Below are positions 1 through 64,000 of a stretch of 64,000 nucleotides of DNA, piece by piece. The stretch lies in the NCBI GenBank assembly GCA_029260595.1, contig JAJDCY010000023.1, positions 124,001 to 188,000 on the forward strand. The letters run 5' to 3'. This DNA comes from Phycisphaeraceae bacterium (lineage in GTDB: Bacteria > Planctomycetota > Phycisphaerae > Phycisphaerales > Phycisphaeraceae). Under the pieces are notes generated by a model. That model did no database searches. It worked only from the letters and a program-made list of their open reading frames with translations, and was not told where the DNA came from. Position numbers and translations under genes: made by a program. Each line of letters opens with the position of its first letter. Position 1 is the first letter of the stretch.

Positions 1-2728
1 GGCGGGCATCCTCGATGTGCTTCAGCCACACGTCGCGCGACTTGATCACGCCGGGCCACGCTTCAGACACCGGCGCGTCAGACGGCTGGGGGAAGGCCGC
101 GAGATGGACACTGATCGGATCGGGCGTGTCGCCATGCAGCGCGAGCCAGGCCTCGTCGGCGGTGTGCGGGAGGACCGGAGCGACCAGGCGAATCAGGGCG
201 TCGGCGATGCGGTGGATCGCGGTCTGGGTGCGGCGGCGGCGCGGGGCGTCGGCGGCATCGCAATAAAGGCGATCCTTGGTCGCGGCGAGGTAGGTCGCGG
301 ACATCGTGTCGTTGCAGAAGTTGAAAAGCGCATCGCGGACCTTACGGAACTGCAGGGCTTCGTATGCGCGGGTCGTCGTGTGGATCAGCCCATCGAGTTG
401 CGACAGAGCCCAGGCGTCGAGGCTTGCGGCATCGTCGTCGGTGAAGCTGTACGCATGCCCGCTCTGGTCGGCTGGGCGCGGGTCGAAGTCGTAGAGGTTG
501 CTCAGCAGGTACCGCAGGGTGTTGCGGACCTTGCGGTACTCCTCGCCGGCTAAGCGGAAGAACTCGTGATCCACCTTAATGTCGTTGTCGGGGTTCAGGC
601 TACTAACCCACCACCGGCAGACATCGGCGCCGAAGTCTTTGAGCAGTGTGTCGACCTCGAGCGCGTTACCGCCGCTCTTGGACATTTTGCGGCCGTCCTT
701 GTCGACCATGAACCCGTGCGTAAGCACATTCTTAAACGGCGACTGCCCCGTCACCCCCAACGCCGGCAACAACGAAAGCTGAAACCACCCCCGGTGTTGA
801 TCGGAACCCTCAAGATAGAGGTCGGCGGGGAAGCCTAAGCCGCGTTCGCGCAACACCGCATTCCAAGACGACCCGGACTCGAACCAGACGTCAAAGATGT
901 CGTGGGATTTTTCGAGTTCGTTGAATGCATCGCTGCCGGCCTGCTCAAGCCACTGCGGAACCTGCTCCTCCGCGATATCTGCAGCAAGATCATAGCCCTC
1001 GAGCAGTTCGGCAGGTGTAGCTTTAAACCAGAAATCAGAACCATGCTTGCGCAGATTGCTAGCTACGGCACGTACGGACCTTGCAGTGTACAGTGGCTCA
1101 ACCTCGATGCCCTCCGGTGGCAGAAAGACAGGGATTGGTAATCCCCAGGCCCGCTGTCGGCTCAGACACCAATCCGGTCGGGACTCAAGCATTCCGCGCA
1201 TCCGATTGCGCCCCCACTCGGGGAAAAATCGGATGTCCTTTTCAGTCGCTTCGAGACCCATCTGCCGTAACGTTGGCGCGGTTGCATCACCATGCCCTTG
1301 ACCCTCGAAGAACGAAAAACCAACAGGGAAATCCATCGTCACAAACCACTGCTCAGTCGCACGGAAAATCACTGGGGTTTTGGATCGCCAATCATGAGGG
1401 TAACTGTGATCAATTAATTCGGCGTGGAAGAGATTGCCTGTTTCTTTCAGATGGTCTACTACTCGTTCATTGCCTCCTTCGAGCACACCAACACCTTGCA
1501 GCCAGTGCGGAACTGTACGATCGTATGTTCCATCTGGTAAGACAGGGCAGTAGACATCGAAGGGGTAAGGCACGGGCTCCGATTGGTCGGGACGGACCCA
1601 AGCAACAGTTTGGCTTCCGTCATCCTCCTGCTTAAAGTGCAGGCCTCGTTTTCGCCCCGTCTGGTAGTCCTCCACGCCGTGACCAGGAGCGGTATGCACC
1701 ATACCCGTCCCCTCTTCTAGGGTAACGTAGTCAGCGACGACAACAGGAGCAATCCGATCCATGAACGGGTGTTTGTAGTACAGGTGCGTCTCCTGAAGAT
1801 GTGTTCCAGCGCATACACCCTGCAACTCATAGTTCGTGACACCAGCCGCGTTGAACACTCGTTCCTCTAAATCGACAGCCAATAGAACATGTTTGTCCTG
1901 CCCACAATGCGAGACGCTATATAGGCCGTAGATTGGGGCGTATGCCACAGCGACAGCCATATTTGCTGGCAACGTCCATGGCGTTGTCGTCCAGATCATC
2001 AGATGTATAGGCTCACCATGTGGAGCTTTGAGTGAATCGGGGAGGTTGGATGGCTCTGCTATCTCAAACAACACATACACGCTGGTGTCTTCGCGGTCGT
2101 AGTACTCGAGTTCAGCGTCGGCCAGGGCCGTCTGGTTCGCAATGGACCAGTGGACGGGTTTTAGGGCGCGGTAGACCAATCCTTTATCAACCAGGTCGGC
2201 GAAGACTTCGAGGACGGCCGCTTCGTAGACCGGGTCCATGGTCAGATACGGGTTGTCGTAGTCGGCCAGCGTCAACAGGCGCTGCATCTGCTTCGACTGG
2301 AGCTTGACGAATTTTTCGGCGTAGGTCTTGCACTTGCGGCGGACCTGGAAGGGTTCCATGTCTTTGGCCGCGTCGCCGAGGTCCTGCATCACTTTGTGTT
2401 CGATCGGCAGGCCGTGGCAGTCCCAGCCGGGGATGTAGGGGCAGTCGTAGCCGGCGAGGGTCTTGGAGCGGACGACCATGTCCTTGAGAACCTTATTAAG
2501 CAGGTGGCCGAGGTGGATTGAACCATTCGCGTACGGCGGTCCGTCGTGGAAGACATACGGGCCGCGCGGGTGGTCGGCGGCGCGCAGCTTGTCATAAAGG
2601 CCGAGCTTGTCCCAGCGTTTGAGCGTGGCCGGCTCGTTCTGCACGAGGTTGGCTTTCATGGGGAAAGCCGTCTTGGGCAGGTTCAGGGTGCTCTTGAATG
2701 ACTTTTTATTCTCGGTGGATTCAGGCAT
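1..2728 (-). CDS. ileS: Isoleucyl-tRNA synthetase, C-terminus cut by window edge
   Basis: This charges tRNA-Ile with isoleucine in the cytoplasm. The frame is open from an ATG at 2728 to the left edge, 909 codons, so the C-terminal zinc-binding part lies outside. The class I signature appears as HLGH near residue 73 in the context DGPPYANGSIHLGH. The KMSKS loop appears as GRKMSKSGGN. The CP1 editing domain is present, with the threonine-rich WTTTPWTLPAN motif and GTGMVHTAPGHGVEDY, and RDWCxSRQ appears as PDWCLSRQRAWGLPIPV. No strong Shine-Dalgarno is visible before the ATG. The middle of the gene, about 880-2080, is visibly less GC-rich and uses different codons from both ends, although the frame is unbroken. 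Confidence 0.96.
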   Translation of the reverse strand, partial: MPESTENKKSFKSTLNLPKTAFPMKANLVQNEPATLKRWDKLGLYDKLRAADHPRGPYVFHDGPPYANGSIHLGHLLNKVLKDMVVRSKTLAGYDCPYIPGWDCHGLPIEHKVMQDLGDAAKDMEPFQVRRKCKTYAEKFVKLQSKQMQRLLTLADYDNPYLTMDPVYEAAVLEVFADLVDKGLVYRALKPVHWSIANQTALADAELEYYDREDTSVYVLFEIAEPSNLPDSLKAPHGEPIHLMIWTTTPWTLPANMAVAVAYAPIYGLYSVSHCGQDKHVLLAVDLEERVFNAAGVTNYELQGVCAGTHLQETHLYYKHPFMDRIAPVVVADYVTLEEGTGMVHTAPGHGVEDYQTGRKRGLHFKQEDDGSQTVAWVRPDQSEPVPYPFDVYCPVLPDGTYDRTVPHWLQGVGVLEGGNERVVDHLKETGNLFHAELIDHSYPHDWRSKTPVIFRATEQWFVTMDFPVGFSFFEGQGHGDATAPTLRQMGLEATEKDIRFFPEWGRNRMRGMLESRPDWCLSRQRAWGLPIPVFLPPEGIEVEPLYTARSVRAVASNLRKHGSDFWFKATPAELLEGYDLAADIAEEQVPQWLEQAGSDAFNELEKSHDIFDVWFESGSSWNAVLRERGLGFPADLYLEGSDQHRGWFQLSLLPALGVTGQSPFKNVLTHGFMVDKDGRKMSKSGGNALEVDTLLKDFGADVCRWWVSSLNPDNDIKVDHEFFRLAGEEYRKVRNTLRYLLSNLYDFDPRPADQSGHAYSFTDDDAASLDAWALSQLDGLIHTTTRAYEALQFRKVRDALFNFCNDTMSATYLAATKDRLYCDAADAPRRRRTQTAIHRIADALIRLVAPVLPHTADEAWLALHGDTPDPISVHLAAFPQPSDAPVSEAWPGVIKSRDVWLKHIEDAR

Positions 2729-2794
2729 TTTCTTATTGGAGGGTGAATCGGGCCGGGCGAAGCGGCACGTCGCGGTGCTGCATCACAACATCAT

Positions 2795-3361
2795 CTACAA
2801 CATCTCCCGAAGCGTGACGCTGTGGTCGGCGAAGTGTTTGGCTGGGAGGCTGACGGTCTTCCAGCGCGGGCTGCGGACGCGCATGTGTGAGCGGTAGTCG
2901 GCCAGGCGGATGGCGAGGACCGCGTACCAGCGGTCGCCGGATGTAAAGACCTCTTGGAACAGTGCGCCCGGCGGCGGGGCCGCGCACCAATAGAGGAACG
3001 CGAACGCGCTGTCGAAACCCTGGCCGAACAGGCGTTGCCAGGTTTCGAGGCTTTGGACGTCGGCGTCGGTGACCCAGTTGTCGAGCGATCGGTTGGATCG
3101 GCCTGTGTGCTTGCGGCCTTTGACGTCGACGAGCAGGTTCGGGCCGGTGTCGCTGTAGACGACAAAGTCGAAGCTCTTGAGGCGGTCGGGTGCGGCGTCG
3201 GGATCCGCGCCGAGTCTTGTGGCAGCGGCGTCGGGGCTGGCGGCTCGGGAGGTCTCGCGGTGCAGGGCGCGTTTGGCTTCGTCGACGGCGACGTAGGGGA
3301 TCGCGCGCTCACGCAGGTACTGCTCGAACGCGACCTCGTAATGGAATCGTCTCTGAGCCAT
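2795..3361 (-). CDS. HYExAFE family protein, possible nuclease fold
   Basis: A 188-residue protein with the motif HYEVAFE at residues 7-13, the signature of a family I know from planctomycetes; its function is unknown to me. After a variable Ala/Asp-rich stretch, residues 63-84 read SFDFVV, then VDVKGRK. The spacing and the D...DVK pattern resemble a PD-(D/E)xK nuclease core, but this is inference. A Trp/Phe-rich middle (WQRLFGQGF, FLYWCAA) and a C-terminal part with YAVLAIRLADY follow. It lies between hisS and ileS on the same strand, with 66 bases before the ileS start, so the three genes may be cotranscribed. No signal peptide or membrane segment is seen. Confidence 0.8.
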   Translation of the reverse strand: MAQRRFHYEVAFEQYLRERAIPYVAVDEAKRALHRETSRAASPDAAATRLGADPDAAPDRLKSFDFVVYSDTGPNLLVDVKGRKHTGRSNRSLDNWVTDADVQSLETWQRLFGQGFDSAFAFLYWCAAPPPGALFQEVFTSGDRWYAVLAIRLADYRSHMRVRSPRWKTVSLPAKHFADHSVTLREML

Positions 3362-3431
3362 GGGGCGTTATCGGGTGCGAGCGACTGAGGCGATTGGCGG
3401 ACCGGAGCCCGGTTACGGCCTCGATAAGCCG

Positions 3432-4718
3432 CTACTGTAACACCCGGCTGGACAGCTCGTCGATCGGGACGTCGGCCTGCTCGCCGGAGGCCAGGTCCTT
3501 GAGGGCGACGGTATTGGACGTGTCGCCGTTGATGATCGCGGCGTAGCGGGCCTGGGACGCTGCGGCTTCCTTGAGCAGTTTGCCGAGGTTGCGGGTCGGG
3601 CGGTAGCTGAATCGGGCGTGAACGCCGCGCTGCCGCAGGTCGGCGACGATACTCGGAAGCCGCCTGGCCGCGTCATCACCGCCGGCGAGCACAAAAACAT
3701 CGGGTTTGGGCAAGGTGTCTTCCGGTAGCGCCCCACGGTCGACGAGCACGTTGGAGAGCACGGTGTCACCCATGCCGAACCCGACGGCGGGTGTGTCAGG
3801 GCCGCCGAAGAGTTTGATCAGCCGGTCGTACCGCCCACCGCCGGCCAGTGCCCGCTCGGCGCCGCTGACTTCGTGTACCTCGAACACCGTGCCTGTGTAG
3901 TACGCCAAGCCGCGGACAATCCCGAGGTCGTACTCGCACCAATCGGCGATGCCGAAATCAGTCAGGTGGGCGTCGAGCGATTCGAGGTCGCCGAGTTGGT
4001 CGCCGATCCCGGTGTGTTCGCGGAGCTGGTCGAGCCGGCCGATGGGGTACTTGTAGCGGCAAGCTTGGTCGAAGCGTTCGACCTGGTTCGGGTCCAGACC
4101 GAGCTCGGCGGCTAACTCGACGAATCGCTCAGGCTCGATCTTGTCTCTGCGGTCGAGCAATTCGAAGGCGCGAAGCATCATGTCGTCCGCAACACCGAAC
4201 TTGGAGAGGATGTGGCGGACGGTCTCGCGGTGGCTGATGCGTACCTTGATCGTCTGTGAATCCAGCCCAAGATCGCGCATCAGGTCGACGGCGACGAAGA
4301 TGCACTCGGCGTCGGCGACGGGCGAGTCCGAGCCGAGCAGGTCGATGTTCCACTGGAAGAACTCGCGCAGCCGGCCACGCTGGGGACGCTCGGCCCGGCA
4401 GAGGTTCGGCGTGCAGAACCATTTAATAGGTTTGGGCAGGCTGCTGGCCTGGGCCGCGACCATGCGGGCGAGCGTCGGGGTGAACTCGGGTCGGATCGCG
4501 AGCTGTCGCTCACCGCGGTCCTCGAAATGGAACAGCTCGCCGACGATCCCCTCGCCGCTCTTGACTTTGTAGAGGTCGAGTGATTCGAAGATCGGGCCGT
4601 CGACCTGCTCGAACCCGTTGCGGATCGAGACACGCCGCCAGGCGTCGATCAGGTGGTTGCGCCAAGCCATCTGCTTGGGGTAGAAATCGCGGGTGCCTCG
4701 GGGGGCTTGGAACTTCAT
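3432..4718 (-). CDS. hisS: Histidyl-tRNA synthetase
   Basis: A class II synthetase charging tRNA-His. The protein has 428 residues, a usual family length. It starts MKFQAPRGTRDFYP, the typical HisS N-terminus with the GTRDF motif. Motif 2 is visible around NLCRAERPQRGRLREFFQWN, and the HisRS-specific histidine A loop is LGIVRGLAYYTGTVFE. The glycine-rich motif 3 is AGGGRYDRLIKLFGG followed by AVGFGMGD. A C-terminal anticodon-binding domain with PDVFVLAGG and the RPTRNLGKLLKEA stretch completes it. It precedes the HYExAFE gene and ileS on the same strand. Nothing looks broken. Confidence 0.98.
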   Translation of the reverse strand: MKFQAPRGTRDFYPKQMAWRNHLIDAWRRVSIRNGFEQVDGPIFESLDLYKVKSGEGIVGELFHFEDRGERQLAIRPEFTPTLARMVAAQASSLPKPIKWFCTPNLCRAERPQRGRLREFFQWNIDLLGSDSPVADAECIFVAVDLMRDLGLDSQTIKVRISHRETVRHILSKFGVADDMMLRAFELLDRRDKIEPERFVELAAELGLDPNQVERFDQACRYKYPIGRLDQLREHTGIGDQLGDLESLDAHLTDFGIADWCEYDLGIVRGLAYYTGTVFEVHEVSGAERALAGGGRYDRLIKLFGGPDTPAVGFGMGDTVLSNVLVDRGALPEDTLPKPDVFVLAGGDDAARRLPSIVADLRQRGVHARFSYRPTRNLGKLLKEAAASQARYAAIINGDTSNTVALKDLASGEQADVPIDELSSRVLQ

Positions 4719-4837
4719 GGGCCGGCTGCGGGTTGGTGGCGCGGGTCGGTAGTTACGTCGATGCTCACTCCGATGCGCGAAACGATCGGTGTGTGAGCCC
4801 GGCCAGGGCGACGCTCCCCGCGACCGGCGGACGCATC

Positions 4838-5407
4838 CTAGCGGTTGGACTCACCGATCGAAACCGGCACGGAGGCGGCACTGTTACCCGATCGGGCCTC
4901 GACCGAGCGCGACCCGTTCGGCCTGTGTCGCGAGGGGTGCCCACGGATATGCGGGCGGGCGCGGGACATCATGACCTGAGCACCCTTGGGCTTGTCGGGG
5001 TGATCCGAATCCATCCCCACATTCTTAAGGCGTTGCCTCATTGCGTACGCCTGGTAGCTCTTGCCGAGTGTCGCCTGGGCATACGCCTCGAGCTGTTCGG
5101 GGGTCGAGAAGTACTGTTCAAATTCGTACGCACCCGTGTGGTAGTCGCAGTTGTCCGTCGAGTATTCGCGGCAGATCTTGGGCCGGTCCTCGTAGATCCC
5201 GCAGCGGTTGTCATCCTGGAGATACTGGCAGCGCGTCTGCACCGCGAGGAACCAGTCGCCGTCTTCGATAAAGACGTGGACGTTCTCGTGGGCGAGGTAC
5301 CAGCGGACGTCATCGAACTCGGCCGGCGTCTCGGGGTCGTCGATCCCGAGCGCGAAATACCGGCAGCACAAGGCGGTGCAACGGTCGCAAAGGCATTCTT
5401 CGGTCAT
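4838..5407 (-). CDS. YkgJ-family cysteine cluster protein
   Basis: A putative zinc- or iron-binding protein of the YkgJ/Fliw-like cysteine cluster group; no reaction is known. The N-terminus has Cys at residues 5, 7, 10, 14 and 15 (CLCDRCTALCC), followed by TRCQYL, CGIYEDRPKICREY and a final DNC, the usual pattern for this family. I chose the ATG at 5407 because AGGAG sits eight bases upstream; a longer frame to 5503 adds 32 residues with no family match. The last 45 or so residues are rich in Arg, Ser and Pro and look poorly conserved. It is divergent from rsmD. Confidence 0.85.
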   Translation of the reverse strand: MTEECLCDRCTALCCRYFALGIDDPETPAEFDDVRWYLAHENVHVFIEDGDWFLAVQTRCQYLQDDNRCGIYEDRPKICREYSTDNCDYHTGAYEFEQYFSTPEQLEAYAQATLGKSYQAYAMRQRLKNVGMDSDHPDKPKGAQVMMSRARPHIRGHPSRHRPNGSRSVEARSGNSAASVPVSIGESNR

Positions 5408-5520
5408 CACCGCTCTCCTGGTTGGGGGCATGGGGGGGGCATGGATCCGGTCGACCGTCGCCGGTGGCTTCGGCGAAGGCTCGGATTGTAGGATCGGCGG
5501 CATCGTGCTTCAATCTGTAG

Positions 5521-6093
5521 ATGCGTGTGATCGCCGGAACACTGCGTGGGCGAAGGCTGATCGGCCCGAAGGACGACAAAGTCACTCGGCCAATCACGGA
5601 CCGCGTCAAGACCAGCGTCTTCGATCGGCTGTGGTCGCTGAGGGTGCTCGGAGACATTGCGGTGCTCGATCTGTTCTGTGGTACGGGCAGCCTGGGCATC
5701 GAGGCGCTGTCGCGCGGAGCCACGTGGTGCACGTTCGTCGATCTGGATCGCCAGGCACGGGTGGTGTTACAAAAAAACCTTGAAACGTTCGGCCTGGCTG
5801 ATCGCAGTGAGGTGATGTCGGTCAACGCGCTGACACAAGGGTGGACGGCGGACCTGACGCCTGCACGGTACGGGTTGGTGTTCTGCGACCCGCCCTACCG
5901 CGTCGCGGATGATGCTGAGTCGGCAGCCACACTCGCCGGCGTCATGGAGCGCGTCGCCACAGCCGTCCAGCCCGGCGGCGTCGCGGTGCTGAGGACGGAC
6001 GCCCAGACCGGCACACTCCCCTGGCCCGGCTGGTCTGATCCAACGAGCCATCAATATGGATCGATGACGGTACATTTCTATGAGCGGGATTAG
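5521..6093 (+). CDS. rsmD: 16S rRNA (guanine-N2)-methyltransferase RsmD
   Basis: Methylates a guanine of 16S rRNA (position 966 in E. coli) using S-adenosylmethionine. The start MRVIAGTLRGRRL is characteristic of RsmD, as is TRPITDRVKTSVFDRL. The SAM-binding glycine loop is LDLFCGTGSLGIEALSRGA, and the catalytic NPPY-like motif is present as FCDPPY. Length is 190 residues, normal for the family. It is the first gene of a plus-strand run rsmD-ffh-valS-recO-yjbQ. Confidence 0.96.
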   Translation: MRVIAGTLRGRRLIGPKDDKVTRPITDRVKTSVFDRLWSLRVLGDIAVLDLFCGTGSLGIEALSRGATWCTFVDLDRQARVVLQKNLETFGLADRSEVMSVNALTQGWTADLTPARYGLVFCDPPYRVADDAESAATLAGVMERVATAVQPGGVAVLRTDAQTGTLPWPGWSDPTSHQYGSMTVHFYERD

Positions 6094-6231
6094 TCCGTCG
6101 TGGTGGTGATTCACCCCCAGGCCGTTCGTTGCGGGGCCCGGCGTTGAACCTGTAGGATGCCTGTCTGCAATACCAATGGCAGGAGAAATGGGCGTCTAGC
6201 CGCCCGACGACCGGCTCCCCGAGGCAAAACG

Positions 6232-7716
6232 ATGTTCGAATCACTGACCGACAAATTCTCCGGTGCGCTGCGGAAGCTCTCCGGCAAGGGCAGGATCACC
6301 GAAGCCAATGTCTGCGAGGCGATGGACGAGGTCCGCACCGCCCTGCTCGAAGCCGACGTGCACCAGGAGGTCGTCGACAGCCTGACATCGAGCGTGGTCG
6401 ACAAGGCGCTGGGAACCGAGGTGCTCTCGAGCCTCCAGCCCGGCGAGCAGATGGTCAAGATCGTCTACGACGAATTGATCGAGCTGATGGGCCCCGAACA
6501 CAGCCCGATGATGCTCGTCGATCCCGGCCCCACGGTCGTGATGATGTGCGGGCTGCAGGGCTCGGGCAAGACAACGACCTGCGGGAAGTTGGCGACGAAC
6601 CTGATCAAGCAGGGCAAGAGCGTGATGCTCGCCGCGGCCGACCTGCAGCGGCCAGGCGCGGTGCACCAGCTCGAAGTCTTGGCCGGGCAGGTGCGCGAGG
6701 GCGAGGGCGGGACGACAGCCGACGGCGGCGACCGCGTCCACTTCTACGCGGAGATGGACAAGGTCGCCGAGTACGGCAAAGCCATCGGCGCCGCGGTGAC
6801 CGTCTGCCGCAACGCCTTGACTGAGGCGCGCAAGCAACACTGCGACGTGCTGATCCTCGACACAGCCGGGCGGCTGCACGTCAACGACGAGCTCATGGAC
6901 GAGCTCAAGCGCGTCAACCAGGCCGTGACCCCCCACCAGGTCTACCTGGTGATCGACGCGATGACCGGGCAGGACGCGGTCAACTCGGCCAAGGCCTTCA
7001 ACGAGCAGCTCGAGCTCGACGGCGTGATCCTGACCAAGTTCGACTCGGACACCCGCGGCGGTGCGGCGCTGTCGGTCAAACAGGTCACGGGCAAGCCGAT
7101 CAAGTTCATCGGCATCGGCGAGAAGCTTGATGCGCTCGAGGAGTTCCACGCCGACCGCATCGCGTCGCGCATCCTCGGGATGGGCGACGTGCTCACACTT
7201 GTTGAGAAAGCCCAGGAGCAGGTCTCGCAAGAGGAAGCCGAGGCCCTGCAAGCCAAGATGGCCAAGGGCCAGATGACGATGGACGACTTCCTCAAGCAGC
7301 TTCAGAGCATCCGCAAGATGGGATCGATGAAGTCGCTGCTGGGGATGCTCCCGGGCATGGGCAGCCAGCTCAAAGACCTGCCGCTGGACGACAGCCAGAT
7401 CAACCGCACCGAAGCGATGATCAAGTCGATGACCAAAGCCGAACGCGGCAACGCAAGCCTGCTCGACGGGTCGCGCCGCCGTCGGATCGCGCGCGGCTCG
7501 GGCACCAGCCCCAACGAGGTCAGCCAACTGGTCAAAGGCTTCGAGATGGTCAGCCAGATGACCAAGCAGATGTCCGGGATGGGGATGGTCTCGCGTCTCA
7601 AAGCCATGAGCGGGCTCGGCCCCGCCGCGCTCGCCGGCGGGCAGATGCCCCGGCTGTCCGGCAGCACCCCGCAACGAAAGCCCAAGTTCAAGCAGCGTAA
7701 ACGCAAGAGCAGGTAG
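6232..7716 (+). CDS. ffh: Signal recognition particle GTPase Ffh (SRP54)
   Basis: The protein subunit of the signal recognition particle, delivering nascent membrane and secreted proteins to FtsY. I start it at MFESLTDKFSGAL (ATG 6232, GAGG upstream); a frame reaching back to 6157 adds a non-homologous leader. The N domain is followed by the G domain with GLQGSGKTTTCGKLA, DTAGRL and TKFDSDTRGG. The methionine-rich M domain at the end contains GSMKSLLGMLPGMG, TEAMIKSMTKAER and a second stretch of Met (MVSQMTKQMSGMGMV). Length is 494 residues. A short extra acidic/glycine loop (VREGEGGTTADGGD) lies in the G domain. I could not find a 4.5S RNA gene beside it. Confidence 0.97.
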   Translation: MFESLTDKFSGALRKLSGKGRITEANVCEAMDEVRTALLEADVHQEVVDSLTSSVVDKALGTEVLSSLQPGEQMVKIVYDELIELMGPEHSPMMLVDPGPTVVMMCGLQGSGKTTTCGKLATNLIKQGKSVMLAAADLQRPGAVHQLEVLAGQVREGEGGTTADGGDRVHFYAEMDKVAEYGKAIGAAVTVCRNALTEARKQHCDVLILDTAGRLHVNDELMDELKRVNQAVTPHQVYLVIDAMTGQDAVNSAKAFNEQLELDGVILTKFDSDTRGGAALSVKQVTGKPIKFIGIGEKLDALEEFHADRIASRILGMGDVLTLVEKAQEQVSQEEAEALQAKMAKGQMTMDDFLKQLQSIRKMGSMKSLLGMLPGMGSQLKDLPLDDSQINRTEAMIKSMTKAERGNASLLDGSRRRRIARGSGTSPNEVSQLVKGFEMVSQMTKQMSGMGMVSRLKAMSGLGPAALAGGQMPRLSGSTPQRKPKFKQRKRKSR

Positions 7717-7776
7717 CCCCGCGTCCCGTCTTGCAACACTGATCCCGCCACGCCGTTCCCGCAAAGCCAACCGACC

Positions 7777-10700
7777 ATGACCGACGAGCTCGCCACGAAG
7801 TACGACCCGGCTGACACCGAGCCACGCGTGGCCGCGCGGTGGAAGCAGGCTGGCGCTTTCCACGCCGACCCCGCCGGCGCGGGCGCCCCCTACTGCATCG
7901 TCATCCCCCCGCCCAACGTCACCGCCGCGTTGCACATGGGCCACGCGCTGAACAACACCCTGCAGGACATCCTCATCCGCTGGCGGCGCATGGCCGGCGA
8001 CAACGCGGTCTGGATCCCCGGCACCGACCACGCCGGCATCGCCACGCAAACCGTCGTCGAAAAACGCGTCCTCGCCGAGGAGGGCAAGAAGCGAACCGAC
8101 TTCGAACGCGACGAGTTCGTCGCCAAGATCCAGGCCTGGAAAGACGAGTACGAAAAGCGCATCACTGAGCAACTGGTCGAGATGGGCTGCTCGTGCGATT
8201 GGGAACGCCAACGGTTCACGATGGACGAGATGTGCGCGACAGCCGTCCGCGAGGCATTCTTCCAGCTATTCAAAGACGGCCTGATCTACCGCGGCAAACG
8301 GTTAGTGAATTGGGACCCGGCCACACAGACCGCGCTAGCCGACGACGAAGTCGAGATGCGCGAGATCGACGGTCACTTCTGGTACCTCAAATACCCGCTG
8401 ACCGAACCCGTCGAGATCGATGGAAAAAGAGTCGATCACGTCACCGTCGCGACGACTCGCCCGGAAACGATGCTCGGCGACACGGCGGTTGCAGTAAACC
8501 CAAAGGACCCGCGCGCCGCGGCGCTGGTCGGCAAGACTATTCGTCTCCCGATCGTCAACCGCGAGATCCCGATCATCGCCGACGACTACGTCGTCCTGGC
8601 TGACCCCGACAGCGACGACCCCAAAGCGAAGTACGCCACCGGCTTCCTCAAGGTTACCCCCGCCCACGACCCAAATGACTGGGAAATTGGCCTGCGCCAC
8701 GGCTTGCCCGTGATCAACATCATGGCCGACGACGCATCGATCTCCGACCAACATGGTTGGCCGCCGGAAGATTTCAGCGCAGCCGACCCAGACGCCGTCC
8801 CACTCGGTCTGGACCGCTACGAAGCCCGCGAAGCGATCGTCGATTGGTTCCGCAAGAACAACCTTCTTGAGGAGGTTCGCCCCTACCGCCACAGCGTCGG
8901 CCACAGCTACCGCAGCCACGTCCCGATCGAACCGTACCTGAGCGACCAGTGGTACGTGAAGGTGACGGATGACCGCCTCCGCGGCGCGGCCTTACGCGCC
9001 ATGGCCGCGGACGACCAAGCATCTCACGAAACGAGCCCCGACCGTGAGGGAGGGGGTTCCGGCGATCCACCCACCGGTTCTGAAACCGCCTACCTGATCA
9101 CCTTCACCACCTACGGCACGTGGCTGCATGGCGATGACCGAGGTTCGATCGACACCGAAAAGAACGATCCTGGAACCGCCCGTGTCCCCGCCAATCCCTC
9201 CTTTACCAATTTTGAACGCGGCAAGCTCAAGCACCCGTCGATCCAATTAACCGAGCAGCAACGACAAGGCGTGCGCGACGCGATCCGTGAGGTCTGCCAT
9301 CACCGCGCATGGCGACTCAATGCCTGCAATGTCCGAACCAACCACGTGCACGCCGTTGTGACTGCGATCGACTCGCCCGAGAAGGTCATGAATGACTTCA
9401 AGGCGTATGCCACGCGGTGTTTGGCGGAGCAAGGGCTTGTCGAGTCCGATCGGACGATGTGGACACGCCACGGCAGCACGCGTTATCTCAATGAAGATGC
9501 CTCGGTGATCGCGGCATGTCGGTATGTGTTGGAAGAACAAGGTGACGACAACATCGCCGTGTACAGCGATGGCGGTCTTGCCGCTTCGAACCCCCTCCCT
9601 CACGGTCGGGGCTCGTTGCGCACGTCGCCGGTTGACCGGGCGGGATGGCAAGGCCAACTAAGTTTCCACCCCCCACGCTACGCGAAAACTTTCCGAACCT
9701 GGCACGAAAACCTCCGCGATTGGTGCATCTCACGTCAACTTTGGTGGGGGCACCGGATTCCGGTGTGGAGCAAACCTCGAATAAACCCTCAGGATGCACA
9801 TGGTATAGGTGCGTTCTTTACTCAACTCATAGATTGGGAAAGAGCAGGTCGGATTGCATTTCCACCTCCCCAGCCGGGTTTACCGTTCAACAGTGAACTA
9901 CACGTACACGGCCAATCCTTATTCATCTGTGTATTGAGTGAATATGATTTCGAAGTAATCGAAGCAATAGAAAAAGAGGGCTACTCCCGTGACCCCGACG
10001 TCCTCGACACCTGGTTCTCCTCCGCGCTCTGGCCATTCAGCACGCTTGGTTGGCCGGACGACACTCCCGAACTACAAACATGGAATCCTGGCAGTGTCCT
10101 TTGCACCGCGCGCGAGATCATCACGCTGTGGGTGTCGCGGATGGTGATGTTTAATCTTTATTTTCTTGACCGGCTGCCGTTCACGGATGTGTTTATCCAT
10201 GCGATGATTCAGGATGGGGATGGGCGCAAGATGTCCAAGAGCCTGGGCAACGGGGTCGACCCGCTGGATATCATCCACAGCCACGGGTCAGACGCGATGC
10301 GCTACACGCTCGCGGCCATGACCACCACGACGCAGGACGTGAGGCTGCCGGTCGTTAAAGACCCGGACACCGGGCGGAACACCAGCGACAAGTTCGATCT
10401 CGGGCGCAACTTCGCCAACAAGCTGTGGAACGCGGCACGGTTCGCGCTCCAGAACCTCGAGCAGCCGAAGACTGATGCGCAGGCGGAGGCTACCGGCGAT
10501 CCCGATCTGGCCAACCGTTGGATCCTCTCGCGGTTGGCCGCGACGGTGAACCGCGCGAACGAAGCACTCGAAGGCTACGAGTTCAGTGTGTATGCCCAAG
10601 GCCTGTACGACTTTTTCTGGCGAGACCTGTGCGACTGGTACGTCGAAGCCGTCAAGCCCACCGTGCAAACCAACCCCACCCAACAACGCGTGCTCGCGGC

Positions 10701-11367
10701 GTGCATCGACGTGGCGCTGCGGCTGTTGCACCCGGTCATGCCGTTCATCACCGAACGCCTGTGGGAACGCCTCAACGAAGTCGCGCCCGACCGCGCCGCC
10801 AGTGTCTCCGGCATCACGATCCCCAGCAGCGACCTGCTGATCCGCGCAGCCTGGCCGGTGATGGATCAAACAAATCTGATCAACGACGAAGCCGAACAGT
10901 CATTCGCCTTGATCCAGGAGATATCAGGCACCGCGCGCGAGGTCCGCACCTCACACAAAGTCCCGCCAAGCGAAACACTATCAATCGCATTCGAGGGGCC
11001 GCAAGAAACGTTACAACCACTCTTGGCTCATCGCGGATTAATCGGAACGTTTGCCAATGCCAACGTGGACGATGCCGTCCCGGATTTCCCCGACGGCGCG
11101 ACGCCCGGAACTGGCTCGGCTGCCGGTGTGAAAGTGTTTGTCTACCGACCCGACGGCGGCCTCGTCGACAGCAACGCCGAGCGGGACCGCCTGATCAAGC
11201 AGCTCGAAGAACTCACCGCGACCGTCGAGCGCCTTCGCGGGCGCCTTGCGAGTAAGAGTTACGTGGACAAAGCCCCGGTCCACCTGGTGCAACAGACCCG
11301 CGACCAGATGGAAGCGGCCAGCCGCGAAGCCAGCGGGATCGAACAACAGCTCGCAGCACTGGCCTAG
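7777..11367 (+). CDS. valS: Valyl-tRNA synthetase with an in-frame RAYT transposase domain
   Basis: Charges tRNA-Val; class I enzyme with editing domain. The frame is 1196 residues, about 200 longer than expected. HIGH is HMGH at residues 53-56, RDWCISRQLWWGHRIPVW follows the insertion, and KMSKS is at 818-822. A C-terminal coiled coil (about 1130-1196, ERDRLIKQLEELTATVERL) is present. Between SDQWYVKVTDDRLRGAALRAM and the FHPPRYAKTFRTWHENL segment, where ordinary ValS has a short linker, about 200 residues are inserted that form a complete Y1 transposase domain (see 9030-9617). No stop or frameshift interrupts the gene. A less GC-rich segment (about 9770-9990) follows. The inserted domain has no obvious start or ribosome site of its own, so it is probably made as part of ValS. 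Confidence 0.95.
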   Translation: MTDELATKYDPADTEPRVAARWKQAGAFHADPAGAGAPYCIVIPPPNVTAALHMGHALNNTLQDILIRWRRMAGDNAVWIPGTDHAGIATQTVVEKRVLAEEGKKRTDFERDEFVAKIQAWKDEYEKRITEQLVEMGCSCDWERQRFTMDEMCATAVREAFFQLFKDGLIYRGKRLVNWDPATQTALADDEVEMREIDGHFWYLKYPLTEPVEIDGKRVDHVTVATTRPETMLGDTAVAVNPKDPRAAALVGKTIRLPIVNREIPIIADDYVVLADPDSDDPKAKYATGFLKVTPAHDPNDWEIGLRHGLPVINIMADDASISDQHGWPPEDFSAADPDAVPLGLDRYEAREAIVDWFRKNNLLEEVRPYRHSVGHSYRSHVPIEPYLSDQWYVKVTDDRLRGAALRAMAADDQASHETSPDREGGGSGDPPTGSETAYLITFTTYGTWLHGDDRGSIDTEKNDPGTARVPANPSFTNFERGKLKHPSIQLTEQQRQGVRDAIREVCHHRAWRLNACNVRTNHVHAVVTAIDSPEKVMNDFKAYATRCLAEQGLVESDRTMWTRHGSTRYLNEDASVIAACRYVLEEQGDDNIAVYSDGGLAASNPLPHGRGSLRTSPVDRAGWQGQLSFHPPRYAKTFRTWHENLRDWCISRQLWWGHRIPVWSKPRINPQDAHGIGAFFTQLIDWERAGRIAFPPPQPGLPFNSELHVHGQSLFICVLSEYDFEVIEAIEKEGYSRDPDVLDTWFSSALWPFSTLGWPDDTPELQTWNPGSVLCTAREIITLWVSRMVMFNLYFLDRLPFTDVFIHAMIQDGDGRKMSKSLGNGVDPLDIIHSHGSDAMRYTLAAMTTTTQDVRLPVVKDPDTGRNTSDKFDLGRNFANKLWNAARFALQNLEQPKTDAQAEATGDPDLANRWILSRLAATVNRANEALEGYEFSVYAQGLYDFFWRDLCDWYVEAVKPTVQTNPTQQRVLAACIDVALRLLHPVMPFITERLWERLNEVAPDRAASVSGITIPSSDLLIRAAWPVMDQTNLINDEAEQSFALIQEISGTAREVRTSHKVPPSETLSIAFEGPQETLQPLLAHRGLIGTFANANVDDAVPDFPDGATPGTGSAAGVKVFVYRPDGGLVDSNAERDRLIKQLEELTATVERLRGRLASKSYVDKAPVHLVQQTRDQMEAASREASGIEQQLAALA
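9030..9059 (+). repeat. Left inverted repeat of the RAYT unit
   Basis: A 30-bp arm containing GACCGTGAGGGAGGGGGTTC at its right end. It is the perfect reverse complement of 9588-9617. Bases just outside and inside the arm do not pair with those of the other arm. Upstream, CTCACG (9023-9028) can pair with CGTGAG (9042-9047), giving a small REP-like hairpin. Confidence 0.9.
9588..9617 (-). repeat. Right inverted repeat of the RAYT unit
   Basis: The 30-bp arm begins GAACCCCCTCCCTCACGGTC and ends GGGGCTCGTT. It mirrors 9030-9059 without a mismatch. In the valS frame it encodes NPLPHGRGSL. Confidence 0.9.
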
Positions 11368-11391
11368 GCGCTGTTCGATCAATCCGCGGTT

Positions 11392-11623
<232 letters not shown>

Positions 11624-11654
11624 GGTCGCGGGTTACTCAAACAACAGCTAGCGC

Positions 11655-12476
11655 ATGGCACGGTTCCGAGACAACGCCGTCTGCATCCGCCTGATCGACT
11701 GGTCCGAGACCAGCCAGATCGTCGCGCTGCTCACCGAGGAGCACGGGCAGGTCCGCGGCGTGGCCAAGGGGTCCAAACGCACCAGCCCCAGTTCGGTCGC
11801 GCGCTACAGCGGTGGGATCGAACTGCTCACGCTCGGCGAGGTCGTCGGGATCATCAAACCCACAGCCGACCTGGCGACGCTGACCGAGTGGGATCTGCAG
11901 CAACCTCACTGGCACCTGAGACGCGACCTGCGTGCGCAAGAGTTCGGCCTGTATGCGGCTGATTTGGCTGGCGCGATGCTCGCCGATCACGACGCCCACC
12001 CCAGAGCATTCACAGCGCTCGTAACGCTGCTCCGCGAGCTGGCCGACGCGGCGACCCGCGACGCGGCGTTGCTGCGATTCCAGTGGGAGTTGCTCGACGA
12101 CTGCGGGTATCGCCCGGAGTTGGAGGCGGATGTGCGCTCGGGTGAGCCGTTGACCGACGACCCCGATGATCACCTGTTGTTCGATGCGCGACGGGGCGGA
12201 TTGGCCAGAGCAGGCTCACCGAACGGGCCGGGTGAAACCGGTGCGATCGGCGGCATGCGCAACGCAACGAGTTGGCCGACGCTGCCCGGCACGATTACCG
12301 CGCTGCGACGCCTAGCAGACCCTAACGACCGCTCCCCGACTGACCCTACAGACACCCGCCGCGCGAACCGGTTGCTCTGCACCTATGCGCGCGCGATCCT
12401 TGACCGCCAACTGCCAACGATGCAAGCAATCCTAAGTACAACCGAACCCCCCACGCCAGTAGGAGGCCCGCCATGA
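11655..12476 (+). CDS. recO: DNA repair protein RecO
   Basis: Mediator of RecA loading in the RecFOR recombinational repair pathway. The N-terminal OB-fold region reads [40 protein letters not shown], typical of RecO, followed by the helical domain ([48 protein letters not shown]). The family zinc-finger cysteines are not seen, which is common. Length 273 residues. Its last four bases overlap the start of the next gene (ATGA), suggesting translational coupling. The last 15 residues are proline-rich and probably unstructured. Confidence 0.93.
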
Positions 12477-12892
12477 AACACCTGCGTGAAGAGCTATGGT
12501 TCAAGACCCCCCGCCGGCGCGACTACATCAACATTACCGACAAGGTCGAGGCGCTGGTCGGGCAAAGCGGCATTGCCAATGGGCTGTGCCTGGTCAACGC
12601 GATGCACATCACCGCCAGCGTCTATATCAACGACGCCGAGGACGGGCTGATCCAGGACTATGACGAGTGGCTAGAGGGCTTAGCCCCCCACGCACCGACC
12701 TCGCGGTACCGCCACAACCTCACCGGCGAGGACAACGCCGACGCCCACCTCAAGCGCCAGGTCATGGGCCGGGAGGTCGTCATCGCCATCACCGACGGCC
12801 AACTCGACCTGGGCCCGTGGGAGCAGGTCTACTACGCCGAGTTCGATGGCCGACGCCGAAAGCGGGTACTCGTGAAGATCATCGGCGAGTGA
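12473..12892 (+). CDS. YjbQ/UPF0047 family protein
   Basis: A 139-residue protein of the YjbQ family, some members of which show weak thiamine-phosphate synthase activity; the true role is unsettled. The family marks are the N-terminal strand region [13 protein letters not shown], then [18 protein letters not shown], the paired [13 protein letters not shown], the [48 protein letters not shown] ending, broken here only for description. It overlaps recO by four bases. Thiamine genes thiS and thiG lie 9 kb away on the other strand, with no direct link visible. Confidence 0.9.
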
Positions 12893-12921
12893 AGTAATCG
12901 CAGGATCGGTTGATTTCTCGC

Positions 12922-12969
12922 CAAAACCGGCCAAAGATGATTGACTTTTCACCGGTTTTGAGGTACATT
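12922..12969 (+). promoter_or_regulatory. Sigma-70-like promoter with inverted repeat around the -35 box
   Basis: TTGACT at 12941-12946 and TACATT at 12964-12969 are separated by exactly 17 bases. A perfect 9-bp inverted repeat, CAAAACCGG (12922-12930) and CCGGTTTTG (12952-12960), brackets the -35 box and part of the spacer, placed as a repressor operator would be. It lies upstream of the first metalloprotease-like gene. Both promoter and operator are inferred from sequence only. Confidence 0.6.
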
Positions 12970-13102
12970 ATAAGTCTACGGAGAAACCGATTCAGGCGAT
13001 GTGGAGCGGTCGTCTGATCGGATACCAACCCCGCCAGGTGCCTCGTTACGACCGATACAGCGACCCCACGACACCGCGCAATCCACGCAGGAGAGAGAGT
13101 TT

Positions 13103-13951
13103 ATGGATCGCCGCCACACCTTATCTACCGGTATCATTGCGTTGATGATTCTGTGCTGCGCCCATCCACAGGCGTTCGGGCTGACGATTATCCGCAACTT
13201 TGTCGGCGGGACGCCACCCGCGACGTCTCATGGTGGGGGGAACCTCGTTGACATTTTCAATGCCGCCGCCGACTGGTGGGAGGTGGCCATCCTTGATGCT
13301 CACGTGTTGACCATCAGCTATCGCTGGGACGTCCTAACGGGCGATACCATTGGCAACCATACATTGACCGGCGAGGGCGGGGTGCCCCACCGCGAGACGG
13401 CCGCGACGATCCGATTCGACACCGAACCGAGCAACTGGTTTCTCGACCCGACGCCGGATGAGCACGAGGAATACACGACCTACACGGAGGATACCGCTGA
13501 CTTCGGCGCTGGGGAGATCAACACACAGCGCCGGTACAGCGGAGCAACCGGGGACGCTGTGGGGAACCTTGACCTCCTGACGACCGCGATGCACGAGATC
13601 GGCCATGCGCTGGGCCTGGCCTCGGCCAATGACGCGTACCAGGACGAGAGCTGGCCGGACAACGACATCGACGTGACCGCCCCCCGGCCGTTTGCCGGCT
13701 CGACGATCATGACGACCAACACAGCCGTCCCGGCGACCAGTGGCACCTCCAACGCGCACCTGGCCGTCAGCACCGCGTTGTTAGACCCGTTTCTCAGTTC
13801 GGGCGAACGGGTGATCCAGTCCGATGTCGACATCCTCGCCAACGCTCAGATCAGTCAGTTTGTCAATATCAACGTGGCCGTCCCCGAGCCCGCGTCGCTC
13901 GTGGCGTGTGTCCTGCTGGCAGTGCCAGCCGTTGCCCGTCGGCGTCGTTGA
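13103..13951 (+). CDS. Secreted metalloprotease-like PEP-CTERM protein, copy 1
   Basis: A 282-residue exported protein. The ATG at 13103 is preceded by AGGAGA at ideal spacing; a longer frame from 13001 has no such site. A signal peptide (STGIIALMILCCAHPQAFG) comes first. HEIGHALGL at residues 164-172 is a zinc-peptidase helix, but the position where a metzincin has its third His/Asp is Ser (HEIGHALGLAS). The C-terminus VPEPASLVACVLLAVPAVARRRR is a PEP-CTERM sorting tail. The middle has FLDPTPDEHEEY. It is about the same in plan as the next gene, so the two arose by tandem duplication. The promoter at 12922-12969 probably drives it. Confidence 0.85.
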   Translation: MDRRHTLSTGIIALMILCCAHPQAFGLTIIRNFVGGTPPATSHGGGNLVDIFNAAADWWEVAILDAHVLTISYRWDVLTGDTIGNHTLTGEGGVPHRETAATIRFDTEPSNWFLDPTPDEHEEYTTYTEDTADFGAGEINTQRRYSGATGDAVGNLDLLTTAMHEIGHALGLASANDAYQDESWPDNDIDVTAPRPFAGSTIMTTNTAVPATSGTSNAHLAVSTALLDPFLSSGERVIQSDVDILANAQISQFVNINVAVPEPASLVACVLLAVPAVARRRR

Positions 13952-14125
13952 ACCTGGGTCTGTCCTAGTCTGCGGCTGCATCCCGGCCGAGTGATCGGGA
14001 TTGATCTAACCGCAGGCGCCATGCAACCCACCTGAAGTTCGAGTGCTACCCGCTGCTTCGGTCGCCGACACACACTTGTGTGACTCCGTACTGCCGCCGG
14101 CCCACAATTCGCCCGGAGGTGATCG

Positions 14126-15076
14126 GTGAGACATCCCGATCGGTATTACTGGCATCAACGTTGGTCCACGGCCGCCGTGGCGATCGCGATCCACCTGGCG
14201 GTCGGATCTCAGGCACCCGCGCTAACCATCGTGCGTGAGCTGGCGATGCCCGGGCAGGTGATCCCCGGCATCGGTTCCGTCGCGGGTAACGCACCGAGCA
14301 ACGCAGCCGGTGGCGGCGATCTCGCGGTAATCTTCAACGCCGCGGCTGACGCCTGGGAGCAGGCGATTCTCGACACACACATTGTGACAATCCGCTTTGG
14401 CTGGTCGCCGCTGGGCACCATCTCGCTGCCGGGCATCCTCGCCGGTCACAACACCCTTGCCCAGGCCGGGAGCCCGAGCCGAGAGACCGTCAGCGCGATC
14501 CGCTTCGACAACGATGGGTCCAGCCTGTGGTTTCTCGATCCGACTCCGACGGTCAACGAGGAATACGCGGGCTCACAGTCATGGATTGACGATCTCGGCG
14601 GCGGCCCGATCAATGTCGGCCGCGAGTTCTCCGACCCGATTGGCGCCGCGGTTGGTCGTACCGATCTGCTGACTGTCGCGCTGCACGAAATCGGCCACGC
14701 GCTGGGGCTTAGCAGTGTGAATTTCGGGTACCAACTTGAGACCGTGATCGACAACGAGGTTGATGTCGCCGCGCCGTTGCCGTTCGCGGGGACACGGATC
14801 CCCACGACCAACCCGCGTATCCCCGCGCCGCCTTACAACGCGCATCTGGGGCTCGACCACACCGTGATGTACCCGTTCCTCGCGGCAGGTCAGCGTAAAT
14901 CGCTCTCAGACGCCGATATCCTCGCTAACGCTCAGATCAGCCGGTTCACAGACGTCCGGCTCCCGGCGGCACGGACCGTCCCGGAACCAGTGTCGATCTG
15001 TCTAGTCGCCTGCGGCACTGGGGCGATCCTGCGGTGGACAATGTGTCGCCGAAGCCGCGGCCCCAACTCATCGTAA
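14126..15076 (+). CDS. Secreted metalloprotease-like PEP-CTERM protein, copy 2
   Basis: A 316-residue paralogue of the preceding gene, with matching blocks: LTIVRELAMPG, GGGDLAVIFNAAADAWEQAILDTHIVTI, FLDPTPTVNEEY, LLTVALHEIGHALGL (His at about 187), PLPFAGTRIPTTN and SDADILANAQISRF. The start is a GTG at 14126 with GGAGG six bases upstream. A signal peptide-like hydrophobic stretch follows a Trp/Tyr-rich N-terminus. The tail has VPEPVSICLVACGTGAIL, then a longer basic end than normal, so sorting may be less standard. As in copy 1, the third zinc ligand position is Ser. A terminator-like hairpin lies at 15347-15383. Confidence 0.83.
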   Translation: MRHPDRYYWHQRWSTAAVAIAIHLAVGSQAPALTIVRELAMPGQVIPGIGSVAGNAPSNAAGGGDLAVIFNAAADAWEQAILDTHIVTIRFGWSPLGTISLPGILAGHNTLAQAGSPSRETVSAIRFDNDGSSLWFLDPTPTVNEEYAGSQSWIDDLGGGPINVGREFSDPIGAAVGRTDLLTVALHEIGHALGLSSVNFGYQLETVIDNEVDVAAPLPFAGTRIPTTNPRIPAPPYNAHLGLDHTVMYPFLAAGQRKSLSDADILANAQISRFTDVRLPAARTVPEPVSICLVACGTGAILRWTMCRRSRGPNSS

Positions 15077-15346
15077 GCGTTATCACCGCTGCAAACGGTC
15101 TAATCAATCTAATCGTCACGACCCGCCGTCCAACGGGCCAGGTCGCGAGTTTGTTTCGCGCGGACGATTGCCACCACCCGCCCGTGGTGTAACTTCCATG
15201 AGTACCGAGTCGGCACCGGGCAACAATCGACTGCGGGGCGGGGGAGGAGAAAGCCACCACCGAGCCCACATCACGATCACGGGTCCGCGCAACGCGAGTG
15301 CCCCCTCTCAAGAGCCGGCTTTGGCCTGGCCTAGAGTCCACATATA
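15077..15346. other. Untranslated gap after the metalloprotease pair
   Basis: About 270 bases with no convincing open frame, ribosome site or repeat. It ends in the terminator hairpin at 15347. Confidence 0.6.
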
Positions 15347-15384
15347 GCCGTCCACTCCTAAAAGGGTGGGCGGCCATTTCTTTT
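15347..15384 (+). terminator. Rho-independent terminator candidate
   Basis: GCCGTCCACTC (15347-15357) pairs with GGGTGGGCGGC (15364-15374), using two G-U pairs when read on the plus strand, around the loop ctaaaa. ATTTCTTTT follows. The wobble pairs and T run both point to the plus strand. Confidence 0.65.
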
Positions 15385-15430
15385 GGATCAGTGTTTGATA
15401 CTGGGCAGAGGCGAGTCGAACGCGGGGCCG

Positions 15431-15760
15431 CTACGACTCGATTGAAGTGATCTTGACCCGCAGGTAGTCCTGGCGGTGGCCTTTGCGGCGGAGGTAACCC
15501 TTGCGACGCCTGAACTTCACCACGGGAACGCTCGCGGTACGTTCCTGGGCTAGGATATCCGCCGTCACTTTGGCCCCCTTTACGTAGGGAGCCCCGATGA
15601 CCGCTTGACTCGCGCCATCGCCGTCCGTTGGGTTCACCAGCAGCACTTTATCGAAGGTGATGGTCGCGGCGTCCGGCTGCAACTCCCGCGTGGCCACCTT
15701 CAGCACAGCACCGGGCTGGACCTTGATCTGCGTTCCACTGTCTTGAATGATGGCGTACAT
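15431..15760 (-). CDS. rplU: 50S ribosomal protein L21
   Basis: A large-subunit ribosomal protein binding 23S rRNA. I start at MYAIIQDSGTQIKVQPG (ATG 15760, AGGT upstream); a frame reaching 15832 adds 24 non-homologous residues. The ending KFRRRKGYLRRKGHRQDYLRVKI is diagnostic of L21. Length is 109 residues, normal. In most bacteria rpmA (L27) follows, but here the downstream side holds no L27 gene, only the gap before the convergent metalloprotease gene. Confidence 0.96.
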   Translation of the reverse strand: MYAIIQDSGTQIKVQPGAVLKVATRELQPDAATITFDKVLLVNPTDGDGASQAVIGAPYVKGAKVTADILAQERTASVPVVKFRRRKGYLRRKGHRQDYLRVKITSIES

Positions 15761-15868
15761 CGCGTACCTGTCTGGGTTTGATCGAGAATCGAGTCGAGCA
15801 TGATAACGGTTACCGAGCCCCGGCGTCAACAACGCAGCCAGATGGCTGTGGCCCCCCCCGGTCGGCGG

Positions 15869-16288
15869 CTACCTCGCCGGGCGGACCTGCAGCCGCCAAT
15901 CCACAGCCGTGTCGTCAAGGACCGCACCTTGCATGAAGTGCTGCACCCGGGCGGGCAGCCGCAGGTATCGCCAGCCCATCACGGGCTCGATCGGCCGCCC
16001 ATCCTGATCAAAAAACTCGAACCGGTACTGCGTGTTCAGTTCCTTGTCGGTGCGGGCTCGCACGGGCACCGAGACACTCATAGGCCGCCCCCCCCCCGCC
16101 TTGACGCTCGGAGGTGCAAAGGCCAGGTACTTGCCCAGCCCTTCCAGAGCCGTGATCTGGGGGTATGCGTCGGCCGACAACGGGTCCGGCTGGCCGGCGT
16201 CCGGGGGCATCGAGCCCTGACACCCGACCAAGAGCAGGCAACCCGACAACAAAATTCCCGTCACGGCTATTGATGCAAAACGGCGCAT
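15869..16288 (-). CDS. YcfL-like (DUF1425) lipoprotein
   Basis: A 139-residue lipoprotein. The true start is MRRFASIAVTGILLSG (ATG 16288). The lipobox LLLVGC puts the lipidated Cys at residue 23. The C-terminal half resembles YcfL/DUF1425: NTQYRFEFFDQDGRPIEP, WRYLRLPARVQHFMQGAVLDD. It is the last gene of a four-gene minus-strand operon and starts 10 bases after the previous stop. In E. coli ycfL stands next to lpoB, so the pairing with the LpoB-like genes upstream supports the call. The function is likely at the outer membrane/periplasm; details are unknown. Confidence 0.82.
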   Translation of the reverse strand: MRRFASIAVTGILLSGCLLLVGCQGSMPPDAGQPDPLSADAYPQITALEGLGKYLAFAPPSVKAGGGRPMSVSVPVRARTDKELNTQYRFEFFDQDGRPIEPVMGWRYLRLPARVQHFMQGAVLDDTAVDWRLQVRPAR

Positions 16289-16298
16289 CGGCAGATCC

Positions 16299-18065
16299 TC
16301 ATTCCTCGTGTGTGGTGACGCGGCCCGGACCGCCTGTGCGGCCCAGGAACTGCAACAGCCGCTCGGAGAGCGGCTCATAAGGCGTGTGTCGCTGCCCGAC
16401 TAATCTAGCAAAACCAGCCGTGCCAGCCAAGGGCGACGCCAGCGACCGGCCCCCCTCGAGTACGTGACGGTCCGCACCGAGTGCGTCCAGCCCATCTCGC
16501 CAGACGATCCCCTCGGCCTGATACAACTCCTGCAAATCTGCGATGCCGAGGCCCGCCAGCGTGGGATCAGTGTGGTACGACCACAGCACGGCAGGGTTGG
16601 GCGACCGGATGCACCAGCCACCCAGGATGTACGGCCGAACCGGTCCACCGTCACCACCAGTGTGCGAGCAAGCTCCTGACGCATCGTTGTCGTAAAAGAC
16701 CGCACCCGAAACAGTCCAGACAGGTGGAGGTACAGACCGTTCGCTGACTAAACGCACATACCGCAGTTGAATCGATCCCGACGGCGGCGGCGCGAGCCCG
16801 GCCAACACCATCCGCGATGCCGGCCGACCCCGCACCGAGACCTCAATCCGATCGTCGTCACCGCCCACATGAAGCGGCGCAAGGTAAACCCGTTGAGGCA
16901 ACACGTCGCAGAAACGAGTATCGACGTGGGCGCCGGCCTTGAGCAGCATCCCCACTGCCAGGACACCGAGGCCGGCATCGCGCGTCGAGCTCGACTTGCG
17001 ATGAAACCCGTCGTTGGCCGCGACCGCGCCGCCGATGAGCAACGCCGACCCGATCGCGCTCTTGGCCGTGCGGACGTCTTCGAGGTTGTTCCACATGTGG
17101 TCCGCAGCCATTCGATTCAGATCGCAGACAACCGGGTATTCCACGGTGGGCTCGTTGCCAACGCGGACTTGCAGCGGGTCCAGATCGCTGGCGTATCTCG
17201 GCACGAACCGCGCGAGCGCGCGGTCGGGCCCGTACCCAACCTTCTGCGGACCCAGCCCGTAGCTGACCACCAACACCGTGTTGTATTGCCCGGCCGAAAG
17301 CTCCTCGCATAACAGAGCCAGGTCGGGATCGATCGTCTCGACGGCGTTGAATGCCTCAGCCGCTTCCTCATCGCGCTGCAACTGCAACGCGGCTAAGCCG
17401 CGCATGAGGTAGCCAAGCGCGAAGTTGGACTCGCGCACCGTGTAACCGGTGCTCAGGTAGTCACGCGTTCCCCCGGCGGGGCCGCTCGTCGCCGAGCCGC
17501 CCTGCGCCTGCTGTCGCTCATACGCCATTGCCCGCTTCGCGATCGCGAGTGTGTCGATCCGTTGCCCATCGTCGTCCGTGCCGAAGTCGCGCAGGTGGAA
17601 CAGCGCGTTGCCCGCGGCGGCGCGCGCGTTGTCCCACCGGTCGAGGCTGGCCTGCTGGACGCTGTAGTAGAACATCGCCATCGCCTGCTCGAACGGCTCG
17701 CCCTTCCAGAACTTCAGATCCTCGTTGAGCACCACGGACGCGACGGTCTGATCGCGGTTGATCCCCTGCGTCCGCAGCGTTTCGTAGATCGACTCGAACA
17801 CAGGCTGCGATGCGTCGGCGTAACCGTCGGCAAGTGTCAGCACTGCCAGACGCAGCCGGTCGAGCAGATACCTGCGGTCTGAGCGATCCTCAACTAGCGT
17901 GCCGGCCACAATCGCACGCGCGTCGCCGTACTCTCCCGTGACCACCGCCGGCGTCAACGACACCGGCGGCGCGGCGCACGCAACTGGCAACGACAGCAGC
18001 GCAACGACCAACCAAAGTCGGCTGTGCGCTTTCCGATTGCGCTGATGAGTTTGATTGATCCACAT
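16299..18065 (-). CDS. COG3014-like lipoprotein with repeat-rich periplasmic body
   Basis: A 588-residue lipoprotein. I start at ATG 18065; the frame runs back to 18131, and ATG 18086 is an alternative. The lipobox LSLPVAC gives Cys 30. The body begins with helical, TPR-like stretches (RRYLLDRLRLAVLTLADGYA, EPFEQAMAMFYYSVQQASLDRWDNARAAAGNALFHL, ALGYLMRGLAALQLQRDEEAAEAFNAVE broken here), a pattern I associate with COG3014 proteins that neighbour YcfL and LpoB. A hydrophobic glycine stretch SAIGSALLIGGAVAANDG lies in the middle. It begins 11 bases after the stop of the preceding gene. A role in envelope or peptidoglycan synthase control is inferred from context only. Confidence 0.75.
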   Translation of the reverse strand: MWINQTHQRNRKAHSRLWLVVALLSLPVACAAPPVSLTPAVVTGEYGDARAIVAGTLVEDRSDRRYLLDRLRLAVLTLADGYADASQPVFESIYETLRTQGINRDQTVASVVLNEDLKFWKGEPFEQAMAMFYYSVQQASLDRWDNARAAAGNALFHLRDFGTDDDGQRIDTLAIAKRAMAYERQQAQGGSATSGPAGGTRDYLSTGYTVRESNFALGYLMRGLAALQLQRDEEAAEAFNAVETIDPDLALLCEELSAGQYNTVLVVSYGLGPQKVGYGPDRALARFVPRYASDLDPLQVRVGNEPTVEYPVVCDLNRMAADHMWNNLEDVRTAKSAIGSALLIGGAVAANDGFHRKSSSTRDAGLGVLAVGMLLKAGAHVDTRFCDVLPQRVYLAPLHVGGDDDRIEVSVRGRPASRMVLAGLAPPPSGSIQLRYVRLVSERSVPPPVWTVSGAVFYDNDASGACSHTGGDGGPVRPYILGGWCIRSPNPAVLWSYHTDPTLAGLGIADLQELYQAEGIVWRDGLDALGADRHVLEGGRSLASPLAGTAGFARLVGQRHTPYEPLSERLLQFLGRTGGPGRVTTHEE

Positions 18066-18076
18066 CGGCCTACCAG

Positions 18077-18676
18077 TTAGTCCCATACGTGCCCGCGTGC
18101 CTCGCGCTTGTACTCGAACCGGTCCGACCACACGACGGCGCTGGTCTCGATGTCGACGATCTGGAACTCGCAGTAGTACAACTCAGTGCGAGCCGTCGCG
18201 TCGGCCCGGGTCAACGACCGGAACGTCGGGATCAACTGGTGCGTCGGGCGCCGTTCGCTCGCGAACTCGGGGCTGTCGGCCGGGCCGAACCCGCCCGACG
18301 GGTCCGCGCGCATCCGTTCGACCTGCTCAACCGGGATCACCCAACGGATGTTTTTGGACTCACGCAGCGCCTCGATCGACAGCGACGAACGCACCCTGGC
18401 CACGACAGCCCATTGCTCGGACTCGGTCATCACGTCGCTGGATAGGTTGCGGATTTTGGTGATTGTGACGAGCCACGGAGCGCTTGAGGCGTCGCGCTCG
18501 GCCAACAAGTCCGACCGGGTCAGCGAGTCGGCGATCGACCGGCCGATCTGCTCAAGATCGTCGCCGGTCATACGGCTGTTGCGGGCCGGCGCGGCGCACG
18601 CGGCCAAGACACCCGCCGCCGCGATCACAGCAGCGCCGGACAATCGACAACCCACGCAACCGGGCACGGGGCCCAC
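18077..18676 (-). CDS. LpoB-like lipoprotein, second copy
   Basis: A 199-residue lipoprotein: signal SGAAVIAAAGVLAAC with lipid Cys at 27. The body has the LpoB-like order: DLEQIGRSIADSL, then WLVTITKIRNLSSDVM (compare the family's small beta strand GDLNNRT), VVARVRSSLSIEALRESKNIRWV, and YYCEFQIVDIETSAVVWSDRFEYKRE near the end. The start is GTG at 18676, which shares one base with the TAG stop of the gene before it (TAGTG), with AGGA upstream, so translation is probably coupled. In proteobacteria LpoB activates PBP1b; whether that partner applies here cannot be seen. Confidence 0.78.
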   Translation of the reverse strand: MGPVPGCVGCRLSGAAVIAAAGVLAACAAPARNSRMTGDDLEQIGRSIADSLTRSDLLAERDASSAPWLVTITKIRNLSSDVMTESEQWAVVARVRSSLSIEALRESKNIRWVIPVEQVERMRADPSGGFGPADSPEFASERRPTHQLIPTFRSLTRADATARTELYYCEFQIVDIETSAVVWSDRFEYKREARGHVWD

Positions 18677-19281
18677 TAGGGCTTTTCCTGCTTCACGTCG
18701 TACCGCTTGGAGAACACGATCTCGTTGGTCTTGAAGTGCACCAGTTGGAACTCCATGTAGTACTGGTTGACGCTCCCTCGCCGCCCGATGCGGTAAAAGT
18801 CACCGTTCAGCGCGAACGCCGAGTCCGGGTCGTGTTGTGTCTGTGACGGTGCGGCGGCACCGAGTTCGCGCTCGCGTAAGTAGTCCATCCGCGCGCGGCT
18901 CTCGACGAATCGCAGCCGGTCGCGCACGTACCGGCTCTGCAGCAGGCTGTTGCGCACGCGGCTGCGGATCAGCTCGAACTCGTCCGATGAGATGTTGCCG
19001 GTCCGGTTGTTCAGATCGCCCATCACAATCGTCGCCCGCCCGGGCAACTCCTGGATCGCCGGGATATCCGCCAGATCCTGAACAAGCGCCTGCGGCACCT
19101 GATCGCTGAACTCAAGCAGCGCGACGGGCAACACGCGTGTCGACCGGACCTCGGCGTCGGTGGTAACGGACGTGTCGACCCTGCCGGAGCGGTGACCGAC
19201 CGGCGGCGTATCGCATCCCGACACAGCCAGCAGACCCACCAGGATCGTCAATACGCACAGCGGCGCGAAGCGGTTAGTCAT
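18676..19281 (-). CDS. LpoB-like penicillin-binding protein activator lipoprotein
   Basis: A 201-residue lipoprotein and first gene of the operon. Signal CVLTILVGLLAVSGC gives lipid Cys 23. The LpoB signature core is clear: ATIVMGDLNNRTGNISSDEFELIRSRVRNSLLQSRYVRDRLRFVE, broken only for description, and the final strand-rich NQYYMEFQLVHFKTNEIVFSKRYDVKQEKP. ATG 19281 has GGAG nine bases before it. The next gene begins inside its stop codon. The family acts from the outer membrane on bifunctional peptidoglycan synthases; in a planctomycete this is noteworthy because the group was long thought to have unusual cell walls. Confidence 0.82.
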   Translation of the reverse strand: MTNRFAPLCVLTILVGLLAVSGCDTPPVGHRSGRVDTSVTTDAEVRSTRVLPVALLEFSDQVPQALVQDLADIPAIQELPGRATIVMGDLNNRTGNISSDEFELIRSRVRNSLLQSRYVRDRLRFVESRARMDYLRERELGAAAPSQTQHDPDSAFALNGDFYRIGRRGSVNQYYMEFQLVHFKTNEIVFSKRYDVKQEKP

Positions 19282-19456
19282 CGTGGCATCTCCTCAAGGT
19301 TTCTCAATCATTCGGCCGCTCGGCCCAGCTACTCTACGTCGGACTGGCGGCGCCGGATCGGCGAAAACACAGCGCATTGTGGGCTACCGTCGCAGGCCTG
19401 TATACCTGCAGCGCATGATACCGCAGTGTGTGCTCGACTGAACCGGCGGTTCATGC

Positions 19457-19493
19457 AAAAAAACATCGCCGCTGCGTTTATGCGGCGGCGATG
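19457..19493 (-). terminator. Strong rho-independent terminator
   Basis: On the minus strand CATCGCCGCCGC pairs with GCAGCGGCGATG around a short loop (19464-19493), followed by seven T (A run 19457-19463). It ends the PEP-CTERM gene at 19564. Confidence 0.92.
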
Positions 19494-19563
19494 CGTGGAT
19501 TATCGAGTTGTTACGGAAGGCCGTCTTCGTGACACCGGCGTGATGGCCGGCGTCAGCGGTTGA

Positions 19564-20253
19564 TCACTTGCGACGCCTGATCCTCGTGCCCAACGCGGCC
19601 AAGCCGAGCAGGCCCAGCCCAGCCGTCGCCGGCTCCGGCACAGCGATCTGGAACGTCAGGTTGTCAATCGTGAATGTCTCTTGAACAGACCCGGTCGCAC
19701 GGATCTCGATCTCGGTCGTGTTGGCGGGTGTGCCGAACCCTAAAAACCCCGTGAAGTTCGGCACATCGATCTTCTCACCCATCACCCAGATCTCCAAGCC
19801 GCCTTCGTTGACCTGGCCGAAGTCCGCCGCGAAGGCGTTGATCGGTCGGCTAAACACGATGCGGTTGTACTGGTTCGTCGGTGAAGAACTCGGGTCGGAC
19901 GGCGATGGCGGCACGTCCGGACCGTTCACTTTACCGACAAAGGTGCGCGTGCTCAGTGAAGACGAGCCCAGCTTGCCGAGCATGATCCCGCCCGAGTTGG
20001 CATCGGCTTCGAACGTCACCACGACGTCACCGAATGAACCCGTGGGAACGACGCGATCAGCGGAACCGCCACCGGTTGGCAGCTCGATCGGCGGAAAGAT
20101 CAGGTTGAAGTCTTCGATCCCGGTCTTGGCCGGTTCCAGGCGAGCCATGAACGCCGACCGCGATGTGATCGGCGTAAGCCCCGCCTCAGCCACAGGGGCG
20201 ATCATCGCGATCATCGCCACGGCCAGGATTGTTTTCATTGCATTCGTTCGCAT
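19564..20253 (-). CDS. PEP-CTERM protein of unknown function
   Basis: A 229-residue secreted protein. Signal peptide KTILAVAMIAMIAPVAEA, then a beta-rich body with many Ser/Thr/Gly (TGIEDFNLIFPP, RIVFSRPINAFAADFGQVNEGGLEIWVMG, TFTIDNLTFQIA), and the sorting tail VPEPATAGLGLLGLAALGTRIRRRK. The body looks like a small jelly-roll of the kind common in PEP-CTERM proteins; I cannot name a function. ATG 20253 has AGGAG seven bases upstream. The hairpin TTCCCG / CGGGAA lies just before that ribosome site. Transcription may begin more than 550 bases upstream at the promoter near 20820. Confidence 0.85.
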   Translation of the reverse strand: MRTNAMKTILAVAMIAMIAPVAEAGLTPITSRSAFMARLEPAKTGIEDFNLIFPPIELPTGGGSADRVVPTGSFGDVVVTFEADANSGGIMLGKLGSSSLSTRTFVGKVNGPDVPPSPSDPSSSPTNQYNRIVFSRPINAFAADFGQVNEGGLEIWVMGEKIDVPNFTGFLGFGTPANTTEIEIRATGSVQETFTIDNLTFQIAVPEPATAGLGLLGLAALGTRIRRRK

Positions 20254-20469
20254 CTGCCTGCTCCTCTTCTTTCCCGATTGGCGAACCGGGAACCCTCACT
20301 CCCTCGCGCAGAATCAGCCGCGCGTGACGGCATCAAGCCTTCCATCCCATTGGCTGGGCACCGATCCGGTGCATACCCGTGCAAAGCGTCAGCCCTGTGG
20401 GCGGCGGGGCCACTCCTTAACCCCATACCAGCGTTAAATTGTCGATCCGATCTTTCCCATCCAAGGGCG
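20254..20469 (-). other. Rest of the leader before the PEP-CTERM gene
   Basis: No open frame is convincing here. On the minus strand GCACC/GGUGC around GGAUC (about 20361-20375) and TTCCCG/CGGGAA (about 20271-20292) can form hairpins; the latter touches the ribosome site region. No T-run terminator separates this from the structured region upstream, so it may belong to one long leader. Confidence 0.45.
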
Positions 20470-20815
20470 GGACTCGTATCGTCACGAGCCGTATCCAGCG
20501 GTTCGAGATACGCTTACGCGCATCTCAATCGGGGGGCCTGGCAATCCTTGAAGCGGCGTTGGTTATGTCCGGGCAAGGATTCCGGGGGGTTCTAGCGTCT
20601 CACGCTCCTGTAGCGGTTCCTGGCATGCTTGTGGCCATCAGCCACGGTGGGGGTACTGTCGAAACTCGATCAGCACCATGTAGCGGGATCTTTCAACCGT
20701 CCAAACCTAAGGCGGGGCTCTCTCGTCTTCCGAATCTCTCTGGGATTCCTAGTCTTATGTCCCCATCTCTACCGGCAGGACCGAATCCCTAGGGACTCGG
20801 CTATTTGGTAAGCAC
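20470..20815 (-). ncRNA. Candidate structured RNA or long leader of unknown class
   Basis: Eight hairpins follow one another on the minus strand: CCGAGUCCC/GGGAUUCGG (20781-20800), GAAUC/GAUUC (20732-20748), a 12-pair stem GGUGCUG..CAGUACC with inner UCGA/UCGA (20652-20677), GUGGC/GCCAC (20631-20645), AGCGU/ACGCU (20594-20606), AAUCCUUG/CAAGGAUU (20543-20581), GAGAUGCGC/GCGUAUCUC closed by a GUAA tetraloop (20505-20526), CUCGU/ACGAG (20473-20488). Three stems contain G-U pairs that would become A-C mismatches on the plus strand, so the minus strand is the likely RNA. A near-consensus promoter precedes it. I looked for conserved boxes of RNase P, tmRNA, SRP, cobalamin and c-di-GMP RNAs and did not recognise any. 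Confidence 0.5.
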
Positions 20816-20819
20816 TTGT

Positions 20820-20848
20820 TTTATACCCTATCAGGGGGGGTGTGTCAA
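20820..20848 (-). promoter_or_regulatory. Near-consensus sigma-70 promoter
   Basis: On the minus strand TTGACA (20843-20848) and TATAAA (20820-20825) lie 17 bases apart. The region just upstream (20850-20940) is AT-rich like an UP element. This is the best promoter match in the window. It faces the structured region and the PEP-CTERM gene. Confidence 0.75.
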
Positions 20849-20979
20849 TACTTTGGAAAGGGGATTTGCGAAAATATTCAAAATATGCCGGTTACAACTG
20901 GGTGTTAAAATAGGTATTTTTAAGCGGTTTTCGTTTCGTGCCTCCGTAGCACACACCGCTGCCCGCTTATCACAAACCC

Positions 20980-21840
20980 CTACTCACCCGGGATATACCC
21001 GATCACGCCCGTCCACGGGCTGCTCGCCGATGCGTACAGTTTCTTGGGGATCCGCCCCGACTGAGACGCCAGCCGCCCGGCCTGCAACGCGGCACGCATC
21101 GCGTGAGCCATCCGCACCGGGTCCTTCGCATGGGCGATCCCCGTGTTCAGCAATACCCCGTCCGCACCCAACTCCATGGCCTGGACGACGTCGCTGGCTG
21201 TGCCCACGCCCGCATCGACGATCACGGGGTAGGCGGGGTCGGCGTCCTTAAGCAATTCGATCACCAGCCGGATGCTGTTGGGATTGAGCACGCCCTGGCC
21301 CGAGCCGATCGGTGACCCCGCCGGCATCACGCTCGCCGCCCCCGCATCGCGTAGCCGCACTGCCATAATCGGATCGTCCGAGCTGTAGCACAGCACCTTA
21401 AACCCGTCCGCGACAAGCTCCCGGCAGGCCTCGAGCGTCCCCACCGGGTCCGGCAGCAGCGTCTTTTTATCGCCGAGAACCTCGAGCTTGACCCAATCCT
21501 TGCCGGGGTTGTTGAGCTGATCGAGGATCTCTCGCCCCAGGCGTGCGACGCGGACCGCATCCTCCCTGGTAAAGCACCCAGCCGTGTTGGGCAAAATTGT
21601 GTATCGGTCCGTGTCGAGGTAGTCCAGAAGCGACCGCCCCTCGCTGTCGATCAGCCGCTCGCGCCGGACCGCGACGGTCACCACATGAGCCCCGCTGGCA
21701 TCGAGCGCATCGCGCATCACCTCATAGTCGGCGTACTTACCCGTGCCCACGATAAGCCGTGACCGCAGCGTCAGCCCGCCGACCACCAGCGGCTTGTCGA
21801 GCGGTTGCGATTCGGTAATTGGTGGGGTTGAAGCGCTCAT
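20980..21840 (-). CDS. thiG: Thiazole synthase ThiG
   Basis: Forms the thiazole phosphate of thiamine from deoxyxylulose phosphate, dehydroglycine and ThiS thiocarboxylate. Family marks: [49 protein letters not shown], the active lysine region [29 protein letters not shown] and [31 protein letters not shown] (described in parts). Length 286 residues. It follows thiS by 46 bases and ends the alaS-dapL-thiS-thiG run. Confidence 0.97.
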
Positions 21841-21886
21841 TTAGCTTATTTCAAAGTGAAAAATCTCGATTGGAACCACGTTGGAC

Positions 21887-22087
21887 TTAGCCGCCGCCGA
21901 CCAGGGTCACCACCTCGACCACGTCGCCCTCAACCAGCGGTGTCGTCGGGTGCTGCCTCTTGGACACCAATTCTTTATTAACCTCGACCGCCACAGCCTG
22001 CCCGGCGAAGCCCAGCCGGGCGACGAGCCCATCAACCGCTTCACCCTGCGGCAAGTCAAAATCACAGCCGTTGACGGTCAACTTCAT
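21887..22087 (-). CDS. thiS: Sulfur carrier protein ThiS
   Basis: A ubiquitin-like sulfur carrier whose C-terminal glycine is made a thiocarboxylate and gives sulfur to the thiazole ring. Start MKLTVNGCDFDLPQG (ATG 22087); a frame to 22108 adds seven residues. The ending VTLVGGG supplies the terminal Gly-Gly; the family usually ends in just two glycines, so the third is a slight variation. Length is 66 residues. It lies directly before thiG. Confidence 0.93.
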   Translation of the reverse strand: MKLTVNGCDFDLPQGEAVDGLVARLGFAGQAVAVEVNKELVSKRQHPTTPLVEGDVVEVVTLVGGG

Positions 22088-22139
22088 AGCAGAGTCATGG
22101 TAGGCCAAGACACCGCCCGAGGCGACCTTTTCGCACCCG

Positions 22140-23396
22140 TCAGCCGCTCAGTTTTTTGCGGAACCGCGACATCGCCTCTTCGACCCGCGCGCGGGTGTTA
22201 AACGAGCTGATCCTAAAATATCCCTCGCCTGCCGCGCCAAAACCCACCCCCGGCGTACCGACGACGTGGCACTGGTTCAACACTTTGTCGAAGAAATCCC
22301 ACCCGCTGGCCGGGCCGCCCGCACCCGAACCGGCACCAGGGATCTGCAGCCAGATGTACGGCCCATTCACGCCCCCGTAGGTCCGCATACCGATGTCCGC
22401 CAATGTCTCACGGATGATCTTCGCGTTGCATTGGTAATGCTCGATCAAGCCGCGCACCTGCTTGGCACCCTGCTCGGTATAGACCGCTTCAGCGCCGCGT
22501 TGCACTGCATATGACACGCCGTTGAACTTGGTCGTCTGGCGACGGCTCCACAATTGGTGCAGCGGCACCGATTGCCCGTTGCCATCAGCGCCTGTAACGC
22601 CTTTGGGCACGACCGTGAATGCGCAGCGCGTCCCGGTAAACCCGGCATTCTTCGAGAAACTACGGAACTCGATCGCGACGCGGTCGGCGCCCGGCACCTC
22701 GTAGATCGAGTGCGGGATCTCGGGGTCGGTGATGAACGCTTCATACGCCGCATCAAAGAGGATCAACGTGCCGTTCTCCTCGGCGTAGCGCACCCAGCGG
22801 GCGAGCGTCTCTTTGGTCGCAACCGACCCGGTTGGGTTGTTGGGGAAACACAGGTACACCACATCGACCGGGCGATCCGGCAGGTCGGGGACGAACCCGT
22901 TGTCCGCGGTCGCGGGCAGGTAGACCAGCCCCTCGTACTCGCCGCGATCGTTGCTCAGCCCGGTGTGCCCGGCCATGACGTTGGTGTCGACGTACACCGG
23001 GTAAACCGGGTCGGCGATCGCGATGGTGTTGCCCGGGCCGAGGATGTCCAGGATGTTGCCCGTGTCACACTTGCTGCCGTCGGAGACGAAGACCTCGTCC
23101 GCGCTGATGTCGCACCCGCGCGCCCGGTACTCGTGCTCGACGATCTTCTCACGCAAAAAAGCGTACCCCTGCTCCGGGCCATAACCGCGAAACGTCCCGC
23201 GTGTGGCCAGTTCATCAATCGCCCCGTGCATGGCCTCGACCACCGCCGGAGGCAGCGGCTCGGTCACATCACCGATGCCCAAGCTGATCACGTCGGCATC
23301 CGGATTCTGTTCACGGAATGCTCGGACGCGCTTAGCAATCTCGGGGAACAGATACCCCGCCCGAAGCTTCAGGTAGTCGTCATTCACTCGCAGCAT
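22140..23396 (-). CDS. dapL: LL-diaminopimelate aminotransferase
   Basis: PLP enzyme converting tetrahydrodipicolinate to LL-diaminopimelate in one step, for lysine and peptidoglycan. The start [24 protein letters not shown] is typical of DapL (ATG 23396), while the open frame continues to 23459. Marks: [57 protein letters not shown] and the PLP lysine in [17 protein letters not shown]. About 418 residues. The glycine-rich insert [12 protein letters not shown] near the C-terminus looks local to this lineage. It follows alaS by 47 bases. Confidence 0.96.
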
Positions 23397-23443
23397 GTTC
23401 AGCTCGTTCCAGAGAAAGTAGTGGTCGGGTGGGCGGGTGCGGT

Positions 23444-26272
23444 TTACGAAGGCGTGCACCCCGTCGCCGATAGTTTAGACGATGCGAACGACCGGGCGAC
23501 CTCGAGCGCCTCGCCGAGTTTGGCTGGGTCCTTCCCACCCGCCTGCGCCATGTCCGGCCGCCCCCCCCCGCCGCCGCCGGCCGCCTTGGCAACCTCGCGC
23601 ACCCAATCGCCCGCTTTGAGCCCCTTGTCGATCAGCGCCTTGGGCACAGCCGCAACGAACCCCACCTTGTCGCCCGACACCGCGCCCAACAGCACCGCCG
23701 CGTCGGGGTGTTTCTTGCGGACTACATCCATCGCGGTCCGCAGCGTTGACGGATCAGCGCCCGCTACCTCGCTGACGATCAACTCGCCGTCAGCTTGTTC
23801 CGCTAACTCGCGTGCGGCCGCGACAACCGTGTGGGCCGACGCCTTGCTGTGCTCCTTGTCGTGCTGCTTCAGCTTCTTTCGCAGCGTCGCCAGACCGTCA
23901 CGCAGTTTGGCCGCAGCGAGCAGGGGTAGTTCCTGCTCGGCGACCGCGTCGGCCAACTCGGTGACCGCGCCGGCTAGCTGTTCGACACCCGCGCCGCCCA
24001 GGCTGTCCAACCTCGCAACCAAACGCTCGCCCTGCGCCGCGACCCGGTGTGCAGCCGGCCCGGTCATCCCGACGATGCGGCGGACCCCCTTGGCGACCGC
24101 TTCCTCGCCGATCACAACAAATCCCTCGGCGTCGCCGGTCTTGGTCAGGTGCGTCCCGCCACAGAACTCGATCGAGTACCGCCGCCAATCGGCGTTTTCC
24201 GGTTCAGCCAACAGATCATCAACCGGCGCACCAATCGAGACGACGCGGACGCGCGGGGGGTACTTCTCGCCAAATACTGCCCGCAGCCCGTGGATTTTTA
24301 TTGCGTCCTCCTGTGGGGCTTCCTCGGCGTAGACAGGCAGGTCCGATGCGATGTCGCCGTTGACGAGTTGTTCGATCTCGTTGATCTGCTCAGCCGTGAT
24401 CACCGAGTCGTGCGACAGGTCGAAGCGCAGCTTCTGATCGTCAACCAGCGATCCCTTCTGCTGCACGTGATCACCGAGCACCTCGCGCAGCGCCCGGTTG
24501 AGCATGTGCGTGCCCGTGTGGTTGCGCATGATCGCGTCGCGCCGACCCGCATCGACTCGCAGCGTGAACGCAGCCTCCTGCGTCGACACCGAAGCCTCGC
24601 CGAACTCCCCTGCCTCGACCTCACCCACATGGATGATTACGCCGGCCGCTTTGAGCGTGTCGGTGACACGGAACACACCGCCCTGCTCGTTCTTGATCGT
24701 CCCCTGATCGCCGACCTGCCCGCCGGCGGCCGCGTAAAACGGTGACTTGCCAAGCACGAGCGCAGCCGCGTCACCCGGCTTCGCGGACGCCGCCCGGTTG
24801 TACGTGTTCTCGCCCTGCTTGTAGATCAGACAAAACGTCTTGACACGGGTCTCAATCTCGTCGTAACCGGTAAACACGGTCGCCGGCGGGCTGTCATGCC
24901 CGATTGCCTGCGCAAGCTCAGCTGTCGAGTCGCTCCCACCTCCACCCGACCGCGCCTGCTCACGCGCCTCGGCCATGAGCGTGTTGAAGCCCGCGACATC
25001 GACTTCCATCCCGCGCTCATCCGCCATGACCTGCGTCAGGTCGAGCGGGAAGCCGTAGGTGTCGTGCAGCTTGAATGCATCTTGTGCACTAACCCGCCCA
25101 CCGCCGCGACCGGCTGCATCGTGGAATAACTCGATCCCCCGATCCAAAGTCCGCCCGAACGATTCTTCCTCGTCGCGGATGAGGTCAATCACGCGCTGTG
25201 GGGACTTGGTTAGTTCGGGGAATGCCTCGCCCATCACCGAAACCACAGCCGGGACCAGCTTGTGTAGGAACGGTTCGGTAACGCCCAGGGTCTGACGCCC
25301 GTGACGAGCGGCGCGACGCAGGATCCGTCGCAGCACGTAGCCGCGCCCCTCGTTGCTCGGAGTCGCGCCGTCCGTCAGCGCGACGGTCAGGCAGCGCGCG
25401 TGGTCCGCGATCACCCGATACGCAATATCCTTGGCGTCGTCATCGCGACCGGCATATGCAGCAGCCCCGGTCACCTCACGGATCGCATCGAAGATAGGCG
25501 TGAACACATCGCTGTCATAGTTACTTGATTTGCCCTGCAGAACCGCACAGACCCGCTCGAAGCCCATCCCGGTGTCAACGTGCTTGGCCGGCAGCGGGGA
25601 CAGCCGCCCGCCGCTGTCGCGGTTGTACTGGATGAACACCAGGTTCCAGATCTCGATCATGCGCGCGTCGTCGGCGTTGATCAGCGCGTGGCCGGACTTG
25701 TCAGGCGTCAGGTCGATGTGCACCTCGCTGCACGGGCCACACGGCCCGGTGTCGCCCATCTCCCAAAAATTGTCCTTCTTATCACCCAGGTGGATGTGCC
25801 CGTGGTCGATGTCGGTTAGTGACTTCCACAGGTCGGCCGCCTCGGTATCAGCCTCAAGCCCGTCGCCCGCGTCGCCGGCAAAAACGGTGACGTGTAGACG
25901 GTCCTTTTCCAATCCCCAGACATCGGTGAGCAGTTCCCACGCCCACGCGATCGCCTCGGCTTTGAAGTAGTCACCGAACGACCAGTTGCCGAGCATCTCG
26001 AAAAAAGTGTGGTGGTAGGTATCACGGCCGACGTCTTCGAGATCGTTGTGCTTGCCGCCGGCGCGGATGCACTTTTGCGAATTCGCCGCCCGCGTGTACT
26101 CGCGGCTGCCCGTGCCCAGGAACGTGTCCTTGAACTGGTTCATCCCCGCGTTGGTGAACAGCAGCGTGGGATCGTCGTGCGGCACAACGGGCGACGACGC
26201 CACAAACGTGTGGCCGCGCTTCTGCACGAAGTAGTCGATGAACTGCTTGCGGATGTCGCTGCTGCTGGGCAT
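23444..26272 (-). CDS. alaS: Alanyl-tRNA synthetase
   Basis: Class II enzyme charging tRNA-Ala, with editing. I start at [21 protein letters not shown] (ATG 26272, GGAGG just upstream); an open frame to 26491 adds 73 residues without similarity. Catalytic core: [18 protein letters not shown] type motif (here [15 protein letters not shown]), [33 protein letters not shown]. Editing domain zinc motifs: [17 protein letters not shown] and the [12 protein letters not shown] pair. The C-Ala domain ends with [18 protein letters not shown]. 942 residues. It heads the alaS-dapL-thiS-thiG run and diverges from the GH57 gene. Confidence 0.97.
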
Positions 26273-26495
26273 AGGCCTCCCTGCGAAACCACCTGATGAC
26301 GCGTCGTGCGCGGCCCGGCAAGGTCGGAATCGGTCGCGGGAGTATACCGGGTGCGGTGGCCACGAACCAAAGCGAACCAACGGGCAGGCACCCGGCCGGG
26401 GCGTTGCGATACACAGCCTTGTTGCATCGTCGCCCGCAGTCGACACAATGGAGCCGCGCCGTCGGCGGCCACCGCCGGCCAGGGGATCCATCCTT

Positions 26496-27686
26496 ATGGC
26501 AGCCGTATGCTTTTACTTCCAGGTCCACCAGCCGCGACGGCTGCGGCGGTACAGCGTCTTCGATGCGGGCACCGATTACTTCGACGAGCACCGCAACCAC
26601 GAGATCCTCGATAAGGTCACTAATAAGTGCTACGAGCCGGCGACCAGGCTGCTGCTCAACCTGGTCCGCGAGTGGGACGGGCGGTTCAAGGTCGCGTTCT
26701 CGATCACCGGCTGTGCGATCGAACAGTTCAAACAAAATCGCCCGGAACTGATCAAACTGTTCCAGGAGTTGGCCGCGACCGGGTGCGTCGAGTTCCTCGC
26801 CGAAACGTACCACCACAGCTTGGCGTTCCTATACAGCCGCGACGAATTCAACGAACAGCTAAGGCTGCATGAGGCGATGGTCAGCGAGCTGTTCGGCCAA
26901 ACGCCGCAGGTCTTCCGCAACACCGAGCTGATCTACAACAACGAGTTGGCCGCGTATATCGGCAGCCTCGGGCGGTACCGCGGGGTCATCGCCGAGGGCG
27001 CCGACCACGTCCTGGGGTACCGGTCGCCAAACTACCTCTACCACGCGCCCGGGGCGCCGGACATGCGGCTGCTGCTGAAAAACTACCGGTTAAGCGACGA
27101 CATCGCGTTTCGCTTTTCGAACCGTGACTGGGCCGAGTGGCCGCTGACGTCGGAGAAGTTCGCCAAGTGGGTCAGCCAGATCAATGGCGACGGGCACGTG
27201 TGCAACCTCTTCATGGACTACGAAACCTTCGGCGAGCACCAGTGGGCCGAGACGGGGATATTCGAATTCCTTGAAACGCTTCCTGAAAAAGTCCTTGCCG
27301 ATAGCGACAACGTGTTTCTCACGCCCAGCGAGTGCATCGACACACACGCACCCGTCGGCGAGTACGACGTGCCCCATATGATCAGTTGGGCCGACACGGA
27401 ACGCGACCTGTCCGCATGGCTGGGCAACGCGATGCAGTCCAACGCGCTGCACGAGCTGTACAAACTCGAATCCCACGTCAAAGAGACCGGCGACGACGAA
27501 TTGATCGCCGACTGGCGGATGCTCACGACGAGCGATCACTTCTATTACATGTGCACGAAGTACTTCGCCGACGGGGACGTGCACAAGTACTTCAACCCGT
27601 ATGAGTCGCCGTACGACAGCTACATCAACTTCATGAACGTGCTGGACAACATGCGCAGCCGCATGGAAGAAGTCGTCGCGACTTAG
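26496..27686 (+). CDS. GH57 family alpha-amylase-like glycoside hydrolase
   Basis: A cytoplasmic glycoside hydrolase family 57 enzyme, acting on alpha-glucans. Start ATG 26496 after AGGGGA. The protein begins AAVCFYFQVHQPRRLRRY, the first GH57 motif with HQP at 11-13. The nucleophile Glu lies in VFRNTELIYNNE (Glu 144), and the acid/base Asp in FMDYETFGEHQW (Asp 241). 396 residues with no signal peptide. It stands alone, divergent from alaS, with a 223-base intergenic space likely holding both promoters. Glycogen breakdown or remodelling is a fair guess, but the substrate is not shown. Confidence 0.9.
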   Translation: MAAVCFYFQVHQPRRLRRYSVFDAGTDYFDEHRNHEILDKVTNKCYEPATRLLLNLVREWDGRFKVAFSITGCAIEQFKQNRPELIKLFQELAATGCVEFLAETYHHSLAFLYSRDEFNEQLRLHEAMVSELFGQTPQVFRNTELIYNNELAAYIGSLGRYRGVIAEGADHVLGYRSPNYLYHAPGAPDMRLLLKNYRLSDDIAFRFSNRDWAEWPLTSEKFAKWVSQINGDGHVCNLFMDYETFGEHQWAETGIFEFLETLPEKVLADSDNVFLTPSECIDTHAPVGEYDVPHMISWADTERDLSAWLGNAMQSNALHELYKLESHVKETGDDELIADWRMLTTSDHFYYMCTKYFADGDVHKYFNPYESPYDSYINFMNVLDNMRSRMEEVVAT

Positions 27687-27780
27687 ACCCGCCCGGTGCC
27701 TGGGTCGGGCGAGCGAACGGGGTCAATTGCGCCCCACCCACAGCCAATCTCACGATCAACTCATCGCCTCGAAGCACAAC

Positions 27781-27813
27781 AAAAAAACCGGCCACCCCCG
27801 ATGGGATGGCCGG
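27781..27813 (-). terminator. Strong rho-independent terminator
   Basis: On the minus strand CCGGCCATCCC pairs with GGGTGGCCGG (27788-27813), followed by seven T (27781-27787). It ends the pseudopilin gene at 27842. Confidence 0.9.
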
Positions 27814-27841
27814 CTGATGTTCAACAACTTGTGGCTTACAA

Positions 27842-28537
27842 TTACGAACCCAGAACGTTGGCGGTGCCCGAGTAGATCATGAAAGCGTCACCCGCACCGG
27901 TCTGATCGTCGCCGAACAGGAAGTCGTCGGCGTCGTTGGTCGTGTCGTTTCCGTACTTGGTCGTGTGGTCCTCTGACGACTGCTCGAGCGTGACGTGGTT
28001 GTCATTCCAACCGAGGCTGCCACGCCAGTCGCCGGCGTCCGACGTCCAGATACTCTTGGCTGCGGCAGCCGTCGCCCCGCCCTCGGCGCGATCGCTGAGC
28101 ACGATGGCTTCGGCATTGAGCGTGTCACGCCACTCGACCTGCTCGTTGGCTGACGCGATATTCAGCATCGCGTAGGAGTAGTTCTGGGTCGTCACGTCGC
28201 CGTTCGTCCAGGTGGTCTTGACGTCAACCGGGGCAACCGCGTAATCGCCGGGGAAGAAGCCGGCCTCAAGCAACCGCTCGAAGTTCTCTTCGACCTCGGA
28301 GTCCTCCGCACCACTCTCTAGCAGGCCCTCGGGCGTCATCCCGGGGTAGTACGTCTTGTTGCCCTGGGCGAATGTGACCAAAGCGTTGTGGATGCCGCGG
28401 ACCTGGGTCGAGTTTTGCATCTGACGGGCGGTGCGCCGGGCGGCACCTAGAGCAGGCAACAGGATGCCGATCAGCAGGGCGATGATGGAGATCACCACCA
28501 ACAGCTCGATCAGCGTAAATGCTTTGGTTCGTTTCAT
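27842..28537 (-). CDS. Pseudopilin-like protein (prepilin N-terminal leader), copy A
   Basis: A 231-residue protein with the prepilin leader [20 protein letters not shown], cut before Phe by a prepilin peptidase and methylated there in known cases. The rest of the helix is LLPALGAARRTARQMQ. The C-terminal body is shared with the three genes at 54454-57040: [48 protein letters not shown] and the block LGWNDNHVTLE. I take it as a member of a Phycisphaerae-type II secretion/pilus-like family; cargo or role unknown. ATG 28537 has AGGAG upstream. It stands apart from its paralogues by 26 kb. Confidence 0.88.
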   Translation of the reverse strand: MKRTKAFTLIELLVVISIIALLIGILLPALGAARRTARQMQNSTQVRGIHNALVTFAQGNKTYYPGMTPEGLLESGAEDSEVEENFERLLEAGFFPGDYAVAPVDVKTTWTNGDVTTQNYSYAMLNIASANEQVEWRDTLNAEAIVLSDRAEGGATAAAAKSIWTSDAGDWRGSLGWNDNHVTLEQSSEDHTTKYGNDTTNDADDFLFGDDQTGAGDAFMIYSGTANVLGS

Positions 28538-28739
28538 GACAAGGCTCCTATGAAAAAAGGAAGGAAAATAATACGTCCAATACGTTGGTCTAACATCCGT
28601 TGTTGCGGGGTGCGTGGGTTCAAAACGCCGCAGCTCCTTACAGGCTCGCCCGCGTTGACCTCACACCAACACACATCCGACTTCCCCACAACCATGTCTT
28701 TCTCACCCTGAGGGATACCTGGCGGGTCTAACGCTCTTT
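28538..28739 (-). promoter_or_regulatory. About 195-base untranslated leader of pseudopilin copy A
   Basis: The region between the promoter at 28740-28769 and the ATG has no open frame. It is purine/T-rich near the ribosome site (AGGAGCC). A leader of nearly the same length precedes the paralogue at 54454, but I see no long shared sequence. Confidence 0.45.
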
Positions 28740-28769
28740 ATTATACGCGCTCCGCTGCGAATAGATCAA
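28740..28769 (-). promoter_or_regulatory. Sigma-70-like promoter of pseudopilin copy A
   Basis: On the minus strand TTGATC (28764-28769) and a perfect TATAAT (28740-28745) lie 18 bases apart. Confidence 0.65.
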
Positions 28770-28919
28770 GCCTGCGCCCGCGTCAGCCCGTAACTCAGGC
28801 GGCGCTTCGGATCGCCCACTATGGCTATCGCATCACAATCTATTGATAAATTAGAACTTACGTGACGGGCGGAGAGTTTTCCCCACGAAGCGTCCGACCA
28901 AACATCCCCTACCAACATG

Positions 28920-29123
28920 TCATCCCGCCATCTTTAGCCGCGTCGCCACCGCCGGGGCATCACCGCGCCGTACCCACACGCTGGACCGCCCACGCTGGCC
29001 GTGCACCTCGGTCAGCCGCGTCAGATACGCCGTGAGGCTATCCTGGTCGAACGCCGCGAGGAATTCCTGCTCAGCCGTCTGGTTACGGTGACGGATCGCA
29101 TCGATGATCTGCTGTTTTTCCAA
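28920..29123 (-). CDS. Small conserved-looking protein with TTG start
   Basis: A 67-residue protein reading (M)EKQQIIDAIRHRNQTAEQEFL, FDQDSLTAYLTRLTEVHG and RGRSSVWVRRGDAPAVATRLK. I choose the TTG at 29123 because GAGG lies eight bases before it and the residues upstream in the open frame (to 29306) are of different character. The sequence resembles a small protein I recall from planctomycetes with a G-RGR-S-VWVR end; I know no function. It looks helical in its first two thirds. No partner gene is obvious nearby. Confidence 0.7.
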   Translation of the reverse strand: MEKQQIIDAIRHRNQTAEQEFLAAFDQDSLTAYLTRLTEVHGQRGRSSVWVRRGDAPAVATRLKMAG

Positions 29124-29445
29124 GGGTGGTGACCTCGCGTTAAGGGATCCTGAAATACGCCACGCCGTTGCCTGTGATGCGTCCGCACATCCGGCGCCTC
29201 TGCATCGACTGACCCTGGGGGGCGACTTGAGCGTGTAACCGGTGTGGACCTGACACACCGACGCGCCCGCCCGTACAACCGGCATCACCGCTACAAACTG
29301 CCCCAACCCGCCGTCGCCCCGCAGCGTTGAGCCGCTAAGACTCCACCGCTACATTGAGGCTGCCGGACGCGGTCGCACGCTCGCTTAGACTCGCGTTTGG
29401 GGTTCAATTGACACCGCCCTGACCGACCGGCCCGAGGAGCCAGCC
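29124..29445. other. Intergenic gap between divergent small genes
   Basis: 322 bases. Apart from the ribosome sites of the two flanking genes I see no open frame, clear promoter or repeat. Confidence 0.5.
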
Positions 29446-29826
29446 ATGGGAATCACCGTCAACAGCCCGTTCAGCGGCAAGCCCGTCAAGGTCCGCGATC
29501 AGGACGTCGGCCGAGCCGTTCGCGACGAAGAAAACCGCATCTTCTACGTCCTGCCCAAAAGCGATCAGACCGGGTACTACGGCGCCCCGACACGGGCCGG
29601 CGGCCCCAAGGACGAGCAATGCGCGATCGAGATGGAAGCCAAACTGGCCACCGCCCAGCAGGCCAGCCAGGCCGCCGCCCGCCCACCGGTCCACGACGCC
29701 ACGGGCAAAAAACGCTCGGGCATCGGCTCCAAGATCCTCCTGTTAGCACTGATCGCCGCCGCCGCTGCGGCCGCCTACCTATATATGACTCAGCCTGAGA
29801 TCCTCGACTCGCTCACTGGCCCATAG
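29446..29826 (+). CDS. Small single-pass membrane protein of unknown function
   Basis: 126 residues. The N-terminal 60 residues form a small soluble domain (GITVNSPFSGKPVKVRDQDVG, RIFYVLPKSDQTGYYGAPTRAGGPKD), then an Ala/Gln-rich linker, then one membrane helix near the end (SKILLLALIAAAAAAAYLYM) with a short outside tail. GAGGAG precedes the ATG by seven bases. It is the first gene of a run that continues with the oligopeptide-binding protein. I do not recognise the family. Confidence 0.75.
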   Translation: MGITVNSPFSGKPVKVRDQDVGRAVRDEENRIFYVLPKSDQTGYYGAPTRAGGPKDEQCAIEMEAKLATAQQASQAAARPPVHDATGKKRSGIGSKILLLALIAAAAAAAYLYMTQPEILDSLTGP

Positions 29827-29872
29827 CCCCAACTCGCTCCGGCGAGTGCCCAGCCATACGAAACCCCCTCTC

Positions 29873-31624
29873 ATGAAACATTTTCTCGCGTCGATCGTTG
29901 CTGTGGCTCTGCTCTTGGCAACCGGGTGTGGCGACGCCCCGCAGGAAGCGGACTTTCGCTTCATCTCGACCAGTGCCCACCACTTCCTCGACCCCCAAAA
30001 AATGAGTTGGTCGCATGACATCCGTGTAATCGAGTGTCTCTTCGAGACGCTGGTCCGGGTCAACCCCCTCAGCGACGACATCGAGCCGGCCGCGGCCGAG
30101 CGATGGTCGGTCAGCGACGACGGGCTGACCTACACCTTCCACCTCCGCCCCAACGCCCGCTGGAGCAACGGCGACCCCGTCACCGCGAACGACTTTATCT
30201 ACGCCTGGCGGCGCGGCATGCTCCCCGACCTCGCCGCCGACTACACCCAGTTGTTCTATGTGATTGACGGGGCCAAGGCGTTTTTTGATTGGCGTGTCGA
30301 CCAGCTCGAAGACTATTTAGCACCCGACGCCGCGACCGGCCACACCACGACGAATGCACATCAACTCTGGTCGCGAGCGCAACAGCGCTTCGCTGAAACT
30401 GTTGGCATCAAAGCGGAGAACGACCACACGCTCGTCATCCGCCTGGCGCGCCCAACCGCGTACTTCCTTGAATTGTGTGCCTTCGCCACGCTCATGCCCG
30501 TCCACCCCGCCAGCGTCGAGCAGCACGTCACACTCAACGAGTCCTCAGGCATGCTCGTCCAGAACCCCGTCTGGACCAAGCCCGAGCACATCGTCGGCAA
30601 CGGCCCTTACACCCTGACCACCTGGGAGTTCAAACGCCGGCTGCTCCTGACCGCCAACCCGCACTACTGGGACCGCGCATCGATGGGCAACGAGAGCATC
30701 ATGGAGTTGATCGTCGAGAACCCACAAACCGCCTTGCTCAAATACGACCAGGGCGAAGCCGATTGGCTGCCCAGCATCCCGACCGCGTTGCCGATCGCAG
30801 CCGACCTGGTCGCCTCCAGCCGCGACGACATCCACACCGGCCCCGCGGCCGGCACCTACTTCTACAACTTCAACTGCCTACCCAAGTTCGCCGATGGCAC
30901 ACCGAATCCATTGGCCGACTCCCGCGTCCGCCGCGCACTGTCGATGGCGATCGATCGGCAGGTGATCGTCAACAAAGTCACGCGCCTCGGCGACCGCCAG
31001 CCCACGGCATCAACATTCATCCCCCCCGACACTCTCCCCGGCTACTCCCCCCCTGCCGACGAATCGCCCGCGCGTTTCGACCCCACGGCCGCAAGAGCCT
31101 TGCTCGCCACGGCCGGCTACTCCCACGGTGCCGCCCTGACCGGCCTATCGATCCTCTACAACACCGAGGGCGGCCACAGCGCGATTGCCCAGCAGATCAA
31201 ACACTCCTGGCAGACCCACCTCGGCGTCACCGTCCAACTCCAAGCCGTCGAGAGCACCCACTTCAGCGAACGCCTGAAAAACCAGGACTACACCATCTGC
31301 CGGTCGAGCTGGTTCGGCGACTACCGCGACCCGACGACCTTCCTCGACAAGTTCCTCACCGGCAACGGCAACAACGACTGCGCGTGGAGCGACCCCGACT
31401 TCGACCGCCTCATGGCCGATGCCGCCGCCGAGCGAAACCCCGCCGCCCGCCTCGCGCTGCTCCGCGCGGCCGAACACCTCATGCTCCAGGCCCAACCGAT
31501 CGCGCCGATCTACCATTACATCAACCTGTGGGTCTACAACCCGCGCCGCGTCACCGGCCTGCCGCTGAACCCCTGGAAGATCCGCCGGCTGGACCGCGTC
31601 CGAGTCTCACGCTCTGATCGTTAA
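29873..31624 (+). CDS. Peptide ABC transporter substrate-binding lipoprotein (OppA-like)
   Basis: Binds oligopeptides or similar solutes outside the membrane and hands them to an ABC permease. I start at MKHFLASIVAVALLLATGC (ATG 29873); lipid Cys 19. Family marks of SBP_bac_5: SWSHDIRVIECLFETLVRV, AAAERWSVSDDGLTYTFHLRPNARWSNGDPVTANDFIYAWRR (read in parts), VGNGPYTLTTWEFKRRLLLTANPHYWD, RRALSMAIDRQVIVNKV and YRDPTTFLDKFL. 583 residues. Six bases separate its stop from the permease gene. Confidence 0.94.
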   Translation: MKHFLASIVAVALLLATGCGDAPQEADFRFISTSAHHFLDPQKMSWSHDIRVIECLFETLVRVNPLSDDIEPAAAERWSVSDDGLTYTFHLRPNARWSNGDPVTANDFIYAWRRGMLPDLAADYTQLFYVIDGAKAFFDWRVDQLEDYLAPDAATGHTTTNAHQLWSRAQQRFAETVGIKAENDHTLVIRLARPTAYFLELCAFATLMPVHPASVEQHVTLNESSGMLVQNPVWTKPEHIVGNGPYTLTTWEFKRRLLLTANPHYWDRASMGNESIMELIVENPQTALLKYDQGEADWLPSIPTALPIAADLVASSRDDIHTGPAAGTYFYNFNCLPKFADGTPNPLADSRVRRALSMAIDRQVIVNKVTRLGDRQPTASTFIPPDTLPGYSPPADESPARFDPTAARALLATAGYSHGAALTGLSILYNTEGGHSAIAQQIKHSWQTHLGVTVQLQAVESTHFSERLKNQDYTICRSSWFGDYRDPTTFLDKFLTGNGNNDCAWSDPDFDRLMADAAAERNPAARLALLRAAEHLMLQAQPIAPIYHYINLWVYNPRRVTGLPLNPWKIRRLDRVRVSRSDR

Positions 31625-31630
31625 GCCCCC

Positions 31631-32554
31631 ATGCCCCGACTGATCCTCTCACGCCTGGTGCAACTCCCGCTGATCCTCGGCGTGATCTTCATCGCCACGT
31701 TCGCGTTGGCCTGGATCATCCCCGGCAACCCGCTCGAGCGCCCCGAAGGCCAGCGCCCACCCGTGGCCGTACAGCAAGCCATGCTCCGCCAATACAACCT
31801 CGACGACCCCTGGCGGTTCGCGGCCGGCTACCTCAAAGGCGTCCTGCTCGAAGGTGACTTCGGCCCCAGCCTCCGCTACGGCAGCCAACGGGTTAATGAC
31901 ATCCTCGCCGCCGGCCTCCCGGTCAACATCCAACTCGGCGCAGCCGCACTCGCCGTCGCGCTGTTCGTCGGCCTGGGCACCGGCGTCATCGGCGCGCTGC
32001 GGCCGGGCTCCGCGCTCGACCTGACCAGCCTCGGTGTCGCGCTAGTCGGTATCAGCCTCCCAACCTTTGTCACCGGTTCGGTGTTGCTCGTCGTGTTCGC
32101 GGGCGTGTTGCGTTGGATGCCCGTCGGCGGCTGGGGGACGCCCTCACAAATCATCCTCCCCGCCATCACCCTCGGCATCGCGCCCGCGGCCTACATCGCG
32201 CGCCTGATCCGCATCGGGCTGACCGAAGTCATGACCAGCGACTACATCCGCACCGCCCGCGCCAAAGGCGCCTCGCCGCACCGCGTCGTCTTCCGCCACG
32301 CACTCAAGGTCGCCTTCCTCCCCGTGCTCAGCTTCCTCGGCCCCGCCGCCGCCGCCGCGATGACCGGATCCTTCGTCGTCGAGCGCGTCTTCAACATCCC
32401 CGGCCTCGGCGAGCACTTCGTCAAAGCCGTCCTCAACAAAGACCAGTTCCTCATCCTCGGCGTCGTCCTGGTCTACGCATCGATCCTGGTCACCTTCAAC
32501 CTGATCGTCGACGTCGCCTACGCCTGGGTCGACCCTCGCATCGAACTCGCCTAA
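31631..32554 (+). CDS. Oligopeptide ABC transporter permease (OppB-like)
   Basis: An inner membrane permease with about six helices and the conserved cytoplasmic EAA-type loop DYIRTARAKGASPHRVVFRHAL. The N-terminus ILSRLVQLPLILGVIFIATFALAWIIPGNP is characteristic of OppB/DppB. 307 residues. The partner OppC permease and the OppD/F ATPases do not follow; the next genes are a sodium-pump set. The transporter must therefore use components encoded elsewhere or be incomplete. Confidence 0.93.
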   Translation: MPRLILSRLVQLPLILGVIFIATFALAWIIPGNPLERPEGQRPPVAVQQAMLRQYNLDDPWRFAAGYLKGVLLEGDFGPSLRYGSQRVNDILAAGLPVNIQLGAAALAVALFVGLGTGVIGALRPGSALDLTSLGVALVGISLPTFVTGSVLLVVFAGVLRWMPVGGWGTPSQIILPAITLGIAPAAYIARLIRIGLTEVMTSDYIRTARAKGASPHRVVFRHALKVAFLPVLSFLGPAAAAAMTGSFVVERVFNIPGLGEHFVKAVLNKDQFLILGVVLVYASILVTFNLIVDVAYAWVDPRIELA

Positions 32555-32653
32555 CCCCCCGCCAACGCCCACACCGGCCCAACCGACTCACTCGTTTCAC
32601 AACCTGAAAAACGCTATGCTTTCGGTCTCAACCACGACCCCGGAGCCCGACCG

Positions 32654-32965
32654 TTGCTATTCACCGCAGCCGCCAACGCCGCCACGATGACCGACCGCCT
32701 CGGCGAAGCGATCACACTCGCCATCGTCGGCATGCTCGTGGTGTTCACGGCGCTCTGCCTGACCGCGGTTGTGATCGTCCTGCTCAATCGGTGGGACGAC
32801 ATGCGCAGCCCTCCCGAACCCGGTACACCGGCGACCGATGGCCCGCGCACCGCGCGGTCCGACCAGCAGAGACTCATCGCCGTCATCGCCGCAGCCGCCA
32901 CCGCGGCGATCGGCGCCCCGGTCCGCGTGCGTGATGTACAACCGGCCGGACGTACAACCCACTGA
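32654..32965 (+). CDS. Sodium-pump decarboxylase gamma subunit (OadG-like)
   Basis: A small membrane subunit that assembles the sodium-translocating decarboxylase. One helix: GEAITLAIVGMLVVFTALCLTAVVIVLL, then a soluble tail with a Pro-rich stretch and QQRLIAVIAAAATAAIGAPVRVR, typical of OadG in this kind of operon. The start is TTG at 32654 with GGAG upstream; ATG 32687 is the alternative. 103 residues. The biotin carrier and beta subunit genes follow in order. Confidence 0.83.
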   Translation: MLFTAAANAATMTDRLGEAITLAIVGMLVVFTALCLTAVVIVLLNRWDDMRSPPEPGTPATDGPRTARSDQQRLIAVIAAAATAAIGAPVRVRDVQPAGRTTH

Positions 32966-33047
32966 CTGGGCCAACCGCTAACAAGCGCAACGCCCGACGC
33001 CCGCGTATGACCCGCCGGCGAAACCTTTTGAATCATTGAGGTCTGCC

Positions 33048-33374
33048 ATGAAGCTTCGGATCACGGTTCAAGGTGTTGCGTACGATGTCGATGTCGAAGT
33101 GCTTGACGCCACCGGCTCAACCGAAGGCCTGCCCGCCGCCCCACCACCGGCTTCAGGGGGGGGCGGCGAAGTAGCCAGCCCCATCGCGGGCACCGTGTTC
33201 GATCTCCGCGTCAAGCCCGGCGACACCGTCCAGATCAACGACACACTGCTCGTCCTCGAAGCCATGAAGATGGAGTCCAACGTCGTCTCCACCCTCGCAG
33301 GCACCGTCAGCGAAGTCTGCGTCAAGCTCGGCGAAAGCGTCGCGCACGACCAGGTGCTCGTTCGCCTAACGTAA
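33048..33374 (+). CDS. Biotin carboxyl carrier protein of a decarboxylase
   Basis: Carries the carboxyl group on biotin. ATG 33048 after GAGG; a frame to 33036 adds four residues. N-terminal beta strand pair MKLRITVQGVAYDVDVEVL, a Pro/Ala/Gly linker, then the biotinyl domain with VASPIAGTVFDLRVKPGD and the biotin site EAMKM at 71-75 (Lys 74). 108 residues. It lies between gamma and beta subunits, and birA follows nearby, a logical supply of the biotin-attaching enzyme. Confidence 0.95.
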   Translation: MKLRITVQGVAYDVDVEVLDATGSTEGLPAAPPPASGGGGEVASPIAGTVFDLRVKPGDTVQINDTLLVLEAMKMESNVVSTLAGTVSEVCVKLGESVAHDQVLVRLT

Positions 33375-33428
33375 ACACCCACACGCCCGGCGAGGCCCCT
33401 TTCCGGCCCGCCCCACCCAAGCACACCC

Positions 33429-35027
33429 ATGACCGACGTCCTGGTCAACTACTTTCAGACTTCCGGCTTCGGCCAGGTCACCGCCGGCAACCTGGTGATG
33501 ATCGCCGTCGGGCTCACCTTCATCTTTCTCGCGATTAAAAAAGGCTTCGAGCCGCTGCTGCTCGTGCCCATCGGCTTCGGAATCATCGTCGGCAACATCC
33601 CCTACCTCACCAGCCAACTCTCGCTGGGTGTTTACGACGGGCCGCCTGATCCGGCGTACACCGACCGCGCCTACCTGCCCGACGACATCCTGGTGCGCAC
33701 ACTGGACGGCCGATACACCCGCCTCCCGTCCGCCACCGTATTCCCGCCGGACAAGTACAAACTTGAACGGCTTCCAAACGGCGGGTTCCCCCCGCCCTCG
33801 GCGATCCTCGACACCAGCCACCCACACAGCTACCCCGCGATGAACCTCCGCGTCGAGGACGCCGTCGCGGTGTACGAGCCGGCCGACGCCGCGGGGTATC
33901 TGGCCGACCCGACCGCCTACGCCGACCTGACCGAAACCGAGCGCCGCCCCGACGCCGTCCGCCCCGGCGATGTGATCGCCTTCCACCTGCCCCAAGGCCG
34001 AATCGCCCTCGCCGATGCCCGCAACCACACCGCCGAGCTGCTCACCGAAGACACCGAATGGCCGCAGATCATCCCGGCCGAGCAGATGAACCCGTGGAAC
34101 GCCGGCGTGCTCTGGTTTTTGTACCGCGGGGTCAAGTGGGGGTTCTACCCGGCGCTGATCTTCCTCGGCATCGGCGCGATGACCGACTTCTCCTGCCTAC
34201 TGGCCAATCCAAAACTCTTCCTGCTCGGCGCCGCCGCACAGATCGGAATTTTCGGCGCAATGACACTCGCCGTCCTGCTCGGCTTCGACATGAACCAGGC
34301 CGCCAGCATCGGGATCATTGGCGGCGCCGACGGACCGACCGCGATTTTCGTCACCGCAAAGCTCGCACCGCAGATGCTCGGCCCGATTGCGCTCGCCGCG
34401 TATTCGTACATGGCGCTGGTCCCGATCATCCAGCCCCCGATCATGCGCGCACTGACCACACGCGAGGAACGCCTCATCCGCATGCGTCGCCTGCGACACG
34501 TCTCCAAAGACGTCAAGGTCATCTTCCCGCTCGCCGGGTTCCTGCTCACCGCGTTCATCGCGCCTGGCGGCCTGACGCTGCTGGCCATGCTCTTCTTCGG
34601 CAACCTTCTTAAAGAGTCGCTCGTCACCGAGCGCCTCGCCAAGACCGCCCGCACCTCGATGATCGATATCGTGACCATCCTGCTCGGCCTGACCGTCGGC
34701 GCGACGACCACCGCGTCGAACTTCCTGACCTGGCAGACCGTCGGCATCTTCGTCCTCGGTGCCACCGCGTTCGCCATCGCCACCGCCGGCGGCATCATGT
34801 TTGCCAAGCTCATGGCCCGGTTTACCAGCGAACCGCTCAACCCCCTGATCGGCGCTGCCGGCGTCTCCGCCGTCCCCATGGCCGCACGCGTTGTGCAGGT
34901 CGTCGCCACACAGGAAGACCCGCAAAACCACCTGATCGAACACGCGATGGGGCCCAACGTCGCCGGCGTCATCGGCTCCGCCGTCGCCGCCGGCGTCCTG
35001 CTAAGCAAACTCGCCGTCGTCACCTAA
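33429..35027 (+). CDS. Sodium-pump decarboxylase beta subunit with large insertion
   Basis: The membrane subunit that decarboxylates carboxybiotin and pumps sodium out. Family marks: GFGIIVGNIP, VKWGFYPALIFLGIGAMTDF, LGAAAQIGIFGAM and GIIGGADGPTAIFV (298-304 GGADGPT). 532 residues, well above the usual 400 or so, because about 160 residues are inserted at 60-222 between the first helices and the conserved core. The insert is soluble in character (SATVFPPDKYKLERLPNGGF, VRPGDVIAFHLPQGRIALAD). No carboxyltransferase (alpha) gene is in the window, so the substrate is unknown. Confidence 0.93.
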   Translation: MTDVLVNYFQTSGFGQVTAGNLVMIAVGLTFIFLAIKKGFEPLLLVPIGFGIIVGNIPYLTSQLSLGVYDGPPDPAYTDRAYLPDDILVRTLDGRYTRLPSATVFPPDKYKLERLPNGGFPPPSAILDTSHPHSYPAMNLRVEDAVAVYEPADAAGYLADPTAYADLTETERRPDAVRPGDVIAFHLPQGRIALADARNHTAELLTEDTEWPQIIPAEQMNPWNAGVLWFLYRGVKWGFYPALIFLGIGAMTDFSCLLANPKLFLLGAAAQIGIFGAMTLAVLLGFDMNQAASIGIIGGADGPTAIFVTAKLAPQMLGPIALAAYSYMALVPIIQPPIMRALTTREERLIRMRRLRHVSKDVKVIFPLAGFLLTAFIAPGGLTLLAMLFFGNLLKESLVTERLAKTARTSMIDIVTILLGLTVGATTTASNFLTWQTVGIFVLGATAFAIATAGGIMFAKLMARFTSEPLNPLIGAAGVSAVPMAARVVQVVATQEDPQNHLIEHAMGPNVAGVIGSAVAAGVLLSKLAVVT

Positions 35028-35045
35028 CGATCGCGAGACCTCCCG

Positions 35046-35813
35046 ATGGAAACCCTCGCGTTCCACTACGACTCGATCGACTCTACCAGCGACCAGGCCC
35101 GACGCCTCGCCGCGAAACACCCCGGCAGGCGGCTACTCGTCACCGCCACGACCCAAACTCAAGGCCGCGGCCGCAGCGGACGCTCATGGCGCTCACCGCC
35201 CGGTGGTGCATGGCTCACCGTCACCTGGCCCACCACCGCGCCGCCCGAACACTACCGCCCCACCCCACTGCTCGTTGGCGAAGCCGTACTCACCGCGATC
35301 ACCGACACGACAACGATCGACGGCCAGTTACTAATCAAGTGGCCAAACGACATCCTGCTCGACAATCAAAAAGTCGCCGGCGTGCTTTGCGAGCTCGACA
35401 TGACAAACGACCCGCCCCTGCTGTTCGCCGGCGTCGGGATCAACGCCAACTTCCTGCCCGATGCGCTCGGCGACGATCTACGCCGAACCCCAACCACCCT
35501 GCTCGCCGCCACAGGCCGACCAGTCGATCTGCCGACGCTGATCCAGCACACCACAGAACGCATACAAGCCGCGCTCGGCGCGTTAGACACCCCCGATCAA
35601 ACCCAAAATTTCATCGAACGGATCAACCAACACCTGGCATGGATCGGCCACACCATCACGGTTACCCGTGGGCGCGATGCAGTCCGAGGCGTATTGAAAG
35701 GGGTCGAGCCCGACGGACGCCTGCGGCTCGAAGCCGACCGCCAAACCCACCTGCTCGACGCAGGCGAAGTTCAGGAAGTAACCCCTGGCCCGGCGGGTGC
35801 GGCGACCGGATAG
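35046..35813 (+). CDS. birA: Biotin-protein ligase
   Basis: Attaches biotin to carrier proteins using ATP. Marks: SIDSTSDQARRL, GRGRSGRSW (40-48) and the KWPNDIL motif (98-104), then AGVLCEL and FAGVGINANF. The C-terminal SH3-like domain has LKGVEPDGRLRLEAD. 255 residues, no N-terminal DNA-binding domain, so it is a ligase and not a repressor. 18 bases after the beta subunit stop, next to the biotin carrier it probably serves. Confidence 0.95.
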   Translation: METLAFHYDSIDSTSDQARRLAAKHPGRRLLVTATTQTQGRGRSGRSWRSPPGGAWLTVTWPTTAPPEHYRPTPLLVGEAVLTAITDTTTIDGQLLIKWPNDILLDNQKVAGVLCELDMTNDPPLLFAGVGINANFLPDALGDDLRRTPTTLLAATGRPVDLPTLIQHTTERIQAALGALDTPDQTQNFIERINQHLAWIGHTITVTRGRDAVRGVLKGVEPDGRLRLEADRQTHLLDAGEVQEVTPGPAGAATG

Positions 35814-35842
35814 CCGATCACCGGCCAAGCGACCGGCAACGG

Positions 35843-38371
35843 CTAAGTTGTTTCCGTCGTCTCCGTCCCGGCCTGTTCGAGCTTCTCGATCGGTTCAGGC
35901 TTGGGCATATCTTCCGCGTTGAAGGAAAGATGCGTCTTCTCTTCTTCGCGTGTCACGGTGATCTTCTGTCCGCCGTGGAACTCGTCCTTGAGGATCGACT
36001 CGCTGAGCGGGTCCTCGACGTACTGCTCGATCGCGCGGCGAAGCGGCCTGGCACCGAAGTCCGGGTTGTAACCCTTCTCGATCAGGAAGTCCTTGGCCGA
36101 CTCTTCCAGGATCATCTCCATCCCGCGCTCCTCGAGCCGCTTGCAGACTTTCTTGAACTCGTAGTCGACGATCGAAACCAGGTCGTCGCGTGTCAACGGC
36201 CGGAATACAATCACGTCGTCGAGGCGGTTGATGAACTCCGGCCTGAAGTACCGCTCGATCTCGCTGTTGAGCGTTTGCTTGATCTTCTGATAGTCGGCCT
36301 CCTCGGTCTTCTTGGCGAAGCCGAAGCCGGCTTTGTTCTTGATCAGGTCGGCACCGATGTTGGACGTCATGATCAGGACGACGTTGCGGAAATCGACGTG
36401 CCGCCCGAACGAATCGGTTAGCTGCCCCTCTTCCATGATCTGCAGCAACATGTTGAACACGTCCGGGTGCGCCTTCTCGATCTCATCGAGCAGCACCACC
36501 GAGTACGGCCGCCTGCGGATCTGTTCCGTAAGCTGCCCGCCCTCTTCGTAACCCACATAGCCCGGAGGCGCGCCGATCAGCCGGCTGACGTTGTGCTTCT
36601 CCATGTACTCGGACATGTCGATGCGGATCAGCGACTCCTCGTGCCCGAACATGAACTCTGCCAACGCCTTGGACAGCAGCGTCTTGCCAACACCCGACGG
36701 GCCGACAAAGATGAACGAACCCATCGGCCGCTTCGGATCCTTGAGGCCCGACCGCCCGCGCCGGATCGCCTTCGACACCGTCGTGATCGCCTCGTGCTGG
36801 CTAACGACTGTGTTGTGCAACTCCGTTTCGAGCTTGAGCAGCCGCGCAGTCTCGGCCTTCTCCAACCGGGTCAGCGGCACACCGGTCATCTTGCTGACGA
36901 CCTCGGCGACTACTTCTTCATCGACGACCCCGTCGATCTCTTTCGCCTTGGCGCGCCAGTCCTTCTGCAACTGCTCTTTCTTGCGACGCAGCCCCTCGGC
37001 CCGGTCGCGCAGCTCAGCCGCGGCCTCGTAATCCGCGGCCTTGACCGCTTCGTCCTTATCGATCGACAGCCGCTCGATCTGTTCCTCGATGTCCGCCAAG
37101 TCCGGCGGCTTACTCATGCTCTTTAGCCGAACGCGCGCCCCGGCTTCGTCGATCACATCGATCGACTTGTCCGGCTGCACCCGTGCGGTGATGTACCGCG
37201 TGCTCAGTTCCACAGCCTGGCGGAGCGCTTCGTCGCTGATCTGCACCCGGTGGTGCGCCTCGTACCGGTCGCGCAGGCCCCTAAGGATCTGGACGGTCTC
37301 ATCCTTGCTCGGCGGCTCGACCAGGATCGTCTGGAACCGCCGCTCAAGCGCGCCATCCTTCTCGATGTACTTGCGATACTCATCCAGCGTCGTCGCCCCG
37401 ATGCACTGGATCTCGCCGCGCGACAGTGCCGGCTTGAGCACGTTCGACGCATCGATCGCCCCCTCCGCACCGCCCGCACCGACCAATGTGTGCAGCTCGT
37501 CGATGAACAGCAGCACATTCTTAGCGCGCCGCACTTCGTTCATCACGGCCTTGATGCGTTCTTCAAATTGCCCGCGGTACTTCGTCCCGGCGACCATCAT
37601 CGCCAGGTCCAACACGACGATCCGCCGGTCGGCCAGCAACTCGGGCACATCATTCGAAATAATCTTCTGCGCCAGGCTCTCGACGATCGCCGTCTTCCCG
37701 ACGCCGGCTTCGCCCAACAGCACCGGGTTGTTCTTCGTCCGCCGGCAAAGGATCTGAATCAGGCGCTCGATCTCGTTGTCACGCCCGATAACCGGGTCAA
37801 GCGTCCCCTCGGTCGCAAGCTCGGTCAGGTCGCGCCCGAAGCTATCCAGCGCCGGTGTCTTGCTCTTGCCACTCTTGCCCGAAGGCTCACCACCAGGGCT
37901 CTTCGCCGACGACGTCGCCTCCTCCGCATCGACGCCCGCACCGAGAAGATTCAACACCTCCTCGCGAACCTCCTCGAGCTTCAACCCCAGGTTCATCAGC
38001 ACCTGCGCCGCCACGCCCTCGTGCTCGCGCAACAGACCCAGCAACAGGTGCTCGGTCCCCACATAATTATGATTGAGGCTGCGCGCTTCCTCGATCGCGT
38101 ACTCGATCACCTTCTTCGCACGCGGCGTCTGCGGCAGCTTGCCCATCGTGACCATGTCCGGGCCGGACTTGACCAGCTTCTCAACCTCCAGCCGCACCTT
38201 GCGTAGGTCCACGTCGAGGTTCTTAAGGACGTTCGCACCGACACCCGAGCCCTCCTTGACCAGGCCAAGCAGGATGTGCTCCGTCCCGATGTATTCGTGA
38301 TTGAACCGCTGCGCTTCCTGGTTGGCCAGCGCCATTACTTTCCGAGCACGATCGGTAAACCGCTCAAACAT
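35843..38371 (-). CDS. clpC: ClpC-type ATP-dependent protease ATPase
   Basis: A double AAA+ unfoldase that feeds proteins to ClpP. I start at [20 protein letters not shown] (ATG 38371, GAGG upstream). Two N-domain repeats ([26 protein letters not shown]), first AAA+ with GEAGVGKTA, a UVR-like middle region ([23 protein letters not shown]), second AAA+ with GPSGVGKTL and the C-terminal [19 protein letters not shown] stretch. 842 residues. An Lys/Gly/Ser linker before the first AAA+ domain is lineage-like. It is divergent from none of its neighbours; birA converges on it. Confidence 0.98.
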
Positions 38372-38921
38372 GCCATCATCCTCGGATGAGCCGGGGCGAG
38401 CCCGACAGGGTTGTGCTCGAAATCCGCGGCCGATCACCGCGGCGCCAGATTGCCTCCATCGGGCGATTCTAGGCGTCGTTGGTACCCGCGACAAACTTGA
38501 ACGCGCAGCCGCGTCCCAGTCCGGGTATCGGCACAACCCACGGTGCCCGATTAGCTGACCGGGCGCACAGCTTGCACTCGCGACAGCCTCAGCCACCGAT
38601 CCAGCGCACACCTATCAAACCGCCAACGGTTTACGACGCCGCGCCCGACTATACGGCCCGAGCCTACCGCGCGCATTAATACCCAAAGACCGATAAAGCC
38701 GGATATTCGGTGTAGTACGGCACCACCTACAATCAGACACCCGGACCAACCATCGCCCGCACCATCCCCCCACGGGCACCGCGATCACCCCCGTGATGAT
38801 CAGCCAAAACGCGATCCGCTTGCATCAACGGGCAGCCGGCAGTCATCGCGGCCGTATCTTGATGACCACATAAGCGATCGCAAAGGCGTACAGGATCGTT
38901 TCTCTCTACCAAGTTCCTAGA
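38372..38921. other. 550-base gap upstream of clpC
   Basis: No complete gene. On the minus strand two hydrophobic stretches in one frame, ILYAFAIAYVVIKIRPR (ending at 38843) and FWLIITGVIAVPVGG (about 38809 down), are separated by stop codons; they could be the remains of a small membrane protein. The clpC promoter should be here but no box pair stands out. Confidence 0.4.
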
Positions 38922-40028
38922 TCAAAACAACACACCCTGCGTGCTCTCACCCGGCCGGCGAAACGCCGCGTGATTCAACGCAGGCATCCCCCGATCCAAC
39001 CCGTGCTTCTTCGCGAACACCTCAAACACCCGCCCAACCTGCCGCGCGAACGATCCCTCCCCGCGCATCCGCCGCCCGACCGTCGCGTCATTTAGCCGGC
39101 CACCCCGCGCCTGGCGGATCAGGCTCAACACCTTCTGCGCCCGGTCCGGAAACGCCTGCGCCAACCAATCCGAGAAAACCTGCTTCACCTGGTACGGCAG
39201 CCGCAGGAACACATACGACGCCCGCCGCGCCCCCGCCTCAGCCGCAGCTTCAAGGATCGCCGGGACCTCACGATCGTTCAGCCCGGGGATCACCGGTGCC
39301 ATCATCACCGCGACCGGGATCCCGCGCTCAGCCAGCGCACGAACGGCCGCCAACCGGTCGCCGGGGCTGCTCGCACGCGGTTCCATCTTCGCAGCGAGAT
39401 CGTTTTGCAGCGTCGTCACACTGATCGCCACCGCCACGGCCCCGTGCTCAGCCAAGCGCGTCAACAAATCCAGATCGCGCAAGACCAACTTGTTTTTCGT
39501 CACAATCCCCACCGCTTGGCGGCAGTCGGCCATCACCTCCAGGCACCCGCGCGTGATCCGATACCTCGCCTCGATCGGCTGGTAACAATCGGTCACCCCG
39601 GACATCGCGATCGTCTCGCCGCGCCACTTTGCCCTGCCCAACTCTTTGCGCAGCATCGCCGCCGCCCCCCGCTTGACCATGATCTTGGTTTCAAAATCCA
39701 ACCCCGACGAAAACCCGAGCGCCTCATGAAACGGCCGCGCGTAGCAATACGAACAACCGTGCTCACACCCGCGATACGGGTTGATCGACCAGCGAAACCC
39801 AACGTCCGGGCTGTCGACAGGATTGATGATTGTCTTGCTGTCATCCGCGAACGTCTGCGTCGCCACACGCTGCGGTGCATCACCCTCCACCGCGCTGCGG
39901 TGATCCAGATACTCCCCCAGCACGTGCAGCCGTACCGCCTCAAACCGATTCCCCGGGTTCACCCCCGCCCCACGCCCGCGCGGCCGCCCACCGATCAACG
40001 CGTCACCGTATTCAGGCGAATCCATCAC
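38922..40028 (-). CDS. PA0069-family radical SAM protein
   Basis: A radical SAM enzyme related to spore photoproduct lyase-like proteins. The iron-sulfur cluster Cys are in YRGCEHGCSYCYARP (C-x3-C-x2-C). Other family marks: FADDSKTIINPVDSPDVGFRWSINPY, FETKIMVKRGAAAMLRKEL and MAPVIPGLNDREVPAILEAAAEAGA. 368 residues, N-terminus GGRPRGRGAGVNPGNRFE typical of the family. Its reaction is unknown to me. It diverges from gltX. Confidence 0.93.
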   Translation of the reverse strand: MMDSPEYGDALIGGRPRGRGAGVNPGNRFEAVRLHVLGEYLDHRSAVEGDAPQRVATQTFADDSKTIINPVDSPDVGFRWSINPYRGCEHGCSYCYARPFHEALGFSSGLDFETKIMVKRGAAAMLRKELGRAKWRGETIAMSGVTDCYQPIEARYRITRGCLEVMADCRQAVGIVTKNKLVLRDLDLLTRLAEHGAVAVAISVTTLQNDLAAKMEPRASSPGDRLAAVRALAERGIPVAVMMAPVIPGLNDREVPAILEAAAEAGARRASYVFLRLPYQVKQVFSDWLAQAFPDRAQKVLSLIRQARGGRLNDATVGRRMRGEGSFARQVGRVFEVFAKKHGLDRGMPALNHAAFRRPGESTQGVLF

Positions 40029-40139
40029 CCCCTAACGTTACCCGAACCCGCCGTCGGCGCCGACTCGCCCCCGCCATCGCGGCCCAACGACCATCGCCGC
40101 CGCCTTGGCCGGGCCGCAGCCGTCCACTACGATCACCCC

Positions 40140-41873
40140 ATGACCGAACAAGACCCCGCCAATCCGGCCAACGTAGTCACCCGGTTCGCTCCCAGCCCCA
40201 CCGGGTATCTGCACGTCGGCGGGGCGCGGACCGCGTTATTCAACTGGGCCTTCGCCAGGCGGCACGGCGGGACGTTCATCCTCCGCATCGAGGACACCGA
40301 CCAGGCCCGCTCGACCCCCGAATCAACCCGCCGCATTATCGACGACCTCCGCTGGCTGGGTCTCGACTGGGACCACGGCCCCGACGCGACGCCCGGCGCC
40401 GAACCCTATTCCTCACAGATCGGCCCTGCCGGCCCCTATTTCCAGAGCCAGCGACAGCACCTCTACCAGGAACACGCCGACCGCCTGATCGAAGCCGGCC
40501 GCGCCTACCGCTGCTTCAAAACCCCCGAACAACTCAAGGCCGAACGCGACCAGGCCCGCCGCGAGAAACGTGCCTACAAGTACGACCCCACCGAAGCACT
40601 CGGTCTCTCCGACTCAACCATCGCCGACTACCTCAGCGAAGGCCGCCCAAGCGTCCTGCGCTTCCGCATGCCCGACACCGACATCACCCTCAACGACGCG
40701 GTGCTCGGCGACGTGACGATCAAAGCAGCCGAGATGGAGGATTTCGTCATCCTCAAATCCGACGGCTTCCCGACCTTCCACCTGGCCAATGTTGTTGATG
40801 ATGCGCTGATGGGTGTGACGCACGTGTTGCGGGCACAAGAGCACCTGATGAACACGCCCAAGCACGCGGCGCTGCAGGATGCGCTCGGCTTCGCCCGCCC
40901 GACCTACGCCCACATGCCGCTGATCTTCAACCCCGACGGCACCAAGATGTCCAAACGCGACAAAGCCAAAGCCGCACGAAACGCGGCCAAGGATCGCCTC
41001 AAACAGACCGGCCAGGACGTTAACACCCTCGCCGTTTCACTCGCAGCCGAAACCGCCGTCGAGGCAGGTGCACTCGCCGACTTCATCGAAGCCCGCAATG
41101 ACGACACGGATACGGCCACCGCCATCGCCTCGGCATTCGGGGTCCCGCTGCCTGAGATCGATGTCCACGACTTTCGCCGCAGCGGTTACCTGCCCGCGGT
41201 CCTGCTCAATTATGTCGCCCTGCTCGGCTGGTCGCCGGGAAACGACATCGAACGCTTCGATCTCGATTTCCTCATGCAGCAATTCGATATTGAGCGCATC
41301 GGCAAGTCCAACGCCCGCTTCGACCGCGCCAAGTTGCTTGCGTTCAACACCGAAGCCATCACCGCGCTATCACCAACCTCCTTCCACAAACGCCTGATCA
41401 AGCACGACGAAGCCGAGCACCACTTCCGCCACGCGCTCGGCGACGAACGCTTCCGCATGTTCGCCGACTGCTACCGCGAACGCACCCGAACACTCGATGA
41501 GCCCTTCGTCAACGGCCGCTTCTTCGTCACCGAAGACGATGCCCTGACCTACGACCCCAAAGCCGTCAAAAAAGTCCTTGAGAAAAACGACGGCGCCGGC
41601 TTCGCTGTGTTGAAGGCCCTCGCCGATCCTCTTCAGGCCTGCGACCCCTGGTCGATCGAATCGATCGAACAAACCATCACCGCCTACGCGACCGAACACG
41701 ATCAGAACCTCGGCAAAGTCGCCCAGCCGCTACGCGTCGCGGTCAGCGGCTCAACCGTCAGCCCGCCGATCTACGACACGCTCACGATCCTCGGCAAGGA
41801 CGCGACGATGGCCCGCATCGCGCGCTGCCTCGCGCTCCAACCCGCCGCCGGCCTCGCCGCCGAATCAACCTGA
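40140..41873 (+). CDS. gltX: Glutamyl-tRNA synthetase with an insertion after KMSKS
   Basis: Charges tRNA-Glu. Start MTEQDPANPANVVTRFAPSPTGYLHVGGARTALFNW (ATG 40140) is typical of GltX; the open frame runs back to 39405. HIGH is HVGG (25-28) and KMSKS is KMSKR (269-273). About 70 residues, 275-344, are inserted between that loop and FRRSGYLPAVLLNYVALLGWSPG, where other GltX proteins go on in a few residues. The insert is helical and Ala/Asp-rich. A second small insertion is at 82-100. 577 residues. Confidence 0.95.
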   Translation: MTEQDPANPANVVTRFAPSPTGYLHVGGARTALFNWAFARRHGGTFILRIEDTDQARSTPESTRRIIDDLRWLGLDWDHGPDATPGAEPYSSQIGPAGPYFQSQRQHLYQEHADRLIEAGRAYRCFKTPEQLKAERDQARREKRAYKYDPTEALGLSDSTIADYLSEGRPSVLRFRMPDTDITLNDAVLGDVTIKAAEMEDFVILKSDGFPTFHLANVVDDALMGVTHVLRAQEHLMNTPKHAALQDALGFARPTYAHMPLIFNPDGTKMSKRDKAKAARNAAKDRLKQTGQDVNTLAVSLAAETAVEAGALADFIEARNDDTDTATAIASAFGVPLPEIDVHDFRRSGYLPAVLLNYVALLGWSPGNDIERFDLDFLMQQFDIERIGKSNARFDRAKLLAFNTEAITALSPTSFHKRLIKHDEAEHHFRHALGDERFRMFADCYRERTRTLDEPFVNGRFFVTEDDALTYDPKAVKKVLEKNDGAGFAVLKALADPLQACDPWSIESIEQTITAYATEHDQNLGKVAQPLRVAVSGSTVSPPIYDTLTILGKDATMARIARCLALQPAAGLAAEST

Positions 41874-41910
41874 CTCAATCTCACACATCAACACTCACGT
41901 GGAACCCACC

Positions 41911-42324
41911 ATGGCCTACTGGCTCGTCAAATCCGAACCCGCAACCTGGTCGTGGCAGGACCACGTCAAAGCCGGCACCACCGAGTGGGACGGCATCCGC
42001 AACTACCAGGCCTCAAACAACCTCAAAGCCATGAAAAAGGGCGACCGCGCACTCATGTACCACTCGATCCAGGGAAAAGCCGTCGTCGGCATCCTCGAAG
42101 TCGTCAAGACCTACTACCCCGATCCCAGCGACAAGTCCGAGCGCTTCGGCATGGTCGACTTCAAAGCCCTCGAACCCATGAAAACACCGATCGAACTCAA
42201 ACAGATCAAAGAAGACCCACGCCTCGAACACCTCGCTTTGATCCGTCAAAGCCGCCTCTCCGTGATGCCCATCGACGCCAAAGCCTGGCGCATCATCTGC
42301 AAAGCCGGCGGCGTCAAGCCCTAG
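41911..42324 (+). CDS. EVE domain protein
   Basis: A small protein with the EVE fold, related to modified-base or RNA-binding PUA-like domains. The start MAYWLVKSEPATWSWQDHVKAG (ATG 41911) is diagnostic, with the following IRNYQASNNLKAMKKGDRALMYHS and VVGILEVVKTYYPDPSD. A GTG at 41899 would add four residues. 137 residues. Usually found alone or near housekeeping genes; the ligand is unknown. Confidence 0.92.
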   Translation: MAYWLVKSEPATWSWQDHVKAGTTEWDGIRNYQASNNLKAMKKGDRALMYHSIQGKAVVGILEVVKTYYPDPSDKSERFGMVDFKALEPMKTPIELKQIKEDPRLEHLALIRQSRLSVMPIDAKAWRIICKAGGVKP

Positions 42325-42459
42325 CCCCTCTGGACCCGCACCGCTAACGCAAACTACAATGGTGGTGCCATACGACCGCGGCTTGATCAGGGAGTTCACA
42401 CCATCCAACACCGCGCTGCCGGACCGGCCCGCCGGCACAAAACACCGAAGGAGGCCACG

Positions 42460-43398
42460 ATGCCATTGATCGTTACCGGGAGCATCGGCATCGACAGCGT
42501 GCATACACCGACCGGTACAGCCGAGGACGTGCTCGGCGGGTCGTGCGTCTATTTCGCAGCCGCGGCGAGTTTTTTCGGTCCTGTCCGAGTGGTCGGCGCG
42601 GTCGGCGACGACTTCCCCGATCACTTCCTCGAAGTCTTCCAACACTTCAAGATCGGCCTCAACGGCCTCGAGCGCCGCATGGGCAGCAAGACCTTCCGCT
42701 GGCGCGGCAAATACCACGAGAACATGAATATCCGCGAGACGCTCGAGGTCGACCTCAATGTCCTCGGCGAAGCCCAGCCGCCCGTGCCCGATGAGTACCG
42801 CGACAGCCGATACGTGTTCCTCGCCAACACCCACCCGGCCGCACAACTCGAGTTACTCGACAACTTCCCCGACCGCGCACTCGCCGCAGCCGACACCATG
42901 GACCTGTGGATCGAAACCGAGCGCCCAACCCTGCTCGAACTGCTCAAACGCGTCGACGGACTGGTCCTCAACGATGCCGAAGCGCTCATGCTGACCGAGC
43001 GAACAAACCTGGTCCGCGCCGCTGAGGCGATCCTCCAGATGGGCCCGCGATTCGTCGTGATCAAGAAGGGCGAGCACGGCGCGATGCTCTGGCACACACA
43101 CGGGCAGGTGGTCCTCCCGGCATTCCCCGCGCGCGACGTCATCGACCCGACCGGCGCCGGCGATAGCTTCGCAGGTGGGATGATGGGTTACCTCGCCGCA
43201 ACCGGCGACCTCTCGCTCGCCGGGCTGGGACGCTCGCTGGCCTACGGAACGATGACCGCGAGCTTCAACATCGAGGCATTCAGCCTGGACCGCCTAAAGC
43301 AGGTCAGCCGCGGCGACCTGGACACCCGACTAACCGAGTACGCCGCCATGCTCGACATCGGCGAGAGTATCGAAGCGGCGTCGGGCAGTGTGGTCTAA
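42460..43398 (+). CDS. PfkB family sugar or nucleoside kinase
   Basis: A 312-residue ribokinase/adenosine-kinase-like enzyme. N-terminal GSIGIDSVHTP and LGGSCVYFAAAASFF, C-terminal ATP site DPTGAGDSFAGGMMGYLA (Asp as the catalytic base). AAGGAGG precedes the ATG. The substrate cannot be read from sequence. Its stop codon overlaps by four bases with the stop of the convergent aldolase gene. Confidence 0.93.
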   Translation: MPLIVTGSIGIDSVHTPTGTAEDVLGGSCVYFAAAASFFGPVRVVGAVGDDFPDHFLEVFQHFKIGLNGLERRMGSKTFRWRGKYHENMNIRETLEVDLNVLGEAQPPVPDEYRDSRYVFLANTHPAAQLELLDNFPDRALAAADTMDLWIETERPTLLELLKRVDGLVLNDAEALMLTERTNLVRAAEAILQMGPRFVVIKKGEHGAMLWHTHGQVVLPAFPARDVIDPTGAGDSFAGGMMGYLAATGDLSLAGLGRSLAYGTMTASFNIEAFSLDRLKQVSRGDLDTRLTEYAAMLDIGESIEAASGSVV

Positions 43399-44417
43399 GC
43401 CGTCGCGCCCTGACAGTAGTAACCCGGTAACGGCTCACCGAGTTTCTTCCACCGGTTCACGACTTGCTCGGCCCGTCCGGCGACGTTGAGCATCTCGAGT
43501 TTGCGTTTGACCAGCCGACGGATCTCATCACGTCCGGGGCCCAGGTAGTGGCGCGGGTCGAACTCGTCCGGCTTGGTTGCGAACACCTCGCGGATCTTCG
43601 CCGTCATCGCCAGACGAAGGTCCGTGTCGATATTCACCTTGCAAACACCGTATTTCCGCACCGCTGAGGCGATCTGATCCTCCGGCACGCCCTTGGCATT
43701 GTCCAGCTTCCCCCCGTGATCGTTGATCAGCGAGACCAACTCCTGCGGCACGCTCGACGACCCATGCATCACCAGCGGCAGCCCGGGGCAGGTCTTCATG
43801 ATCTGCTCAATCCGATCGAACGCGAGCTTGGCTTCGTGCTTGAACTTGTACGCCCCGTGGCTGGTCCCAATTGCCACAGCCAGCGAATCAATCGATGTCA
43901 GCCGCGCGAACTCGCGTGCCTCCTCGGGATCGGTCAAAAACTGCTCGATATTCTTTTCATACTCTTCGGCACTCAGCCCGACGACGTCTTCCTCGATCCC
44001 GCCGAGCATCCCGAGCTCGGCTTCGACCACGACCCCTGCCGCGTGCGCAACGCGCACCGCCTGCTTGGTCAGCGCAACATTCTCATCAAACTCATGGTGC
44101 GACCCGTCGATCATCACCGAGGTATACCCATCGGCGATGCACTGGCGGATCAGGTCTTCGGTGTCGCCGTGGTCGCAGTGGATCGCGATCGGGATATCCG
44201 GGTACTCCTCGACGCACGCATCGATGATCTTTCGCAGGAACCGGATGTTCGCGTACTTGCGGGCACCCTTGGAGATCTGCAGGATCACCGGGCTCTTTTC
44301 TTCGGCACAGGCCTCGACCACCGCCTGGGCGATCTCCATGTTGTTCACATTAAATGCACCCACGCCGAACCCGCCGCCGTAGGCAAGGTCATACATGGGC
44401 TTCGTGGTCATCAGCAC
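43395..44417 (-). CDS. fba: Class II fructose-bisphosphate aldolase
   Basis: Zinc-dependent aldolase cleaving fructose-1,6-bisphosphate (or a related tagatose substrate). Marks: GAFNVNNMEIAQAVVEAC, IHCDHGD with the zinc His, DGSHHEFDENVALT, VEAELGMLGGIEEDV, GTSHGAYK, HGSSSVP, and VCKVNIDTDLRLAMT. I prefer the GTG at 44417 because AAGGAG lies seven bases before it; ATG 44411 lies two codons inside. 340 residues. It diverges from argJ. Confidence 0.95.
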   Translation of the reverse strand: MLMTTKPMYDLAYGGGFGVGAFNVNNMEIAQAVVEACAEEKSPVILQISKGARKYANIRFLRKIIDACVEEYPDIPIAIHCDHGDTEDLIRQCIADGYTSVMIDGSHHEFDENVALTKQAVRVAHAAGVVVEAELGMLGGIEEDVVGLSAEEYEKNIEQFLTDPEEAREFARLTSIDSLAVAIGTSHGAYKFKHEAKLAFDRIEQIMKTCPGLPLVMHGSSSVPQELVSLINDHGGKLDNAKGVPEDQIASAVRKYGVCKVNIDTDLRLAMTAKIREVFATKPDEFDPRHYLGPGRDEIRRLVKRKLEMLNVAGRAEQVVNRWKKLGEPLPGYYCQGATA

Positions 44418-44542
44418 AATACGTCTCCTTGAGCATTCGCCCACAACAGCCGACGGGCGGTGGGGCAAGCCGAACATTCTAGCAGGTCCGACGCCCGGCC
44501 CGTGTGTTGCGGCCCGCCGGTGCGCCCGGCACACTACGGCCC

Positions 44543-45781
44543 ATGAAAACACTCAACACCAAGGGGCTGACAACGCCCAAAGGGTTCCGTGTCGCCTCAG
44601 GCCATTGCGGCGTGAAAGCGTCCGGTAAACCCGACCTGATGATCCTCGTCGCCGATCAGCCTTGCGCGGTTGCGGGCGTGTTTACGCGCAGCAAGTTGCC
44701 CTCAGCCCCGGTGATCGTCAGCCGGCGGCATGTCCGTAACGGCCACGCCCAGGCGATCGTGTGCAACAGCGGTAACGCGAACGCCGCGACCGGCCAAGCA
44801 GGGCTTGAGCACGCAGCGCGCATGTGCGCGCGCGTCGCCGCCGAGCCCGGGATCGAACGGGCTGACCCGCGACTCGTCCTCCCCTGCTCCACCGGTGTGA
44901 CCTGTCAGCCACTACCCATTGAAAAGATCGAGCGCGGCATCACGTCTCTAGCCGGGGGGTTCGCGCGCGGAGGCCCTGCCGACGCAGCCGCCGCACGTGC
45001 GATCATGACAACCGACCTGGCGCCCAAGCAGTCGTATCGCGCGATCGGGACCGGCAAAGACCGGATCCAACTCGGCGGGATCGCCAAGGGCAGCGGGATG
45101 ATCGCCCCGAACATGGCCACCATGCTCTGTTTCATCACCACCGATGCGCGCATCACTCCCGCGATGATGAAAGTCGCCCTCAAGCGATCCGTTGACCACA
45201 GCTTCAACCGCATCAGCGTCGACCAACACACCAGCCCGAGCGACACCGTCCTGATCATGGCCAGCGGTGCGGCGAGCAACCCGGTCATCCGCGCGCCAGG
45301 CCGTGCACTCGATCGTTTTACCGATGCGCTAACCGATCTCTGCCGCGACCTGGCATACCAAATCGCCAAAGACGGTGAAGGCGCAACGCGCGTGATCCGC
45401 GTCCGCGTGCTCAACGCCAAGACACAGCGCGACGCCGACCGGATCGGCAAAGCCGTCGTCGACAGCCCCCTGGTCAAAACCGCTGTGCATGGGCAAGACC
45501 CCAACTGGGGGCGCATCACCACGGCAGCCGCATACAGTGGCGCGGCGCTCGTCCCCGACAAGCTCTCGCTGTCGATCGGACCGGGCAACGGCGTGAGCGT
45601 GTATCGCCGGGGTCAGCCGGCAACGCTGACAGCCGCGACTTCAAAGAAGCTCGCCACGATCATGGCCGGCGCGGAAATCCAGTTCACCCTCGACATGGGC
45701 CTTGGCCAAGCCACAACCGAGTGGCTCGGCTGCGACCTCTCGCGCGACTACGTCACCATCAACGCCGACTACACAACCTGA
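44543..45781 (+). CDS. argJ: Arginine biosynthesis bifunctional protein ArgJ
   Basis: Ornithine acetyltransferase (and usually N-acetylglutamate synthase) in the arginine cycle. Start MKTLNTKGLTTPKGFRVASGHCGVKASGKPDL (ATG 44543). The autoproteolytic site is KGSGMIAPNMATML, cutting before Thr 193. VVDSPLVKTAVHGQDPNWGR and the C-terminal SRDYVTINADYTT are classic. The sequence at STGVTCQPLP replaces the more common STGVIG, a point to check for acetyl-CoA use. 412 residues. Confidence 0.96.
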   Translation: MKTLNTKGLTTPKGFRVASGHCGVKASGKPDLMILVADQPCAVAGVFTRSKLPSAPVIVSRRHVRNGHAQAIVCNSGNANAATGQAGLEHAARMCARVAAEPGIERADPRLVLPCSTGVTCQPLPIEKIERGITSLAGGFARGGPADAAAARAIMTTDLAPKQSYRAIGTGKDRIQLGGIAKGSGMIAPNMATMLCFITTDARITPAMMKVALKRSVDHSFNRISVDQHTSPSDTVLIMASGAASNPVIRAPGRALDRFTDALTDLCRDLAYQIAKDGEGATRVIRVRVLNAKTQRDADRIGKAVVDSPLVKTAVHGQDPNWGRITTAAAYSGAALVPDKLSLSIGPGNGVSVYRRGQPATLTAATSKKLATIMAGAEIQFTLDMGLGQATTEWLGCDLSRDYVTINADYTT

Positions 45782-45932
45782 TCCACATTTTCACCGTCGA
45801 TCCCCTGAGTTGGCCGGGTTGTCGCACGCGGCCTACGATTAACGCACCCGCCCGGATGCCCGATCAAACTACAGGTGTCCGCCAATCGGGGTGTGATCCA
45901 GGCACGCGCCCGACCGCGTCGTACCGATACGC

Positions 45933-48386
45933 ATGACACGCAAGACCCATCACACCACGGTGCGTATCCCGGCCGACCCCGACCGCCGCAGCCAGTGTGT
46001 GCGCTGCATCGAGCAGCGCATCGCCAGCCACGCCGGCGTCCATGCCGTCCGTGTCCGGGCCGATGGCGATCAACCCCTCGACGGTCGGCCGGCTGCGCTC
46101 GAACTCGACTACGACCCGACCGCCCTGAGTCTTGAGCAGCTCAACAGGTATGTCAGCGAGGCGGGCGCATGCCTGGAGGAATCGCACGCATGCCTGCTGA
46201 TGCCGATCCGGGGGCTTGCGTCCAAACGCGGGGAGCAACCGATCGAAGCAGCGCTCAACCGACTCCCGGGCGTCCGAGTCAAGGCGTCATTCGCTACGCA
46301 GACCCTGCGACTGGAGTTTGACCGCAGTCAGTGCGCACTGCCCGAGATCGTCCGGCGGTTGGAGCGCCTTGGGATCGAGCTTGAGTCAGATGCGCGACCA
46401 GCCGCACCGGCGGGAGACACGGAGCAACCCAGCCATCGCGCTCGCCAGAAGCACTGGCTGGTTGCAGCAATGTTGCAGCCGGACCTGTTGTTGGCGTTAC
46501 TGGGTGGCGTGCTGCTCGTTATCGGTGGGCTGACGCGCACCCTGGACGGACCGGCCGCCGTGTGGGGGTTGATGCTTGCCGGCAGCTACGTGTGTTGCGG
46601 CTGGCATACCGCTTTTGATGTCGTGCGCACACTACGAAAGCTGAAGTTTGATATCGATGTGCTGATGTTCGCCGCCGCGTTCGGGGCGGCGTCGTTGGGG
46701 CATTACGAAGAAGGGGCGCTCCTGCTGCTCCTTTTCAGCCTCGGTGGGGCCGGGCAACGGCTCGCCATGAACCGCGCGCGCGGCGCGATCCGGGCGCTTG
46801 CAACCCTGTCGCCCCAGACCGCGACGCGCCTCGATCCGGACGACCAGCAGCAGGAAGTCGGCGTCGACGAGCTGCGCATCGGCGATCGGGTACTTGTCCA
46901 GCCCGGCGGGCGCTTCCCCACCGACGGCGTCGTCGCTTCGGGTGCGTCCGCCGTCGACCAATCACCCATCACCGGCGAGTCGATCCCCGTCGAGAAGACG
47001 ATGGGCGATGATGTTTATGCGGGCACGATCAACGGCCAGGGCGTGCTGATTGTGCGTGTGACAACGTCGGCCGGCGAAACAACCCTGGCAAAAGTGATCC
47101 GCCTGGTCGAACAGGCACAGACGACCAAGTCACCAACGCAACTATTCACCGACAAGGTCGAAAAGTGGTATGTGCCGGCTGTGCTGGTCGGAACCGCGGG
47201 GCTGATTCTCGTCCCGCCACTGCTGGCGATCGCTCCGGCACGTGATCACGGGCTGTGGGCCGGGTGGTTTTATCAAGCCATGGCATTCCTGACGGCGGCA
47301 TCGCCGTGTGCGCTCGCGATCGGAACGCCGGCCGCGGTGTTGAGCGGGATCGGCAAGGCGGCGCGCGGGGGAGTGCTGATCAAAGGCGGCGGGCACCTGG
47401 AAAATCTCGCGGATGTGCGAGCCGTCGCGTTCGACAAAACCGGAACGCTCACCGCGGGCCGGCCGGAGCTGACGGACCTGGTGGTGCTAACGGATGATAT
47501 CTCGCCCGAGCAACTGCTCGCTTACGCCTCCGCGGTTGAACGCGCCAGCCACCACCCGCTTGCAGCGGCGATCGTTGCCGAGTGTGAGGCCCGCCAGTGC
47601 GAGTCGCTCGCGGCTGACCGGATCGAACAGGTAAGCGGGCTGGGTATAACGGGTCGTGTGGGCGGGCACACGGTGAGGCTCGGAAGGCTGCCGTTTTTTG
47701 AAGCGGCGACGGGTGATCTCGATGCGGCACGGCGGCAGCTCGCAACCATCGAATCACAGGGCCGCACGGCGATCGTCGTGGCCATCGATGATCGGTTGGC
47801 GGGCGTGATCGGCTTGGCGGATATGCCCCGGCCGGGCGCTAAGGCGATGATCGCGCGGCTGCGGACGCTGGGCGTTCGCCGGACGGTGATGCTGACCGGG
47901 GACAACGAGGGGACGGCCGCGGCGGTGGCGGCGGCAACGCGGGTCGACGAGTACCACGCGGCGTTGCTGCCGGTGGACAAACTCAACAAGATCGCCGAGT
48001 TGAACGAGCGCTACAAGTGCGTTGCGATGGTCGGCGACGGGGTAAATGATGCGCCGGCGCTGGCAACCGCAACCGTCGGGATCGCGATCGGCGGTGCGGC
48101 CGGCGGCGGCAGCGACGCGGCACTTGAGACGGCGGACATCGCGCTGCTAGCCGACGACCTGGACAAGCTGCCAGAAGCGATCGGGCTGGCACGCATGACC
48201 AAACGGATCATCCGACAAAATCTCGTGCTGGCGCTGGGGGTGATCATGATCCTCGCCCCGTTCGCCGCGATGGGGATGACCACTATCTACGCAGCCGTCA
48301 TGCTGCACGAAGGTTCGACCGTACTCGTGGTGATCAACGCGCTGCGGATACTCGCCTACCGCGAGCGCCCGTCTGCGGCGGCGTGA
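45933..48386 (+). CDS. P1B-type metal ATPase with SPC and HEGST motifs
   Basis: A heavy-metal pump. The transport helix carries SPC (457-459) instead of CPC, and the last helices have HEGST (792-796), a pair known from P1B-4 (Co/Fe/Zn-type) pumps. The phosphorylated Asp is in DKTGT (501), with HHPLA, and GDGVNDAPA. The N-terminal region has two ferredoxin-like (HMA-like) folds: the first with CVRC (Cys 22 and 25), the second without the CxxC (LPGVRVKASFATQTLRLEFD). 817 residues. Its end overlaps the end of the convergent LVIVD gene by 31 bases. Confidence 0.93.
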   Translation: MTRKTHHTTVRIPADPDRRSQCVRCIEQRIASHAGVHAVRVRADGDQPLDGRPAALELDYDPTALSLEQLNRYVSEAGACLEESHACLLMPIRGLASKRGEQPIEAALNRLPGVRVKASFATQTLRLEFDRSQCALPEIVRRLERLGIELESDARPAAPAGDTEQPSHRARQKHWLVAAMLQPDLLLALLGGVLLVIGGLTRTLDGPAAVWGLMLAGSYVCCGWHTAFDVVRTLRKLKFDIDVLMFAAAFGAASLGHYEEGALLLLLFSLGGAGQRLAMNRARGAIRALATLSPQTATRLDPDDQQQEVGVDELRIGDRVLVQPGGRFPTDGVVASGASAVDQSPITGESIPVEKTMGDDVYAGTINGQGVLIVRVTTSAGETTLAKVIRLVEQAQTTKSPTQLFTDKVEKWYVPAVLVGTAGLILVPPLLAIAPARDHGLWAGWFYQAMAFLTAASPCALAIGTPAAVLSGIGKAARGGVLIKGGGHLENLADVRAVAFDKTGTLTAGRPELTDLVVLTDDISPEQLLAYASAVERASHHPLAAAIVAECEARQCESLAADRIEQVSGLGITGRVGGHTVRLGRLPFFEAATGDLDAARRQLATIESQGRTAIVVAIDDRLAGVIGLADMPRPGAKAMIARLRTLGVRRTVMLTGDNEGTAAAVAAATRVDEYHAALLPVDKLNKIAELNERYKCVAMVGDGVNDAPALATATVGIAIGGAAGGGSDAALETADIALLADDLDKLPEAIGLARMTKRIIRQNLVLALGVIMILAPFAAMGMTTIYAAVMLHEGSTVLVVINALRILAYRERPSAAA

Positions 48387-49948
48387 GGTCGCCGATAGGC
48401 GACCAAAGCACCGCCTACGATCAGAAAGATCGCAGACGCAGGCTCTGGGATCAAGCCCAGTTGCTCGGCGAACGACTCGAAGCTCTGGCCGAAGTCGCTC
48501 GATAAGTTCCCCTGCATCAACGACAAGTCGTCGGCATCGACAAGGTCATCGCCATTGAAATCGCCGCCTGCCCAGCCGAAATCGCCCGCCTGCCCGAAGT
48601 TCCCCGCCAACACCACCAGGTCTAACAAATCCACCACCCCGTCACGGTTGCTGTCACCGGCGACGTAGGGCGGGTTCGCGATCGTCAGCCGCGTCACGAT
48701 CAGCCCCTCCTCCCGATCGCTGATGATGATCGTGCCACTATCAAAGTAGGGGTAAACGCTCCACGCCCCGTCGAAGCCACGTGCAAAGCTTATGTCGTCC
48801 TTGGTTGGGTGCGTGTCGATGCTGGCGACCTCGACCAGGTTGCCGTTGGCAATGTCCGAGTAATCCAACACGCGCACGCCCGTGGTGTAATTCGCCTGGT
48901 ACACCAGCCCGTTGTGCGTATAGAGATTGTGATCAATCGCCGTCAGCCCGCTGTCGTAGAACCCCATGTAGAGCGGGTTATCGAGATCGACCAGGTCCCA
49001 CATGTGCGTCAGCGTCGTGTCGACGCCGGACACGTTCAACTCGTCGGTCTCATCGTTCGACAAGAAGTATCGTTGGTCCTCGGTCAGCCAGCCCTGGTGC
49101 ACATAATTAAAGTTCGGGTAGCTGGTCTTTGAAATCTGCGTGCCCGCGTTGGGGACGTTGTCCTTCACCGTCACGTCCACGATCGTCAGCGTGTCGGTGT
49201 TCGAGCTAAACGCGATCTCCTGGCCGAAGTAGTCCGCGTCGGGCCCGGTGTAGGTCACCACCTGCGTGTCGTGCGTGTAACCATCGAGCGAGTATCCGCC
49301 GCGCATGACGGGGGCATCCGGAACATTCAGATTGATGATCGTCAGCCCACCGGCATTCAGGTTGGCGCCGGCGACGTATGCGTAACCGGTGTCTTCATTG
49401 ATCGCGATATTGTGGGCGTTGGAAAACTGTGCAAGGTGCGCCGTCTCGGTGAACATCTGCGGCGGGCCCACAACGCTGGTCAGTTGCGTCAGGTCAAACA
49501 CCTGCATCCCGTGCGAACCGTTGCCGTCGGACACGACATACGCATGGTCGCTGTAAACCTTCACGTCCCGCCAAATGCTGTTGCCCGTATGGCTGGGCAG
49601 GATGCCCAGATATACCGGCGTCGTCGGGTCGGTCACTTCGATGAATGACGTGCCGTTTTCCAACCCCATCAGCGCGAACTCGCGCTTGGCCTGCGTCTGC
49701 GGGTCGGTCCAGGTCCAGCCCCAGATGTCGTTGCCGCGGTGGTCCTCGCCGCCGATGTCCGCGATCGGCAGGTGGCTGAGCACTTCCATGTTGTTCGTCG
49801 GAAACGGCCCGCCGACCGCCCCATCCGCCGGCCCCGGCCCGGCCTTGCCCGTCCCAGCCGGCCCATCATCGTGGGCGACCGCGCTCCCAGCCGTCACCAA
49901 GCCGGCAACCACGGCGCACGCGCACACCCTAAATCGACTCATCGCCAT
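48356..49948 (-). CDS. Choice-of-anchor B protein with LVIVD repeats, dockerin-like and PEP-CTERM parts
   Basis: A secreted 530-residue protein. Signal RVCACAVVAGLVTAGSAVAH. The body has LVIVD-type repeats of a beta-propeller (FIEVTDPTTPVYLGILPSH, VFDLTQLTSVVGPPQMF, GLTIINLNVPDAPVMRGGY, DTLTIVDVTVKDNVP, VRVLDYSDIANGNLVEVAS). Then a dockerin-like calcium repeat pair (GDSNRDGVVDLLDLVVLAGNFG, GDFNGDDLVDADDLSLMQGNL) and the sorting tail LIPEPASAIFLIVGGALVAYRRP. ATG 49948 has GGGAG upstream. It converges on the P1B ATPase gene and overlaps it. Confidence 0.9.
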   Translation of the reverse strand: MAMSRFRVCACAVVAGLVTAGSAVAHDDGPAGTGKAGPGPADGAVGGPFPTNNMEVLSHLPIADIGGEDHRGNDIWGWTWTDPQTQAKREFALMGLENGTSFIEVTDPTTPVYLGILPSHTGNSIWRDVKVYSDHAYVVSDGNGSHGMQVFDLTQLTSVVGPPQMFTETAHLAQFSNAHNIAINEDTGYAYVAGANLNAGGLTIINLNVPDAPVMRGGYSLDGYTHDTQVVTYTGPDADYFGQEIAFSSNTDTLTIVDVTVKDNVPNAGTQISKTSYPNFNYVHQGWLTEDQRYFLSNDETDELNVSGVDTTLTHMWDLVDLDNPLYMGFYDSGLTAIDHNLYTHNGLVYQANYTTGVRVLDYSDIANGNLVEVASIDTHPTKDDISFARGFDGAWSVYPYFDSGTIIISDREEGLIVTRLTIANPPYVAGDSNRDGVVDLLDLVVLAGNFGQAGDFGWAGGDFNGDDLVDADDLSLMQGNLSSDFGQSFESFAEQLGLIPEPASAIFLIVGGALVAYRRPHAAADGRSR

Positions 49949-50300
49949 CTGTATTACTCCCGAACCAAAGGTAGGCCGGTCGCACGGCTGCGGTCGCCGC
50001 AACGAACCCTGATCTCCCGCCAAACCAATGCCCCCGGTTCATTCGCCATGCACCTGGCGATCCGAACCTCGCGGGCCATCCTGGCCGCTCGCCTCAATCC
50101 CTCTCCCCTACGGTTAACTCTACAGCGGTAAACGTAGAATGCTAGGCATTGATTCCCAGATGGCAACGCCAAGCCATCGAAATATTACTCAACCCACGAC
50201 CCGCAGGCCAGGGCACCGCTTCGCATCCGTCGGGTCCATGCGAAGGCGCCGCCCTATGCAGCGCGGTGCTCCACACAAATACCGGAATTATACCGGGGAT

Positions 50301-50936
50301 TCAGCCCTTCGCAGCCGCGAAGTTCGCCGCGACCTGGGCCCAGTTGACCACGTCCCACCACGCCGAGATGTAATCCGGCCGGCGGTTCTGGTAGTGCAGG
50401 TAGTACGCGTGCTCCCAGACGTCCAGCCCGAGAATCGGCGTGCCGGGGCAGTCGACCAACCCAGCCATCAGCGGATTGTCCTGGTTCGGCGTCGAGCAGA
50501 TACACAACTTCCCGCCCTCTTTGACGCAGATCCACGCCCAGCCGGAGCCGAATCGGGTCGCCGCGGCCGCCGAAAACTTCTCTTTCAGCCCCGCAAAACC
50601 ACCCAAATCGCTGTCGATCGCGGTGGCCAGATCCCCCGACGGCTCACCCCCGCCGCCCGCCCCAGCCGGGGCCATCACCTTCCAAAACAGGCTGTGGTTG
50701 AAGTGCCCCCCACCGTTGTTCCGCACCGCCGCCCGCGATTTTTCCGGCACAGCCGCGAGGTTGCCGACCAACTCTTCGATCGATTTTGACGCCAAGTCCG
50801 TCCCCGCGACCGCGTCGTTGAGCTTGGACACATACGCATTGTGATGCTTCCCGTGGTGGATTTGCATCGTCTGAGCGTCGATCGACGGGGCCAGCGCATC
50901 GGCTGCATACGGTAAATCAGGCAGTGAAAATGACAT
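50301..50936 (-). CDS. sodA: Superoxide dismutase, manganese-type signature
   Basis: Converts superoxide to peroxide and oxygen. Metal ligands: [10 protein letters not shown] region near residue 27, [12 protein letters not shown], and [12 protein letters not shown] with Asp and His. GGGH and NQDNPLM suit manganese more than iron enzymes, but a cambialistic enzyme cannot be ruled out. 211 residues; a short glycine-rich piece [12 protein letters not shown] is inserted after the second ligand. AGGAG lies six bases before the ATG. No signal peptide. Confidence 0.95.
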
Positions 50937-51313
50937 AGGACGCTCCTGTTAGTTGATCCCTACGGGTGGTTGCTCCGCCGGCGATCCGGCCGAACTCGCC
51001 GAGCACTCACAGGCTCGACAACGATTTCCACAAAGCTCGAAATAATTGAACACCTGGGGCGTTATCCCCGTAGGTGAATCTAGGCAATGTGTGACGATTA
51101 TGCTACCCCAGCAGCCGAGCAAGAGCAATCGTTGGCCGGCCTGCGTGAAATGGCTGAGAACAAGAATCGGCGACAACCGGAAAAACAGACGTAAATACTT
51201 TGAAAAAAGCAGCTTAATACGATCGATCGGCTGTCAAACCTGAGGATTATCGGACGATCGCTCAACTGCACCCAATAATGACAAGAAAATGCCGTAAGTT
51301 CCCGAGAATAGGG
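50937..51313. other. Divergent intergenic region
   Basis: Less GC-rich than its neighbours. It should hold the superoxide dismutase promoter on the minus strand, but no convincing box pair was found. No open frame has a ribosome site. Confidence 0.5.
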
Positions 51314-51342
51314 CTGACTTTTTACTAAGATTTTGTTAGAAT
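51314..51342 (+). promoter_or_regulatory. Sigma-70-like promoter of the sigma factor gene
   Basis: CTGACT (51314-51319) and TAGAAT (51337-51342) lie 17 bases apart in an AT-rich stretch. The start of transcription would be near 51350. Confidence 0.6.
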
Positions 51343-51349
51343 GGTTCCA

Positions 51350-51578
51350 ATCAGATGACGGAACTGTGAGTTGAACGCCCCGTCAAAGGCACCTCGGACT
51401 AGCCAGGCTAGTCGGGCCTGAGACAGGGCTAGCCGCCCCTAGCGCTGCGGCGTTGTCCGTGGCGCGCCCCACCAAGCCTCATATGAGGCTTCCAGGGAAC
51501 GGCGGCAGGATTGACACGGCGGATGGAGACCGCCAGCACTGGCTGAGGGGAGATTAGCCGGGAAAGGACGAGCACGCA
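51350..51578 (+). promoter_or_regulatory. Hairpin-rich leader of the sigma factor gene
   Basis: About 230 bases with GACGG/CCGTC (from 51356), GACTAG/CTAGTC (about 51400-51416), a perfect 18-base palindrome AAGCCTCATATGAGGCTT (51474-51491), and GGCGG/CCGCC (about 51520). No open frame. The density of stems suggests post-transcriptional control; class unknown. Confidence 0.5.
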
Positions 51579-52574
51579 ATGGCACAAGCTCTCAATCGAC
51601 GCTACTCACCGATCGAACAGGTCCAGCGACACCAGCGGCTGGTGCTCACCGAGTCCTCGCGCCCGCTTAGCCGCGACGACGAGGCGATGCTGTCGGCCGT
51701 GATGAACGGCAAGTGCGACTTTATCCCAAACGACGCCTTCGCCGCACGCAATGCCGAGCGCAAGCTATTCACCGATGCGCCCGCGATCAGCCAGCCGGAT
51801 GTGAGTTGGTATCACCCGGTGATGGACGACATCAGCAGCTCGGCCAAGCAGAACAAGAGCATGGGAACGGTGCTCCTGACTGCGGCGCAAGAGCGGGCGC
51901 TGTTCCTCCAGTTCAACTACTGCCGATACCGCGTCGCCAAGGTGCGCGAGCGCATCGGCGAGTCCCCGGTCGAGCCGGAACAGGCCCAAGAGTTGCTTCA
52001 CTGGCACAAGCGTGCCGAGGCACTGCGCGACCAGATCGCACAGACCAATCTCGCGCTCGTCCTGGCCATGGCCAAGCGGACGCGGATGACGGACGTGGAC
52101 TTCGCCGACCTCGTAAGCGAGGGCAACCTCGCCCTACTGCGGGCCGTCGACAAGTTCGACGCCGCCCGAGGCTTCAAGTTCTCGACCTACGCTTGCCGCG
52201 CGATCCTCAAGGCGTTTAGCCGCACAGGAATCACACTGAGCAAGTACCGCCGGCTGTTCCCTACAGGGTTCGACCCCAAGTACGAGCGATCGGACTACTC
52301 CAATCGTAAGCGGGCCGAGCACGAAGAGGATTGCGTCGATGAAGTCCGCGTCATCATCAACCAGAACCGTGCCGAGCTGACCGACATCGAGCAGTCGGTC
52401 ATCGAGCACCGGTTCGGGCTCGGCCGCAAGCGGAAAGTCGAACCCAACTGCAAACCACTGACCCTCGAGCAAGTCGGCCGCCTGGTGGGGCTGACCAAAG
52501 AGCGGGTCCGCCAGATCCAGAACAAGGCACTGGACAAGGTCCGCCACTCGCTGGAATCAGAGTTTCTCGACTAG
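51579..52574 (+). CDS. Sigma-70 family RNA polymerase sigma factor
   Basis: 331 residues. Region 1.2/2.1 begins LLTAAQERALFLQFNYCRYRVAK (about 99-121), region 2.2 is DLVSEGNLALLRAVDKFDAARGFKFSTYA (about 178-205), and region 4 is LTLEQVGRLVGLTKERVRQIQNKALDKVRHSL (about 294-325), with a helix-turn-helix. Region 2.3/2.4 reads YACRAILKAFSR, where sigma-70 has YATWWIRQAI: the paired Trp that help melt the -10 box are replaced by Cys-Arg. The N-terminal 95 residues are not conserved. The gene has its own leader and terminator, so it may be a monocistronic alternative sigma factor. Confidence 0.88.
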   Translation: MAQALNRRYSPIEQVQRHQRLVLTESSRPLSRDDEAMLSAVMNGKCDFIPNDAFAARNAERKLFTDAPAISQPDVSWYHPVMDDISSSAKQNKSMGTVLLTAAQERALFLQFNYCRYRVAKVRERIGESPVEPEQAQELLHWHKRAEALRDQIAQTNLALVLAMAKRTRMTDVDFADLVSEGNLALLRAVDKFDAARGFKFSTYACRAILKAFSRTGITLSKYRRLFPTGFDPKYERSDYSNRKRAEHEEDCVDEVRVIINQNRAELTDIEQSVIEHRFGLGRKRKVEPNCKPLTLEQVGRLVGLTKERVRQIQNKALDKVRHSLESEFLD

Positions 52575-52599
52575 GTGTTGATCCGATCCCACCTAACCC

Positions 52600-52638
52600 G
52601 GCTGTGAGAGGCCAACACCTCTCGCAGCCTTTTTCTTT
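52600..52638 (+). terminator. Rho-independent terminator
   Basis: GGCTGTGAGAGG (52600-52611) pairs with CCTCTCGCAGCC (52618-52629) around CCAACA, then TTTTTCTTT. It ends the sigma factor gene. Confidence 0.88.
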
Positions 52639-52931
52639 GGATTGGCCGTGCTCACGGCCCACACGGCTTCCCGCAGGAGCCCCAATACCATGCGGTCTCA
52701 GTCAAGCGGTCCCAGCAACATTTCTTGCTTAGGGTCCACAACGCGCATCTGGTCCGGTTATGCAGCCCCCGTAACCTGGGCAAAGCAGGTAACACAGCGA
52801 ATCTGTTGCCCCGCCACAGTGCTGAATTGTACGTTTCCTGAGGTCGCGGCCGCATTGAGTAGCGCCCGCGAGCGGGGCGATCCAGGCGGGGCAATCCGGG
52901 CAAGCTCGTAGGCAATTCCCAGGGGGCAGAC
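52639..52931. other. Intergenic region before the VanZ gene
   Basis: About 290 bases with no open frame or repeat that I can support; a promoter for the next gene is expected but not clear. Confidence 0.5.
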
Positions 52932-54020
52932 ATGTCAGAGTCGATCTCGATCAACACCGCGGCACCAGCCGTGGGAACAGCAACAAGCCAACGCCGATTC
53001 CTCCCCAAGTGGATCAGCTTCCGCGTGATGGCCGGCGTCTGGCTCGTCCTGGTCATCTACGGGACGCTCGTACCATTTAACTTCGACCTGCCCGAGTCGT
53101 TCGGCGGCGTCGCCGGGTTCTTCTCCTGGGTCCTCGCCACACTCACCAGCCCGCGCTGGCTCGAAAGCGGCGCCAACGACATCTCCTCGCTCGGCACACC
53201 CAACTGGGTCAACGACATCGCGCTTAACGGCGTGCTCTACGGGCCGCTGGCCGGGTTCCTGCGGCTGCACTTCAAGCAACGGGGGCGATCGTGGTGGGGC
53301 CAGATCGGCCTGACGATGCTCGCCGTTCTCGGGATCAGTTGGCTGCTCGAATGCACCCAGAGCCGGATGGCTGACCGCTTCGCCGGAATCAACGACATCT
53401 GCACGAATACAGCCGGCGGGTTGGTGGGAGCATTGGTCGCCGCCAAAGTCTGCAACGCCGCCCGCATCACCATCTTTTGGATGTACTGCCGCGTCTCCTA
53501 CGTGCTGTACAAAGCCAAAATCTTCTACGAAAACCAACGCCGCAAGCCCTTCTTCATGTTCGCGGCTGTCCTGACCAACATCGGGTTGGTCGCGTACTGG
53601 TACGCGGCCGCCGCACCCGCGGGCGACAGCGGCGAGTCCGCCGCCAACTGGCTGCCGTTCGCCCAGCAGTTCAAGCGGTCCTACGACGTCGCCGCTCTTC
53701 AGATCGGCCGCTCGCTGATCATCTACTGCCTCTTCGCGATGATCCTCTCGCTGCAGTTCATGCGCATCAAGCACCGCAAGGGCTTCGGCTGGGTCGTGCT
53801 GGCCGTCGCCGTGCTCGCGGCCGCCCGTGAGGTGATCGAGCTGACGACCGCCGGCGAGAGCGCTGATATCACCGAACCGATCATCGCCCTGATGGCTGTG
53901 GGGTTCATCACCACCACCACCTTCCTCCTGTACCACGCCGTGCGGTGCTCGTGTCGGCGAAAGACCCAGGTCCCCGTCGACGTCGATCGCCGCCGGGTTC
54001 CCCACAGCTACGACGATTGA
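52932..54020 (+). CDS. VanZ-like multi-pass membrane protein
   Basis: 362 residues. VanZ signature in the first half: VWLVLVIYGTLVPFNFDLP, WVNDIALNGVLYGPLAGFL and NDICTNTAGGLVGALVAA. The second half adds helices (FMFAAVLTNIGLVAYWYAAAA, LIIYCLFAMILSLQFM, FGWVVLAVAVLAAAREVIE, PIIALMAVGFITTTTFLLYH). In planctomycetes such proteins are often near PEP-CTERM/exosortase genes; none of those is directly adjacent here. Function unknown. A GGGGG-rich site precedes the ATG. Confidence 0.85.
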   Translation: MSESISINTAAPAVGTATSQRRFLPKWISFRVMAGVWLVLVIYGTLVPFNFDLPESFGGVAGFFSWVLATLTSPRWLESGANDISSLGTPNWVNDIALNGVLYGPLAGFLRLHFKQRGRSWWGQIGLTMLAVLGISWLLECTQSRMADRFAGINDICTNTAGGLVGALVAAKVCNAARITIFWMYCRVSYVLYKAKIFYENQRRKPFFMFAAVLTNIGLVAYWYAAAAPAGDSGESAANWLPFAQQFKRSYDVAALQIGRSLIIYCLFAMILSLQFMRIKHRKGFGWVVLAVAVLAAAREVIELTTAGESADITEPIIALMAVGFITTTTFLLYHAVRCSCRRKTQVPVDVDRRRVPHSYDD

Positions 54021-54224
54021 CCCCGGGGTTCTGTCAAACCCCTAACTCCTGGCCACCCCTGCGTTCCACAACGCCGGGGCGGTGTCGCGTAATACCCAAT
54101 CGCCAAACAGTTTGACGAGTCGCTCCCCGCTGGATCACCCCCCGGGCCGCCGTTATCGTGATTAGACCCATTCCAAATCACTGCTTACAGTTTCCACAAC
54201 GACACCCCCGCCCACCGCTTTTCC
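54021..54224. other. Gap after the VanZ gene
   Basis: GGGGTT / AACCCC around a short loop (54024-54041) may be a weak hairpin. Otherwise nothing to report. Confidence 0.4.
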
Positions 54225-54253
54225 TTGCCGCACATCGCACTTGCGACTATCAT
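54225..54253 (+). promoter_or_regulatory. Possible promoter of the pseudopilin array
   Basis: TTGCCG (54225-54230) and TATCAT (54248-54253) are 17 bases apart. The leader to the ATG would be about 190 bases, as for the paralogue at 27842. Confidence 0.45.
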
Positions 54254-54453
54254 TAAAAGGACTGTACAGGGTTGCCTCTGGCCTTCACTCGCCTGGGCGC
54301 TGTCCAAAGTCAACTCGACGGCTGTCTCAACAGTTGTCTGAAATCTTGATCTTTATTTATGTGCCGGGCCCCGATCGCCCGGGCATCACAGCCGACGGAA
54401 CGACGATTCAGTTTCCTTATTTTTTTATTCTTTATTTGTAAGGAGAACACACC

Positions 54454-55170
54454 ATGAGGCGACCAAGAGCATTCACGTTGATTGAATTGCTGGTGGTTAT
54501 TTCGATCATCGCTTTGCTGATCGGCATCCTGCTGCCGGCACTGGGGGCCGCGAGACGCACGGCCCGACAGATGCAAAGCTCAACCCAGGTCCGGGGCATC
54601 CACAACGCCCTGGTCACCTACGCCCAGGGGAATAAGTCGTACTTCCCCGGCATCCTGCCGACCGGTCTGCTCGACCCGGGTAATACCGCGCCGGGCAACC
54701 ACTATCAGCAGCTGCTCGAACGCGGCTTTTTCCCCGGCGAGTACTCCCTGTCGCCGGCGGACGTAAAGCAGACGTGGACCAGCGGTGCCGTCACCACGAG
54801 TAACTACTCGTACTCGATGCTATCGATCGACCGCACCGGCAACGTCGCGCCGGAGGGTGCCGAATGGCAGGACACGATCAACACGGACGCGATCGTGCTC
54901 AGCGACCGGGGTATCGGCACGTCGGCGGCCGACGCACGAAGCGTCTGGACCAACGACCCAACCGAAGGGTGGCGTGGAACGGTTGGCTGGAACGACAACC
55001 ATGTGTCGTTCGAGTCCGCCCATGACGGGCTGACGTCGTCCTACGGCGACGACCCGGTCAACGATGGCGACGACGACCTGTTCCTCGATGACGAAGCCAG
55101 CTTGGGCGACGCGCTGATGGTCTACAGCGGCCCCGGACCGGCTCAGACCGACGTCATCGCTTCCGACTGA
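54454..55170 (+). CDS. Pseudopilin-like protein, tandem copy B1
   Basis: 238 residues. Prepilin leader [20 protein letters not shown], then [19 protein letters not shown]. Body blocks [40 protein letters not shown] and [11 protein letters not shown] are shared with the next two genes. AAGGAG precedes the ATG. A two-part hairpin follows the gene. The family appears to be a lineage-specific surface or secretion pseudopilin; function unknown. Confidence 0.9.
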   Translation: MRRPRAFTLIELLVVISIIALLIGILLPALGAARRTARQMQSSTQVRGIHNALVTYAQGNKSYFPGILPTGLLDPGNTAPGNHYQQLLERGFFPGEYSLSPADVKQTWTSGAVTTSNYSYSMLSIDRTGNVAPEGAEWQDTINTDAIVLSDRGIGTSAADARSVWTNDPTEGWRGTVGWNDNHVSFESAHDGLTSSYGDDPVNDGDDDLFLDDEASLGDALMVYSGPGPAQTDVIASD

Positions 55171-55201
55171 TCGACGCAGCATGATTTAACGAACATCAGG
55201 T

Positions 55202-55252
55202 CCACCCCGGCTGCCGCAACGCGGCCGGGGTGGGCTTGATCGTTTGATCAAG
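55202..55252 (+). terminator. Double hairpin after copy B1
   Basis: CCACCCCGGC pairs with GCCGGGGTGG (55202-55233), and directly after it CTTGATC pairs with GATCAAG (55235-55252). No long T run follows, so it may stop or stall transcription or protect the message end. Confidence 0.55.
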
Positions 55253-55469
55253 TTGTAAGGCTCACGATAGGCGGCGGGGGCCCGGCAGGGCCGATTTGCC
55301 CGCATTCGGCCCTCATGGCCGGGCGTCGTCGATCCAAGGTTCACCAAGAACCTGCGTAAGACCATCTAAAACCGACTTTTAAAGAAGATTTGTCGCGGGC
55401 GTCGTAGCCGCCGGACAAATGGAATCCTATGATTATCTATTTCCATCTTTCTTTTGCGGAGTTCACATC

Positions 55470-56174
55470 ATGTTGCGGAGAACCGGCTTTACGCTGATCG
55501 AGTTGTTGGTGGTGATATCCATCATCGCGTTGTTGATCGGGATCCTGCTGCCCGCGTTGGGCATGGCCCGCAAGACGGCGCGCCAGATGCAAAGCTCCAC
55601 CCAGGTCCGTGGGATCCACAACGCCCTGGTCACCTTCGCCCAAGGCAACAAGTCCTATTACCCGGGGCTCAACTCGGACGGCGCGTTGGAGGCCGGCGGG
55701 CTTTACGCACCGCCGCACAACTACGAACGCCTCCTTTTGGCCGGCTTCTTCCCCGGCGAATACGCGATATCACCCGTCGACGTCAAGGCCACCTGGACCA
55801 GCGGCACGGTTTCGACCCAAAATTTTTCCTATTCGATGCTCTCGATCCAACAGACCGCGGAACAAGCTGAGTGGCAGGACACCATCAACACGGACGCGAT
55901 CGTGCTGAGTGATCGGGGGATCGGCACGTCGCACGTCACGGCGCTGAGTGTCTGGACCGGGGACCCCTCGGAGGGGTGGCGTGGCAGCGTCGGCTGGAAC
56001 GACAACCATGTGTCCTTTGAGCCCGCAAGGGACAGCCCGACCACCGCCTACGGTTCTGACCCGGTCAATGACAACGACCACCTGTTCGGGGACAACCATC
56101 CCGATCTAGGCGACGCGTTTATGGTTTACGGCGGACCCGGCCCGGCGATCGGGGACGTCCTCGCTGCCGACTGA
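55470..56174 (+). CDS. Pseudopilin-like protein, tandem copy B2
   Basis: 234 residues from ATG 55470 (GGAG upstream); a longer frame to 55419 lacks support. Leader [21 protein letters not shown]. The first 230 or so bases are nearly identical to those of copy B3 (56354), while the 3' parts differ more. Body with [44 protein letters not shown] and [16 protein letters not shown]. Confidence 0.9.
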   Translation: MLRRTGFTLIELLVVISIIALLIGILLPALGMARKTARQMQSSTQVRGIHNALVTFAQGNKSYYPGLNSDGALEAGGLYAPPHNYERLLLAGFFPGEYAISPVDVKATWTSGTVSTQNFSYSMLSIQQTAEQAEWQDTINTDAIVLSDRGIGTSHVTALSVWTGDPSEGWRGSVGWNDNHVSFEPARDSPTTAYGSDPVNDNDHLFGDNHPDLGDAFMVYGGPGPAIGDVLAAD

Positions 56175-56353
56175 TCGGCTGCATCGGTGCCAGATGACTC
56201 GGAGGGCGTCTGCCCATAAGGAAGGTAGCCGGCGTGCAATCGAAAATCCGACCGATGGCTCGGCCGCGTCAGGCCAACCACGGTGTGGCGAAGACCGACC
56301 CTGAGCGGTCAGATGCGTGATTTTTATACTTTCTTCAGCTTGGAGATCACATC

Positions 56354-57040
56354 ATGTCGCGGAGAACCGGCTTTACGCTGATCGAGTTGTTGGTGGTGAT
56401 ATCCATCATCGCCTTGTTAATCGGGATCCTGCTGCCCGCGTTGGGCCTGGCCCGCCAGACGGCGCGGCAGATGCAAAGCTCCACCCAGGTCCGCGGGATC
56501 CACAACGCCCTGGTCACCTTCGCCCAAGGCAACAAGTCCTATTACCCGGGATTAACCTCCGACGGTGAACTGGAGGCTGGCGGAGCCTACGCCCCCGCAG
56601 ACAACTACGAGCGCCTTCTGCTGGCCGGCTTCTTCCCCGGCGAGTACGCCGTGTCGCCCGCAGACATCAAAGCGACCTGGACAAGTGGTGATGTGTCCAC
56701 CGAGAACTTCTCCTACGCGATGCTGGCGATCGACGGCGCATCGGAGCAAGCCGAGTGGCAGGACACGATCAACACCGACGCCATCGTGATCAGCGACCGC
56801 GGGATCTCAATCAGTTCGAGCCTACACCCCTTCTACAGCGTCTGGACCGCTCCTTCAGAACCATGGAACGGCAGCATCGGCTGGAACGACAACCATGTGT
56901 CGTTCGAGGCGAGTCATTTTGACGGCATCGATACCACATACGGCAGCGACCCGGTCAACGAGGACGACAACCTGTTTGTGAACAACCAGCCCACCCTTGG
57001 CGATGCCGACATGGTGTATCTCGACGCCTCATCGAACTGA
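56354..57040 (+). CDS. Pseudopilin-like protein, tandem copy B3
   Basis: 228 residues. Leader [21 protein letters not shown]. The body has [41 protein letters not shown] and [11 protein letters not shown]. The C-terminus lacks the GPGPA-type ending of B1 and B2. The near-identity of the 5' part with B2 suggests recent duplication or gene conversion. Converges on pyrC. Confidence 0.9.
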
Positions 57041-57069
57041 CCTGGCTCACCGCTGCGCATGCCGTTTGA

Positions 57070-58431
57070 TTATTGTGCGCACGGCGTGGCGCTGTCCGGC
57101 TCGGATGACGCCTTCGACAGCCGATCAGGCTCGGCCAGGAACTTAACCTCGCCGCCGACGATCGTCGCGATCGGCTTGCCCTGAACCTCCCAACCATCGA
57201 ACGGGCAGTTGCGGCTCTTACTCTTGAAGTCCTCCGCCCGGATGGTCCATCTCTGATCCGGATCGATAACGGTCACGTCACCGATCGACCCCACCGCGAG
57301 CGTACCGCGCCCATCGAGCCCGCAGAGCCGAGCGGGGTTCGCGGTCATCATCGCGAGCATCCCCGGCCAGTCGACGGTCTCAGTCTCGATCAGCGCCCGG
57401 GCGTACAGCGGCAGAGCGCCTTCCAGCCCGATCACGCCGAACGGGGCCTCGGCGAACTCGAGGTCTTTCTCCTCCTGCGTGTGCGGGGCGTGATCGGTCG
57501 CCAGTATGGTGATCGTGCCGTCGCGGATCCCGTCTCGCAGGGCCTCGATGTCGTGATTCAGCCGCAGCGGGGGGTTCATCTTGAAGTTGGTGTCGTACTC
57601 CGCACAGGCGTCTTCGGTGAGCAACAGGTGGTGCGGCGACGCCTCGGCGGTGACGTGGGCCTGCCCGAACAGATCGTGGCGAGCCCGGCGGATCAAATCG
57701 ACGCTGCCACCGCTGGAGACATGCTGCACGTGATACCGCGCGCCGATGTTCTGGCTGATGTTCAGCAGGATGTCACGTTGGATGATCAACTCTTCGGCCA
57801 CGCGCGGCCAACCGGCCAACCCGAGGCGCGACGCGAGCGCCCCGGCATTCATCGCACCGCGGCCGAGTTCGGGGTCCTCGCAATGCTGCATGATGACCTT
57901 GCCGGTCATCGCGATGTACGTCATCGCCCGAGTCATCACGCCGGCTGAAGCAACCGCGATACCGTCGTCGCTGAAACCGACGGCCCCGGCCTGGGACATC
58001 AGCCCGATCTCCGCCAGTTCGCACCCTTCACGCCCCTTGGTGATCGCGCCGATCGGGAAAACGTTGGCCAACCCGGCACGGGCAGCCTGGTGGTAGACAA
58101 AATCAACCCGTCCGGCGTCGTCGATGGCCGGCTCGGTGTTCGGCATGCAGCAGACGCTGGTAAACCCCCCGGCGACGGCCGCGGCGGCCCCGGTGTGGAT
58201 GGTTTCTTTTTCTTCCTGGCCCGGCTCGCGGAAATGGACGTGGATATCGATCAGTCCGGGGCAGACGATGCAGCCGGAGGCGTTGAGCACGGTCGAGCCG
58301 GCGCGCTGCGACGGGCGGCTGACGGAGCCGAACTTCTGCACACGACCGTTAGCGATCAGCAAATCGGTGATTTGATCGGTTTGCTCAGCGGGGTCGATGA
58401 GCCGGCCGCGCGTGATCACCAGTTCCGACAT
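57070..58431 (-). CDS. pyrC: Dihydroorotase (type I)
   Basis: Closes the dihydroorotate ring in pyrimidine synthesis. Metal site DIHVHFREPGQEEKET, lysine/His sites in IGAITKGREG, VQHVSSGGSVDLIRRA and the acid DHAPHTQEEKDLEF. 453 residues, with FKMNPPLR. Other pyrimidine genes are not adjacent. The C-terminal 30 residues are acidic/Ser-rich and look unconserved. Confidence 0.96.
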   Translation of the reverse strand: MSELVITRGRLIDPAEQTDQITDLLIANGRVQKFGSVSRPSQRAGSTVLNASGCIVCPGLIDIHVHFREPGQEEKETIHTGAAAAVAGGFTSVCCMPNTEPAIDDAGRVDFVYHQAARAGLANVFPIGAITKGREGCELAEIGLMSQAGAVGFSDDGIAVASAGVMTRAMTYIAMTGKVIMQHCEDPELGRGAMNAGALASRLGLAGWPRVAEELIIQRDILLNISQNIGARYHVQHVSSGGSVDLIRRARHDLFGQAHVTAEASPHHLLLTEDACAEYDTNFKMNPPLRLNHDIEALRDGIRDGTITILATDHAPHTQEEKDLEFAEAPFGVIGLEGALPLYARALIETETVDWPGMLAMMTANPARLCGLDGRGTLAVGSIGDVTVIDPDQRWTIRAEDFKSKSRNCPFDGWEVQGKPIATIVGGEVKFLAEPDRLSKASSEPDSATPCAQ

Positions 58432-58485
58432 GCCGGTTAGCTTACCACGGACGTACCGGGGTCAGCGACCGCGACGCCGGACCGG

Positions 58486-58686
58486 TCACTTTCGCGAAAT
58501 GTTGGAAGGGTCGTTCTGGATCCGCTCGAGGTAGGCCCGGCGGGTCTCGCGGCTGGCGTAGATTCGGTCGTACGCTTTGATCGCATTCTCGCGGTGGACC
58601 GCCAGGATACGCAGGATCGTCCCGGCCATGAGGTAGACCAGGAGGCCGAGTACCGGCAAGGTGATATCAGTCTGCAGCCAGGTCAT
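58486..58686 (-). CDS. Small membrane protein of unknown function
   Basis: 66 residues from MTWLQTDITLPVLG (ATG 58686, GAGG seven bases upstream). One membrane helix LPVLGLLVYLMAGTILRIL, then a basic helix RENAIKAYDRIYASRETRRAYLERIQ. It lies on the same strand as pyrC, 55 bases upstream of it. I do not recognise it; the layout resembles small helper or scaffold proteins. Confidence 0.65.
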   Translation of the reverse strand: MTWLQTDITLPVLGLLVYLMAGTILRILAVHRENAIKAYDRIYASRETRRAYLERIQNDPSNISRK

Positions 58687-58924
58687 AGGTTCGCCTCGAT
58701 CCACTCTTCCCCGCGTCGGTACTGTCGGACGGCCCGCCAACACCGATTGCGTTGTCTCCTAGGCCTGTCTATCGGCGTGCGGCCGGTGCGGGCTCCATGA
58801 AATGCAACGTCGATCGTAAGGATATCGATCGAGCGGTCCGCCTGGCGCGGTCGTGATGGCGAGGCCGGTCCGTACCGCCGCGGTTTCGATCGCCCGAGCC
58901 GATCGGCCGGGCTACACTTGGACC

Positions 58925-61381
58925 ATGCCTACGCGATCAAATCGCCGTGTCCTGACGGGATCGATCGTGGCAGGCATCGTGCTGGCGTTGGCCGCGGTTG
59001 GATCGGCTGCGCCCGGCGCGGTCGAGCTTACGGTTCAGCCGCACGACGTCGGCCTGCTCGGGAACATGAGGCCCGGCTCATGGACCCCGATAAGACTCAC
59101 CTTGGAAAGCCGGCTGGACCGGGCTCGCGCCGTCGTCTGCCAATGGGTACTGCCCGACGCCGATGGCGATCAGGTGTATGCCCAACGGACGGTAACGCTG
59201 AACCCGGGACGGCGCCAACGGGTCTGGCTGTACGGCACGCCGCCCGCGTCAACTCGGCCCAGCGAGGGCTGGTTGGTGCGGGTCGTCGATGAGGCCACAG
59301 CCGGCGAGTTGGCGCAGGTGGTCGTCAGCGCGCCGCGCTGGCTCAATCGCCTGTCGCGGGCTGTCGCGGTGACCGGCGCCCTCCCGCTGGGGCTCCAAGC
59401 CTATTCACAGCCGCCGGATTCCCAGTGGTCTGAGCACACCGTCACACACAACGAAACCACGCGGCTGATCGCCGGCATCGAACCGGCGAACCTACCGGAC
59501 CGGTGGTGGGGGTTGTCGACACTCGAGTCGCTTGTGTGGACACCGCAGGGCGGAGACCCGGCCGCCACCGGCGTCACACCGCAAACCCACGATGCGATCC
59601 GCCAGTGGGTCCGTCGCGGCGGACACCTCGTGGTCGTCCTCCCCGCGGTTGGGCAGACGTGGACCTCATCACCTCTCGCTGATCTCTTGCCACCGGTCAC
59701 GATGACAACCCTCCACGATGCCCTGCCACCGGACTGGCTGGGCACCCCTGCGAATCGCTCCGAGCTGGCCATGCAGGTAACCGCGCTCGAACCACAGTAC
59801 GGCGGGCCGGTCGCGACGCTGCTACGCGATGCGAACCGCCGGCCGCTTGTGGTCGCCTGGCGCGCGGGGTTCGGAAGAGTGACGCTGATCGGTGTTGACC
59901 TGACCGACCCAAGGCTGGCGCGGCTTGGCCTGCCGAATGGGTCCGGGCTGTGGTCCGCGGTGTTCGGCTGGCGCGGCCCGGTGCTCCCGCGCGAGTTCAT
60001 CGAGCAGGAGATCGCCGCGAATCGGATGTCGCGGCCAAGCCAGCGCATGCACGTGCAGCTCGATCGGTTCCTGCCGCGCGGGATCACGATGCACCAGAGC
60101 GCGACGCCGGCGCTCGTCGCGGCGATCATCTTTTTCATCGTGTATTGGTTCGCCGCCGGGCCGATCACGTACGCCCTGCTGCGCGACCGTAAACGAGTCC
60201 AGCACAGTTGGTCGGTGTTCGCCGCGACCGCGGCGCTGTTCACGATGGCGGGCTGGGGCGGGGCGTACGCCCTACGCACCGCCACGCCGCGGATCACTCA
60301 CCTCAGTGTGCTCGACATCGACGCGGCAGACGGGACCGCGCGCGTGCGTTCATGGCTGTCCGTCTTCGTGCCCAAACACGGTGAGATCCCGGTTCGGCTA
60401 AGTGACATCGGCGACGGCGAGCCCTCCACAGCGAATGCGACGCGCGACTCCGGCACGATCGCCAGCCCCGGGTTGGACCCCGCGCAGCAAACCAACTTCC
60501 TCGACACCCGCCGGTACACGCTCAACATCGCCGCACCGGGTCGGCTGACGCTGCCGATCCGCGCGACAGCGAAGCAACTAGACATCCAATACTTCGGCCC
60601 GCTCACTTCGATCGCGAATGCAAGCGATACCGGACCGACCGATCGTTGGCAGGGGCCGACCGGGGAGGTCCACGTCGTCAACGGTTGGCCGGCCGGGCAA
60701 CTGGTTCATTACCTGCCGGGGACGCTTCGGAATCTGCGCGTGATCTACTGCCCGGGCGACGGCGTCACGCCATGGGTCTGGCAGCACGAAAAGCACAAGC
60801 ATTGGCCGGCGGGCCAGGCGTTGATCGTGACGCCGCCGCGACACGCCGATCGGCTGGTGCGGCGTGCTGCACGCAGCGATGACGGGCGGGTGTGGGACGC
60901 CGAGGGGTATCTCGGCAGACTCATTGCCGCCAAGACCGGGCGCGGCTGGGGCGGGACAACCCCGACATTCTCCCAGCAGCAAAACACCGGGCAGGCTCAG
61001 TCCGGATCACCGCCAGGCCCGACCAACACGCCCGCGCAGCCGGCCAAGCCGCTGGTCCAGGTCGCCGATAACGAGATCGCCCAAGCGGTCGAGATGCTTA
61101 GCTTCTTCAACGCGCTGCCCGAGCCGGCGTTCCTGGAAACCGACATGCTCAAGCGCCCGGCGAACTATCGCCGCTCCGTTGGGCGCGACCTGGACCTGAC
61201 CTCGCTCACCGTCACACCCTGCCTGATCCTGATCGGATACATGGACAGCTCACCACTGCCCGCGCCGCTGAAGGTCGACGGCAAGTTCATCGGGTCCGAG
61301 GGGCTGACCGTCGTCCGATGGATCGCGCCGCTGCACGACCCACCGCGGACGCCGCGCGCTAAACGACAGCCAAACGGATAA
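58925..61381 (+). CDS. Large exported membrane protein with amidotransferase-like segment
   Basis: 818 residues. Signal VLTGSIVAGIVLALAAVGSAAPG, beta-rich N-domain, a segment with RRGGHLVVVLPAVGQ that recalls glutamine-amidotransferase-like folds of predicted trafficking proteins, two helices at about 395-417 and 428-450 (ALVAAIIFFIVYWFAAGPITYALL, WSVFAATAALFTMAGWGG) and a long outside C-part. I cannot give a family name. An ABC ATPase gene follows by 26-32 bases, so the two probably act together. Confidence 0.75.
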   Translation: MPTRSNRRVLTGSIVAGIVLALAAVGSAAPGAVELTVQPHDVGLLGNMRPGSWTPIRLTLESRLDRARAVVCQWVLPDADGDQVYAQRTVTLNPGRRQRVWLYGTPPASTRPSEGWLVRVVDEATAGELAQVVVSAPRWLNRLSRAVAVTGALPLGLQAYSQPPDSQWSEHTVTHNETTRLIAGIEPANLPDRWWGLSTLESLVWTPQGGDPAATGVTPQTHDAIRQWVRRGGHLVVVLPAVGQTWTSSPLADLLPPVTMTTLHDALPPDWLGTPANRSELAMQVTALEPQYGGPVATLLRDANRRPLVVAWRAGFGRVTLIGVDLTDPRLARLGLPNGSGLWSAVFGWRGPVLPREFIEQEIAANRMSRPSQRMHVQLDRFLPRGITMHQSATPALVAAIIFFIVYWFAAGPITYALLRDRKRVQHSWSVFAATAALFTMAGWGGAYALRTATPRITHLSVLDIDAADGTARVRSWLSVFVPKHGEIPVRLSDIGDGEPSTANATRDSGTIASPGLDPAQQTNFLDTRRYTLNIAAPGRLTLPIRATAKQLDIQYFGPLTSIANASDTGPTDRWQGPTGEVHVVNGWPAGQLVHYLPGTLRNLRVIYCPGDGVTPWVWQHEKHKHWPAGQALIVTPPRHADRLVRRAARSDDGRVWDAEGYLGRLIAAKTGRGWGGTTPTFSQQQNTGQAQSGSPPGPTNTPAQPAKPLVQVADNEIAQAVEMLSFFNALPEPAFLETDMLKRPANYRRSVGRDLDLTSLTVTPCLILIGYMDSSPLPAPLKVDGKFIGSEGLTVVRWIAPLHDPPRTPRAKRQPNG

Positions 61382-61413
61382 CTACAATCCACGGGAAACA
61401 CCCCGCCGTGCCC

Positions 61414-62343
61414 ATGATTAAAACAACCAACCTGACCAAGCAGTACGGCAGCCTCACCGCGCTGGACAACCTCAACCTCGAGATCGATCAAGGCGATTGT
61501 TTCGGGTTCATCGGGCCCAACGGCGCGGGCAAAACCACGACGATCAAGATCCTCGCGACGCTGTTGCGCCCGACGTGGGGCGAAGCGAAGATCGACGGGC
61601 TCTCCGTCGGCCCCGTGCATGCGCGCGAGGTCCGCTCGGTCATCGGATACGTGCCCGATTATTTTGGCGCGTACGAAGATATGGTCGTGCGCGAATACCT
61701 CGAGTTTTTCGCGGCCGCGTACCACATCCACGGCAAAAAACGATCGCGTGTGATCGGCGATGTGCTCGAACTGACGGACCTTGGCTACAAGCAGGATGCG
61801 GAGGTCAACAGCCTGTCGCGCGGGATGCAGCAGCGGCTGAGCCTGGCCCGCGTGCTGCTGCACGACCCGAAGGTGTTGCTGCTCGATGAGCCGGCCAGCG
61901 GGCTGGACCCACGCGCACGAATCGAGATACGCGAGTTACTCAAGGAGCTTCACCGGATGGGAAAAACCATCCTGATCAGCTCACACATCCTGCTCGAGTT
62001 GGCTGACCTATGCGACAACGTCGGAATCATCGAGCGCGGCAAACTCGCGTTCGTCGGGACGGTCGGCGAGATCCTCGACAAAGCCCGCGTCGGGACAATC
62101 CTTCACGTCGCGGTGTCGGCGCGCCAGGCCGAAGCGGTCACGCTGATCACCGGGCTGGATGGCGTGAGCGCAGCCGAGCCGAAAGACGGGCGCATCCGTG
62201 TCACACTCGCCCCGGAGAAAGGCGATGCGTCGATGATCGCGCAACGACTGGTCGCCGACGGCTTCTCACTGACCCGACTTGAAGAAGAAAAGGTAGACCT
62301 CGAAACCGCGTTCATGCGGCTAACCCGGGGATTGGTGCAGTAA
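61414..62343 (+). CDS. ABC transporter ATP-binding protein
   Basis: 310 residues. Walker A GPNGAGKTTTIK, Q-loop region IGYVPDYFGAYEDM, signature LSRGMQQRLSLARVL, Walker B VLLLDEPASGLDP, His switch ISSHILLEL. The C-terminal domain of about 90 residues has strands such as ILHVAVSARQAEAV. This is the ABC-2/NatA type. No permease gene follows; the membrane partner may be the upstream protein or lie elsewhere. A GTG at 61408 is an alternative start. Confidence 0.94.
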   Translation: MIKTTNLTKQYGSLTALDNLNLEIDQGDCFGFIGPNGAGKTTTIKILATLLRPTWGEAKIDGLSVGPVHAREVRSVIGYVPDYFGAYEDMVVREYLEFFAAAYHIHGKKRSRVIGDVLELTDLGYKQDAEVNSLSRGMQQRLSLARVLLHDPKVLLLDEPASGLDPRARIEIRELLKELHRMGKTILISSHILLELADLCDNVGIIERGKLAFVGTVGEILDKARVGTILHVAVSARQAEAVTLITGLDGVSAAEPKDGRIRVTLAPEKGDASMIAQRLVADGFSLTRLEEEKVDLETAFMRLTRGLVQ

Positions 62344-62388
62344 CCAATTCGCCCATCAAATTGAGTCTGATCGTTTTCGATCAACTCC

Positions 62389-63186
62389 CTAGCGACCATA
62401 AATCGAATCCGACCCGTCGTGCGCAACGAGATTCCCCGCCTCGCCCCCAGCCATTTCCGTGAAGGCCGGACCATCCAGCGTCTGAGCGGCGGCGTGCCCG
62501 TCAAGCATTACCGCCTGCGCCGCGCCCTGGTGGCGGAAGTGCGCATACCCCGACGCCATCGCGGCGTTGGCGTTGTGCGTGATGTAGTGGCCCTCATTGA
62601 AACCCGGGTTGAAGTCAAAGTGGATCGCATCGGCAAACAGAAACACGCTCGACTCCTCGGCCGCGTACTGCGCCAAGCGGTCGTTCGCTAGCCGCACATT
62701 AAAGCCATAGCTGGCCCCGTGGCGATCAAACTTGGGAAAGTACTCGCTGTCCTCATAGGGAAACGTCGGGCATTGGAACGTGTCGCTGGTCGTCGACAGG
62801 TAGGGTGCCAGCACACTGCGACTCTTATCCAACGGGCGGTTCGCACCCGAGCCGGGGCCGCCCGGCTCGAAACCGAACCACCATTTGCGACCGCCGGAAA
62901 CATTCTGAAAATACGGCCAAACCGTCTCCTTGTTCTCGTTCAGATACATCGTGCTCGCCAGCCCAAGCTGGTGCAGGTGGCTAAGACAAACCCCCTGCCG
63001 TGCGCGCCGGCGCACCGCACCCAACGCAGGCAGCATGATCGACGTAACCACGCCGATGATCGCGATCACGACCAGCAGCTCGATCAGCGTGAAACCGCCC
63101 GGGCCGACCGGTCGCCCTGCTGGGCTTGCCGCGGACAACCGGCCGGCCTGCCTGTCGGGCAGAGGTTGTGATTGCATTGGGATCAT
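62389..63186 (-). CDS. Pseudopilin-like protein with H-x9-DG motif
   Basis: 265 residues. Prepilin leader [34 protein letters not shown], a body with YLNENKETVWPYF and the H-x9-DG element (HQGAAQAVMLDG). The start ATG at 63186 overlaps the TGA of the preceding gene (ATGA), so translation is coupled; an open frame reaches 63237. It differs from the copies A and B1-B3: it has H-x9-DG and not the WNDNHV block. Confidence 0.88.
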   Translation of the reverse strand: MIPMQSQPLPDRQAGRLSAASPAGRPVGPGGFTLIELLVVIAIIGVVTSIMLPALGAVRRRARQGVCLSHLHQLGLASTMYLNENKETVWPYFQNVSGGRKWWFGFEPGGPGSGANRPLDKSRSVLAPYLSTTSDTFQCPTFPYEDSEYFPKFDRHGASYGFNVRLANDRLAQYAAEESSVFLFADAIHFDFNPGFNEGHYITHNANAAMASGYAHFRHQGAAQAVMLDGHAAAQTLDGPAFTEMAGGEAGNLVAHDGSDSIYGR

Positions 63187-64000
63187 TCGTTCGGGACCAA
63201 TCGTCTTGATCGCCATACCAGCGTGCCAAGACCGCAAAGCGCCAGTACTGCTGCGCTCGCCGGCTCAGGAACATCATCGGCGAACACCTCAAACCGGTCG
63301 TAGTGAATGCTGCCAAGGACGGTGCTCGCACCGAACCCAAACGTGTCCTGCCACAGCAGCACCGAGAACGCATCAACCGCAAAAACGTCATCCGCGCCCA
63401 ACACCAACTCGATCGTGGTCTGATCCCCGTCCGCCCCGCCGGCAATGACTGTAGGTGGGTCCATGCTGCCCGGCGGCGGTGGGATGCTGCCGACCGCGTT
63501 GATCGCAACCAACCCCGATCCGTCCTCCAAGGTAAGCGTGGCCGTCCGCGTCGGAGCGGTGTAAACCAGCTCAACCGTGAACGGCGTTGACAGCGGCAAC
63601 TGCTCCGGCTCACCGGCGTCGTCGATCAACGACTCGACCCCCTGCGGAAATTTGACCTGGTCGAAGAAACTCGAATCGTCGTCACCGTCGTCGGACGTGA
63701 TCACCGTCGGCGAGAGGGTGATCGAGTTGAAGGGGAAGTTCGGGTCGTCCCGCCCGTCAAACGGAAAGTAATCGACCGTCACCACATCATGCGCATCGTC
63801 CGGCCCGGACCCGGCGCCCGGAAACACCCCGCTAGGCCCAAACCCGCCCGGGCGATCGAATCCGGTCGTCACACTGTTGATCAACCCAAACGAGATCTGC
63901 GCCAACCCGGTCGTCGTCAGGTCGGTGCCGAGTGAAAAGTCAACGGTGAAACGAAAACTATCCACCTGGGTCAGCGTCCGACCGAGCGGCCACAGGACCT
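63183..64000 (-). CDS. PEP-CTERM beta-sandwich protein, N-terminus beyond the window
   Basis: At least 272 residues; the frame is open to the right edge. The body is beta-rich with acidic loops (TDLTTTGLAQISFGLINSV, RTATLTLEDGSGLVAI, TIELVLGADDVFAVDAFSVLLWQD) and resembles jelly-roll domains. The tail VPEPASAAVLALCGLGTLVW is a PEP-CTERM signal. Its stop overlaps the start of the pseudopilin gene, linking the two. Confidence 0.82.
   Translation of the reverse strand, partial: VLWPLGRTLTQVDSFRFTVDFSLGTDLTTTGLAQISFGLINSVTTGFDRPGGFGPSGVFPGAGSGPDDAHDVVTVDYFPFDGRDDPNFPFNSITLSPTVITSDDGDDDSSFFDQVKFPQGVESLIDDAGEPEQLPLSTPFTVELVYTAPTRTATLTLEDGSGLVAINAVGSIPPPPGSMDPPTVIAGGADGDQTTIELVLGADDVFAVDAFSVLLWQDTFGFGASTVLGSIHYDRFEVFADDVPEPASAAVLALCGLGTLVWRSRRLVPNE

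What the first reader, a model, noticed from the sequence alone, without database searches (positions are those of the whole stretch)
20470..20848. Candidate new structured RNA behind a near-consensus promoter
TTGACA-17-TATAAA on the minus strand is followed by at least eight consecutive hairpins in 350 bases, one with a GUAA tetraloop and one 12 pairs long. G-U pairs occur only in the sense matching the promoter. No conserved box of a known large RNA was recognised, and no protein frame is convincing. It may be a stand-alone RNA or a large leader controlling the PEP-CTERM gene.
Basis: partly seen in the sequence, partly recalled or inferred. Interest (0 to 1): 0.8.

Follow-up and report, generated by a model that had tools for sequence, protein, structure and literature searches.

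The report
Orphan structured RNA behind strong promoter
A 350-base stretch between two genes of a planctomycete bacterium looks like a transcribed, hairpin-rich non-coding RNA or mRNA leader, but no relative carries it, so the structure cannot be confirmed by evolution and it may matter only to this lineage.

Summary
On the minus strand TTGACA-17-TATAAA (20848-20820) is the only site matching TTGACA-N16-18-TATAAW in the whole 2.88 Mb genome. About eight hairpins follow between 20813 and 20471, including the GUAA-loop hairpin. The 3' two thirds (20690-20465) fold better than shuffles on the minus strand (z -3.4) and not on the plus strand (z -0.8). The whole element reaches only about -1.8 to -2.7, and about 1% of arbitrary tiles of this window reach -3.3, so folding alone proves nothing. 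No frame looks coding. No Rfam family matches, and RNase P and tmRNA lie elsewhere in the genome.

Conservation, the decisive test, could not be scored. blastn finds nothing real in 100 relatives or 396 genomes of the class, and a single-sequence covariance model finds nothing in 50 family or 399 order genomes. tmRNA, as control, is found in 94 of 101. The thiG downstream regions of relatives hold nothing similar. The element is therefore an orphan of this lineage. No terminator was found before the PEP-CTERM gene, so the best reading is a long structured 5' leader, or a stand-alone RNA. A new, widespread RNA class is not supported.

The parts
20820..20848 (-). sigma-70-type promoter TTGACA-17-TATAAA
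   Evidence: only >=11/12 site in the window, shuffles mean 0.00; only TTGACA-N16-18-TATAAW in the genome
20849..20928 (-). A+T-rich stretch upstream of the -35 box (possible UP element; inference)
   Evidence: A+T 0.55-0.75 in 20-nt steps, next to regions of 0.60 or more G+C
20717..20813 (-). 5' domain with two competing folds: a local 9-bp hairpin (about 20801-20780), or the nested helices 20800-20791/20739-20730 and 20789-20783/20748-20742
   Evidence: fold of the growing transcript changes between 80 and 90 nt; -30.8 against -20.7 kcal/mol with 30-nt pair span; 20813-20690 has z only -1.18
20465..20690 (-). structured core: row of local hairpins
   Evidence: z -3.37 minus, -0.79 plus; pair probabilities
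20652..20677 (-). 11-bp hairpin GGUGCUGAUCGA-GUU-UCGACAGUACC
   Evidence: mean pair probability 0.97
20538..20585 (-). 11-bp hairpin with inner 4-bp helix
   Evidence: mean pair probability 0.91 and 0.87
20503..20528 (-). 11-bp hairpin with GUAA tetraloop
   Evidence: mean pair probability 0.97
20471..20490 (-). 8-bp hairpin, last element of the structured stretch
   Evidence: mean pair probability 0.75
20254..20464 (-). unstructured stretch between the core and the PEP-CTERM start codon; no intrinsic terminator or good second promoter found
   Evidence: z +1.08; terminator scan; best promoter-like site 8/12
19564..20253 (-). PEP-CTERM protein gene, the first gene downstream on the same strand
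   Evidence: Pfam PF07589, E 1.8e-6 at residues 204-228

Best explanation
A non-coding transcript starts near 20813 from a strong sigma-70 promoter and carries a discrete structured domain of about 350 nt (20813-20465). No terminator separates it from the co-directional PEP-CTERM gene, so it most likely forms the structured 5' part of a 560-nt leader of that mRNA. Inferred mechanism: the domain stabilises the mRNA or modulates its expression by folding. The 5' domain first forms a local hairpin and then refolds as more RNA emerges, and a C-run of the core (20536-20531) may weakly pair with the ribosome-binding site at 20264-20260. Shown here: the promoter match, the strand-biased fold, the absence of coding signal and the absence of relatives. 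Transcription, the link to the gene and any regulation are inference.
For: Promoter unique in the genome; strand-biased fold; structure ends at about 20465 and the next 211 nt are unstructured; no open minus frame, and the 117-aa plus ORF has GC3 0.53 against 0.76-0.85 in six neighbouring genes; no terminator-like site on the minus strand; gene on the same strand with PEP-CTERM signal; two-state 5' domain; predicted SD pairing.
Against: No comparative support at all. The fold z-score is reached by about 1% of arbitrary tiles of the window, and the boundaries were chosen after looking. The SD pairing is four isolated pairs in a 614-nt fold and is weak. Transcripts of this phylum may end by Rho, so absence of an intrinsic terminator does not prove read-through.
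Confidence: 0.42

Rival explanations
1. A stand-alone ncRNA of about 350 nt, made from its own strong promoter and ended by Rho or by processing near 20465; the C-rich single-stranded linkers between hairpins could contact G-rich ribosome-binding sites of other mRNAs.
For: Strong unique promoter; sharp end of the structured stretch; three C-runs of 5-6 between hairpins at 20653-20649, 20589-20584 and 20536-20531.
Against: No terminator; a co-directional gene follows; no second promoter better than 8/12 for that gene; no target evidence.
Confidence: 0.3
2. No functional RNA: an ordinary intergenic spacer in which chance hairpins lie behind a real or chance promoter; the PEP-CTERM gene merely has a long leader.
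For: No conservation anywhere; whole-element z only -1.8 to -2.7; 6 of 564 tiles fold as well; the strongest tile covers a gene end and plain spacer between pilin-like genes.
Against: Strand bias of the core (-3.4 against -0.8); coincidence with the only TTGACA/TATAAW site of the genome.
Confidence: 0.24
3. Remnant of a mobile element or a DNA-level structure such as a recombination site inserted downstream of thiG.
For: Absent from the same place in relatives; G+C 0.58, somewhat below the 0.60-0.67 of the genes around it.
Against: Single copy in the genome; no match in plasmids or phages; no direct repeats, and only one short palindrome; viral matches share only the 16-mer.
Confidence: 0.04

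Closest known systems
Structured 5' leaders / long 5' UTRs of bacterial mRNAs (general kind)
   Same: sigma-70 promoter, structured non-coding stretch, co-directional gene without intervening terminator
   Different: no known ligand pocket, no conserved core, no relatives, no shown regulation
Species- or genus-restricted sRNAs of bacteria (general kind)
   Same: strong promoter in an intergenic region, hairpin-rich, no homologues outside the lineage
   Different: longer than most, no intrinsic terminator, no expression data
RNase P RNA (RF00010) and tmRNA (RF00023)
   Same: length of about 350 nt
   Different: both are present elsewhere in the genome; no Rfam match here
Candidate Rhodopirellula-1 motif of Weinberg et al. 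2010 (PMC2864571)
   Same: listed for Planctomycetes as a possible cis-regulator, with no Rfam accession in that table
   Different: only the table entry could be read; not compared

Membership tests
Any Rfam 15 family | score to a covariance model | tested here: not met
   no gathering match in the window; none up to E 5 in 20300-20950
RNase P RNA | match to RF00010 | tested here: not met
   genome's only match is at C11:71-494, 208.5 bits
tmRNA | match to RF00023 / ARAGORN | tested here: not met
   best match C24:95303-95683, 150.7 bits; ARAGORN none in the window
Structured RNA class supported by comparative genomics | homologues with compensatory base changes | tested here: inconclusive
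   no homologue found, so covariation cannot be scored; tmRNA control 94/101
Structured 5' leader | promoter, structured stretch and co-directional gene with no terminator between | tested here: met
   (sequence features only)
Structured 5' leader | one continuous transcript with the gene | not testable with these tools
   needs RNA-seq or RT-PCR
Riboswitch | conserved ligand-binding core | tested here: not met
   no Rfam riboswitch match; no relatives from which to see a core
Protein-coding gene | open frame with codon bias of the genome | tested here: not met
   all minus frames have stops; plus ORF GC3 0.53 against 0.76-0.85; no Pfam match

The most novel reading that the evidence does not exclude
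A genus-restricted, highly expressed structured RNA of about 350 nt of a kind not in Rfam, with a 5' domain that refolds during transcription and a row of hairpins joined by C-rich linkers.
Probability: 0.25. Interest if true: 0.5.

Novelty: new member of a known kind. Interest (0 to 1): 0.3.

Why it matters
Few non-coding RNAs seem to be described in Planctomycetota (my limited literature searches found one table entry). If real, this would be a strongly transcribed orphan RNA or leader in front of a surface-protein gene, and a clear example of how a lineage-restricted RNA escapes comparative discovery. If not, it shows that good folds behind good promoters occur in G+C-rich spacers without conservation.

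Tried and rejected
Rfam, gathering and E up to 5: nothing. Missing RNase P or tmRNA: both found elsewhere. blastn in relatives: the single weak match G005 (E 0.003, 28 nt) lies inside a long open frame and was rejected as chance. thiG-anchored loci from two collections: nothing similar and no shared downstream genes. PEP-CTERM-anchored search: no homologue in 100 relatives. Single-sequence covariance model R1 of 20610-20465: only itself. Viral contigs with the GUAA-hairpin 16-mer: 8 matches, flanks unrelated. Plasmids and phages: none. Second copy of the leader in the genome: none convincing. Literature: one relevant paper.

Full report
What was claimed. A near-consensus promoter on the minus strand followed by about eight hairpins, with no protein frame and no known RNA, was proposed as a new structured RNA or a large leader of the PEP-CTERM gene.

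The promoter is real as a sequence. TTGACA-17-TATAAA lies at 20848-20820 on the minus strand. It is the only site with 11 or more of 12 consensus matches in the 64-kb window, while 30 dinucleotide shuffles average 0.00. The pattern TTGACA-N16-18-TATAAW occurs once in the whole 2,876,150-base genome, here, and its reversed control not at all. For comparison, the best promoter-like site in front of the genome's own tmRNA matches 9/12. Upstream of the -35 box the DNA is A+T-rich.

The fold is moderate. The minus strand 20813-20470 folds at -118.5 kcal/mol, z -2.67. A second boundary choice gives -1.82. The signal sits in 20690-20465 (z -3.37, 0 of 200 shuffles as good), and on the plus strand it is -0.79. 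The 5' part alone (z -1.18) and the 211 nt towards the gene (z +1.08) have none. Restricting pairs to 60 nt gives -3.51 against -1.40, but 6 of 564 tiles of the window reach -3.3 or lower. The genome's tmRNA scores -2.40 on its own strand and -2.41 on the other, so such scores neither prove nor exclude an RNA. The statement that G-U pairs occur only in the promoter's sense is not exact, because plus-strand stems with G-U pairs are also predicted.

It is not a protein gene. All three minus frames contain several stops. The longest plus ORF (20439-20792) has GC by codon position 0.61/0.58/0.53, whereas six neighbouring genes have GC3 0.76-0.85. It matches no Pfam family.

It is not a known RNA. 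There is no Rfam 15 match in the window at gathering scores, and none at E up to 5 in 20300-20950. RNase P RNA and tmRNA are elsewhere in the genome.

It has no relatives in what could be searched. blastn of 20860-20450 against 100 relatives (50 of the same family, 50 of the same order) gave one 28-nt match that lies inside a long open frame. A class-wide sample of 397 genomes gave only the window itself. A covariance model of 20610-20465 found only itself in 51 family and 400 order genomes; built from one sequence, it is weak. The control is clear: the genome's tmRNA, of similar length, is found in 94 of 101 of the same genomes by the same method. Regions next to thiG, from the relatives search and from GTDB genomes (best ThiG identity 82%), hold nothing similar and none of the window's downstream genes. 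No genome of the same genus turned up, so a genus-restricted RNA cannot be tested for covariation. Plasmids, phages and viral contigs gave nothing.

Reading. A transcript from 20813 would run through the structured stretch and, as no terminator-like site is found on that strand and no second promoter better than 8/12 lies before the gene, into the PEP-CTERM gene. The most economical view is a 560-nt leader with a structured 5' domain. A stand-alone RNA ended by Rho or by processing is nearly as likely. Two features may bear on mechanism, both inferred: the 5' domain first forms a local hairpin (-13.9 kcal/mol at 35 nt) and refolds into two nested long-range helices once about 90 nt are made; and a C-run between two hairpins is predicted to pair, through four isolated pairs, with the ribosome-binding site. 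The second is weak.

Verdict. A plausible but unproven orphan RNA of one lineage. The interpretation as a new structured RNA class lacks the comparative evidence that defines such classes.

Noticed in passing
window 54454-56174: Two tandem pilin-like (prepilin N-terminal motif [25 protein letters not shown]) paralogues, 54454-55170 and 55419-56174, with a strong hairpin in the spacer near 55204-55236; this tile has the best local-fold z-score of the window (-4.6 plus, -3.6 minus).
   Followed up: partly
window 15869-19281: Minus-strand set of likely lipoprotein genes downstream of the PEP-CTERM gene: LpoB-like proteins (PF13036, 18676-19281 above cut-off; 18077-18676 weak), a TPR-like protein (weak) and a DUF1425 protein (15869-16378).
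   Followed up: partly
window 38421-38646 (+) and 11301-11526 (-): Two more tiles with local-fold z near -3.9, not examined.
   Followed up: no
loci L005, L006, L007: Weak sub-threshold tmRNA-model matches of 66-94 nt elsewhere in the genome, probably tRNA genes or tRNA-like fragments; not examined.
   Followed up: no
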